Origin: a virus
Length of the DNA: 42,495 nucleotides
Reading direction: 5' to 3' (one strand)
IMG/VR virus record: IMGVR_UViG_3300025141_000220
Location: 1 to 42,495 of that record
Both the position numbers and the translations under genes were made by a program. The notes beneath the pieces are model-generated. The model worked only from the letters and a program-made list of their open reading frames with translations. It ran no database searches and had not been told where the DNA came from. Shown here in pieces: positions 1 to 42,495 of the stretch; position 1 is the first letter of the stretch; every line of letters starts with the position of its first letter.

Positions 1-106
1 TTCCAACGATACCTGCGGGTATACCCCGTGGTGAGATAGCAGTTGGTCCGCTTAAGTCTATTTCCCGGGTACTTACACCTGGGCTTTTAAAAGTTAGCTC
101 TGCCAT
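1..106 (-). CDS. Tail sheath protein, second tandem copy (partial, 3' end off window)
   Basis: This is the first 35 codons of a gene that runs off the left edge. It starts with ATG at 104-106, preceded by a good AGGAGA ribosome site. The translated start, MAELTFKSPG, then REIDLSGP and GIPAGIVG, aligns closely with the start of the full sheath gene just upstream (MAEQTFRSPG, QEIDLSAR, GTPAGVIG). Two sheath genes therefore stand in tandem, 41 bp apart. Sheath proteins polymerise around the tail tube and contract during injection. Only the N-terminus is visible, so it cannot be said whether this copy is full length. The N-terminal segment is the arm that links neighbouring subunits in contractile sheaths, so its conservation suggests the two proteins could co-assemble (inference). 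Confidence 0.85.
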   Translation of the reverse strand, partial: MAELTFKSPGVSTREIDLSGPTAISPRGIPAGIVG

Positions 107-147
107 TGAGTCATCTCCTGGATTTTTCCTCTATTACTACTTATCAT

Positions 148-3100
148 TTATTCAAAGCTCACACCACTGTTTGTGATAATAAAGTCGACAGCAATGAATT
201 CAATTGCTCTCGTCGGAACCACAACAATACGTCCGTTGAGTTTGTTTTCCTCAACATCCCGAACTGAATTATTAGTATCATCGCAGACTACCTTGAATTG
301 TTCGATTCCTGCTTGGGCTTGGATTAGTGCCAAGAGTGGTGTAACTTGGGAAACAAATCTAGCTCGAGTTTGTGCATTATTAGGCTCAAATAGAATCTTG
401 TTGGCAACCCGGACGATCTGTCGCTTCACTTCTAGTAACATTCGACGAACATTAACTCTGTCTAGAGCAGACTTCTTCATCTGTAGAGTCTTTTGACCAA
501 AGATTACAAAGCCTGCCTTAGGAAAGACAGCGATCGGATTAATTCGAGCATCATAGAGAGTGTCTCTATCTCCCGAAGAAAGTCTAGTTTCAACGTTAGT
601 CACAAAGTCCAGAGCACCTCGATTAAATCCAGCAGGTGCGAACCAAGGGAACGCGACCTTGTCATTAAACCCAAGTGTAGCTAGCGCAGCACAAGATGCT
701 GGAACTTTAACAACTTGATTATTTTGTTCATCGTTGATAAACACATCTGGGAAGAATGTTGCTCCGTAATTGTTGTCAACTGCACGAGATTCAAAGTTCT
801 CTGCGGTTTCTCTAACATCAACTCTATTTTTGGAGTCATCGTAAAGTCGGGCTCCATCCTCATCTAGCTTGATGAGATCCATCAAGTAAATTGCCTGTGA
901 GTACTTCTTAGTCTTGGATAGCGCGTGATCTGTTACAAACGTATCACGAATTCCTGGAACTGCCAAGATATTAATATTGACTGAGAGCGGGTCAGTCATG
1001 ATATCAACCGCTCTTCGTACTGAAGCGACACCGTTATTGAGGCGTCCCTTACCAAAGGGGTTAATTCCGCCGGCGCTGGGTTTGATACCCAAGTCAGGTG
1101 TGCCGTCGATGGCACCGCCACCTGTATCTGATGAGATTGCCTTATCCTTGAAGAAGTAAGCATTCTCGTCTGTGATGTTTACACCATCCCAACCGCCGTA
1201 AAAGACGTTGGTAAACTTAGCGTACTCCGTAAATCTATTGAACAAGACAGAGCTTGTCTGGATCAAAGATGCTAACGTATATCGATCACTTCTTTGACCA
1301 TCACTAATGGTATAGGTCGTCTTATCAGGGTCACCATTTCTAATGTAAGATGCTTCCTTGATATGCTCGCCTGAACTTCCAGTAAAGGCTGAGAATACTC
1401 CGGAAAGTCCTGTTCCTGCGTCTGCATTATAGAATGCCACTCGAGCAAGAGTAAATTTATTATTGTTAAACTCGTCTTTACCAGAACCCGTAACTAATAG
1501 ACCTAACTTCTCAATTCCTGCAAACTGTGTATATGCTGCAACCAGAGGGTTAGCAACAGTACTCACATTTGTATTGAGAATAGCATTAGATAAAGATGAA
1601 GTACGTGGGGTTCTAGTAGGTTTAACACCCCAGTAGAAACGTCCATCAACTCTTTCGTTTGTACCGGTTTCACCAACCCATTCAGGAGATAATGTGGAAC
1701 TTACAGCCCCACGTGTTATCTTGAATCGGAAAGGTAGTGGAGGAAGAATTGATCCGGTTGCCGATGTCCAAGCATTCGGTATAACAGCGCCGACTTGAGC
1801 GCTACAGGCTAATCTTCTTGGATTTCCTCCGCCAAGTGTAGTACCGTTAGGGTGCTTCAAAGAAGTTGTTACTGAATCTGTTAGTGTATCATTTGTCTTG
1901 AGTGTTGGAAGTCCTCTAAACCCAAATGGAAGAGCATTCGCTGGAATATCTTTTCCTTCCACTTCAGAGTTCATCTGGACCCTGATTCTTTGTGAAACGT
2001 TTGGATATTTTCCGCTAATGACTAGACGACGTTCGTTCGGATCCTCTTGATCAAAGTTGTACTGTACTTTCTTATCACCGATTTGTCTTGCGACATATCG
2101 ATCGGACCTAGGATCCAGAGTACAATCCGGATATCTTTCTAGAATTTCTGTATTAGTGTCGTTATCTGTAAAGTTTCTTACTTGGACTTCAAATGTCCCG
2201 TATTTATAGTTGGGATCAGTCGAAGCTCGAACATTTGCAATTGAAACCTTAAATTTATCATTAGCATATACGCCGTCTGATAGTGTCTCAACATGGAAAA
2301 GATCAAACTCTTTAAACCCATATGGTTGTGATATAAATGTTGTGGTTCGTGGAGTTGTATAACGCGTGTCAAATCTACCAAATGCACGACTAAATTCTTG
2401 GGTAGATGAACCTCCAGTTACTGTGTCGGTTGATCCGGATACTAATGCAACAGACGGAGTTGAACCTGAAAGTACCGGTGCTAGGTCATTGCCTACAGCA
2501 TAATCAGCATAAAGTAAATGTTGTTCTTTTTGAAATTTTAGTGGGTCTGTATTTAAAACCTTAGCAATATAGTTTCCATCGGCTGGGTCTAAAGACGCGG
2601 AAATTATACGAATTCCCGGCTGCTTATCATCATTAGCAAATGATAGCCCGGCTGAAGAACTTACAATTACCTTAAAGTATTTTGTAGAAGTCAAAGCTGA
2701 TCCGCTAATAGATGTAACGGGTACCTGATCCTTCATTCCGGCTACTGTGTATCCTTTGACATCACTTGCATCTAAAAGCTGAATTTGTGTTCCAGATGGC
2801 GTCATCAAAACCGCACGAACCAGATTCACAGTTGATGCAACCCCTCGAGTTGAGAAGAAACTATCGTTATCTGTAAAGACTGGATAGCCTACAGATTCTT
2901 CCGCAGAGGGCGTGTGTTGAGCAACTATTAGCTGAACGGCTCCTTCGAGTCGTTTACGAGCGTTTAGTGTTCCTCTAAACTCAACCCCAGCGTTCCTAAC
3001 AGTACCCTGATTTAGTGTTGTTTCTATATCGGCAGCAGTTTCATTGGCGCCGGCTCCCAGGACCCTCATATAGGTCAAGGCAGTTCTGTGCTTTAAAAAT

Positions 3101-3315
3101 TCCCTAACGGCGTAGGGACCGAATCTGTTTGTGTCTAATCCACCAAATTTTGTTTCGAAATCAGCAAAGGAACCCACAGTCACAGGAACGAAAGCCGGTC
3201 CTCGTTGTGATGTTCCGATGACTCCTGCAGGTGTTCCTGTAGGGGCAACTTTACGTGCCGATAAGTCTATTTCCTGTTCGAAAAAACCAGGTGAACGAAA
3301 TGTTTGCTCAGCCAT
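148..3315 (-). CDS. Tail sheath protein (T4 gp18-like)
   Basis: Protein of 1055 residues, clearly larger than T4 gp18 (659). The N-terminus (SPGFFEQEIDLS, then GTPAGVIGTSQRGPAF) is the typical start of contractile-tail sheath proteins. The last 90 residues carry the sheath C-terminal pattern: ILFEPNN, a run containing TR and a helix, GIEQFKVVCDDTNN, then VPTRAIEFIAVDFIIT. In contractile tails these two ends form the conserved core and the inter-subunit mesh, while the middle forms variable surface domains. The extra length here therefore probably lies in outward-facing insertions. The start is ATG with AGGAGA eight bases upstream. It follows the gp15-like gene and precedes a second sheath gene. 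A weak late-promoter-like GATAAATC lies at 3331-3338 in the spacer upstream. Confidence 0.93.
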   Translation of the reverse strand: MAEQTFRSPGFFEQEIDLSARKVAPTGTPAGVIGTSQRGPAFVPVTVGSFADFETKFGGLDTNRFGPYAVREFLKHRTALTYMRVLGAGANETAADIETTLNQGTVRNAGVEFRGTLNARKRLEGAVQLIVAQHTPSAEESVGYPVFTDNDSFFSTRGVASTVNLVRAVLMTPSGTQIQLLDASDVKGYTVAGMKDQVPVTSISGSALTSTKYFKVIVSSSAGLSFANDDKQPGIRIISASLDPADGNYIAKVLNTDPLKFQKEQHLLYADYAVGNDLAPVLSGSTPSVALVSGSTDTVTGGSSTQEFSRAFGRFDTRYTTPRTTTFISQPYGFKEFDLFHVETLSDGVYANDKFKVSIANVRASTDPNYKYGTFEVQVRNFTDNDTNTEILERYPDCTLDPRSDRYVARQIGDKKVQYNFDQEDPNERRLVISGKYPNVSQRIRVQMNSEVEGKDIPANALPFGFRGLPTLKTNDTLTDSVTTSLKHPNGTTLGGGNPRRLACSAQVGAVIPNAWTSATGSILPPLPFRFKITRGAVSSTLSPEWVGETGTNERVDGRFYWGVKPTRTPRTSSLSNAILNTNVSTVANPLVAAYTQFAGIEKLGLLVTGSGKDEFNNNKFTLARVAFYNADAGTGLSGVFSAFTGSSGEHIKEASYIRNGDPDKTTYTISDGQRSDRYTLASLIQTSSVLFNRFTEYAKFTNVFYGGWDGVNITDENAYFFKDKAISSDTGGGAIDGTPDLGIKPSAGGINPFGKGRLNNGVASVRRAVDIMTDPLSVNINILAVPGIRDTFVTDHALSKTKKYSQAIYLMDLIKLDEDGARLYDDSKNRVDVRETAENFESRAVDNNYGATFFPDVFINDEQNNQVVKVPASCAALATLGFNDKVAFPWFAPAGFNRGALDFVTNVETRLSSGDRDTLYDARINPIAVFPKAGFVIFGQKTLQMKKSALDRVNVRRMLLEVKRQIVRVANKILFEPNNAQTRARFVSQVTPLLALIQAQAGIEQFKVVCDDTNNSVRDVEENKLNGRIVVVPTRAIEFIAVDFIITNSGVSFE

Positions 3316-3369
3316 TGTATCTCCTAGAGCGATTTATCCCTTGTTTAAGTATCCAGTTCAAAGTTAAAA

Positions 3370-4569
3370 TTAGCCATTGGTTTCTCTCAAAACGGTTTCT
3401 CCGCTTCTTCTTATTCTAGTTTTTACCAAAACCTTCTTCTTGACAGTCTGTCCAGTAAAAGGATCATGAAGAACTTCAATCACCCGTGTATCTGAATCTG
3501 AAACTGTCCCACCAATGTTTGCTGTGGACTTTCCACCTAATTTACCCTTGGCATTTGCCATAGCTTGTCCTGGAAGATTTTGATCTACTGTTCTCATATC
3601 ATCTAAAATTAAGTTTTTAGTATCCGCCGTGGGTATATTTGCAGGAGGATCCACAACATAACTATCTGTGAAAATGTCAGAATCAAACGATATCTGCGGC
3701 GCAGATACAAATTTTCTCAATCTATTTTCTGCTCCTTTAAACGGAGAGCCCACAATATAAGCTGGTACTGTTACGTTAAACGAATACCTCACTAGCCTTT
3801 CTGCATCAGTAAAATCATCGAAATTATTTCCTGGAGCCAACTCTTCATCAACATACGCAACAAACCAATACCCTTTACTAGTTTCTATTCTAAATGCTCT
3901 TTGAGAATATGATTGATAAAGAGACATCATAGACATAATCATTTCATTCATTTGGGTTGTATATTGTGTCCAAAATGTTACTTCATAAGTTGCAGTAAAG
4001 TATTTTGGGGGTGGCATTGTAATAATTTCAAATATATTGTTTCCCAGCTCATTAGATAAAACTTCACCTTTTCGTACATCGAATGAAGTAGGTGTCTCTG
4101 ATCTCCGGGTTGCTATCCTTCCGGGGACTGATCCTGTGGAGAGAGAAGGGAATTGGGTTCTTGCATCATCTGATACTAGATTATCAGAGTTATCCAGCCC
4201 TACCTTATTTATCAATCTTTGATAAGACGGATCTTCGGGTGACAACCTCTTTTTTATTGTTATTTCTTGATTTTGATTTGTGCCGGCGCCCATTGTTGGA
4301 GTCTGGTTAATTCCTGTTCGCATTATGGATACCAGCGGCAAGACAATGGCACCTGATTTATCTCTCAGTGGCTCTTTTCTTCTTAGCACAGCAAATCGTT
4401 CACCGGTGGCGAAGATCACCGGGGCTTTTTTAGTTCCTTCCTTATGTCTAAACACAAAGGGTAAATCTTTGTCAAAAAGGGTAAAAAGAGCACGATCCAC
4501 ATCTTCGATGGTGCAACTAGGAATGGTAAAATCTTCAGGAGGGTTTCCCTTATTATCTCTTATGGACAT
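3370..4569 (-). CDS. Tail terminator / proximal sheath stabiliser (T4 gp15-like)
   Basis: Protein of 399 residues. The central region resembles T4 gp15: ATYEVTFWTQYTTQMNEMI corresponds to the gp15 segment beginning MIYELSIFTRYEDDM. It is followed by a helix and strand, then a segment matching gp15's late region (DAERLVRYSFNVTVPAYI against the LTFEVNGWMYPP part). gp15 caps the tail tube and sheath and provides the contact with the neck. Position supports the call, since the gp13-like and gp14-like genes lie immediately upstream and the sheath gene downstream. It is about 130 residues longer than T4 gp15, with an extra N-terminal region and a C-terminal extension that is basic at its end (VKKKVLVKTRIRRSG). 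The start is ATG with a GAGG site. The assignment is by recalled similarity, without a profile search. Confidence 0.7.
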   Translation of the reverse strand: MSIRDNKGNPPEDFTIPSCTIEDVDRALFTLFDKDLPFVFRHKEGTKKAPVIFATGERFAVLRRKEPLRDKSGAIVLPLVSIMRTGINQTPTMGAGTNQNQEITIKKRLSPEDPSYQRLINKVGLDNSDNLVSDDARTQFPSLSTGSVPGRIATRRSETPTSFDVRKGEVLSNELGNNIFEIITMPPPKYFTATYEVTFWTQYTTQMNEMIMSMMSLYQSYSQRAFRIETSKGYWFVAYVDEELAPGNNFDDFTDAERLVRYSFNVTVPAYIVGSPFKGAENRLRKFVSAPQISFDSDIFTDSYVVDPPANIPTADTKNLILDDMRTVDQNLPGQAMANAKGKLGGKSTANIGGTVSDSDTRVIEVLHDPFTGQTVKKKVLVKTRIRRSGETVLRETNG

Positions 4570-4581
4570 TTAAAACCTCAC

Positions 4582-5265
4582 CTAGCTATCGCCATAAAAC
4601 GATGAATCAATCATTCCGATTTCGTCTTCTTTTCCGTTTCCTCCGCTAGGGGAGACCTCAGCGGGGCCTGTTATTGGCTTTTCAACAACACCTTTTTCTT
4701 GGAGTGATCTCACATCACCGGTGGGACCAAGTCTATTCTCAGCAAATCCTCTTGATTGAACAAATGTCTCTTGAATGGCTCCTGGATCAGAGTATGATTC
4801 ATCTGTGGGTCCATTTGGTATTCTATCAATCAAACCTCTTCTTGCTTGCTTTCCTACAATCTTAAGACCCACACTATGTTCTATCTGTCCGTACGCATTA
4901 CTTTCAATAATAGCACTAGTTATTTCAAAAAATGTATCACCGTAACTAAAAAAGTCACCTTGTTGGGGGTTGATGTTTCGATCTAGTAGATCTCTTTCAT
5001 GCAAGAATACATTAACTGAATATGCATCGTCTCCACCGAATCTATTTGTAGTTATGATTTCCGGCTCCCATTCAATCAATGCATCGATTTCTACAGGAGG
5101 ATCCATCACTTTGTTCTCTGCTTCTTCATAGACATCGTGAATTTCTGTTAGATCTTCTCTTACGCGGTAATAATAGATCTTCTGACCCACGACATCCTTA
5201 ATTACTTCTTTAGTAACATCAGAAATAAAGTCTATTTCTCTTGGGGTTATAAATAGTCTAGACAT
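4582..5265 (-). CDS. Neck protein (T4 gp14-like)
   Basis: Protein of 227 residues. Two stretches resemble T4 gp14. QKIYYYRVRED parallels gp14's VECYYVPRE. NPQQGDFFSYGDTFFEI parallels EPKEGDLIYFPMDNSLFEI and is followed by a similar NAYGQ segment (gp14: YQLGQN). gp14 and gp13 together form the neck or connector between the portal vertex and the tail. The gene lies between gp13-like and gp15-like genes, as in T4 itself. The C-terminal 60 residues are Gly/Pro/Ser-rich and probably flexible. The start is ATG at 5263-5265; the nearest ribosome-site match is a weak GGGG about ten bases upstream. An 8-bp gap separates it from the upstream gene. Confidence 0.75.
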   Translation of the reverse strand: MSRLFITPREIDFISDVTKEVIKDVVGQKIYYYRVREDLTEIHDVYEEAENKVMDPPVEIDALIEWEPEIITTNRFGGDDAYSVNVFLHERDLLDRNINPQQGDFFSYGDTFFEITSAIIESNAYGQIEHSVGLKIVGKQARRGLIDRIPNGPTDESYSDPGAIQETFVQSRGFAENRLGPTGDVRSLQEKGVVEKPITGPAEVSPSGGNGKEDEIGMIDSSFYGDS

Positions 5266-5273
5266 ACTTTAGA

Positions 5274-6449
5274 TTACCCCATGATTATTGCTGTACCGCC
5301 TGGTACAGGGATGTTTTTAAGAATTCTTTGAAGATTTTCACTAGCTGCTGCTTCATCTTCAAGCATCGCACTGTAAGTTAGCTCTTCAAGCATTTCTGAT
5401 AGTTTGGTTTTTAATGCTTCGATATCTTCTCTTGCTTGAGATATTAGATTATCACCATTCAAAGTAAGATCAGATCCAGGGATAGGAACAGTAGCAAATT
5501 TTGATCTAATAAGACCTAGCAATTCTTTGCTTAGTGCTAAAGCATACTGTCTTATCCACTGACGTCCGATCGAGTTAATATTTGTGTATGTCAACCTTCC
5601 ATATGGAATATTGGAAAGGTTACTGACACCGTATATTGTGTCATCTTCGTATGCTGGATTCATTGGGTCTGGAGAGAATCCTACACGGACCCATAGATTT
5701 TTAGGCTTAACTGGAGATCCTGTTGGCTTAGGAAATATTCTTATTTTTGTTCCCGATATCTTGTAAGAATAATTGCTTCTTCTTACCCTCGAAGACATGT
5801 CTAGCATACCTCCGCGCAGTATATCTTCAAACAGCGGAAGGACGTAAAAAATAGACTCCGGAGTGTACGATTCAAATGCAAACTCATTCGCCAAATAGTT
5901 GGTAGCGCTGGTAGTATCAAAAAATCTATATGCATTTGATGGGGCAAAATGGAAAACTTCAAGTATCTTCATTTTACCTTTTGGATTATTTAGAGCATTG
6001 CTGTATAGAGTATTTCCAGCATCATCTTTTAGGTCAGTATAGAGATCGTAATCTTGAACGTTTGCTGTGATTTCTATAGATCCCGAGAGGGTATTATATG
6101 ATCCCCCTAAGCCCGCGTCCATTGCGTAGGGTTCAGCTCGTCGTAACATAAACTCAAAATTTTCACGTGGAAATTTTTGTTCACTGCCTGACATTGAACC
6201 GGTCGCAGCACCTAATAGATTTGCTAGCTGGGACTTGGCTTGATATTGATTTATTATAGCACCGTATTCACAAAATGATTCTTCAAACGTCGCCCATATT
6301 TGTTTCTTAGTCAGCTCGACGCTTAGAATATCATCACCCAACTTTCTTTTAACAAAAGTTACTAGTGCGTCTGCTTCTGTTTGAAACACAGTATCAGTGT
6401 CAAAAAATCCAAACGGAGTTGGATTAGTTGTATTTGCAAACGTTGCCAT
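5274..6449 (-). CDS. Neck protein (T4 gp13-like)
   Basis: Protein of 391 residues. The N-terminus (VKRKLGDDILSVELTKKQI) matches the T4 gp13 start (ILRRLGAPIINVELTPDQI). The C-terminal helical region is especially alike: RQWIRQYALALSKELLG, then IPGSDLTLNGDNLI, then QAREDIEALKTKL, against gp13's NRWVKDYATALAKELNG, LPGGVTIDGQRLI and EEARLEKEALREEL. gp13 is a connector protein that binds the portal after packaging and links the head to the tail. It is about 80 residues longer than T4 gp13, mainly in the middle. The start is ATG with GGAG upstream. A candidate promoter motif (6469-6475) lies in the 64-bp spacer before it, suggesting that the neck/tail-completion genes may have their own promoter. 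Confidence 0.82.
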   Translation of the reverse strand: MATFANTTNPTPFGFFDTDTVFQTEADALVTFVKRKLGDDILSVELTKKQIWATFEESFCEYGAIINQYQAKSQLANLLGAATGSMSGSEQKFPRENFEFMLRRAEPYAMDAGLGGSYNTLSGSIEITANVQDYDLYTDLKDDAGNTLYSNALNNPKGKMKILEVFHFAPSNAYRFFDTTSATNYLANEFAFESYTPESIFYVLPLFEDILRGGMLDMSSRVRRSNYSYKISGTKIRIFPKPTGSPVKPKNLWVRVGFSPDPMNPAYEDDTIYGVSNLSNIPYGRLTYTNINSIGRQWIRQYALALSKELLGLIRSKFATVPIPGSDLTLNGDNLISQAREDIEALKTKLSEMLEELTYSAMLEDEAAASENLQRILKNIPVPGGTAIIMG

Positions 6450-6468
6450 GATTAAACTCCTACATGGC

Positions 6469-6475
6469 TAAATAT
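6469..6475 (-). promoter_or_regulatory. Candidate late-promoter-like ATATTTA element
   Basis: On the minus strand this reads CGATATTTAGCC, with 19 nt between the motif and the ATG of the gp13-like gene. The same 7-mer occurs only twice more on this strand in the window, both in similar positions. It resembles the T4-type late -10 element (TATAAATA) in base composition and placement but is not identical. The ribosome site lies between motif and start. Function is inferred only. Confidence 0.4.
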
Positions 6476-6513
6476 CGACTTCAAGCCTAAGATTATCACC
6501 AAATCAGTGACTA

Positions 6514-6687
6514 TTAATTGCGACGACGACAGCGCACTCTTGCCGTTTGCACTTTGGGTGCAGCTACTTTTGAAGCTTCTTCCACAGCTGCAGGAGCTTC
6601 CGGGGCTGCTACAGGCACGGATGGTGCAGCAGATTTATTTGTCTTTTTTGTTGTTGTCTTTTTTGTTGTTTTCTTTACGTCAGCCAT
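6514..6687 (-). CDS. Small Lys/Thr/Ala-rich basic protein, 57 aa
   Basis: This 57-residue ORF starts with ATG at 6685-6687 and ends with TAA at 6514-6516. A GGAG ribosome site lies upstream, and the gene starts 4 bp after the stop of the coiled-coil membrane protein. The N-terminal third is a Lys-Thr repeat (KKTTKKTTTKK), the middle is Ala/Pro/Val-rich, and the end is Arg-rich (VRCRRRN). The composition recalls histone-H1-like tails and small nucleic-acid-binding or condensing proteins, but no fold can be recognised. It could bind DNA or RNA, or be an internal or packaged head protein (inference). The tight spacing suggests co-expression with the two genes upstream. Confidence 0.7.
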   Translation of the reverse strand: MADVKKTTKKTTTKKTNKSAAPSVPVAAPEAPAAVEEASKVAAPKVQTARVRCRRRN

Positions 6688-6691
6688 TTTG

Positions 6692-7021
6692 TTACTCCAC
6701 TATTTTCATTAGCCACATTGCCGCTGCCATTCCAAATTGAACTACAGCGAATATTGTTATTGCTTTTGTTTTGAAGATCTTTAATTCTTCTATGTTAACT
6801 ATAAGGTCGCGCAGCTGTGTGGGCGATGCTACATCGTCTATTCTTTCTTTCCACTGTCGAAGCTCATCTACCTTATCTTCTTTTGCTTGCATTTTAGTTA
6901 ATTCTTGCTTGACAGTCTGAAACTCTGTCTTGAGCCCCTCTATGCTATCATTAAGTGATTCTAGCTCTTTGAGAACAAGCCTGGAATATTCGTTCCAACC
7001 ATTTTGACCATCGCTTGGCAT
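6692..7021 (-). CDS. Coiled-coil protein with C-terminal membrane anchor (holin-like layout)
   Basis: Protein of 109 residues. Residues about 12-85 are heptad-like and charged (ELESLNDSIEGLKTEF, VDELRQWKERIDD), predicting a coiled coil. Residues about 88-107 (AITIFAVVQFGMAAAMWLM) form one hydrophobic membrane segment near the C-terminus. This tail-anchored coiled-coil layout is seen in XhlA-type lysis accessory proteins and some small phage membrane proteins. No endolysin or second holin is present in the window, so a lysis role is only a hypothesis. Its ATG overlaps the stop of the PAS gene (TAATG), which implies translational coupling and a shared role or fixed stoichiometry. It may instead be a membrane scaffold or signalling partner. 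Confidence 0.8.
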   Translation of the reverse strand: MPSDGQNGWNEYSRLVLKELESLNDSIEGLKTEFQTVKQELTKMQAKEDKVDELRQWKERIDDVASPTQLRDLIVNIEELKIFKTKAITIFAVVQFGMAAAMWLMKIVE

Positions 7022-7572
7022 TACTCTTCTCCATGTTCATCTAGTAAACGTCTTAGACGACTAGCAGATAACGCTTTATCAGCGACTTGATGTATTTCCT
7101 TGTATTGGCCTCGGCGGCCATGGGTAGTATCATGAATAGACTCTATGCATGCTAGCATTACTGCATTACTAGTTACATCCCATGCTATTCCCGAAACTCC
7201 CATTAGATCTCCATTACTATTTTGTCTCGGAACTAATTTTGCATAATAAACATTTGTTTCGGTCTTGACAAAATAATCGATCTTTTCTCCCTGCAGGGCT
7301 TTTTCATGTCTCTCTAAGGACATCGACCTAACAGTGGGACACATAAACATATCTTCCAGGCTATTTGCCTTTCGACATGCAAATCCATTCCCCCGCTGTG
7401 ATATCACTGTCTTGTCCTTGGTAATGGACCACATTGTTACAGGGATTGGAAAGTTTTCAAAAAATTCTTCAAATAATTCAAAATCTTTTTTTAGCTGATT
7501 ATCTCTATCACTTAGTTCTTCAACTAACGACTTGAGCTTAAGCATACTTTTCTTTGAATTACGTGGACTCAT
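7021..7572 (-). CDS. PAS-domain sensor-like protein
   Basis: Protein of 183 residues. Residues about 10-35 form a short coiled coil (LKSLVEELSDRDNQLKKDF). Residues about 36-135 look like a PAS fold: FFENFPIPVTMWSI at the first strands, a central helix region, then YFVKTETNVYYAKLVPRQN, NGDLMGVSGIAWDVT as the final beta-hairpin strands. The last 45 residues are helical and basic. There is no kinase, GGDEF or clear helix-turn-helix domain, so this is a stand-alone PAS module. PAS domains sense small ligands, redox state or light, or mediate dimerisation; the ligand here cannot be told. It is the first gene after the terminator that ends the capsid operon, and it overlaps the membrane-protein gene by one base. 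The ATG at 7570-7572 has no good ribosome site, and an in-frame TAG lies upstream, so this is the earliest possible start. Confidence 0.75.
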   Translation of the reverse strand: MSPRNSKKSMLKLKSLVEELSDRDNQLKKDFELFEEFFENFPIPVTMWSITKDKTVISQRGNGFACRKANSLEDMFMCPTVRSMSLERHEKALQGEKIDYFVKTETNVYYAKLVPRQNSNGDLMGVSGIAWDVTSNAVMLACIESIHDTTHGRRGQYKEIHQVADKALSASRLRRLLDEHGEE

Positions 7573-7614
7573 GGTATATAACTATCTTGTTGGTGTCAAA
7601 TCATGAAAAAGGTT

Positions 7615-7630
7615 GATACAGATTTGTATC
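7615..7630. repeat. Inverted repeat upstream of PAS gene (operator-like)
   Basis: GATACA and TGTATC form 6-bp arms around a 4-bp centre, about 42 bp before the PAS gene start. An overlapping shorter palindrome (CAGAT...ATCTG) is also present. On the minus strand a perfect TTGACA lies nearby at 7594-7599, but no convincing -10 follows at the right distance. The surrounding 7573-7745 spacer holds no recognisable gene. The repeat may be an operator or RNA hairpin; function unproven. Confidence 0.4.
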
Positions 7631-7745
7631 TGTTTGGATCTTTTGTTCTTTTTTAAGGTTACTATCAAACTAATTAATGGAATGTCTTAGAGGACCCCTA
7701 GAGGCTTTACGGCGGCCATTGTTTTCATAATTTGAATAATAAAAA

Positions 7746-7772
7746 AGGCGCCCTGGAAAAACCAGGGCGCCT
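7746..7772 (-). terminator. Rho-independent terminator after major capsid gene
   Basis: A perfect 11-bp stem (AGGCGCCCTGG pairing with CCAGGGCGCCT) closes a 5-nt loop. On the minus strand it is followed by six Ts and then an A/T-rich tract. It lies 28 bp after the capsid stop codon. It is GC-rich in an A/T-rich neighbourhood and is the only strong intrinsic terminator I see in the window. A minor AGATC-GATCT hairpin lies between it and the stop codon. Confidence 0.95.
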
Positions 7773-7800
7773 CAGATCATGCGATCTTTCTAATCTATGA

Positions 7801-9747
7801 TTAGATAACTGACATATCCATGCATGTCACTGTGCCGTAGAAGTCGGAACGAACCATCTTCTTTCCGTAGCGAGTCATGACACCCTTACGTGGGGTGAAG
7901 TCCTCAGGAGCGAAGATAGTAGGAGTAACGATCAGTGGCACGTAAGGTGCGTAAACGTATCCTGTCTCAAGGTAACTTCCACCCTTGTAGCCTACGAGAA
8001 CCTTATTTCGTGGGAAGTAAGGATCCTTATAAACTGTAAAGCGGTTGCTCAAAGTACCGGTCTTCTCTGCACCCAGCACCATTGGCTGGCTGACCTGTCC
8101 TTCACCGTCGAGGGTGTAGGAAGGCTTGTAGAAGACGGAAGCCTCAAGAATAGTTGCAACATCTGGTCCAACAACAATAAAGTTGGCGGATCCACGAAGC
8201 GTCTTGCGATGAATCTGATTTCCTACGTCAATGACGGTCTCAATCAAAGTCTCATACCACTCACGAACTGTTCCACGCCATGCAGGTCCAGGAGCTGTTC
8301 CGGAAGAAGCAAGTACCTCAGCACCTGTCTCCTTGTTAACGAACTTACCTGGTGCACGTGACCAGTAGTAGTTGGCTGCATTACCCTCAGTAAGAAGATC
8401 GTTAAGAATCTCGCGGTCGATCTCTAGAGCAATCTGCTCCGAAAGAATCTGAGTAAGCTCAACTTCTGCATCCAGCGAGTGGTATGCGTTGAGGTCCTGT
8501 GCGAGTTCTGGTGACCACTTGGCACGTAACTTACGAGTGTTAGCTACGACCGCAATGGCCTCGATCTTGATGTCGATCTCTGGAATCTCTGGACGTGGTG
8601 ACGTCGCAAAGTTCGATTCAAATGCCGGAATAACAAGAGTATCACCAGTACCTGAATTTAGAGCTGCATCTACTGCAAAGTTAATCTCACCAGTCCCAGT
8701 GGTAAGAGCCGCTGGCTGGTCTGGCATAGCCGCTGCTGTCTCTGGCGTGCTTGATCCCGTAACAATCATAAGAATGTGACGATCAGCCTGTGGAGCTAGT
8801 GCATTAACTGTGAATGTATTACCGGAAACTGTACCAATTTGATTGAGACGAGCGATATTTGAAATACCATCCGAGTCCTGGTACGGCTTGCCGTCCGGAT
8901 CATTTCCAAGTTCTGCATAGGCGAACGTAAATGTGTCCGGTGCCAAGGTAATTGTCTTCGCCAATGTGGCATCCAAGTTATCAAACGCAGAATCAGTGAG
9001 AGCAAGAACAACAGCTGAGAACACACCGTTACCAACTGCAAGATCTGATAGATTACCAGAGTTATTGTCAATTGCGTTTGAAACCTGTGGGTCAAACTGA
9101 ATTAACTTACCGTCAGATCCTGAATTGAGCAATGCGTTGGTTCCACCAGTAGTGGAAACAAGTGAGGATCCCGACTTACCGATAGCCCCTGAAAGCACGA
9201 CAGAAACGACATTGGACTCATCACGAGCTCGTGAGTAGCCAGTTCCGACGAGATCATACATACCACCAACACCTAAAGAACCGGAGCGAACTCCCTTTCC
9301 TGGAGGTGCGTTATAGATGGAAGATCCTGTCTGATAAAGCGCTGAAGTTGTGCTTACATTTCCAGCACCGCCTCGACCTGAACCATAGGTGTAGTCAAGA
9401 TAAAAGAGCAGTCCGGAAGGAAGACTCATTGGCTGAATTGAAACAAGCTCATTGGCGATCAAACCACCGAATACTCGGCGAACGATCGGAAAAGCAATGT
9501 TAGTGAAACCGCGAAGGTCGCCGGACGATGTCATGCTGCCTCCACCGGTTGAAACAGAAGAAGCCTCTTTAAGAACCTGCGATGCCTGATTTTCAAGCAA
9601 GCGCGCCATGTTCTCTCGGTGGACTCCGTTCATGCCGCGAAGAAGGCCGGTTCTCGACCACTTCTCGACTAGCTGACGGTTTTGGGTTCCCAGGTGTCTC
9701 TGGCGAATACCCTCAGTCAACGTATCCAAATTAAATGACTTAGACAT
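7801..9747 (-). CDS. Major capsid protein (T4 gp23-like)
   Basis: Protein of 648 residues, against 521 in T4. Diagnostic segments are WSRTGLLRG and RENMARLLENQA near the N-terminus, IANELVSIQPMSLPSGLLFY around 100-120, and KLRAKWSPELAQDL...HSLDAEVELTQILS...IALEIDREIL around 405-460, all typical of gp23. The T4 prohead protease cleaves after (L/I)-x-E; L59-K60-E61 followed by Ala fits, giving a predicted mature start at residue 62, close to T4's 65. The extra length lies mostly in a Gly/Ser/Asp-rich region at about 185-385, probably a surface insertion. An excellent AAGGAG site precedes the ATG. The gene follows the scaffold and ends at a strong terminator, as expected for the most abundant virion protein. 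Confidence 0.95.
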   Translation of the reverse strand: MSKSFNLDTLTEGIRQRHLGTQNRQLVEKWSRTGLLRGMNGVHRENMARLLENQASQVLKEASSVSTGGGSMTSSGDLRGFTNIAFPIVRRVFGGLIANELVSIQPMSLPSGLLFYLDYTYGSGRGGAGNVSTTSALYQTGSSIYNAPPGKGVRSGSLGVGGMYDLVGTGYSRARDESNVVSVVLSGAIGKSGSSLVSTTGGTNALLNSGSDGKLIQFDPQVSNAIDNNSGNLSDLAVGNGVFSAVVLALTDSAFDNLDATLAKTITLAPDTFTFAYAELGNDPDGKPYQDSDGISNIARLNQIGTVSGNTFTVNALAPQADRHILMIVTGSSTPETAAAMPDQPAALTTGTGEINFAVDAALNSGTGDTLVIPAFESNFATSPRPEIPEIDIKIEAIAVVANTRKLRAKWSPELAQDLNAYHSLDAEVELTQILSEQIALEIDREILNDLLTEGNAANYYWSRAPGKFVNKETGAEVLASSGTAPGPAWRGTVREWYETLIETVIDVGNQIHRKTLRGSANFIVVGPDVATILEASVFYKPSYTLDGEGQVSQPMVLGAEKTGTLSNRFTVYKDPYFPRNKVLVGYKGGSYLETGYVYAPYVPLIVTPTIFAPEDFTPRKGVMTRYGKKMVRSDFYGTVTCMDMSVI

Positions 9748-9777
9748 TTGTTTATTCTCCTTTAAGGTTAAAGATGG

Positions 9778-11346
9778 TTAGTCATTGCCGTGCAAGCCGG
9801 CGAGGACTGCCCATCGTTCCGCCTCAACACCATTTCTTGATCTGCTTTGTGCTGATCGGGTTGATCTGGAAGACGATCCGAGCGTCCGTAGTGATCCCTC
9901 ATTTAGTTTCTTACCACGAGCGCGACGGGTGAGGGACTCCGACAAACTCTTATAAAGCAACTTTGCCTCTCGGAGCGTCTTGGCATTATCTAGGGCCTCG
10001 ACAATAGCTCGTTGCTGCTTAGTTGATAGATTCTTGTTCTGCATTAATTTATTTGCATAAAGAAGCTTAGCATTGAAGAGATTCATCTCAACAAGCTGTT
10101 TCTTGAGAGTAGAAACCGCTCCTCGATATTGCTTAAGCTGACGTGACTCGTTTACACGAGATCTACGGCGGCTAGCTGATCGACGGCGTCTACGTGATTC
10201 TGCGACTGATCCTGAAGTGCCTGGGGCAGGGGGTACATGCTCAGAGTCACCAAGCTCATCTGCGAGTGCGTTGATTAAATCATCCTCATCCACATCAAGC
10301 TCGACATCACCGATTTCCTCTCCTCCGTGTGCTAAGAAAGGATCTGCCTCAGCGGCACGTCCTTCTTCCTGCTCACGAAGTCGACGCATACGGCGAATTT
10401 CTCGACGAAGCATTCCTTCATCGATTTCAATGACCTCCTCTTCGGCGGCCTCCTCTTCCATACCCATATCATCGACGACCTCTTCGTCCTCGACTTCTAC
10501 TTCTTCCTCAACCTCTTCTTCTACTGCTACATCGAGTGCAACCTCGACATCGCCTAGAATATCTGCGAGGGCCTGATCTACTGCATCTGCGTCTTCTGCA
10601 GCTGCAAGCTCTTCAGACTCTTCATCCTCAAGCTCAAGCGAGAGTTCAGCCTCCTCGAGCTCGCTCATTTTCCCCTTTTCCTCTTCCTCGAAGAGAAAAT
10701 CGAAGATATTTCGACGGTTTGACTTTGACATCTGTTTCATCTCCTTGATAATTGCTGATAGTCTCCGCTCAAGTTTATCTTGAGTGTTGTCCTGTTCGTT
10801 AAGTATTACCTTACTGCGTAAATTTAATGTCTCTCTTAAACAATGCATAAAAGAAAGATTCAGTCTCGTCTTCTGCGACCTTGTTAGATCACCTTTTAAT
10901 GTAGACTCATTTATTTCACGCAGTTTTGAAACTCTTGACTCTAGGGCAACGATTCTCTCCTTAGTAGATGGTTCAATCTCTACTTCTCCACGAATTAGAC
11001 GCCCGAGGGCCTCTGCCATGGTATCTGTTAAAACTTCCTCTTCTTCTTCGGATTCTTCTGAATTAACTGATATGTTGACGTCACCCTGGGCTGAAACGTT
11101 GAATAACGCGCCAGGGGCCTCTTCTTCCACCTCTATCTCAGTCGCTTGCTCGACCGGTTCAGGCTCATCAGTTAATTCCATAGCTATGATTTCATCTTCA
11201 AGCTGCTCACCCATAATCCGCCTGTTTACTAGGTCTCTTATTTGGGGCATCACAGCGTCAATAACACGATTTTTGGCAGTATCTTCTGCCAATTCTCTTA
11301 GTTGCTTTGCATCAGCAATTGCTTCTTCATAAAGTGATCTATTCAT
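9778..11346 (-). CDS. Prohead core scaffold protein (gp22-like position)
   Basis: Protein of 522 residues, very acidic from about 50 to 345 with long Glu/Asp runs (for example EEEVEEEVEVEDEEVVDD). Next come an Arg/Ser-rich patch around 380-400 (SRRRRRSASRRRSRVNES) and a helical region LFNAKLLYANKLMQ, LSTKQQRAIVEALDNAKTLREAK. That last motif is one I associate with scaffold or core proteins of large marine myophages. Scaffolds direct capsid assembly and are then degraded by the prohead protease; the acidic composition and position directly before the capsid gene agree. T4 gp22 is half this size. Start ATG with a GGTGG site. Antisense Ser-rich ORFs over this gene are composition artefacts. Confidence 0.75.
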   Translation of the reverse strand: MNRSLYEEAIADAKQLRELAEDTAKNRVIDAVMPQIRDLVNRRIMGEQLEDEIIAMELTDEPEPVEQATEIEVEEEAPGALFNVSAQGDVNISVNSEESEEEEEVLTDTMAEALGRLIRGEVEIEPSTKERIVALESRVSKLREINESTLKGDLTRSQKTRLNLSFMHCLRETLNLRSKVILNEQDNTQDKLERRLSAIIKEMKQMSKSNRRNIFDFLFEEEEKGKMSELEEAELSLELEDEESEELAAAEDADAVDQALADILGDVEVALDVAVEEEVEEEVEVEDEEVVDDMGMEEEAAEEEVIEIDEGMLRREIRRMRRLREQEEGRAAEADPFLAHGGEEIGDVELDVDEDDLINALADELGDSEHVPPAPGTSGSVAESRRRRRSASRRRSRVNESRQLKQYRGAVSTLKKQLVEMNLFNAKLLYANKLMQNKNLSTKQQRAIVEALDNAKTLREAKLLYKSLSESLTRRARGKKLNEGSLRTLGSSSRSTRSAQSRSRNGVEAERWAVLAGLHGND

Positions 11347-11367
11347 TTTACCACCGCAGTTTCTAGT

Positions 11368-11946
11368 CTAAGTATGATCATAAAGCGTGAAACTCTCACC
11401 TAAAGATCGACTTTGCACATCTGCAAAATCTTGTAAATTATAAATTTCTTCTTCTTCTTCGTCTTCTACCATGGCTGGTATGCTCATAGGAGGAGATTCA
11501 GACCAACCCTTTTTTGTCCCAGTTCGCTTATAAGGCCTCTCATCAAATGCCTTCCATGCACTGTAACCGCCAATAGAGGCAGAACCCGCTCGGGGTTCCA
11601 TGTCTTTTGCAATCGCCATTATCTCTTCTAGAATATCCTCAGGATGCTCAAAGCACGCATGAAGTTTAGAAGCTGCGCCAACAAAGTAAAGTCTATCTGT
11701 AGATTTTTCAGCGCCGGGATCAGTTCTTCTAGGAGTATAAACTTTTTTACTTATTGCCTCTAAAGACTCATCGTTCACTTCGACATCCTCTATGGCATCA
11801 TCAGAGTCCAAATAGGGAAAATCGTCGTTTGATTTCTTTTCACCCTGAAATGTCTGTTCTAATGATCCATACCCAAGACCTTTTCTATCATCATATCTCG
11901 ACTGAAATGAATTGCTTGAATTCTTAGGGATTCTCGTAAAAGGCAT
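11368..11946 (-). CDS. Conserved head-region protein of unknown function, 192 aa
   Basis: No known fold is recognised. The protein is hydrophilic. The best-structured part is about residues 70-125 (YTPRRTDPGAEKSTDRLYFVGAAS, then LHACFEHPEDILEEIMAIA), which looks like a small alpha/beta or helical unit. The C-terminal 60 residues are acidic (EDEEEEE) and end in a possible short binding tail (LGESFTLYDH). The N-terminal 50 residues are polar and probably disordered. It lies 21 bp before the scaffold gene and after two other small unknown genes, so a role in the prohead core or head is plausible. The ATG at 11944-11946 lacks a strong ribosome site and may depend on translation of the gene upstream, 9 bp away. 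Confidence 0.75.
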   Translation of the reverse strand: MPFTRIPKNSSNSFQSRYDDRKGLGYGSLEQTFQGEKKSNDDFPYLDSDDAIEDVEVNDESLEAISKKVYTPRRTDPGAEKSTDRLYFVGAASKLHACFEHPEDILEEIMAIAKDMEPRAGSASIGGYSAWKAFDERPYKRTGTKKGWSESPPMSIPAMVEDEEEEEIYNLQDFADVQSRSLGESFTLYDHT

Positions 11947-11955
11947 TGCTTATTC

Positions 11956-12576
11956 TTACGGTCCACCAAGCGGATCAGAATTAGTACCATCTGGCAAAAA
12001 TGGGGCGAATTCATTCGGATCCTCAAGTTCTGACTGGATGGTTAATTTTAATTTTGTTGAAGATGCTTTTGGGCTTTTAAGACCGTCGCCTACAAAGGGT
12101 GTTGTTCCCGCGCCAGATTCTTCAGCTGTAATAATAACAGGTGTTTGATTATCCATCGTCGGATTAAATGAATCAGGGGGAAGTAAATTAGGCATATACG
12201 GACTAGCGATTTTATTTCCGTTAGCATCTGTCGTTATATCCGGTACTACTGGAGCACCATCAAAAGTTAGATCCGGGCTTGAAGGTGACTCTTCAGACGA
12301 CTCGGGTGTAGAATAACCAAAATAACCAGCAGCACTAGCAATATCACCTTCTAGTACTTGGTTCGTCATAAGCTTAAGCTTTAAGTGGGCAACATGTGTC
12401 TTATTATATGATGGATCTACTCCCATCATTGGAGAAGCAGGATATGCCGCCTGGAGTGTACCTCCGTAATTAGAAACAGCAGGTGTAGGTCCACCAGTCT
12501 TGGTAGATTTCTCACTAAGTGGAGGACTTATGTCCTCCACAGTGCTATGAATCATATGACCGCTGCTAATTGGCAC
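11956..12576 (-). CDS. Pro/Ser-rich head-region protein, paralogue of its upstream neighbour
   Basis: Protein of 206 residues with no recognised fold, poor in long hydrophobic stretches and rich in Pro, Ser, Gly and Asp. It starts with GTG at 12574-12576, chosen because AGGAG (12586-12590) lies nine bases upstream. The first ATG, seven codons in, has no ribosome site. A central helix (THVAHLKLKLMTNQVLEGD) is the likeliest ordered part. The motif SPYMPNLLPPDSFNP and a later LKSPKASSTKLKL closely resemble TPYVPNPSSPGPGSMNP and GPKASSEKISSQKL of the adjacent gene (12583-13059), suggesting duplication and divergence. A perfect 9-bp hairpin lies inside its early codons. A structural or scaffold-core role is possible from location only. 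Confidence 0.7.
   Translation of the reverse strand: MPISSGHMIHSTVEDISPPLSEKSTKTGGPTPAVSNYGGTLQAAYPASPMMGVDPSYNKTHVAHLKLKLMTNQVLEGDIASAAGYFGYSTPESSEESPSSPDLTFDGAPVVPDITTDANGNKIASPYMPNLLPPDSFNPTMDNQTPVIITAEESGAGTTPFVGDGLKSPKASSTKLKLTIQSELEDPNEFAPFLPDGTNSDPLGGP
12519..12540 (-). repeat. Perfect 9-bp hairpin inside the early codons of the 206-aa gene
   Basis: GTGGAGGAC and GTCCTCCAC pair perfectly around a 4-nt loop, starting about 33 nt after the GTG start. No T-tract follows, so it is not a terminator. The stem holds a GGAGG sequence. It could slow or shield translation at the start of the gene or mark an RNA-processing site; that is inference. It encodes the residues VEDISPP. Confidence 0.55.
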
Positions 12577-12582
12577 TTACTT

Positions 12583-13059
12583 TTACTCCTGGGTTGATTT
12601 ACCCATTACATAATCACCTAACTTCTGGCTGGAAATCTTTTCCGAAGAAGCTTTTGGCCCTAGGGCATGACCTACACCAGATCCCCATTGAGAAGCTGGA
12701 TTTTCACCATACCCATCAGGTGCTTCTGGTTGATCAGTTGGATTCATGCTTCCTGGACCAGGGGATGATGGATTGGGAACATAAGGAGTTGCTGGAAGAC
12801 CGCCGGCGCCTGTCTCTACTTCAGAAAGGTTAGGTGCATCTACAAAGTTGGTATCAAATGTTCCAAATGTGTGACCGCCATCATTAATAACCCCGTCAAG
12901 AACCTCATCTTGAAATTGCTTCTTAATAGTCTCAGGGGTCATCTCCCCTATATACATCGGACTTTGTGCGTAGATTGCCTTGAGATCATTTGTACTAGTT
13001 TTACCTAGAGTTCTATCAGTAACAGCAGCGACTACAGTATTTTGTGTATGGTCTGGCAT
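12583..13059 (-). CDS. Pro/Gly-rich head-region protein, paralogue of its downstream neighbour
   Basis: Protein of 158 residues. The N-terminal half has a likely helix (SPMYIGEMTPETIKKQFQD). The C-terminal half is disordered-looking and rich in Pro, Gly and Ser. It carries TPYVPNPSSPGPGSMNP and GPKASSEKIS, which match motifs in the next gene (11956-12576), so the two probably arose by duplication. ATG with an AGGA site upstream. The stop overlaps the ribosome site of the following GTG-start gene, suggesting coupled expression. No function is recognised. Location among protease, scaffold and capsid genes suggests a head or core component. The motif could be a short linear motif bound by a shared partner. 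Confidence 0.72.
   Translation of the reverse strand: MPDHTQNTVVAAVTDRTLGKTSTNDLKAIYAQSPMYIGEMTPETIKKQFQDEVLDGVINDGGHTFGTFDTNFVDAPNLSEVETGAGGLPATPYVPNPSSPGPGSMNPTDQPEAPDGYGENPASQWGSGVGHALGPKASSEKISSQKLGDYVMGKSTQE
12586..12590 (-). promoter_or_regulatory. Ribosome binding site fixing a GTG start
   Basis: AGGAG on the minus strand, nine bases before GTG at 12574-12576. It overlaps the last codons of the upstream gene. Its position decides for the GTG start over the ATG seven codons later, which has no such site. Confidence 0.75.
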
Positions 13060-13068
13060 TTTTTATTC

Positions 13069-13353
13069 CTAAATTTTCTTTGTTAAACGGCGACTCACTT
13101 TTTTCTTCGCCGTACGAACTTCACTTAATTTTCGTGCTAGACGTCTCTCGTGAATCTTGAGAGCCTTCATCCAATCGATATCTTGTTCAATTGAGTCAGC
13201 ATATTCACCAGCATCCACTTCTTCAGTTTCTGATGCTACTTTCTCAATATCTTCTTTTCCCGTTTCTAATACTTCCATCCGAAGCTTTCTAGCTTCTTGT
13301 ACGATCATTCGCTTAAGCATTTTGGGAGTCATCTTCTTAACTTTGCGTGACAT
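13069..13353 (-). CDS. Small basic helical protein of unknown function, 94 aa
   Basis: I choose the ATG at 13351-13353 because GGAGG lies seven bases upstream and a CATAAATA promoter-like element lies further up. A longer reading frame, open to 13446, has no ribosome site at its earlier start codons. The 94-residue product begins MSRKVKKMTPKMLKRMIV. It is almost entirely helical and highly charged, with an acidic middle (EETEEVDAGEYADSIEQDID) and a Lys/Arg-rich end (RTAKKKVSRRLTKK). The pattern suits a coiled-coil or nucleic-acid-contacting head protein. No family is recognised. It belongs to the run of small genes between prohead protease and scaffold. Confidence 0.7.
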   Translation of the reverse strand: MSRKVKKMTPKMLKRMIVQEARKLRMEVLETGKEDIEKVASETEEVDAGEYADSIEQDIDWMKALKIHERRLARKLSEVRTAKKKVSRRLTKKI

Positions 13354-13360
13354 AGTAAAA

Positions 13361-13365
13361 CCTCC
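13361..13365 (-). promoter_or_regulatory. Strong ribosome binding site fixing the start of the 94-aa gene
   Basis: GGAGG on the minus strand, seven bases before ATG at 13351-13353. It favours the 94-aa product over a 125-aa reading that would overlap the upstream gene. Confidence 0.75.
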
Positions 13366-13379
13366 ATCTCCTACTATTC

Positions 13380-13387
13380 TATTTATG
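13380..13387 (-). promoter_or_regulatory. T4-type late promoter candidate (CATAAATA)
   Basis: The minus strand reads CATAAATA, 26 nt before the chosen ATG of the 94-aa gene. It matches the T4-like late -10 element TATAAATA at 7 of 8 positions and fits the NATAAATA form described for T4-like cyanophages. It falls in the 56-bp gap that exists only if the short start is used. No -35 is expected for such late promoters. Unverified. Confidence 0.5.
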
Positions 13388-13409
13388 ACGTTGCCAGACT
13401 TTGTTGTCA

Positions 13410-13838
13410 TCATGATTTTGTTTCTGTAAAAGCTAGGTCGGCCCAATTTTGACTCGGAGACTCAAAAATTGAATCTAGATTGATGCCTGCACCTACTGAG
13501 CCGTGTCCGGCAAGGGGATTAGGGCCTGCTAAATTTTTTCCTGCAGGCGTTTCATTTGCTGTCTGTTCTTGTAAGGTAGTTTTCGCTGTATCAGAAAGAA
13601 TTGCCTGCATAATAGGATCATCCGTAACTGTTGCAACAGTATCAGAAACTCTAGTCTCTAATTTTCTTCTATGCTCTGATAGTCTATCTTCTTCAGCTTT
13701 ACGTCTCAAAGCATCTTTCTTTCTTTTTCTAGACTCATTCAAAGGATTATCTTCCGAAGCTGATATTCCCTCAGACAGAATTTCTACAAGACATTCCTTG
13801 ACGATGCCTTTTAGTTGTGATTTTGTTATCTTCGCCAT
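13410..13838 (-). CDS. Head-region protein with N-terminal helical motif, 142 aa
   Basis: The N-terminus ITKSQLKGIVKECLVEILSEG predicts an amphipathic helix. Similar KITKSQLKxIIKEE starts recur in many large marine phage proteins (recalled, not searched). A charged helix follows (SRKRKKDALRRKAEEDRLSEHRRKLE), then a Gly/Pro/Asn-rich tail. No enzymatic motif is visible. The N-terminal helix might be a targeting or scaffold-binding segment, since many core proteins of T4-like heads carry short capsid-targeting peptides removed by the prohead protease; I-L-S-E and I-F-E-S sites are present, but no strict (L/I)-x-E site was confirmed. ATG with AGGA upstream; it follows the 132-aa gene by 1 bp. Confidence 0.72.
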   Translation of the reverse strand: MAKITKSQLKGIVKECLVEILSEGISASEDNPLNESRKRKKDALRRKAEEDRLSEHRRKLETRVSDTVATVTDDPIMQAILSDTAKTTLQEQTANETPAGKNLAGPNPLAGHGSVGAGINLDSIFESPSQNWADLAFTETKS

Positions 13839-13839
13839 T

Positions 13840-14238
13840 TTATCCTACACCCTGCACATCATTCGAGCCTGTCACATCAAACATGTGAGTCTTTGGAATT
13901 TGAGTTATGCCAGCTATTATGCTTACAGTCGGGGTATTCTGACTAGCTTTTAAGTGAAGCTCTAGACACCTTACTTCTAATCTTCCGGAATTTGATGACC
14001 CTGGTACCAGAAAATAATTGTCGTCTGGATTTGAATTAACACCGTTGACTGTGAATCCTACTTTTGCACTATTCGCAGCTGTACTGTCTGTGTTAATAAC
14101 TTGAATCCACCTTGTTACTGCTGGGAATCGAAGTGTTGTTACTGCACCTGTTCCTAAAGTTACGGTTTCTGTCCATGGAGTTCCGGAGCAGCCATACTCG
14201 TCTGCTGAATTCCAGTTACTTGATACCCATTGTCCCAT
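13840..14238 (-). CDS. Beta-rich virion protein of unknown function, 132 aa
   Basis: The sequence alternates short hydrophobic strands and Gly/Asn/Ser turns (WTETVTLGTGAVTTLRFP, RWIQVINTDST, AKVGFTVNGV, YFLVPGSSNSGRLEV, TPTVSIIAGITQIP), predicting a compact beta-sandwich. This style is common in capsid decoration, cement or head-fibre proteins. No specific family is recognised, and decoration is a guess from fold and position between prohead protease and scaffold. Its ATG overlaps the stop of the protease gene (TAATG), indicating translational coupling. No signal peptide or membrane segment is seen. Confidence 0.75.
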   Translation of the reverse strand: MGQWVSSNWNSADEYGCSGTPWTETVTLGTGAVTTLRFPAVTRWIQVINTDSTAANSAKVGFTVNGVNSNPDDNYFLVPGSSNSGRLEVRCLELHLKASQNTPTVSIIAGITQIPKTHMFDVTGSNDVQGVG

Positions 14239-14852
14239 TATTCATTCTCCCAATCGATGATGTCGTTCATAATCCTATCAATTCTGTCTGACTTTGTGAA
14301 ATGACGATTTAAATCTTTTCCAGAAAAGTCTCTTCCCTCTCTCATTACAAATGCGCCAGGAGTTGAAGGCTCAGAGACAAAGTCCCAACAGATAAGTTGA
14401 AAGTCATCTTGTACTACGTCAGTATCTCCGTCTCTTCGTGTACTTCCTACACCACGAGAAGAAATGCCCAAAGTAACACCTGATTCTACTAAGCTTTGTA
14501 AGATTTTTCCGCTAGGTGTATCTAAAAGTTCGACTGTTCCGTAACATACATCACCATCCATATGAGCCTCTCTAACAATATGTGAAGCATTTTTTAATTC
14601 AACAACAGAAGAATCTGGATGGTCACATTCACCAAGGGCTCGATTTTCCTTTATAAATTTTTGGTAATTTCTTACCTCTCTTGTAAGGATTGTCTCAGGA
14701 TACACTCTTCCATTTTGATTTAATGTATTCGCTTTTTGTAAAATTCCCTTAAGAAGAATTTTTCCATTATTATTTTCTCTTGATTCTTTGATTATATCAG
14801 GGGAGTAATCAAAAGCTAACCACTCGGTCAGAAGTTTTCTGTTACTGCTCAT
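14238..14852 (-). CDS. Prohead core protease (T4 gp21-like, serine protease)
   Basis: Protein of 204 residues, the usual size for T4 gp21 (212). It shows the family's early NxNGRVYP segment (LNQNGRVYPE, residues 45-53), GECDHP with the probable catalytic His78, and GISSRGVGS with the probable nucleophile Ser131 or Ser132. A later WDFVSEPS segment is also typical. The enzyme matures the prohead by cutting scaffold and capsid proteins after (L/I)-x-E, and a fitting site is present in the capsid protein here. Gene order portal, unknown gene, protease, small genes, scaffold, capsid resembles that of T4-like phages with extra inserts. The start is ATG at 14850-14852, overlapping the end of the upstream gene by 11 bp, with GGTGG upstream. 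Confidence 0.92.
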   Translation of the reverse strand: MSSNRKLLTEWLAFDYSPDIIKESRENNNGKILLKGILQKANTLNQNGRVYPETILTREVRNYQKFIKENRALGECDHPDSSVVELKNASHIVREAHMDGDVCYGTVELLDTPSGKILQSLVESGVTLGISSRGVGSTRRDGDTDVVQDDFQLICWDFVSEPSTPGAFVMREGRDFSGKDLNRHFTKSDRIDRIMNDIIDWENE

Positions 14853-15669
14853 TTTCTGCCACCAGCTCCCTTGTTAAATGAGAAATTATCAAGGCTTTTT
14901 TAATAGTTTCATCATTAGAATTAATTGGTAAGTTTTTTATTTTTTCTTCAACGATGACTCTTTTCTCTACCAGCGTTGGATTATCACAATTACTATAGAA
15001 AGATTCAATTGCCAGAGTTGCTTGTACTTTGAGGTTTTTAATCTTTTCCTCAACCTTATCATCTTTCCCTAATAGCTTGTATTCTAGAAGTGCCATTTGA
15101 TGTTTATCGAACCCTGCATACTTTTTATTGAATTTCTCAGACATTATCTTAAAAGTGAGTGGATTAGCATCAATATTTTTATCCATCGTGACTTTCTTAT
15201 CCTTTCGAGAAATCCACTCCTCTAAAACAATTTCATAATCTACTACATCTTTAGGCGATAAATTAGATCCGCCCCTCCACTCATTTAGAAGTGCCTGAAC
15301 AGTTGCAAATATCTTGTAATTTTCCACTCGCTGATTGTAAAAATATGTTTCGTCTATTCTATGATTAATGGATCGTATAAGGTCAGACTTTTCTGATCTT
15401 AGTTTTTTACCATCATGAATCTTGCAAGCTTCCTTGCTTTCCTTTATTATTCTCCTGGCAAGATCATCATTTGACGTTCTTGTATGTACCAGTGAATTAA
15501 ATAGTCTAAATTCTCTATAGAGCTCAGTGCCCTCTTCGAAATGATTATTTAGTACGTCTATTGCCTTTTCTGCAATTGATCTTTTACCCTCGACGATCTT
15601 TTCACTTGCGTATCTTACTAATTGCTCGTGAATGAGACCGACGTTGCGTTTTTTATTATGCTTCGCCAT
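14842..15669 (-). CDS. Conserved helical protein between portal and protease, 275 aa
   Basis: I choose the ATG at 15667-15669, which has AAGGAGG eleven bases upstream. A start eight codons earlier (15693) overlaps the portal gene and lacks a ribosome site. The N-terminus is basic (MAKHNKKRNVGLIHEQLVRYA), and the rest is highly charged and helical with few strands. There is no recognised catalytic motif. The NVGLIHEQLVRY segment resembles the start of proteins placed between portal and protease in other large marine T4-like phages (recalled only). It may be a head-assembly or portal-associated factor. It overlaps the protease gene by 11 bp, so the two are probably translated together. Confidence 0.8.
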   Translation of the reverse strand: MAKHNKKRNVGLIHEQLVRYASEKIVEGKRSIAEKAIDVLNNHFEEGTELYREFRLFNSLVHTRTSNDDLARRIIKESKEACKIHDGKKLRSEKSDLIRSINHRIDETYFYNQRVENYKIFATVQALLNEWRGGSNLSPKDVVDYEIVLEEWISRKDKKVTMDKNIDANPLTFKIMSEKFNKKYAGFDKHQMALLEYKLLGKDDKVEEKIKNLKVQATLAIESFYSNCDNPTLVEKRVIVEEKIKNLPINSNDETIKKALIISHLTRELVAENEQ

Positions 15670-15685
15670 TTTGGCCCCTGCCTCC

Positions 15686-17611
15686 TTATTCATCTATAAT
15701 GTCATCAATTTCAATTTGCTCATTTTCAGAAAGCAAATTTGCCTTATTAATACCTATCCTGCTGGACATCTTATCGAGCGTTTTCACTAAATCAAAAGTT
15801 AATCTTGGTGGCGCGGTAACAGACGATGACTCCCCCATGGGATTTCCCAAAAAGTCTTCATCAAATGGTTTGTTAAGCGAATCTTGGCCGCGGCCGGCCT
15901 TGCCGACAGAAACCATTTTAATAAAGTCAGGGAGGTGTGTAGCTTCCGGTCCGGAATGTTTTACCCTTCTATTCTTAACCGCCGTTCCAAAAGCATTCAT
16001 AATTTGATTTTGAACCTTGATTGGTGCTTCTTCATCTGATATTGATAAATTCTTTAAGATGCCATCTTCTTCAGACTCATCGACATCATCGTCAGATTCT
16101 TCTTCTGGGTATGCTGTTAATAACTGGCCTTCTGGTTTATCACCTGAGAAAAGACCACCTTCGTCTCCGCCGCCTTCGTCTCCGCCTCCGCCTCCGCCGG
16201 CGTCGTCTTCTGCCCCAGGAGGCTGTGCTGCTTCGACTTCAGCATCCTCTATTTTATCCTGAATTCTTCCGGCTTGAACTTGTGCTATTTCATCATCTGT
16301 CAATCCTAGCACATGTTTTTGAATCCACCCACGATTTACAGATCCTTCCGGAGCGGTTCCAGCTATTTCAAATCTAGCCCTTATAAGTTCTAGTTTCTGC
16401 TGTTGCGCAATTGTTGATGGATTAGAAAGTCTTAACTCAAAATCTGCAAGCTCTTCGCCATCATAGCCATGAGAATAAAGATGAATCATTGCAATTTTAT
16501 TAAGCTCTGAAATTACAGTCTTCTGAATTCTTTGGATTGTTCGGGAAAATCGGATATCCTCTTGTGCTAAAGTTGCTTTGGCACCCACTTCTTCATCGTA
16601 TCCCAAATATGCTCGGGGGATTTTAAGGGCAGCAAAAAGCTTTTTCTGGATATACTCGACATCTTCAATTGCAGCGGTATTTTGACCTCCTGCAAGAGTA
16701 TCAATTTTAGTTCCGGATTCTCCGCCTCTCACTGGTAGAAAATAATCTTCGTCTACCGATAGAGGATTGTACCTTAAGTCTACTTGACCTGTATCTTTGT
16801 TGACAACTTGATTTCTCTTAAGACCCGTCTGGGCTTGTTCCAAATAATTGGATACATCTTCGGGAGGTACGTTACCTACATCAATATAGAAAACTCTTCT
16901 TTCAGGTGCACGGATAACCCTGTAGACTAACATCGCATCTTCCATCAAAATTAGCTGTCGCCAAATTCTTCTTGCCGCTTCTAAAACCGAAGATCCGTAC
17001 GGTAGGAAAGCATCATTTCCCAAAAGACGAAAATGAGAAACTTGCCAGTTCTCTAGCATTTGATTTCCCTGAGTTACCCATCGAAATCGAACAGCCATGG
17101 GATCATCAGGATCATAGCCTTCTTCTCTTTCCATTTCACTTATTGCGATCGGATATGCGGCGATGACTCCATATTCAGGAGAGACATCGTTAAACAAGAA
17201 GAAATCTCCATACTTGCAAAGATTACGAACCCACATTACTAAATTGAACTCGACGTTTAATACGTCATAAAAAAGAGAATCTAGGAGTTCCTGAATCTTT
17301 CTATTGTCTGAATATATGTGTAAGACTCGACCATGTTCATCAGGTGAAACAGTCTCCTCAGAATATATGTCTAAAGCTGCAGCTATTTCTGGTGTTGCTT
17401 CCATCTCAGAAAAATCACTGTATCTTGACATTCTATCATATGATCCATATGCGCTAAGTGTGTTGCTATAAACATCACTGTGTGCTCGCTTGAACACCTC
17501 TAGGGCAGATGAAGCTGCAGGACTAGATACGTTTTTAACTCTTTTCTTTACGATCGGTCCTGATCTAAAAAGCTTAGTCAGGCGACCAAAAAGACTTGAA
17601 CTTTGTGCCAT
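15686..17611 (-). CDS. Portal vertex protein (T4 gp20-like)
   Basis: Protein of 641 residues, against 524 in T4. It has the gp20 signature run: MEATPEIAAALDIYSEE, then FNLVMWVRNLCKYGDFF, the RAPERRVFYIDVGN motif around 235-250, and AALKIPRAYLGYDEE followed by a helix with LAQEDIRFSRTIQRIQK. The portal forms the dodecameric vertex through which terminase pumps DNA and to which the neck attaches. The added length is mainly a C-terminal extension with a Gly and Asp/Glu low-complexity stretch (around residues 470-495, repeated GGGDEGG units) and acidic linkers. Its GC-rich code at 16150-16205 stands out locally. The start is ATG with GAGGA upstream. It follows the terminase gene after a 44-bp spacer. 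Confidence 0.95.
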   Translation of the reverse strand: MAQSSSLFGRLTKLFRSGPIVKKRVKNVSSPAASSALEVFKRAHSDVYSNTLSAYGSYDRMSRYSDFSEMEATPEIAAALDIYSEETVSPDEHGRVLHIYSDNRKIQELLDSLFYDVLNVEFNLVMWVRNLCKYGDFFLFNDVSPEYGVIAAYPIAISEMEREEGYDPDDPMAVRFRWVTQGNQMLENWQVSHFRLLGNDAFLPYGSSVLEAARRIWRQLILMEDAMLVYRVIRAPERRVFYIDVGNVPPEDVSNYLEQAQTGLKRNQVVNKDTGQVDLRYNPLSVDEDYFLPVRGGESGTKIDTLAGGQNTAAIEDVEYIQKKLFAALKIPRAYLGYDEEVGAKATLAQEDIRFSRTIQRIQKTVISELNKIAMIHLYSHGYDGEELADFELRLSNPSTIAQQQKLELIRARFEIAGTAPEGSVNRGWIQKHVLGLTDDEIAQVQAGRIQDKIEDAEVEAAQPPGAEDDAGGGGGGDEGGGDEGGLFSGDKPEGQLLTAYPEEESDDDVDESEEDGILKNLSISDEEAPIKVQNQIMNAFGTAVKNRRVKHSGPEATHLPDFIKMVSVGKAGRGQDSLNKPFDEDFLGNPMGESSSVTAPPRLTFDLVKTLDKMSSRIGINKANLLSENEQIEIDDIIDE

Positions 17612-17655
17612 GTAATTTCCTCTTTGCTACTCGAACAAACTATCTATATAGTAAC

Positions 17656-19245
17656 CTATAAAAGCCAACTGTAATCCATCTCTTCATCTGATCCACTTAC
17701 GGGCAACGAAGAGGCTGGATATGATTTAAACGGATTAAAAGCAATTCGACTCCATGGGCTAGTTATTTTTTCTGATCCATTGGAGTTCATCTGGAATCCT
17801 TCTATCATTGCTTTATTGATATCATATGACTGCTTGTTTAGACTTGGGTTAGCATCATACAACCATACACCTATCGCGGCTGCAATTACAAGATCGTCGT
17901 GTTTCCCTTTTTGAGCTTGAGCTTTGCTACCCTTCCAGATAAATGTCTTCAGCTCGTCATAAAGACGAGAAGAATAAAACCTAACTGTTCCTGTTCTTAT
18001 TGATTCTTCAAATTTTGTTAAAATTTGTCCACGAGTTTGTGAATTTGTCTGGAATCCTATTTTTGAAACTTCAGGAACGCCGGCACCGTACAAAGCAGCA
18101 AATTTATCCTTTTCGTTCTTGAAGTATAGATTCTTATAACCATTATCTACTAGCTTCATTACTGTTGCGTAACCGTATGTATTGTTCTCTGGACATATCA
18201 AAGCCTGGCCATATCGATTTCCAGCTTCAGCCAAAAGAGTTGCAAACTGATCGGGTGGTACCTTTCCTTTATATTCAGCCACCTGCTCTGATGTTACTGT
18301 ATCAAAAACATGGAAAGTAGAATAGTCGGCCGCGTCGCCTCTTGCAACATCCGCAGATATCACATACTTGTGTTCTGAAAGATAATATTTCCACACCCAT
18401 ACACCCATATCAGGTCCCCATCTTTCTAAGGGTTTCTGAATCTGCATGGATATTTTTTCTAAATCGGTTGACGATAGAAATGTTTCTCCGGACGCAGCGA
18501 AGTCGCACATTAATTCTTGAGCGATTTGCTTACGACTCATATTTTTTGTTTCAGTTTCAAACCACTCTTCATCTCGCTCAGGGTGTACGTCCCACATCAA
18601 CTTGATGAAATTAAAAATATTTTCACCATTTTGAGCTCCCATACAAAGCTCATGATATTTGTCTCCCACCCCATTAGGTGTCGAGAGAACGATGGCACGA
18701 CCTCCTGTAGAAAGAGTAGAGTATAAGCCCATCCAAAGCTCGTCGAAATTTCTAATAAATGCGGCCTCATCTACAATTAGCAGTGAAAGTGCTTCAGATC
18801 GCCCAGCATCATCAGAGGTAGGTACTGCTTTAATTGCAGATCCATTACTAAATTCTACACCCTGTTTATTAGCTGAAGTTATCTCTGGCAGCATTAACCA
18901 TGGGGGCATACTTCGTAATGCAGTTTTTACTTTCTTTATGAAGTTCTGGGCGACTGCTAATTTTGTTGCAATAACTAATATATTCTTGTCTCTATAGAAA
19001 CATGCTAACCATACAGCATAACATGCTGAAAGTGTAGAGATTCCTAGCTGCCTGGATTTTAAAATAATATTAAATCGATTTGCAACAAATTCATCGACAC
19101 AATCATCCTGGAACGGGTATGTGTCAAAAGGGACTAGTCCTCGGGTGGGATGCTGGATCTTTACGTACTTATTAATAAAGTAAGTCGGATCTTTACCACA
19201 TTTTACTATCTCTTTTATCTGCTTTTGTTTGGATGCCTTTGCCAC
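17656..19245 (-). CDS. Terminase large subunit (T4 gp17-like)
   Basis: Protein of 529 residues. The ATPase half has the Walker A variant SRQLGIST (64-71), Walker B LLIVDE (155-160, with catalytic Glu160) and the coupling motif STPNG (188-192). The nuclease half has the RNase H-like acidic residues: Asp299 in ISADVARGD, Glu353 in CPENN, and Asp450/451 in KHDDLVIA. The enzyme drives DNA into the prohead and cuts the concatemer. The start is GTG at 19243-19245 with only a weak AGAAGA upstream. It lies just nine bases, in the same frame, after the TGA of the preceding gene. No alternative ATG occurs before the conserved region. A classical small terminase subunit is not recognised nearby. Confidence 0.96.
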   Translation of the reverse strand: MAKASKQKQIKEIVKCGKDPTYFINKYVKIQHPTRGLVPFDTYPFQDDCVDEFVANRFNIILKSRQLGISTLSACYAVWLACFYRDKNILVIATKLAVAQNFIKKVKTALRSMPPWLMLPEITSANKQGVEFSNGSAIKAVPTSDDAGRSEALSLLIVDEAAFIRNFDELWMGLYSTLSTGGRAIVLSTPNGVGDKYHELCMGAQNGENIFNFIKLMWDVHPERDEEWFETETKNMSRKQIAQELMCDFAASGETFLSSTDLEKISMQIQKPLERWGPDMGVWVWKYYLSEHKYVISADVARGDAADYSTFHVFDTVTSEQVAEYKGKVPPDQFATLLAEAGNRYGQALICPENNTYGYATVMKLVDNGYKNLYFKNEKDKFAALYGAGVPEVSKIGFQTNSQTRGQILTKFEESIRTGTVRFYSSRLYDELKTFIWKGSKAQAQKGKHDDLVIAAAIGVWLYDANPSLNKQSYDINKAMIEGFQMNSNGSEKITSPWSRIAFNPFKSYPASSLPVSGSDEEMDYSWLL

Positions 19246-19251
19246 GATTAA

Positions 19252-19623
19252 TCAGTCTTCTATTTTAAAAACATGATTATACCGGTAGTAAGCAACTCTT
19301 CTTGACGAATGGGGTTGTATTAATTCGACATCATCTTTGCCGCCTAAATCTTCTGTCTTAAGAGTGCTTCCAGTAACTTCCTTGAAAGCTTTCTTTACCA
19401 GGGTCAACTTTTCATTTATCAAGTTAACAGCATGTCTATTAGCTTCTGCAACTTGTGGACCATATGCTGACTCTCCAGCAAAATGTACGACTGTTGTAAA
19501 CTTAAGTGTTAAAAGATTTCCAGCCAAATCGTACTTAACAGAATATGTTCCGGATGGGCTTGACTCCCTTCCCCAACTATTCTCTAAAACTTGTCCTATA
19601 ATTCTTACGGTATTAGTATTCAT
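19252..19623 (-). CDS. Conserved unknown protein preceding large terminase, 123 aa
   Basis: The first half is beta-rich (RIIGQVLEN, TYSVKYDLAGNLLTLKFTTVVHF). A helix follows (EANRHAVNLINEKLTLVKKAFKEVTG), and the protein ends in short strands (RRVAYYRYNHVFKIED). It sits where T4 has the small terminase gene 16, but the alpha/beta pattern does not match the mostly helical small terminases I know, so I do not assign that role. It may still work with the packaging motor. ATG with AGGTGG upstream and a candidate ATATTTA promoter 16 nt before the start. Its TGA stop is in the same frame as the GTG of the terminase gene. Confidence 0.78.
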   Translation of the reverse strand: MNTNTVRIIGQVLENSWGRESSPSGTYSVKYDLAGNLLTLKFTTVVHFAGESAYGPQVAEANRHAVNLINEKLTLVKKAFKEVTGSTLKTEDLGGKDDVELIQPHSSRRVAYYRYNHVFKIED

Positions 19624-19638
19624 AAAACCACCTCTGGG

Positions 19639-19869
19639 TTAAATATGCATCTTAGATCTAGCTTCTTCAACAGAAGGACGCCAACCGTCCCTCCACTTAT
19701 CTAAAAATATATGCTTAAAGTTAATAGTGCACTCTGAACATGCTTTTTCTTTTCTTACAGATCGAACATCATGGTCATCTCTTAAGACAAACTTGCACAC
19801 CGGACATTCGAGTGGGGCCTGCTCTCCCTTGACAATAATTTGTGTTCTATGTGTATTGTATTTTCGCAT
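19639..19869 (-). CDS. Small zinc-ribbon protein, 76 aa
   Basis: The protein contains CPVC at about residues 18-21 and CSEC at about 40-43, separated by about 18 residues. This CX2C...CX2C pattern predicts one zinc ribbon. The C-terminal part (FKHIFLDKWRDGWRPSVEEARSK) is helical. Such small zinc ribbons often bind nucleic acid or act as adaptors of polymerases; no specific family is recognised. Its start lies 23 bp inside the end of the Mre11-Rad50 fusion gene, so it is probably co-translated with the recombination genes. It might be a late-transcription or recombination accessory factor (inference). The ATG at 19867-19869 has AAAGG upstream. Confidence 0.75.
   Translation of the reverse strand: MRKYNTHRTQIIVKGEQAPLECPVCKFVLRDDHDVRSVRKEKACSECTINFKHIFLDKWRDGWRPSVEEARSKMHI
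19640..19646 (-). promoter_or_regulatory. Candidate late-promoter-like ATATTTA element
   Basis: The minus strand reads GCATATTTAACCC, with 16 nt between motif and the ATG at 19621-19623. It overlaps the stop codon of the zinc-ribbon gene. AGAGGTGG lies between it and the start. It could open the packaging/head operon downstream of the replication genes (inference). Confidence 0.4.
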
Positions 19870-22800
19870 CGGGACCTTTTCGTCTAATTTCTAAAACATT
19901 GTCAACCCCGTCTTTAACAGCATCGACATGAGATATAACTAATATTGCCTTGAACCATTTTTTAAGAGATTCTAAAAATCTACCGCATGCTTCTACATTA
20001 CCGCTATCTAGCGCACCGAATCCTTCGTCTATTATTAGAATATCAGACTTAGGAAGTGCAGAGACGTTTATTAATGCTACACGAATTGCCAGGGCAGACA
20101 TCATTTTTTCCATGCCACTACAACACTCAATTATTCTTTTGGAATCTCCGTAATTGATATAAACAGCCATCTCATTAGACCCTTCGTCTGATTCAAGCTC
20201 AACTGTAAAGCCTGTGACTCCTTGTAGAATACTAGCAATCTCTTCATTAATATCAGGGAGTCTGGATCTTATGACTTCAAGTGGAATTCCATTTTTGGAG
20301 GTTGCTTGTAAGAAAAGTTCAAAAACTCGCCATTGTTCATTTAGACCTTCAAACTCATCTTTTTCTACTAAAAGATTCTTTATTTCTGACTGTAGTAGAC
20401 CTATTGACTCTGACAGAGATGCATGCCTGTTTTCTTTTTCACCTGCAGAAATATTTAGATTTTTTAGTTTTGATCGAAGAGATCTAACTTGCAAGGCAGC
20501 ATCATCAGACGATACATTTGCCTTCATGTCGTCCAGTTCTTGTTCTGATTTTCTGATCTCTTCTGTTATCTTATGTAGTTTATTCTTCTCAGTTGCTAAC
20601 GAAATCTCTGTCTTACTCTTTTGAACTGTAAACTCATTGTGTCTCACAATCAGATCGTTATACTTTTCTAGTTTTTCTTCTAGTCCTTGGTCCAATAATT
20701 TTTTTAGACCCTTTCTAGTAACTTTTAAATCCTCTTTTAAATCATCAATTTTAGAGTTTTGCTTTTCTACTTCTTTTTTTGATTTATGAGCACTAGTGAT
20801 GTACTGACATGTGGGGAAACTATCACCACATGGAACTTCATCTAATTTAGATACCTCTTTGTGGAAAGACTTAAGTCTCTGCTTTTCTTTGTCCACAGAG
20901 TGCTTTATTGATGATACAGAATTCTCCAGCTCTCTTTGTTCGTTTATTGATACCCTAAGCTCTTCCACGGGAAATTCTTCTTTGAAATCCGTAAGCTTTG
21001 TTACTTTTCCGGAAAGAACATCAAACTTATTTCTTAGACCTTCAATGTTCTTTAATCTTTGGTCTTTTTCTGTCTCAAAGATGCCTATTTTCTCTTTTTG
21101 TTCATCTAGGTCTTGTTGTGTTACTAGATTACTATCACTTCTCGTTGCCAGGGTCAATTCTAGTTCTCTAATTTTTGACCTTATAGATTCGAGATCATCC
21201 CAAATTGACTCTCTATCAATTTCACGGGCTCTAAGTTTACTTCTAGAATCTAGTATCGATATGTCAAAATCTCTATCAGGAGCTGCTTTGAGAAGCTGTT
21301 TAACTCCAGCAGATTCTTCTCTTGCTGATTCGTGTAAACGATCAAAAACATCTAACTCTAGAAACTTAGAAAGAACAGCTTTTCTTGCAGAAGCTTTTTG
21401 TTTTAGAAAAGAATTCATCTCTCCCTGGGATGCAAATGATGTTAGTAAGAAATCTTCAGAAGACCCTACTATTTCCTTGAGAATTTTCTCGGTCTCTCTT
21501 CTTTGCTCCCCGCATAAATCTTTTACTACATCGCCCTCATCATTGACTTCAAGTAGATTTAGTTGTGTAGTGGCACTTAACTTACCTGATCTAGCTTGTT
21601 TCTTGACAGTCTGTCGTTCGACTACGTAATTCCTGCCGGCTTTGCTTATCAGAGCAGTTGCCTTGCAATGTCCTTTCCTAGAATTAATTACGTGTAGATT
21701 AGAAATAGATCCTCTATCAGTAGAATTGAACAAATTATACATGATGCTTCCACAAATAGAAGACTTACCTACTCGATTACGTCCGAAGATTCCGGTGATT
21801 CCTTCGCATTTATCAAAATTAATTTCGTTTCCCTTACCATAGCCAAACGTATTATCAAATTCAATGTTTTTAAGTGACCATTTTCCACCTATTGATCGAT
21901 CTGCTTTCATGGCACTCTTCCACAATCGATGGACCAACTCTTCTAGTCTCGAATTCATTCTGTCGCTAAGATTGGCTCTTTCATAATATTTCATAAGCAT
22001 AGATGAAACTATCTTAGGATCATGCAAATTGATCATGTTAGGATGAATCGTATCTTCTTGCCTCAAGTCACTTCTCGACACATCATGCTTCATAACAATT
22101 TCAGTTGCACTCTTAAACTCTTTTAAAGAAGAATAGAGCTGCTTTATTTCACCCTGACTTATTGGAATCGCAGTTTTAATTCTGTATCTGGCAAAATCAG
22201 GAAATTCATCTGCTTCATCTAAGGTACTCGAAACCGAGCCTTTCCAGTTAATTGTTATAAATGGCCTATCATGTGGTACTTGAAAATGTTGAGACGAGTA
22301 ATTTTTAGCATCTTCTATTTCCCATAAAAGGTAACCCTTGTCTGGTGTTTCACCAAAATTTTGCTGAATCGTAGAACCACAGTAGGCAATTCGTTTGTGA
22401 GGCTCCAGGTATTGATGTCTATGAATGTCCCCCAAGAAAACGAATTCATACCCATCAAACATCGAAACATCAACTTCACCTTCCATTTCCCAGTCAATAT
22501 CAGTCTTGCTTCCTCGAACAGCGCCGTGAAAAATTCCGATGTTTATTTTCCCCGGGGTTGGTTCCATTTCCGCCCATGTCTCTTCATCAAAACAAGAAAA
22601 GTTTATAATATCCACTTGATCATCAAATGCCACCTTTTCAGTCATCTTAATGAGATGAAGATTAGGTAAATCAAGCGCATAAATGATAGGGCTTATCGCG
22701 TCTTCTCTATCTTTGTTCAATATTAAGCCATCGTGATTGCCCAATGTAACGTATGTTGGTGCTATGTCAGCCAAGCCTCTAAACCACCAACAGAGACTAT

Positions 22801-22978
22801 TAATCAACTCCGGGGATATCCCTTGTGTCTTGGAGTGTACTATGTCTCCTGCAATAAAAATTGCATCTACATCTTGTTCTTTCAGCATTCGAAATGCGGA
22901 AGAAAAAGCTCTTTTATACTCATCATGACGACTCAGGCCTCGCCAGTGTACATCGCCGAAATGCGCAAATTTATACAT
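19847..22978 (-). CDS. Mre11-Rad50 (SbcD-SbcC, T4 gp47-gp46) fusion nuclease/ATPase
   Basis: A single open frame of 1043 residues joins two proteins that are normally separate. The N-terminal half has the Mre11 phosphoesterase motifs: GDVHW (8-12), AGDIVH (44-48), LGNHD (79-83), FHGAV (150-154) and GDIHRHQ (183-189). The Rad50 half begins near 365 with Walker A GRNRVGKSS (399-407). It continues into a long coiled coil interrupted by a hook-like C717-x6-C724. It ends with the signature SGMEKMMSALAIR (954-966), Walker B LIIDEGFGALD (981-991) and the H-loop His1017. The complex resects DNA ends for recombination-dependent replication. The hook spacing is CX6C instead of the classic CXXC, and the signature reads SGME rather than SGGE. 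Start ATG with AGGAAA. It precedes the zinc-ribbon gene, overlapping it. Confidence 0.93.
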   Translation of the reverse strand: MYKFAHFGDVHWRGLSRHDEYKRAFSSAFRMLKEQDVDAIFIAGDIVHSKTQGISPELINSLCWWFRGLADIAPTYVTLGNHDGLILNKDREDAISPIIYALDLPNLHLIKMTEKVAFDDQVDIINFSCFDEETWAEMEPTPGKINIGIFHGAVRGSKTDIDWEMEGEVDVSMFDGYEFVFLGDIHRHQYLEPHKRIAYCGSTIQQNFGETPDKGYLLWEIEDAKNYSSQHFQVPHDRPFITINWKGSVSSTLDEADEFPDFARYRIKTAIPISQGEIKQLYSSLKEFKSATEIVMKHDVSRSDLRQEDTIHPNMINLHDPKIVSSMLMKYYERANLSDRMNSRLEELVHRLWKSAMKADRSIGGKWSLKNIEFDNTFGYGKGNEINFDKCEGITGIFGRNRVGKSSICGSIMYNLFNSTDRGSISNLHVINSRKGHCKATALISKAGRNYVVERQTVKKQARSGKLSATTQLNLLEVNDEGDVVKDLCGEQRRETEKILKEIVGSSEDFLLTSFASQGEMNSFLKQKASARKAVLSKFLELDVFDRLHESAREESAGVKQLLKAAPDRDFDISILDSRSKLRAREIDRESIWDDLESIRSKIRELELTLATRSDSNLVTQQDLDEQKEKIGIFETEKDQRLKNIEGLRNKFDVLSGKVTKLTDFKEEFPVEELRVSINEQRELENSVSSIKHSVDKEKQRLKSFHKEVSKLDEVPCGDSFPTCQYITSAHKSKKEVEKQNSKIDDLKEDLKVTRKGLKKLLDQGLEEKLEKYNDLIVRHNEFTVQKSKTEISLATEKNKLHKITEEIRKSEQELDDMKANVSSDDAALQVRSLRSKLKNLNISAGEKENRHASLSESIGLLQSEIKNLLVEKDEFEGLNEQWRVFELFLQATSKNGIPLEVIRSRLPDINEEIASILQGVTGFTVELESDEGSNEMAVYINYGDSKRIIECCSGMEKMMSALAIRVALINVSALPKSDILIIDEGFGALDSGNVEACGRFLESLKKWFKAILVISHVDAVKDGVDNVLEIRRKGPDAKIQYT

Positions 22979-22987
22979 CTTAGTTTC

Positions 22988-23941
22988 CTATAGAGAAGAT
23001 CCGCTTTGGATTTCGCTTATCTTCTGTGTTAGTCTCATCATATCTGTGTATGGTTTAGCATTAAAAACTACGCTTAATGCCTCTTCTTTACTTAGATCAC
23101 CCATGTCTTTACCCGGGGGTGCGAAAGTTATCTTTACATCACATCCAGCACTTCTTATAAGTGATGCAAGTTTATAAGCTTTCATCTTAAGGTCCGGGTC
23201 CAGGGCTACTGTGCATGGTGTTTGATTCTCTAATATTTTTCCAAATAAAGAAGATTTTCTAGATAAACTAGATCCTAAAATTGGAATCGTATTTTCGGGA
23301 CATTTTATTGCATCAAATGCTCCCTCAACCAAGATTATAGGTTTTTTCCAGTCAATATCTATTTCATTAAAAATAACGTTTTCTTTTGAAACCTTTGCGT
23401 TCTTATATCTAAACTTACCCAGATCATCAATAGATCTGGCAACGTAGTAATTTAGTTTTCCATCCCTATCAAACGAGGGAATGATTGCCTTCCTTCGAAA
23501 CTTACCTTTGGGGGATGCCATTATTCTCCATCTCATCATGTCGATTTCTGACAGACCCCTCATTTTTAAATACCTCTTTGTAGCATTCATGTCGGGATCA
23601 CGAAAGATGGTACAGCCCAAAAGCTTGACGCCCTTGGGAAGGAAAAGTTCTTCTTCTTTAGTCTCTTCTTCTTTCTTTCTTTTTTGAATCTTAAGATTTG
23701 CTGTACTTTCAATGAGATCAGGTCGATGTTTTCGAATCAGGTATCTTATGTCTGACCCTTTAATTCCACAGACCCAACAGTGATACCTTCCATCGTCTAA
23801 GCGGATTTCAAGCTTTCTCTTGCTCTTACTCTCTTCTCGACAAGCAGGACAAGAGACAGCATAATTGACCCCATCTCGAGAGATAGACCCTTGACCAAAA
23901 GCCACCCTAATCACTCTTTTGATATCACTATTTACACTCAT
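22988..23941 (-). CDS. DNA primase (zinc ribbon plus TOPRIM)
   Basis: Protein of 317 residues. The N-terminal zinc ribbon has C31-x2-C34 and C55-x2-C58 (SCPACREE and HCWVCGIKG), the CHC2-like module that reads priming sites. After a charged linker, a TOPRIM domain shows EGAFDA with Glu206 and ALDPD with Asp248 and Asp250, followed by PPGKDMGDL. It would make RNA primers for lagging-strand synthesis. Length fits T4 gp61-type stand-alone primases; no helicase domain is fused. The ATG at 23939-23941 lacks a ribosome site. A GAAC-n4-GTTC palindrome lies about 22 bp upstream. It lies in the replication block between RuvC-like resolvase and Mre11-Rad50. Confidence 0.9.
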   Translation of the reverse strand: MSVNSDIKRVIRVAFGQGSISRDGVNYAVSCPACREESKSKRKLEIRLDDGRYHCWVCGIKGSDIRYLIRKHRPDLIESTANLKIQKRKKEEETKEEELFLPKGVKLLGCTIFRDPDMNATKRYLKMRGLSEIDMMRWRIMASPKGKFRRKAIIPSFDRDGKLNYYVARSIDDLGKFRYKNAKVSKENVIFNEIDIDWKKPIILVEGAFDAIKCPENTIPILGSSLSRKSSLFGKILENQTPCTVALDPDLKMKAYKLASLIRSAGCDVKITFAPPGKDMGDLSKEEALSVVFNAKPYTDMMRLTQKISEIQSGSSL

Positions 23942-23962
23942 ATGTTAAGTGTAGTCTTACTA

Positions 23963-23974
23963 GAACAAATGTTC
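23963..23974. repeat. GAACAAATGTTC palindrome upstream of primase
   Basis: GAAC-n4-GTTC, in fact GAACA and TGTTC around two bases, in the 31-bp gap between the resolvase and primase genes, just overlapping the resolvase stop codon. It has the same form as the SOS box of Gram-positive LexA, but chance occurrence in a window this size is quite possible. Confidence 0.3.
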
Positions 23975-24530
23975 AAGCCTGGAAGGCTGAGAGACAAACT
24001 ACAGCTGCATCTGCAATATCATAACACTTCTTTTCTAAAACTGTCATTCCCTTTCTCGGGCCGGACTTAAGTTTTTTTGTGGGCCACTTAAAATTAGAAA
24101 AATCCGGTTGTGATTTTACCCATTCAACAATTTGATCTTTAATAGGATCTTCTATTTTTCTATTGACCTTGAGGCCCACTTTAGCTCGGGCTGTGTTAAC
24201 ATTAATCATCTCTACAGGAATTTTTAGTGTGTCTTGTGCTAGGAAGCATACAATTCCATTAAACCTTGCTAAAGTAGAGAGAGTTTTTGCAGATGAAAGA
24301 CCACGTCGAAAGGCTTGTAAATTTTCTTCTACAATGACTCTTTCTATATCATACCTCTTGCCAAGATCCAAAAGTACATCACGTGTTAATACAGACTTGG
24401 TGTATGAATCTTTTTTGTGTGATATGATTAAACCATCGGCTTCTATAAGACGATGTCCCAGAGGCTGCTCTGTGTCCATTAAGCAGTAACCTGTAATTGA
24501 TGTAGAAATATCCAAACCCAGCACTATCAT
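23973..24530 (-). CDS. RuvC-like Holliday junction resolvase
   Basis: Protein of 185 residues with an RNase H-like nuclease fold. The first strand holds GLDIST with Asp7. VIVEENL holds Glu68 or Glu69, followed by the helix segment GLSSAKTLSTLARFNG typical of this family. The C-terminal KKCYDIADAAVV supplies Asp171 and Asp174. These match the acidic catalytic set of RuvC-type resolvases. It would cut branched DNA before packaging, the job done in T4 by the unrelated endonuclease VII (gp49). Its stop lies 31 bp before the primase start. Its ATG overlaps the upstream LamG gene's... downstream relation as follows: the LamG gene stop TAA shares one base with this ATG (TAATG), so replication and virion genes are translationally linked. 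Confidence 0.88.
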   Translation of the reverse strand: MIVLGLDISTSITGYCLMDTEQPLGHRLIEADGLIISHKKDSYTKSVLTRDVLLDLGKRYDIERVIVEENLQAFRRGLSSAKTLSTLARFNGIVCFLAQDTLKIPVEMINVNTARAKVGLKVNRKIEDPIKDQIVEWVKSQPDFSNFKWPTKKLKSGPRKGMTVLEKKCYDIADAAVVCLSAFQA

Positions 24531-26959
24531 TAAAAATCCATCCTCAATCTAAATACTAGCCGATCTTCATCTCTTTTTACAACCGGTTGTGAGAGATTAG
24601 CTCTTCCCACCACATTCATGTTGTTATCATGTAATGTGATTCCTGTGATATACGTGAAATCATCAGAAGTCTCGCTGGGATAATTGCTGGGTATTAGAGG
24701 CTTGTATACTGGATTACTCGATGAATTGTGAAGGGCTTCTCCCGCGGGAATTGTAACTTCCAAAACATATACACTTTTGTGTCCTTCAAATGATACTTTA
24801 AAAGATTCGCTTCCAAAGTGTGGCATGTGAGGAGTTTTTATTACAGCTATTCCTTCTTCATAAATTAGATTTCCTACGCTTGCCCAGGTCGCATGTGATC
24901 CAGAACAGTCTGCTCGATAAAGATTCCCTTTTTTGTTGTCCCTTACTTTAAACTTCACTCTTCCATTAGAGCCTGATGCTGATAGATCTTCTAGGACGAA
25001 CGTTCCCGGCTTTATTTCGTCACCGTAAAACATGTTAGACATATCAAAAAATACTACTTCATTAGAAGATGGATCATGTTGACGTTGTAGGACTGTTAAA
25101 ATATTTCCAGGAGAAACTCCGGGATCTTCAGGAGTAGCACCTTGAAGAGGAACTAAAAGAGAACCGGATGATTCATCTGCGTTAGGGATTCCTTTGTTTA
25201 TTAAAGATCCTGTATCGACCATATTTTCCAGACTAACAAAGGTATAGTTGGAATTCCCAAAATCATCAACAAATTTGTCATTAAAAGAACCGCTAAAAGA
25301 GCTGGTTACATACGTCCCAGAAAGTGAATTTGAAATTCCCATTCCCGGAGTGGTTTTTAATAAATCGAAGTTGGGAAAAAACTTTCCATTATCACAGGGT
25401 AGAACAGTTAAATTTCTTTTTCGAGTAGATCCAGACTCATACAAAAGATAGTTTGCTGTTCTAGGTGTATTGATCTGTGTTTCTATTCGAGATGCTGTTA
25501 AGTTTAAAAGCCTGGGGAATTGATTTGTTACAAAATCTTTTGTAAAATTCTCTAAGTTGATACACATTCCACCCACACCAAAAGAAAGTGCAACATTAAA
25601 TGGATCTTCTGTAGAGCCTGTTACATCAAAGAAAGGCGTCTGGAGTATTAGTCTATTCCTGGAATCCTTGGTGAAAAAAGGTGGTACATAGAATAAAAGA
25701 TCGGGATCACTTAGTGATGCACCTACTTCAGAACTAGAGTATATTAAGTCATTTGTTCGATATCTGTCATAGATCTTAAGATCATGGACTTCTGCATTTA
25801 GAGGATTAGGAAAGTTAAAAACGGCAGGATCTGTCTCTAAAAGATCATTAAAAAGCATTACACCCTCTTCTTGATGTGCATACTTGTTAAAGAATTTTGC
25901 TATAGCATTTGCGCCATTGTTGTCACCTTCATAATAGTTTCCTACAAATAACGCATCCGGATCTAAAAGGTCCATGTTTGATGATGTTACTTGCATTACA
26001 GAACTAGATGTTATATTGAACGTCCCTTGATTTGTTCCATCAATCCTAAAGGATCCGGTACCATGATCAAATGTAGAATCCCATCTAATTGCCACATGGT
26101 GCCAAGTGTTTCTTGTAAGAGCGTTATCATCTGAAAGGAAGACCCATTCTTCTGGTGCTGCTCTATCATTATTGTCTTTGGATAGATCTATGCTGGAGGG
26201 CGACACGTCTGCACTATGACTTAGCTGAAGCATCATTCTATAGCCATCAGGCATTCCATCTATTCCAACAGAGCTTCCTGTTACAAGAGATACAGCATAA
26301 CAAGACGACATATGCATCACAGTGCCTGCTGTAAACTCTGCGCCTGGCTTTACCGTTGTGTATCTGGGATTTATCCAAAAATCAAACGTAAATCTATTGG
26401 CCGGCCCTAGGGGATTCCAATTTTCTTGAGTGACTGATCCTGTTCCTGCTGGATATATTAAGACAGACTCTGTGGGTAGATTACCGCCTGTAACGAAATT
26501 AAGACTATTATAATTTGTATATGACCACTGAAGTGATGGATAAGTGTTTCTATAGTACGGGAACAAGCATTTTCTTACAGCACTTTTTCTTAATAGATTC
26601 TTGTCAAATCTTACGCCGGGTGTGAATCTTAAAATCTCCTGCTTCTTTGTTAAGAACGGAGACTTAGGTAGACTGTTTACTAAACTTAAGTACTTTTCAA
26701 AATCACCGTAATGATCTGTTGAAGAACCAGAAGCTACATCTGACGCTAGCGTCTCTCTCCATAAGTCAGTTGTATTGTCATCTATGCTACCGGAGGCGTT
26801 TCCAAATGTAGATGCTAACTCTTTTAGAGAGGGAGAATCATCAGCAAAAAGAGCGACTGCGCCTGTAATTCCTGAAGAAGAAGACGCATACTGTCTTTTG
26901 GGATTAGCTATTAGCTCAAAATTCTCAAAATGATCTTTCGTGAGCCGAAATATGGACAT
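24530..26959 (-). CDS. LamG-like (concanavalin-fold) virion adhesin, 809 aa
   Basis: Residues about 185-375 look like a LamG/concanavalin-like jelly roll: RFTFDFWINPRY at the start, a MMLQLSHS strand, the classic NTWHHVAIRWDS segment, then GSFRIDGTNQGTF. Such domains bind sugars or host surface molecules. The rest is Ser/Gly-rich with many short strands. The last 40 residues (GITLHDNN...VVGRANLSQP...LVFRLRMDF) match the end of the next protein upstream in transcription (26971-28284), suggesting a shared structural end module. Probable tail-fibre, baseplate or adhesin component. Start ATG with AAGGAG. Its stop codon overlaps the resolvase start by one base. Confidence 0.78.
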   Translation of the reverse strand: MSIFRLTKDHFENFELIANPKRQYASSSSGITGAVALFADDSPSLKELASTFGNASGSIDDNTTDLWRETLASDVASGSSTDHYGDFEKYLSLVNSLPKSPFLTKKQEILRFTPGVRFDKNLLRKSAVRKCLFPYYRNTYPSLQWSYTNYNSLNFVTGGNLPTESVLIYPAGTGSVTQENWNPLGPANRFTFDFWINPRYTTVKPGAEFTAGTVMHMSSCYAVSLVTGSSVGIDGMPDGYRMMLQLSHSADVSPSSIDLSKDNNDRAAPEEWVFLSDDNALTRNTWHHVAIRWDSTFDHGTGSFRIDGTNQGTFNITSSSVMQVTSSNMDLLDPDALFVGNYYEGDNNGANAIAKFFNKYAHQEEGVMLFNDLLETDPAVFNFPNPLNAEVHDLKIYDRYRTNDLIYSSSEVGASLSDPDLLFYVPPFFTKDSRNRLILQTPFFDVTGSTEDPFNVALSFGVGGMCINLENFTKDFVTNQFPRLLNLTASRIETQINTPRTANYLLYESGSTRKRNLTVLPCDNGKFFPNFDLLKTTPGMGISNSLSGTYVTSSFSGSFNDKFVDDFGNSNYTFVSLENMVDTGSLINKGIPNADESSGSLLVPLQGATPEDPGVSPGNILTVLQRQHDPSSNEVVFFDMSNMFYGDEIKPGTFVLEDLSASGSNGRVKFKVRDNKKGNLYRADCSGSHATWASVGNLIYEEGIAVIKTPHMPHFGSESFKVSFEGHKSVYVLEVTIPAGEALHNSSSNPVYKPLIPSNYPSETSDDFTYITGITLHDNNMNVVGRANLSQPVVKRDEDRLVFRLRMDF

Positions 26960-26970
26960 ATCTGGCTCCT

Positions 26971-28284
26971 TTAGAAGTCCAGACGAATCCTAAACGTGAT
27001 GTCTTTCTCATCATTCTTTTCAATCGGTCTAGACATTTTGGCAACTGCCAACAAATTACCAAACTCATCATGTAAACCAACAGTAGTTGGGAACGAGAAT
27101 GTTCTTTGAGTATCTTCTTGACCCTGATCAACCACGCGGATTCTGCCTGCACTGTTTGTAAATGTTGGGTTTGTTGAGTAGTTAAACTCATCGGCTGTTG
27201 CTCTACAAAAGATCAACGTTGAATTAATGTTTGTAACATTTTGAAATGTAGCAGCTGTCAAAGAACCAGATTGAAATCTGGTTGAAGCGACACAATCTAC
27301 AATCTGATCAATTGATCCTGAAACCAAGAAATCTGGAATAAATTTTGCTGCAGGATTTCCCTGTCCCGTATCTTTGCATCCCAGGACAGTATGGCCTGTG
27401 GGGATACTCGCACCCTCGAAAGTAGATGATTGTGCCATAGCGTCAATCACACCGCTCATGTGCTGATCCGCGTAAACTGCTTTTCCTAAGTCTAAAACTA
27501 CAGTTCCTTGATCATAAAATACAAGTCCAACAGTTTCGGAAGTATTTGCTGCATTTACAATATTACCTACTGATCCACCAAAAGTTCTTCTAATGTTTGA
27601 AGCAGCACCAATATCACTAAAAATTGCACTACCTGAAGGGGACGTCATCTGAAGATTTGAACCCGTATAACCGTTTGCAATTGTTTGATATTGAAGATCT
27701 GAGACAGATCCTGTCATTCCGTCCAAAACCCCGCTTCTATACATTCGAAATGCCAGTGTCTCTCTTTTGATCTGATCTCTAGAGAAAAGTCGCTTAAAGG
27801 AGAAAAATAGGGCTTCATCGATTCTATCGTTTGCATTTCTATTTGTAGTTGATGTATTTGTACTGCCAAATGGAGCAAAGAATGAACTGTCTGCATCTCC
27901 TAAAAGAGAAGCAGCGTATTGTTTATAGACGTCTACTTTTTCTCTCATCATTAAAGATTGGGAAGAGAAAAGCAGTTTTCCTGCTGAATCCTTTCCCGTA
28001 GAAGCGTCAGTCACTGTTGATGCTGATGCGTAAAGTCCGACTGTCATATCAAAAATGGGATTAGCTGTTTGCAAACTAAAATCTTGGTCGAACACAGTCT
28101 GAAATAGCGATGAAGTTACTCCAGGGCCGACCCCTCCCGTTACAAATACTTGATATTTTTTTCGAGTTGCTGATCCTGAAACGTCTTCTTGGATTACATC
28201 TACAAGCTGATTCAAGGTTGAGCGTCGAACCTTAATGTCTTCTGGGCTTATTCTTTTAAAGCTTCCGCCGGTTAACTGTGCCAT
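26971..28284 (-). CDS. Virion structural protein sharing C-terminal module with LamG protein, 437 aa
   Basis: No enzymatic domain is recognised. The N-terminal 100 residues (ISPEDIKVRRSTLNQLVDVIQED, then YQVFVTGG and SLFQTVFDQDFSLQTANPIFDMTVGLY) look like a tail-structural assembly domain. The middle is Ser/Gly/Asn-rich. The C-terminus (TVGLHDEFGNLLAVAKMSRP, then EKDITFRIRLDF) is clearly related to the end of the 809-aa protein. Shared ends of this sort often dock different proteins onto the same partner (inference). ATG with GAGGA upstream. It lies within the fibre/adhesin block. A tail or baseplate decoration role is the best guess. Confidence 0.7.
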   Translation of the reverse strand: MAQLTGGSFKRISPEDIKVRRSTLNQLVDVIQEDVSGSATRKKYQVFVTGGVGPGVTSSLFQTVFDQDFSLQTANPIFDMTVGLYASASTVTDASTGKDSAGKLLFSSQSLMMREKVDVYKQYAASLLGDADSSFFAPFGSTNTSTTNRNANDRIDEALFFSFKRLFSRDQIKRETLAFRMYRSGVLDGMTGSVSDLQYQTIANGYTGSNLQMTSPSGSAIFSDIGAASNIRRTFGGSVGNIVNAANTSETVGLVFYDQGTVVLDLGKAVYADQHMSGVIDAMAQSSTFEGASIPTGHTVLGCKDTGQGNPAAKFIPDFLVSGSIDQIVDCVASTRFQSGSLTAATFQNVTNINSTLIFCRATADEFNYSTNPTFTNSAGRIRVVDQGQEDTQRTFSFPTTVGLHDEFGNLLAVAKMSRPIEKNDEKDITFRIRLDF

Positions 28285-28306
28285 TTATTCCTCTTTTAAA
28301 ATCTCT

Positions 28307-29023
28307 TTACGATGCCGTTGGTCGTGATATTGTCACTGTGAAATCTTTTCTAATTCCGGATTGATCACCCACGATTGATACGACACTTGTTATCTTATTT
28401 TTGTTGTCTGAATCTCCATAGATATTGAAAATAGTATCATCTAGACCTGGTTGCAAAATTAATGTGAGATTAGCCATAGCGCCGTTTGACTTATTTGTTT
28501 CACTTCTAGTCACACTATAGGATGCAATTCTTGTTGTAGATTCTACAGAAATTTCAGTTTTTCCCTGTACAGAAAGGAACCTATCAGGCACTAAAACTGT
28601 AAAAGTAGTGTCTGATACTCCGTCGGGAATTGTGGTTTCTCCTGTAATTACTTGCTCAACTGATACTGCATTTGTTGTACTAGTTGATGTATTAAAAGCA
28701 AGGATATTGCTTGTTAAGTTAGTTGCTGTTAAAGAAAGTGATGGTAGTCGTATTACAGTAGGATCTGGTAATGTTAAAAGTCTATTCTTAAGAGCCAAGT
28801 TCGCTTTTGTCTGGGCTTCAAAAATAGGCGTATTCTTTGATATTTTTTCTTTTCCTACTGCTCTTCCAAATTTTTCAATAATCGTATAATCAACTTCATC
28901 ATCTGCTAAAGAAAAGAAAGCGATCTTAAATCTACCTCTATTGTCAGCTAACATCTGACGACCTTGATCTGTTAAAACAGCATCTATAATAATATTATTT
29001 GTCGAATGATCTAAAAATCCCAT
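28307..29023 (-). CDS. Tail-fibre-type structural protein, 238 aa
   Basis: The N-terminus, IIIDAVLTDQGRQMLADNRG followed by KIAFFSLADDEVDY, has the LT-x2-G-R-x3-A pattern found at the start of many tail-fibre and baseplate-attached proteins. The 317-aa protein (37265-38218) begins in a parallel way (DYIITEEGKRQATAGQMK, then YASFTD), so both probably use a related attachment domain. The rest is beta-rich with Ser/Thr repeats (FTVLVPDRFLS, IASYSVTRSE, NLTLILQPG, DFTVTISRP). ATG with GAGGTG upstream and a candidate ATATTTA promoter 17 nt before the start. Confidence 0.7.
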   Translation of the reverse strand: MGFLDHSTNNIIIDAVLTDQGRQMLADNRGRFKIAFFSLADDEVDYTIIEKFGRAVGKEKISKNTPIFEAQTKANLALKNRLLTLPDPTVIRLPSLSLTATNLTSNILAFNTSTSTTNAVSVEQVITGETTIPDGVSDTTFTVLVPDRFLSVQGKTEISVESTTRIASYSVTRSETNKSNGAMANLTLILQPGLDDTIFNIYGDSDNKNKITSVVSIVGDQSGIRKDFTVTISRPTAS

Positions 29024-29040
29024 TGGAACACCTCTGCTGG

Positions 29041-29047
29041 TAAATAT
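29041..29047 (-). promoter_or_regulatory. Candidate late-promoter-like ATATTTA element
   Basis: The minus strand reads CGTATATTTACCAG, with 17 nt between motif and the ATG at 29021-29023, in a 54-bp spacer. It is the third of three copies of this 7-mer on the minus strand of the window, all just before genes. Promoter function is inferred only. Confidence 0.4.
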
Positions 29048-29077
29048 ACGCTTGTGTCAGTCACCGTAAATTGCATT

Positions 29078-30853
29078 TTATGAAGAACCTAAATTATCCA
29101 CTGCTATCTCTAACGTGGTTGACTTTTGTCTATCTATGTTTATCAAATGTAATTTATAAACTGCTGCGTTGTTATTTTTTGTGGAAATTATCTCACCGGT
29201 ACGTCCATCTACACTTGAAAAGGTAGCCGCGTCCGGATCAAAATAAACTTTAATCTTATTTTTTTTGCTTACAAAGATTGCATCTTGCGTAAGGCTATCT
29301 ACGAAAATGTTGTCATCTAGGTCCGGGTCAATAAAGAAGTTTGGATACTGCTTGGGTGCACCCGGCTTAGAAATGTTTTTAAGATTTATTACATTTTTGA
29401 TTCTATCAAACGAAACTAAGGATTGTGCACTGTATCCGGATGTTAGTCCGTGGGCATCGATTGCTGCAATCGCATAAATGTATGAGCTCTCTCTATTAAA
29501 ATCGGAGTCTATGAAGGATGTCGTCGGTGAGTCAAACTTAAAATTATTACTAGGATCGACTTGCTCTCTTTTCGTCGATACCATCGTAGAATCATCAAAG
29601 TCTATCTGCGCGACGCATGTGAACGGATCATAAATTGATTTTCTTCTAAAAATCTGGAAGTATTTTACATCTCTTTGTTTACCTACCGGGATTTGCCATC
29701 TTAAGACAAGGCCACCTCCATCATAATTGTATCGGTAAAATACACCATCTGGTTCTAATGGAGGAACTCTTTCAATAGCTTCAACAATTGACATCTTTGA
29801 TGGTCTAGAAGAAACTAAAGACCAACTATTGTAAAATCCGGGTGGCAAATCATCATTACCATCTGAATCTATTACTCTTTGTATTAAAGAGACTGTTCTT
29901 ACAGAGTATGTATAGGTGCTCCCATATGCTATTTTGGTGTCTATGAAGCTGGTGGAAGAGGCTCCATCTATTAAGAATCGAGAAGTTCCTACTAATTCTC
30001 CGGCTTCGTTTACTTCAATTCTTTCTAAGATATAACCGATTGTCATCGTATTGACTTTTTCAGACGGCCACTGAACGGGTTCAGTTTTTATTAAAGTAAA
30101 TGTAGGTTCAAACGAATCATTTTGTCCATCTGTAGAACATGTTGGTAAAAATTTAAGAGCATCATCCTTAGCTTTTTTTGTGTTGACAGTCTTGAGTAAA
30201 CTTTCTTTTGTGTAATCACCACCCAGCGAAGCTCTTAAAAGTCGTCGGTCTAAAAACATGTCTAGGGTTAGAGAAGATGCTAATACATAGACATCTGGCT
30301 CATTTAGTTTCCCTACATCATTAACATACTCAACCCCGGGAGTTGATTCCGGGCTCAAGACTTCTTGAAGTTGAGCCACATCTATTTTTTCATTTTCTTT
30401 AGATATTTCTAAAATTTGATCTAATACATCTTCATTTTCAAGTGTCATTAACTTACTTAATAATCTTGCTTTTCCAGTGAGTCTTGCTCTAACAGATCTG
30501 TCTGTGTATCGATAAATTGCGTCTCTTTCTGTCGTAAGTGTATCTTCGTTGTCTGTTTTACCCTTGACAGCTGGATCTGTTAGAATAGGCTGATTGCCTA
30601 AGTCTTCTATGTTTCCGTCTCCTGATCTTGCTTCGTCAAAATTTATTTCAATGTATCTTGGCAGATGAGCTTGAGCTACTCTTGTGTCTATTAATCTTTG
30701 CGTGCTTTCTTTTTTGACACCTTGAAATCTGGCGGCTCCAGATCTATTGGTTCTTTCATCTGGGACGAAAAAATTATAAACAAATCGAGATCTCAAATCT
30801 TGAGGCTCTGGAATATCGATCATCCCTATGTATCTCGAATCTAGTATCGCCAT
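29078..30853 (-). CDS. Virion protein with two FN3-like domains, 591 aa
   Basis: The N-terminal 230 residues are of unknown fold (MIDIPEPQDLRSRFVYNFFVP; VAQAHLPRYIEINFDEA). Two fibronectin-III-like units follow. The first, about 250-350, shows TSFIDTKIAYGSTYTYSVRTVS. The second, about 365-480, shows GGLVLRWQIPVGKQRDVKYFQIFRRK, a FIDSDFNRESSYIYAIAAID strand set and a GYSAQ end. FN3 domains are common on phage tail and baseplate surfaces and help weak binding to cells or polysaccharide. The gene is coupled to the 1199-aa gene upstream (TAATG overlap, GGAGG site). A baseplate or fibre-support role is inferred. Confidence 0.75.
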   Translation of the reverse strand: MAILDSRYIGMIDIPEPQDLRSRFVYNFFVPDERTNRSGAARFQGVKKESTQRLIDTRVAQAHLPRYIEINFDEARSGDGNIEDLGNQPILTDPAVKGKTDNEDTLTTERDAIYRYTDRSVRARLTGKARLLSKLMTLENEDVLDQILEISKENEKIDVAQLQEVLSPESTPGVEYVNDVGKLNEPDVYVLASSLTLDMFLDRRLLRASLGGDYTKESLLKTVNTKKAKDDALKFLPTCSTDGQNDSFEPTFTLIKTEPVQWPSEKVNTMTIGYILERIEVNEAGELVGTSRFLIDGASSTSFIDTKIAYGSTYTYSVRTVSLIQRVIDSDGNDDLPPGFYNSWSLVSSRPSKMSIVEAIERVPPLEPDGVFYRYNYDGGGLVLRWQIPVGKQRDVKYFQIFRRKSIYDPFTCVAQIDFDDSTMVSTKREQVDPSNNFKFDSPTTSFIDSDFNRESSYIYAIAAIDAHGLTSGYSAQSLVSFDRIKNVINLKNISKPGAPKQYPNFFIDPDLDDNIFVDSLTQDAIFVSKKNKIKVYFDPDAATFSSVDGRTGEIISTKNNNAAVYKLHLINIDRQKSTTLEIAVDNLGSS

Positions 30854-33800
30854 TATGATACCTCCAAATCTGCACTTATGTAAAGTGACTCTATAGCTAC
30901 ACGATCAGGTGAGCGTGCTTCTTTAATATTCAAAATTAAGTCATTTATCGTCTGCTGTGTTCCTCCAGATTGAAAAAATAATTCCCTGGAGCTATAACCG
31001 TCGGGATCGAATTCATCTAGGCTCACCCATACTGCAAATACTTCATCAAAAATAGATCTTGTTAAAACAGACTCTCTAATTTTCTCTACAAAGAAAGGCT
31101 TGGTTGAAAAAAACTTATATACCATGTCTATTTCAAAAGGTGTAATCACAGGACTTTTCCATGCATCAATACCTTTAACAATTACTTTTCTAGGTTGTAT
31201 CATCTGTGATACTTTCTGTGCATTTGGTAGCTTAAGACCCTCTGGTGTTTTGGTAAAAAATAAGTTTGGTAAATCCGGGTTCAGGTCCAGTGGTTTTGAA
31301 AGTGAAGATAAAACCGGCAATACACCCTCACCCCTTGCTGTCATCGGATTAAGCTGAATCTTTGAAGCTTGACTATTGATATCACTCAAAATTTCGATCA
31401 TTTTTTTAAATAAGAATGATTCAACTTTTGCCTCTAGGTGTCTTCTTGTTTGAGTTGGATTTGATGACAAACTAATGATTTCGCTTCCTAGGATAGGGTC
31501 GTCTTCACCTACCACATGATATGTCAATAGCAAAACTAGCTCGTTAAAATTAGTAGGCACTATATCTTGCTCAAATGCTTCTATTATCAAACTATTGTCT
31601 AGATCATACATCAACCCAAACGTTTTTGTGATTGGTTTAAAATCTACAACTGACAATAGCTCATCTAGTTTATCAATTGAAAATTTAACTGACGAGTTCT
31701 CTCTTGTTGAGCTTTTTGATAGCATCTCACTAGATACAGTTCCTGACGGCAGACCTAAAAGTAGAATTGCCCCATGCACAAATTCTCCACTCTTTGTATC
31801 AAGTAAAAAATCTATGCAGTCAAATATTTCATCCGGATATGTTTCTATCTTGTACGGCAATTCTTTTGCTTCTTTAAAAGAAGTGAGTCTTTTTTGAGCA
31901 TAGACTAGTTGTTCGGGTGTCAAGCCATTGATAAAATCTTTTCCGAGTTGTGATTCTCCCAAAGTTTTTAATATTGCAATATCATCTGGAACTAATGCTG
32001 TATCTCCCCTTAAAGCTTTTGCCCTCAAAGACAAATCTTCAGTTGAATTTACCACTGTTTGAACTACAGATTTTGCAACAGCAAAATTTTCCAACGGTAA
32101 ATTTTCTATCTGTGAAAGTGTTAGGCTTAGTTCAATTAAGCTCATTGGTGTTATTGTTACTCCATTGCCAATTTGGTGTATTTCTGTTAGACCATCCACA
32201 CCGGTAATGTTTCCATCTGAGTCTACTAAATTAGATAAGTCACTGTTTTCTAATGCTGCGCTTAACTCTAGCAAAAATTTTCTTGCCCTGTTTAATTTAG
32301 AATTTGGGTTACTATTTCCGTGGTATCTTATTTTTTGTTTTGTGTCCAAGAAAGAATCGACAAAAAGTTTTGTTTCTTCCTGACCTATATCACCCATTTC
32401 TTTTACAGCAAAATAAAGAGCTGTGACAAAGGACATACCCTTGTCAAGTTCAAGCTGTACAGCGCAAAATGAATCTGCTAAAACAGTAAAGCATTCAAAG
32501 ATATATGCTATAGTCATAGCTCCATCAAATCCAGAGAATCTTGTTGTAAGGCCCTCTCTCAAATATGTCTGATTATCGCCGCCTTCTCTGGATAGATTTA
32601 GTGCTTCGTTCTGTAGGTCTTCAAATATAGCTACAATGAGAGAATTTAATCCTGCGGCATCTTCAGAATCTACTACAGAATCAATTATTTGTTGTCCTGT
32701 TTTCGTTACTGTTGTCCCGGATGTTAACTTTTCAGAAGTAGTAGAAAGAGGGGCTAGTGATAGTGCAACTTGTCTTTTATCTGTGTTCACCTCTGTTATA
32801 CCACTTTGAAATCCGGATGATCCTTCTGTAGAAGTTATTCTTACAAGAGGGTCATCTGATTCTTCAGCCAACCTTCGTAAATTTGCCAGGCGGCATGCAA
32901 AAATATGCATTCTTCTTCTTAAGCTGGATAATTCAGATGATTTGGTTGAAGTTCCTCTGGCACAATGAACTAAAAACATTATTTCAATTGCATTTTTTCC
33001 TCTTAGCTCAGCATCAGTTGAAACTGTGAGTCCTTCTAGAAGACTAGCAAAGTCTTTTAATACTCTGGCAAATAGACCCCTTGGTGTTAAAAGATTTAAT
33101 TCAACATTTCGACCCGTCATTGTCTTTAAAAATTCTTCTGCATCAGAAAATGTATCAGATGCTTGATTTAGAACATCAGACATTATGTTCATCTTATTAT
33201 TAAGTGGATCTGTTTTGATCGTGTCAATCCAAGCAGTTTTTGATGTTTTGTAGCTATTATGTGCGGGGTCATCTCCTTCAAAGAGTTGGACTCTCTTTTC
33301 TTTTCCAGTGATTGTTTTTATATTGCCTGTTTCTCCCACCACTACAAAATCTGCAAGTGAATCAGGGGACGCGGACTCACCCGTTATATTTAACAATGTT
33401 TCTGTGCCAAACAGCTTTTTAAGAGGTTTTCCGGCAGCACCAAATTTTTGTCCTAAAGGTGTCCCTACTAAAGCCCCTAGTCCTGCGGACAGAAGATATT
33501 CATGAGAAAGTATGGAACAGTAATATGCAACATGTTCCATAGCAGAAAAACCATCAATGATCGGAGGTTTTCCGTTAACGTTTTTACCGAAAACACTGTC
33601 ATAATTTGCATTATCACCTATTCCCAATTGTGACAATGTTTTAAAAGTCATCCCAGAGTATTTCTTAATTGATTTTTTTGGGACTGCAAAATCATAAGGG
33701 CTTTTTTCTCTTTGATTGGACTCTATTATAAAACTGGGCGAAAGACCCCTAGACAGAGTATACTCACTATCTGAAAGTGCCTGTAAATAGATTGCAGAGT

Positions 33801-34452
33801 TTTTAAATTCTTCCAATGAAGATCTGGGTATTGAAGAGTTTTCTGCCAGAACATCCAAAAAAGATATCGGTTCTTGATTTTCATCTTTTCCCAACATGTC
33901 TAGACCTAATTCTTCCATGTTAGCTGTCATATTCTCTGTAATTTGTCTCTCTTGTGCCTCTTTCTCAAAAGCTTTGTCAGCTTCTTCCAATGACTTATTC
34001 ATAGACTCAACAGCAGCTAAGAGTGTGTCCATATCTTCAATTTCTAAATCAACATCTTCTAGTGCTTTTGAAATCTTATCAGCATCTTCAGACCCTTCTG
34101 TGATTGTATATGTTTTCTGCATTATAAGATCATCGATTTGCCTTTCCATTTTCCTAGCTGACAACATATCTTTAATAGAAGGTATATCATAATCAAAGAT
34201 ATGTGACGTAGTATAAGGAACTATTCTTTTTGGGTCTATCTTTAGATTGACAAAACTTGAATTTAGCATCTCCTGGTTCGGGTTTCCCCCTTTACTCTGT
34301 TTTGTCTCTTTTATCTTCTTGTTCTGAAGAATTAGATCTCCTTCAGGTTTTGGAACTTTTACAGTAGGAGGAGTCTGTCCTACTCCTACAACTTCAGAGT
34401 CGAGAGATGTTGCAAATGATAATAATTTTTCCTTAGCTGTTTTTAATGCCAT
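30853..34452 (-). CDS. Very large virion protein of unknown function, 1199 aa
   Basis: No known domain is recognised. The N-terminal 60 residues are polar. Residues about 110-190 are strongly helical and acidic (LEDVDLEIEDMDTLLAAVESM, then KSLEEADKAFEKEAQERQ), a probable coiled coil. A Gly/Ala-rich hydrophobic stretch (LLSAGLGALVGTPLGQKFG, near 340) may be a buried or membrane-active helix. The rest alternates helices and loops without repeats. It is too poor in continuous coiled coil for a typical tape measure, though that cannot be excluded. It sits between the FN3 protein and a 933-aa protein with tight spacing, in the block of tail-associated genes, so it is probably a baseplate or tail component. 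ATG with AAGGA upstream. Confidence 0.75.
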   Translation of the reverse strand: MALKTAKEKLLSFATSLDSEVVGVGQTPPTVKVPKPEGDLILQNKKIKETKQSKGGNPNQEMLNSSFVNLKIDPKRIVPYTTSHIFDYDIPSIKDMLSARKMERQIDDLIMQKTYTITEGSEDADKISKALEDVDLEIEDMDTLLAAVESMNKSLEEADKAFEKEAQERQITENMTANMEELGLDMLGKDENQEPISFLDVLAENSSIPRSSLEEFKNSAIYLQALSDSEYTLSRGLSPSFIIESNQREKSPYDFAVPKKSIKKYSGMTFKTLSQLGIGDNANYDSVFGKNVNGKPPIIDGFSAMEHVAYYCSILSHEYLLSAGLGALVGTPLGQKFGAAGKPLKKLFGTETLLNITGESASPDSLADFVVVGETGNIKTITGKEKRVQLFEGDDPAHNSYKTSKTAWIDTIKTDPLNNKMNIMSDVLNQASDTFSDAEEFLKTMTGRNVELNLLTPRGLFARVLKDFASLLEGLTVSTDAELRGKNAIEIMFLVHCARGTSTKSSELSSLRRRMHIFACRLANLRRLAEESDDPLVRITSTEGSSGFQSGITEVNTDKRQVALSLAPLSTTSEKLTSGTTVTKTGQQIIDSVVDSEDAAGLNSLIVAIFEDLQNEALNLSREGGDNQTYLREGLTTRFSGFDGAMTIAYIFECFTVLADSFCAVQLELDKGMSFVTALYFAVKEMGDIGQEETKLFVDSFLDTKQKIRYHGNSNPNSKLNRARKFLLELSAALENSDLSNLVDSDGNITGVDGLTEIHQIGNGVTITPMSLIELSLTLSQIENLPLENFAVAKSVVQTVVNSTEDLSLRAKALRGDTALVPDDIAILKTLGESQLGKDFINGLTPEQLVYAQKRLTSFKEAKELPYKIETYPDEIFDCIDFLLDTKSGEFVHGAILLLGLPSGTVSSEMLSKSSTRENSSVKFSIDKLDELLSVVDFKPITKTFGLMYDLDNSLIIEAFEQDIVPTNFNELVLLLTYHVVGEDDPILGSEIISLSSNPTQTRRHLEAKVESFLFKKMIEILSDINSQASKIQLNPMTARGEGVLPVLSSLSKPLDLNPDLPNLFFTKTPEGLKLPNAQKVSQMIQPRKVIVKGIDAWKSPVITPFEIDMVYKFFSTKPFFVEKIRESVLTRSIFDEVFAVWVSLDEFDPDGYSSRELFFQSGGTQQTINDLILNIKEARSPDRVAIESLYISADLEVS

Positions 34453-34463
34453 TGTCTAGTTCC

Positions 34464-37265
34464 TTAAAATTTCTTCGTCCAGCCTGGGGCACCGATTGCT
34501 TTAGCAATGTTAGAAACTCCCATTGATTTTGGAGCCACTTTTCCCTTTGCAAATATCTTCTGCTTCTTAACGAGGCCTTTAAAATCACCTAAAATCTTGA
34601 TTTTTTTCTTTTTAGCAAAAAATGCTTTGGGTAGATTTGTGTATGTCGTATGAGTTTCCTTATTAGACGGAGCTGATACAGAGCTGTCTCTATAAACAAA
34701 CTTTACTGTATATGTCTTTTTCCCTACTTGACTTCCAAATTTTGTATCTTTAAACTTAAAATACATTCCAGCGCCGGAGCAAGCAACTGTTCCGGCAACG
34801 TGTGATTTATCATTTATTGTTACAAATATTAAACAGTAATCAACATCTGAAGTGTCTTCAATAGATGATTTCCAATATAGACGATATCCTTTATGACGCC
34901 CCGTCTTAATGTTTCTCCCTCTTAATTCTACCGGCTTAGGCAAAGGTTTGGGGGTTTGGACATCTACTTGGAGTGTTATGCCTGTTTCTCCTAATCTAAA
35001 CATGTCTCCCGGCGAGAGGTCCTCAATGTCTTTGTTGCTGGGTATTGCACCTGTTGATTGCGCAAAGGCACCTAAAAACTTTTTCGCATTTGCCTTGATG
35101 GATTTTTTAGCATTTTGTGCTGAGTAGGCATTTACAAACACATCTCTTAAAAAAGACTGTGGCGGTCTCAGACATAACTTGAAAAAATAGGAGTATCTTC
35201 CGGAGGGCATTAGACCAGGTATTTTTAATCTTTTTCTAACAAGATCATTGTCCTCAAAAGTCCCGGGTGCATGTAAGCCAAAAGAGATTCTTTTTCCAGT
35301 AACTCTATCAATTCTTTCAACCACAAAAACAGCTAGTTCAGCTAGTTCAGATCTGGATTTTTTAATTTCATCAACCAGGACTTGATCTACACCTGCTTTT
35401 TCCATTACATTTAAGATAAAATCTATCCCCTCTGGCTTTGGGAGACTAATTGCGTCTATAGAGACTCTAAAGCCACCAGACTCTTCTCTTCCTACTTGTG
35501 TGTTGCTTAACGACACCTCCACAGGCAGTGGTCTAACTGGCTTTCTTCTTATAATGTGCTCATCTTCCTCAGAAATAAACTCTCCGCCCAATGTTGGTCT
35601 CATTGCACAAAAATATCGGTACCTCTTATACAGATCAGCGCTATAATCAAAATATGTTAACTTAGATACACCGCCGAAAGTATCATTCAAGGTCTTTCCG
35701 TCATTTGTAGGTATTACTTGCACCCTCTTGTCTAGGCTGCCAGTCTCATCTATTTCTTCTCTTAAAAGTCTTATTCCTATTACTTCATCCGGTATTTTTT
35801 CAACATCAATTTTTATTCTTTCATTTTCATTGATTGCAATAATTGCTAAAGCATTGGGATCTTCTTTTGCAGTCGGCATATTCACATTAACATGACCTTT
35901 TATTACATAGCTAGCAGAAGGCCCTAGCTGTCCCATCCCAGATTTTGATATTGCTCGATAGATTACTGTATTTGGGAAAATATTCTCAGGGTCAAAGTCA
36001 GTAATAATTTTACTTGGGTCGTCTGATGTGAATTTTAAATTTGCCACAATAGTAGGTTTTGAAAAATCTGATTTTCTGGGTGAGATTACAGATCTCACAA
36101 GAGACACACTTGAAGCTGTTGGATCTTTCTGTGTTAGACGCAAAATCACAACTCCCTTCTTATCTAAGACTAGAGATACCTCTGGTGCATACTCTGGTAC
36201 TAGAATCTCTTCTACCTTAGATTTGTGATTGACGGAAAATATAATGGGCAAAGTCTGTTTGTTGATTTTAAATAAGGTATTTTCTTTCTTAAGGATTGGT
36301 GTTATTCTTACCCAGAATCTTTCTTTCATCCCAAGTAAATCCTTTGGTAGCTCTATTATTCTCTTGACAGTAAAAAGAGAGTTTTCAATTGTTGCCTTGT
36401 ACCCTAGATTTACTAAGCTATTTTCAGATAAACGATTGCTTGATGCTAAATTAGATAGTTTTTGTGCGTCATTACTATCATCATCTTGAAGCTTTCTAAG
36501 CTTTTCTCTTTCATCCATTAAAGATTTTACTGCATGCATCGTATTAAATGCAACACGATCAATTTGATCTTTTGGTGGAGGATCATCTAGCGGTACTGAG
36601 GCTTTATTTATTTGTGCAGATAACGTAGGAATAAATGGCGTTGGTTTCGCCAGCATCATTGCAGGATCGAGGCCTTTTTTTAACACAGACTGCTTTGAAT
36701 ACCCTTTGAACGATAAACCTATTCCGCTATTCTTTACGATAGATTTTATAGGAGTAGCTGTTATTTGTGTCGGCTGCTTTTTATTTCCTGTCTCTGGGGG
36801 GAGCATAAAGAAAGATGTATATGTCTTTGGTTTGGGCAGATACATTTTATTAGATAGAAACTGGAAACTATTGCTAGGCAGCGGAATGTTTAGATCTATG
36901 TTAAACGAAAAGAACGAAGCAGGTGATTTCGTCAATAAGAAATTTCTTACATTACTTTTTCTTTTTTTTGCAATCTGGGATCTTGTATTATTTTGTCTGT
37001 CTACCTTAATTGTATTGTTAGGGTTTTTAGAAAAAAACTCCACTTTAAAGCCTAGAACTCCCAGCTCTATTACCTTTTCTTCATCGACTGTCAAGTCTAA
37101 CTCATACTCAAATGCGCCAGGTGATTCTATAAAATTATCAAATGTCTTTGACTTTACAGCATCATTCAAGATATCTGTAAGCTCTAGGTCATAGACTCCC
37201 TCAGAAAAATCAGCTATATCTTTAAATTTGACTTTTTGAATTCTATTGTTTTTGTATCTTGCCAT
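34464..37265 (-). CDS. Large beta-rich virion protein, probably with FN3-like units, 933 aa
   Basis: I start it at the ATG 37263-37265 (MARYKNNRIQKVKF); one extra upstream TTG codon is not needed. No sharp motif, but several segments look like FN3 or related sandwiches: YKRYRYFCAMRPTLGGEF, SGRYSYFFKLCLRPP, and KGYRLYWKSSIEDTSDVDYCLIFVTIND with KKTYTVKFVYRDSSVSAPS. The N-terminal region is rich in Lys/Asn, and the C-terminus is basic (KKKKIKILGDFKGLVKKQK). It is translationally coupled to the 317-aa gene (the ATG overlaps the TGA). Likely part of the baseplate or fibre network. Confidence 0.72.
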   Translation of the reverse strand: MARYKNNRIQKVKFKDIADFSEGVYDLELTDILNDAVKSKTFDNFIESPGAFEYELDLTVDEEKVIELGVLGFKVEFFSKNPNNTIKVDRQNNTRSQIAKKRKSNVRNFLLTKSPASFFSFNIDLNIPLPSNSFQFLSNKMYLPKPKTYTSFFMLPPETGNKKQPTQITATPIKSIVKNSGIGLSFKGYSKQSVLKKGLDPAMMLAKPTPFIPTLSAQINKASVPLDDPPPKDQIDRVAFNTMHAVKSLMDEREKLRKLQDDDSNDAQKLSNLASSNRLSENSLVNLGYKATIENSLFTVKRIIELPKDLLGMKERFWVRITPILKKENTLFKINKQTLPIIFSVNHKSKVEEILVPEYAPEVSLVLDKKGVVILRLTQKDPTASSVSLVRSVISPRKSDFSKPTIVANLKFTSDDPSKIITDFDPENIFPNTVIYRAISKSGMGQLGPSASYVIKGHVNVNMPTAKEDPNALAIIAINENERIKIDVEKIPDEVIGIRLLREEIDETGSLDKRVQVIPTNDGKTLNDTFGGVSKLTYFDYSADLYKRYRYFCAMRPTLGGEFISEEDEHIIRRKPVRPLPVEVSLSNTQVGREESGGFRVSIDAISLPKPEGIDFILNVMEKAGVDQVLVDEIKKSRSELAELAVFVVERIDRVTGKRISFGLHAPGTFEDNDLVRKRLKIPGLMPSGRYSYFFKLCLRPPQSFLRDVFVNAYSAQNAKKSIKANAKKFLGAFAQSTGAIPSNKDIEDLSPGDMFRLGETGITLQVDVQTPKPLPKPVELRGRNIKTGRHKGYRLYWKSSIEDTSDVDYCLIFVTINDKSHVAGTVACSGAGMYFKFKDTKFGSQVGKKTYTVKFVYRDSSVSAPSNKETHTTYTNLPKAFFAKKKKIKILGDFKGLVKKQKIFAKGKVAPKSMGVSNIAKAIGAPGWTKKF

Positions 37266-38218
37266 CAATCAAATTCCAGAGTAAAAATATTCATAAAAGT
37301 TTCTGACCCATTGGCATCTCTATAGAGTTTTCCTATAAAAAATATTTGCTTTCCTGGACTGAAAGGGTCATCATCAGTAAAGATGCCAAAATCAATAATA
37401 GAAAGCTTTTCAATTCCAGTAGAGGAAAACTCAAATACCTGTCCGATTAAATTATTGTCTCTAGATGTATCATCAAATTGTATTTCTACACTTTGCTTGT
37501 CCGACAATCCTTTTTTTAAATCTTTAAACTTTATTGTTTCTTTTTGGTTTAGTTTTGGATATACTCCTAAAGGCTTACCCTTTAAGTCTCCGGGAGTTGG
37601 TTTATTAATAGGTGGTAAATACAAGAAATTAGAAAAATGTGAAAATCTTCTATCAGCATATATGCTATCAGAAGCCTCTAAAGAAATACTACCATCTATA
37701 GACTTACCCATAGGCATATCATCCCAATAGTAAAAACTACCAGTGGTGGGTGATATCTTTAGGCCAGTTGTCATAGAAAAAGGATCAATAGTTCCTAGAA
37801 TTCTTTGATCAGTAAAATTAGAAGTAATCCCCATAAGAGATCGCTCTGATTTGTTGACAATCTCAGATCCTGTCAAAATATTGCTTTTTGTCTGGAATCC
37901 GATCTTAAACGTACCGGAAGCAACCACTTTACCATCAAACTGAAAGTCAGATGTTCGGAATGGTCTTAAAGAATTTCCGGCTTCTAATTCCGGAACAATG
38001 ACATCTTGAAAACGATTGGATGCTTCAAAATATATTCTGGAGGCAGCTGATTCAGCAACACCTGGATCTGTTATGGAGCCGGTGGGGGCATAAAAAGTAT
38101 GCATATCGGTGAATGAAGCATACTCGAATTTCATTTGGCCTGCTGTTGCCTGCCTTTTTCCCTCTTCTGTAATGATATAATCTATCATTCGCTCTTTGTT
38201 GTTTAGAATGCCTGCCAT
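37265..38218 (-). CDS. Structural protein with fibre-type N-terminus, 317 aa
   Basis: The N-terminus DYIITEEGKRQATAGQMK, FEYASFTD parallels that of the 238-aa protein (28307-29023), so the two share an attachment-type domain. The end (KLSIIDFGIFTDDDPFSPGK, QIFFIGKLYRDANG, MNIFTLEFD) distantly recalls the C-terminal strands of the LamG-type proteins here. The middle is loop-rich. ATG at 38216-38218 with no clear ribosome site. It is the first gene after the 99-bp spacer and starts the run of coupled structural genes. Role: tail-fibre or baseplate connector, by analogy only. Confidence 0.7.
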   Translation of the reverse strand: MAGILNNKERMIDYIITEEGKRQATAGQMKFEYASFTDMHTFYAPTGSITDPGVAESAASRIYFEASNRFQDVIVPELEAGNSLRPFRTSDFQFDGKVVASGTFKIGFQTKSNILTGSEIVNKSERSLMGITSNFTDQRILGTIDPFSMTTGLKISPTTGSFYYWDDMPMGKSIDGSISLEASDSIYADRRFSHFSNFLYLPPINKPTPGDLKGKPLGVYPKLNQKETIKFKDLKKGLSDKQSVEIQFDDTSRDNNLIGQVFEFSSTGIEKLSIIDFGIFTDDDPFSPGKQIFFIGKLYRDANGSETFMNIFTLEFD

Positions 38219-38317
38219 ATGTCTAACTATTTAAACCTTCTAATTGCCGATAGTAGCTAATATTAAATTTCTTTCTAAATACACAAGTACTCATAGCTTC
38301 TACCCTAGCTAACTTAT
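38219..38317 (-). other. 99-bp noncoding spacer with promoter-like A/T-rich elements
   Basis: On the minus strand it contains GTATTTAG at about 38275-38282 and TTTAAATA at 38228-38235, both weak matches to a late -10 element. Neither lies at the spacing seen for the ATATTTA elements, and the second would leave almost no leader. No hairpin terminator and no gene is seen. It separates the beta-helix and fibre genes from the run of large structural genes. Confidence 0.3.
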
Positions 38318-39451
38318 TCAAGTAGCACCTATAACTTTATTAATTTTTTCTGTATCAACTCCGCAGACTGACGTATGATTATATTCATATCCTCCCATAT
38401 CATGAGGAAGAGCTCCGGCGTTAACTCCAATAACTTCTTGACCATAGTTCCAGTATCTAGACCCACTGACAAAATCAAACTTAGATGTTGATCCATTTGC
38501 TCCCCCTATACACGGAGAACCTGGGGATAGGGTAAAATCATGGCTTGAGTTACTAGTAAATAGTGGATCTAACTCAATATCTCCGGTTCCCTTAGTACCA
38601 CCATAATAGTTGTCTGGAGAAGCTGAGCCGTTATGATCATATGAACCACTAACACAATTATAAGAATGATTTCCCATTGCTCGTAGTCCTGAGAGAGTGC
38701 AGCTAGCGTCTGTTATGATATTGAACTGAGCATTTTCGGTAAAAGCTGCGTATTGTCTAGATGCATGAGTAGATCCGGCAGCAGGACAGTTATGGACAGT
38801 GTTATGCTGAACAACTGTGTTTGAAGCTGCAGATCCTAAGGTTCCACCGTAGATTCCATAACTGTAACAATCATAAATTATATTATTTTGAATAGTAATT
38901 TGATATAAACCGTAAATTCCTCGATTTGCAATGTCATAAATTAAACATCTCTCTATCAGGGTTCCTTCGCCTCTCATGTCTATACCTGATCCACTGATAG
39001 AATGAATAGTACAATCCCTAATAGTTGCTGCTTTATTACTGGAACTTTGTTTTACTGCGGCGTGACTTCCTATAGTAGAGCCGAATTTTCTAAAAGTTAT
39101 ACCTTCTATTATCCAGTCATTGTAGGTTTCTATAGCAAAATCTGCAACATGACCACCATCCAATATCGGGCTGCAGTCGGAGCCGGCTTTTATAATAAAT
39201 TCTCTGGGAAGAAAACCTGTGGTTGATTCTATTTGATTACTAGTATTATCAGTTCCTGCTGTACCATTTGTAACTGTATATGTTGCACTATCATTAATGA
39301 TTATCCCATTTCCATACGTGATTCCGGTTGATGTATCGCCGGCTGTATAAAATGCATGTGATAATGTCTTCCATGGAGTTGCAGAATTTTGAGCTTGTAC
39401 ACCTGTATTTGCATCATTTCCGGAATCTTGAGAAACGTAGTAAATTGCCAT
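38318..39451 (-). CDS. Right-handed beta-helix tail spike/fibre protein
   Basis: Protein of 377 residues. The start YYVSQDSGNDANTG, then ATPWKTLSHAF, is the common opening of parallel-beta-helix proteins of the DUF1565/polysaccharide-lyase type. From about 95 to 300 there are short repeating rungs (WIIEGITFRKFG, ATIRDCTIHSISGSGIDM, TLIERCLIYDIANRGIYG, ITIQNNIIYDCYSYGIYG, TVVQHNTVHNC). The end shows DPLFTSNSSHDFTLSPGSPCIG, the usual closing segment of this class. Such proteins bind or cut surface polysaccharides. Catalytic residues cannot be assigned, so it could be a binding spike or an active depolymerase. The start ATG directly abuts the stop of the fibre gene before it (TAA then ATG), with GGAG upstream. 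Confidence 0.85.
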   Translation of the reverse strand: MAIYYVSQDSGNDANTGVQAQNSATPWKTLSHAFYTAGDTSTGITYGNGIIINDSATYTVTNGTAGTDNTSNQIESTTGFLPREFIIKAGSDCSPILDGGHVADFAIETYNDWIIEGITFRKFGSTIGSHAAVKQSSSNKAATIRDCTIHSISGSGIDMRGEGTLIERCLIYDIANRGIYGLYQITIQNNIIYDCYSYGIYGGTLGSAASNTVVQHNTVHNCPAAGSTHASRQYAAFTENAQFNIITDASCTLSGLRAMGNHSYNCVSGSYDHNGSASPDNYYGGTKGTGDIELDPLFTSNSSHDFTLSPGSPCIGGANGSTSKFDFVSGSRYWNYGQEVIGVNAGALPHDMGGYEYNHTSVCGVDTEKINKVIGAT

Positions 39452-40237
39452 TTAGGAAATCTCCACCCAAGTTGGATCTGGATTAAAATATAAAAGAATG
39501 TCACTAGTATGGATATCCAAACAATAACCAACAACTCTTACAAACTCTCCGGAGGCAGAAGGTCTGGTAAAGTCATACTCTCCCGTAGTTGTGGAGATAT
39601 ATACAGGTGATCCAATCGCAGGTGTGCCATTAATCAAAGATGATCCTATTCTTGCAAAGCCAGATAGTAACATTCCGTCAGATGAAGGATTCGTACCTAA
39701 TGCTACTGCAATTAGTTGTCCTCCAACTGCGGTTGTGTTGGCATCAGTGTCATACCAAGCCCCAGAAGCATCAAGATAATATAATTCTCCTGCAACAGTT
39801 GTTCCTGTGCCGTATTTAATAATATTGCCGCCGCCTTCACCATCAGCTAGTTGGTTTTCAAATGTTACGGTGGCATAGTCCTGTGAAACTGTAAATGCTG
39901 TTTTAGATGCAGCACTAGTTCCTACGCCGGCTGAGCCAGTTGTGTATATTTTTCCCGCGGAGCCTTCTGTCCAAAAACTCGTTCCGCCGCCGGAGCCAAT
40001 GGCTCCTCCATTAAACTTCAAAGCTCCATTTTCATTATATAGACGATTAGTTGTAACAGAAGGTGCATTGTTTGAAACCAACTCTATGCCTCTATTAAAA
40101 TCATCTCCTGTGAGTCCTACTTTTAAACCGTTTGGAAAAATAATTGGCTCATACTGTTGCTTAGTTGTATTAAAAAGGGGAATTGAAATTGCTTTTTTGA
40201 TTTCCCCCGGAGACTTTTTTATAATCGGTATTGACAT
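39452..40237 (-). CDS. Tail-fibre-like structural protein, 261 aa
   Basis: The N-terminus (IPLFNTTKQQYEPIIFPNGL) is polar. Residues 70-110 contain Gly-rich loops (GGAIGSGGGTSFWTEGSAGK and SAGVGT) typical of phage fibres. The C-terminal half is a beta-sandwich-like module: GELYYLDASGAWYDTDA, LIAVALG, DGMLLSGFARI, GSPVYISTTTGEYDF, VVGYCLDIHTSDILLYFNPD. This ending is common in fibre tips and virion surface proteins of marine phages (recalled). It directly precedes the beta-helix spike gene, without a gap, so the two may form one receptor-binding assembly. ATG at 40235-40237; no strong ribosome site. Confidence 0.75.
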   Translation of the reverse strand: MSIPIIKKSPGEIKKAISIPLFNTTKQQYEPIIFPNGLKVGLTGDDFNRGIELVSNNAPSVTTNRLYNENGALKFNGGAIGSGGGTSFWTEGSAGKIYTTGSAGVGTSAASKTAFTVSQDYATVTFENQLADGEGGGNIIKYGTGTTVAGELYYLDASGAWYDTDANTTAVGGQLIAVALGTNPSSDGMLLSGFARIGSSLINGTPAIGSPVYISTTTGEYDFTRPSASGEFVRVVGYCLDIHTSDILLYFNPDPTWVEIS

Positions 40238-40244
40238 CTTATCT

Positions 40245-42495
40245 TTACCCTACCTGTATCTTATCGAGTAGGTCAGGTTGGGTACCGGGGCGTGATTTTG
40301 ACAAACCATCAAAATAAGGCAATGAAGAAGTAGCAAACTGTGAAAGATTTTGAGAATTTGTCGAGTCCGGGGATATTCCTAATTCTCCGGCGCGTGATGT
40401 AAAATTAACTTCAATAACAGGCTCACCAAGTATTTGATTGTCAAAAAATCTAGTCGTCAATGTTGGCTCTAGCATATCTCTAAACTGACCGTATGCATCA
40501 CACCTAAAAATGGCAGTTGGGGAAATAGGAGCTGCATTAATTAGCCCATACTTCCATCCACGAACATTAGGCTGGAACACGTTTCCTAGGGTCGTTCCAC
40601 TGGTATTCCAGTCTACTACGCCCTTTCCGGTAAATGCTGCATTATGAGCCGCGTCGCCAATTCCCCAGATAACCTTTAATAAGTCTGTCTCACTCGATAA
40701 AACTTTTGAGTTAGAATAGTCTTCTCCATAGGTAACTTTGGCAGAACTTTTATACACAGGTCCCCAACTGTTATTAGGAGACCGAATGCCGCCGGCGGTG
40801 AAGGATACTGAAGCATTACCAACAGATTGGATACCGGGCTTACTAAAAATATCTCTTACTATCGGTTTTCGCGTAATATCAGAGATATCTGACTCAAATG
40901 GAAAGCCCATAACTTGTTTATCAGGAGTAGAGCCTGCATCCAAGATGAGTGATTGAAGAGTGTTTGTGGAGACTGAGAAGGAGTAGAAAGCAAGGCCGCG
41001 TTTTTCAATAACCTCACCCATATTAGGTGTACAAGAATCATAGTAGACTCTGGCTGAGTCGGTCGCTCTCACAAATCGCTGTAGACTTCCTGTTATCCCG
41101 CCTTGACCGGCGACAACTGATGCTTGCACTTTTCGTACATTTGCTACAAGATCATTATGCCCAGGAGGGGAGGGATTGACGAATTTGGTCGGATCAGAAA
41201 GGTCATACATTGAACCGGTTACTACATTGTCTAAATAAGAACCATAGTAGCTAGAAATCGGTTCAACTTGCCACTGATCTAGACAACGGGCCTCTCCGTA
41301 AGGTGACATATCGTCTCGAACATCTTCATGAAGTGCGTCTGAAGTAAGTGGCTGATTTGTCTCAAATGAAACAGGAGAGTTTTCTCTAACTTCTGTTCCA
41401 AAAAAAGTCACTCCAGCAGATCCAGCTCCCAAGACTGTTGAGCATTCCTGAGAAAGCCCTCGCTCGGTTTCCCATTTCCAGGTGCCTAAGGCAGCGGCAG
41501 TTGTCCTATAAGTCCACGGGGCAGCCTGATTTGCAAATAGTATGATTAGTTTATCTGCGGGCATTAGAAGAAAAGGACTTACACGGGATGTATCCTTAGA
41601 AATGTTTACAGGAAATTCATTACGATCGGGCCCGTTTCCAAACGGAGCTTTCACATTTCGATACGATCCGGATTTTTCTAGAATCTCAGTTCCTGATGTG
41701 CCTCTTATGAAAGATCGTCCGTCGGAAAGATTATGTAGGCTTCTCCCTCCAGTTGACCTTCCATAGACCACGCCACCGTCTCGTTGGTGACCAGTTGCTC
41801 CCGCGGATGGGGGATAACTTATATATTGGGCAGGCGGTTGTGAAAATGGAGCTTCCAAAGGAGTTCGACATTCGTTTTCTATTCTAAAGCTACCCGTAGT
41901 GGATTGATCAACAGGGTCACTCGACTGATATTGCCCTACGCCTATCCACTTTTCAGCTGCTTGAGTCACCCATGGATATTCTGATGCAAACTCTTCAAAA
42001 GTCGGCCATCCGGCGATGACGCCCACAGCAGGGTAGTCGGCGTATTGGGCCACCCTTCCCCACCAGATAATTCTTCTATCTTGAGAATAAGTTGCATACT
42101 CTGGCTTGTTAGTCATGGGTGGGTAACCGGAACCTGCCCAATATTTAAATGTAGCCGGATCATTTAAACTTCCTGAAAACTTTAAATCTCTTTGCAAGAG
42201 CACCATAAAAGTTTGTGTCTGGGGTTGTTCAGCTATCCAGGGAGTTCCCGATGTTACTTTTCGGATACGACATTGAGACAAAGAAGCTGTGACGTCAAAA
42301 ACAATCTTTTCACATAGGAAAGGTGCAGTAATGTATTTAGACATTTCTATTACTTGATTGTTTGATGCCTCGAATTGATCTCCTAGCGGAAATTGTGCAG
42401 TATTACAAGGTGTTCCAACATATCTATTGCTTTCAAAAAAGTCCACAGCCGTTAGCGATGTGGTGAACCATCTCGGAGGTATTACTGCTAGGTTG
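40245..42495 (-). CDS. Large virion/tail protein (partial, 5' end off window)
   Basis: The frame stays open to the right edge. A GTG at 42444-42446 could be read as a start, but the codons before it give a sensible NLAVIPPRWFTTSLTAV with no stop, so the gene most probably begins outside the window. The visible 750 residues are rich in Gly, Ser, Pro and Trp. They include IIWWGRVAQYADYPAVGVIA and FLLMPADKLIILFANQAAP, phrases I recall from conserved structural proteins of large marine phages. The C-terminus is polar. No catalytic motif is seen. It precedes the fibre and spike genes and is probably a tail, baseplate or fibre-base protein. Confidence 0.75.
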   Translation of the reverse strand, partial: NLAVIPPRWFTTSLTAVDFFESNRYVGTPCNTAQFPLGDQFEASNNQVIEMSKYITAPFLCEKIVFDVTASLSQCRIRKVTSGTPWIAEQPQTQTFMVLLQRDLKFSGSLNDPATFKYWAGSGYPPMTNKPEYATYSQDRRIIWWGRVAQYADYPAVGVIAGWPTFEEFASEYPWVTQAAEKWIGVGQYQSSDPVDQSTTGSFRIENECRTPLEAPFSQPPAQYISYPPSAGATGHQRDGGVVYGRSTGGRSLHNLSDGRSFIRGTSGTEILEKSGSYRNVKAPFGNGPDRNEFPVNISKDTSRVSPFLLMPADKLIILFANQAAPWTYRTTAAALGTWKWETERGLSQECSTVLGAGSAGVTFFGTEVRENSPVSFETNQPLTSDALHEDVRDDMSPYGEARCLDQWQVEPISSYYGSYLDNVVTGSMYDLSDPTKFVNPSPPGHNDLVANVRKVQASVVAGQGGITGSLQRFVRATDSARVYYDSCTPNMGEVIEKRGLAFYSFSVSTNTLQSLILDAGSTPDKQVMGFPFESDISDITRKPIVRDIFSKPGIQSVGNASVSFTAGGIRSPNNSWGPVYKSSAKVTYGEDYSNSKVLSSETDLLKVIWGIGDAAHNAAFTGKGVVDWNTSGTTLGNVFQPNVRGWKYGLINAAPISPTAIFRCDAYGQFRDMLEPTLTTRFFDNQILGEPVIEVNFTSRAGELGISPDSTNSQNLSQFATSSLPYFDGLSKSRPGTQPDLLDKIQVG

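Follow-up and report, generated by a model that had tools for sequence, protein, structure and literature searches.

Several described systems share part of their organization with the locus analyzed here. XhlA-type proteins (hemolysin; PHROG 1193) consist of a coiled coil with one C-terminal transmembrane (TM) helix, as does the PHROG 689 holin; to our knowledge, proteins of this type have no upstream PAS partner, nor do we know of a PAS partner in phage T4. Among bacterial proteins, short LOV and other stand-alone PAS proteins have a PAS domain flanked by helices alone. In T4, the holin T is paired with a cytoplasmic antiholin, RIII, and a periplasmic one, RI; RIII binds to the portion of T that lies in the cytoplasm (PMC8385771), and class III holins, such as T, carry a large periplasmic domain (PMC9636201). 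VqmA of phage VP882 is a PAS quorum-sensing receptor (PMC8284805) that acts as a DNA-binding transcription factor. A literature search on phage PAS plus holin and similar topics found no relevant publication.

We have analyzed a 42,495-nucleotide stretch of viral DNA (the window), an IMG/VR contig of 42.5 kb, in which the gene for a PAS protein is coupled to that for a tail-anchored coiled-coil membrane protein; these two genes are referred to below as the cassette. It resembles the T4 system in that a small cytoplasmic partner would control a membrane protein in a T4-like phage; however, T has its large periplasmic domain, whereas only a few residues follow the TM helix of the cassette protein and its long coiled coil is probably cytoplasmic. 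Set against the class III holin pattern (one TM helix, N-in C-out, and a large periplasmic C-terminal domain), the cassette protein has one TM helix and a short tail; its coiled coil with one C-terminal TM helix is the feature that it shares with the XhlA and PHROG 689 types. The PAS model resembles both the phage VqmA structure (7dwm, Z 9.1) and short LOV or stand-alone bacterial PAS proteins (Foldseek matches 7a6p and 7r5n), but its gene is linked to that of a membrane protein; furthermore, no DNA-binding domain like that of VqmA was found, and direct reading of the sequence found no LOV cysteine motif. Relatives retain the membrane protein and swap the sensor for other small proteins, and we take this as a hint of a plug-in type of control switch, not described before, that would act on a late-infection membrane event, possibly cell lysis.

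Gene order at the locus

The contig comes from an uncultivated, distant T4-like phage. Its gp23 matches Pfam with an E value of 2e-74, and the nearest gp23 proteins in GenBank, from Microcystis phage Mel-JY01 and Flavobacterium phages, are all less than 60% identical. On the minus strand, past the gp23 terminator, lie the genes for the PAS protein (183 amino acids [aa]; 7021..7572), the coiled-coil protein (109 aa; 6692..7021), and a Lys/Ala-rich protein with an Arg-rich C terminus (57 aa; 6514..6687), followed by a gene with a match to head-tail adaptor Ad2 in PHROG; start codons were assigned by a rule. These three open reading frames (ORFs) had been described in an earlier note on this DNA, and our own reading agrees with it: the PAS stop and the coiled-coil ATG share a single base (TAATG), and the Lys/Ala-rich ORF begins 4 bp beyond the coiled-coil stop. 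The terminator proposed to follow the capsid gene is also present, as an intrinsic terminator with a 12-pair stem and a T tail (7745..7773, minus strand) that parts the cassette from the capsid operon; L002 and L009 have similar ones. The claim that the longest noncoding stretch of the window lies here holds narrowly (228 bp at 7573-7800 versus 223 bp at 19624-19846 in our gene list). Overall, the observations of the earlier note were confirmed in part, and its interpretation was partly supported. Elsewhere in the window, a 1,043-aa ORF (19847-22978) appears by eye to be a fusion of an SbcD/gp47-like nuclease and an SbcC/gp46-like ATPase, which are separate genes in T4.

The Lys/Ala-rich protein had been taken as the third member of a three-gene unit. 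That unit did not hold up among the relatives, in which this protein is absent (L010, L016, and L049), upstream (L025, L027, L029, and L095), or downstream, and we regard it as a neighbor outside the cassette. Lys/Ala-rich proteins share a conserved Arg-rich tail (like RVRCRRRN), seen in the window (6514-6687), L002 (6886-7089), L007 (2466-2681), L009 (3565-3717), and L013 (5801-5959).

Fold of the PAS protein

By itself, the window protein matched Pfam PAS_4 weakly (E value, 0.16), profile libraries being nearly blind to the single sequence, and a match to a PAS superfamily profile was obtained at the family level only, among its homologues. PAS_4 was matched by 18 of 27 homologues (best E value, 2e-5), and the PAS protein of L123 scored above the curated Pfam cutoff (25.2 versus 23.1 bits). 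Solved structures searched by sequence gave no matches with the single protein and weak PAS matches with the family profile.

The AlphaFold model of the 183-aa protein (pLDDT, 83.3; pTM, 0.70) has the five-stranded antiparallel sheet and flanking helices of a PAS fold. An N-terminal helix (residues 3 to 39; 7456..7566, minus strand) precedes the PAS core (approximately residues 42 to 136; 7165..7449, minus strand), which is followed by C-terminal helices (residues 134 to 179; 7036..7173, minus strand). The top structural match (VIA) was a TodS-type PAS1 domain (5hwv; Z 11.4, with a root mean square deviation of 2.0 across 104 residues), and VqmA (Z 10) was matched along with the phage VqmA mentioned above; Foldseek returned PAS domains throughout (E value, 6e-6). 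The model and the Pfam matches of the homologues bear out the PAS fold that had been proposed from the sequence. P42, W48, G125, G128, W131, D132, and N136 of the core are retained in the homologues, which are 26 to 78% identical to the window protein. A Pfam scan found no DNA-binding domain after the PAS core, where approximately 45 residues, predicted to be helical, remain.

A different PAS-like stretch was noticed by eye, together with an N-terminal TM segment, in gp090 of Cellulophaga phage phi18:3 (L251, 39102-39617), two genes before the endolysin. This protein, which had no Pfam match, is probably the structural match S0A2B2, which comes from the same phage and has the same length.

The coiled-coil membrane protein

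AlphaFold predicts two helices for the 109-aa protein (residues 7 to 64 and 67 to 108), and the second contains the only TM stretch (approximately residues 86 to 106; 6704..6766, minus strand). Hydropathy of the homologues also gives one TM stretch in the same place, with only a few residues beyond it in all of them. The alignment, hydropathy, and model thus agree with the coiled coil and C-terminal membrane helix described in the earlier note. Because positive charges precede the TM stretch, the coil probably faces the cytoplasm. Mean column identity among 30 aligned homologues was 67%, and Y12, S13, V16, L20, L23, W57, K58, S66, P67, F91, and Q95 were invariant; compared with the window proteins, relatives were 43 to 90% identical in the coiled-coil protein, the better conserved of the two, versus 26 to 78% in the PAS protein.

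A scan of viral contigs confirmed 361 relatives of the membrane protein. In contrast, tblastn against 50,697 GenBank phages found no homologue of either protein; the queries against these isolated phages were the PAS and coiled-coil proteins, the L123 PAS protein, the L123 and L124 coils, and a made-up consensus. Single members of the family matched the PHROG 689 holin (E value, 1e-4) and, in another member, the PHROG 1193 hemolysin (E value, 0.002). Both matches are weak and include the TM stretch; profile scores of coiled coils are unreliable, since their PHROG and Pfam matches are widely unspecific, and neither match stands clearly above this noise.

Pairing of the two genes and exchange of the partner

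We gathered 67 nonredundant copies of the membrane protein, of which 3 were cut at contig ends and 64 had upstream DNA. The gene directly upstream encoded a PAS protein in 43 loci, a short helical protein of 67 to 89 aa in 19 (counting the GTG-start ORF of L151), and a NUDIX protein in 2. In 62 of the 64 loci, a PAS or short partner therefore lies immediately upstream, at a spacing of -26 to +4 bp, and the only PAS genes found apart from the membrane protein were two at contig ends. These counts support the earlier proposal that the PAS gene is tightly coupled to the coiled-coil gene, its likely output partner. That the PAS protein is optional, with a short helical protein in its place in 19 loci, had been missed. 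L248 has no visible partner upstream, and L124 and L128 likewise lack a PAS or short partner; by eye, each of the latter two has its NUDIX-type gene (3598-4315 in both) in the partner's slot, directly upstream of the coiled-coil gene.

The two kinds of partner have their N-terminal helix in common. Alignment of the PAS and short-partner profiles was confined to this helix (hhalign E value, 1.2e-6). When a hidden Markov model (HMM) of the PAS-protein N termini was run against 17,723 ORFs, the top-scoring ORFs not belonging to the PAS family were L140, L142, and L181 (4e-8 to 1e-5) and L249 (1e-3), each of which immediately precedes the membrane protein gene. The other short partners gave marginal scores and are considered kin on the grounds of their location, their length, and a looser LRxLRxxL pattern. 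No similarity was detected between the short partners and T4 RIII (hhalign probability, 0.2%). In L249, a contig from the genome of a single Prochlorococcus cell, the helix is joined to a different PAS domain (PAS_9 E value, 7e-6) that ends without C-terminal helices. We dropped the idea that the PAS domain is an insertion within the short partner, since only the N-terminal helix aligned and the L249 PAS domain lacks the C-terminal helices.

From these comparisons, the unit appears to be the membrane protein plus a partner with a constant N-terminal helix and an exchangeable body. The tree of the membrane protein, which is rough and built on few columns, has at least five changes of partner type, with two to three of them forced by well-supported branches. 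All of the relatives are metagenomic contigs or come from single-cell or metagenome-assembled genomes, so their hosts are uncertain.

The upstream control region

The control region proposed in the earlier note, a palindrome with a sigma-70 site, was rejected. The TTGACA is at chance level (one site versus 1.4 expected), shuffling the gap produced an inverted repeat of comparable size 43% of the time, and no close relative has the palindrome of 7615-7630. An Rfam scan of the whole window found nothing.

A different element, a late-promoter-like ATANTTA box (ATAGTTA; 7579..7585, minus strand), lies 13 nucleotides (nt) before the PAS start codon, with no ribosome-binding site between them. Of the 10 sense copies of ATANTTA in the window, 7 lie no more than 60 bp ahead of a gene start, in sequence that amounts to 4.7% of the window; none of the 3 antisense copies does. 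Box-to-gene distances in the window are close for two genes (-13 for 7021-7572 and -12 for 37265-38218) and greater for five (-24 for 28307-29023, -23 for 19252-19623, -29 for 9778-11346, -26 for 5274-6449, and -37 for 148-3315). Among 1,006 distinct ORFs of the loci, a set skewed to PAS loci since these were fetched deliberately, the distance from motif to ATG was bimodal, at 12 to 13 nt or about 22 to 44 nt, and the reversed motif gave near zero. None of the 21 ORFs of the 12- to 13-nt class, about 14 of which are PAS genes, had a Shine-Dalgarno sequence, whereas most of those in the 22- to 44-nt class did. A box lay within 20 nt of 22 of 38 PAS genes, compared with a background of 6%.

On this sequence evidence, ATANTTA(T/A) behaves as the late promoter would in this phage lineage and occurs at two distances from the start codon, and the late expression assumed in the earlier note is plausible. 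The simplest reading of the close placement would be a late promoter whose transcript starts at or near the PAS ATG; a box at -13 without a ribosome-binding site suggests leaderless translation of the PAS gene.

Genome position and possible function

In the window and many relatives, the cassette lies between gp23 and the neck-protein gene. This place, between gp23 and gp13 in the terms of the earlier note, is not fixed, as a check of the relatives made clear: in L123, the cassette is among nonstructural genes, and in five records it lies past nrdA-clpP-amidase-glnA/thyX (genes named by eye, except for the amidase). Each of 19 long records has exactly one copy of the membrane protein, in varying positions. 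Among eight records with an Amidase_2 endolysin, the membrane protein is 1.6 to 2.7 kb away on the same strand in five, with other genes intervening; since these five share one related neighborhood, they were counted as one observation. In G005, the nrdA-clpP-amidase-thyX neighborhood is present and the cassette is absent. No Peptidase_M15_4 endolysin was found near the cassette, and Phage_lysozyme was found solely in G007, distant from it. The L161 record has another small protein, with two TM segments, near the endolysin that could be a holin.

PAS proteins are usually dimers whose flanking helices shift upon ligand binding or redox change. We envision that the conserved coiled-coil protein would be the effector, anchored to the inner membrane through its C-terminal helix, the coil lying in the cytoplasm, and that the upstream gene would supply a cytoplasmic partner composed of the constant helix and an exchangeable body, which is a PAS domain in the window and a short helical body or another PAS domain in relatives. 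Movement of the PAS flanking helices would then change how the membrane protein oligomerizes. With somewhat less than even confidence, we propose that the pair is a two-gene membrane switch whose likeliest output is control of lysis timing, with a holin and a cytoplasmic antiholin-like regulator; late expression and the architecture point to this output. Late control of lysis is, with moderate support, the best-supported function, based on the late control, the architecture, the weak holin and hemolysin profile matches, and the endolysin neighborhood, each of which is weak alone. It is also possible, if rather doubtful, that the locus represents a new family in which a conserved tail-anchored effector can be fitted, through one adaptor helix, with any of several cytoplasmic modules (two or more kinds of PAS domain and the helical body), allowing lytic phages to connect various inputs to a membrane event late in infection, such as lysis, with the sensor gene translated leaderless.

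Other roles would fit some of the same observations. The single copy per genome, the membrane anchor, and a variable position that includes metabolic neighborhoods would suit a pair that acts at the host membrane in something other than lysis. Such a pair could exclude superinfecting phages or take over the inner membrane in some other way late in infection, and its PAS protein would report on the condition of the host; exchange of the partner suits adaptation to different hosts. The promoter-like box, however, points to late expression, and T4 Imm and other known exclusion proteins are expressed early; we consider such a role unlikely. That the PAS domain is a mere dimerization or stabilizing domain in a constitutive membrane complex, without any signal, might be argued from its replacement by a short helical body in 19 loci, its fast divergence (26 to 78% identity), and the lack of any known cofactor motif in the protein; however, the seven core residues are kept, and L249 carries another kind of PAS domain on the same helix, which suggests that the domain itself is useful. 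We assign this alternative little probability. We give the least credence to a role in head assembly, in which the coiled-coil protein would resemble T4 gp40 as a chaperone or an anchor in the membrane and would be regulated or stabilized by the PAS protein. In favor of it are the position between gp23 and the neck-protein gene and gp40 itself, which is annotated as membrane associated and is of nearly equal length, but the cassette is often distant from head genes, and gp40 is unlike the coiled-coil protein (hhalign probability, 0.3%) and has no obvious TM helix.

If the proposed membrane switch is correct, uncultivated T4-like phages would sense the state of the cell by a PAS domain and relay this to a membrane protein instead of DNA, placing a late step of infection under environmental control. 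The membrane protein family, with hundreds of unannotated copies in viral metagenomes and no match among GenBank phages, offers a concrete, testable case, and the natural exchange of sensor bodies on one adaptor helix would provide a ready system for studies of signaling from PAS domains to membrane partners.

The interval between gp23 and the neck-protein gene is a variable cargo region. Other Lys/Thr/Ala-rich, coil-bearing proteins occupy it where the cassette is missing. Tubulin/FtsZ-type GTPase look-alikes were noticed there by eye in L088 (8711-10006), L109 (5504-6814), and L246 (10066-11232), and those of L088 and L109 have the glycine motif GGGTGSA. In L072, as in L073, there is a tandem pair of gp23-like major capsid genes (962-2857 and 2954-4843 in L072).
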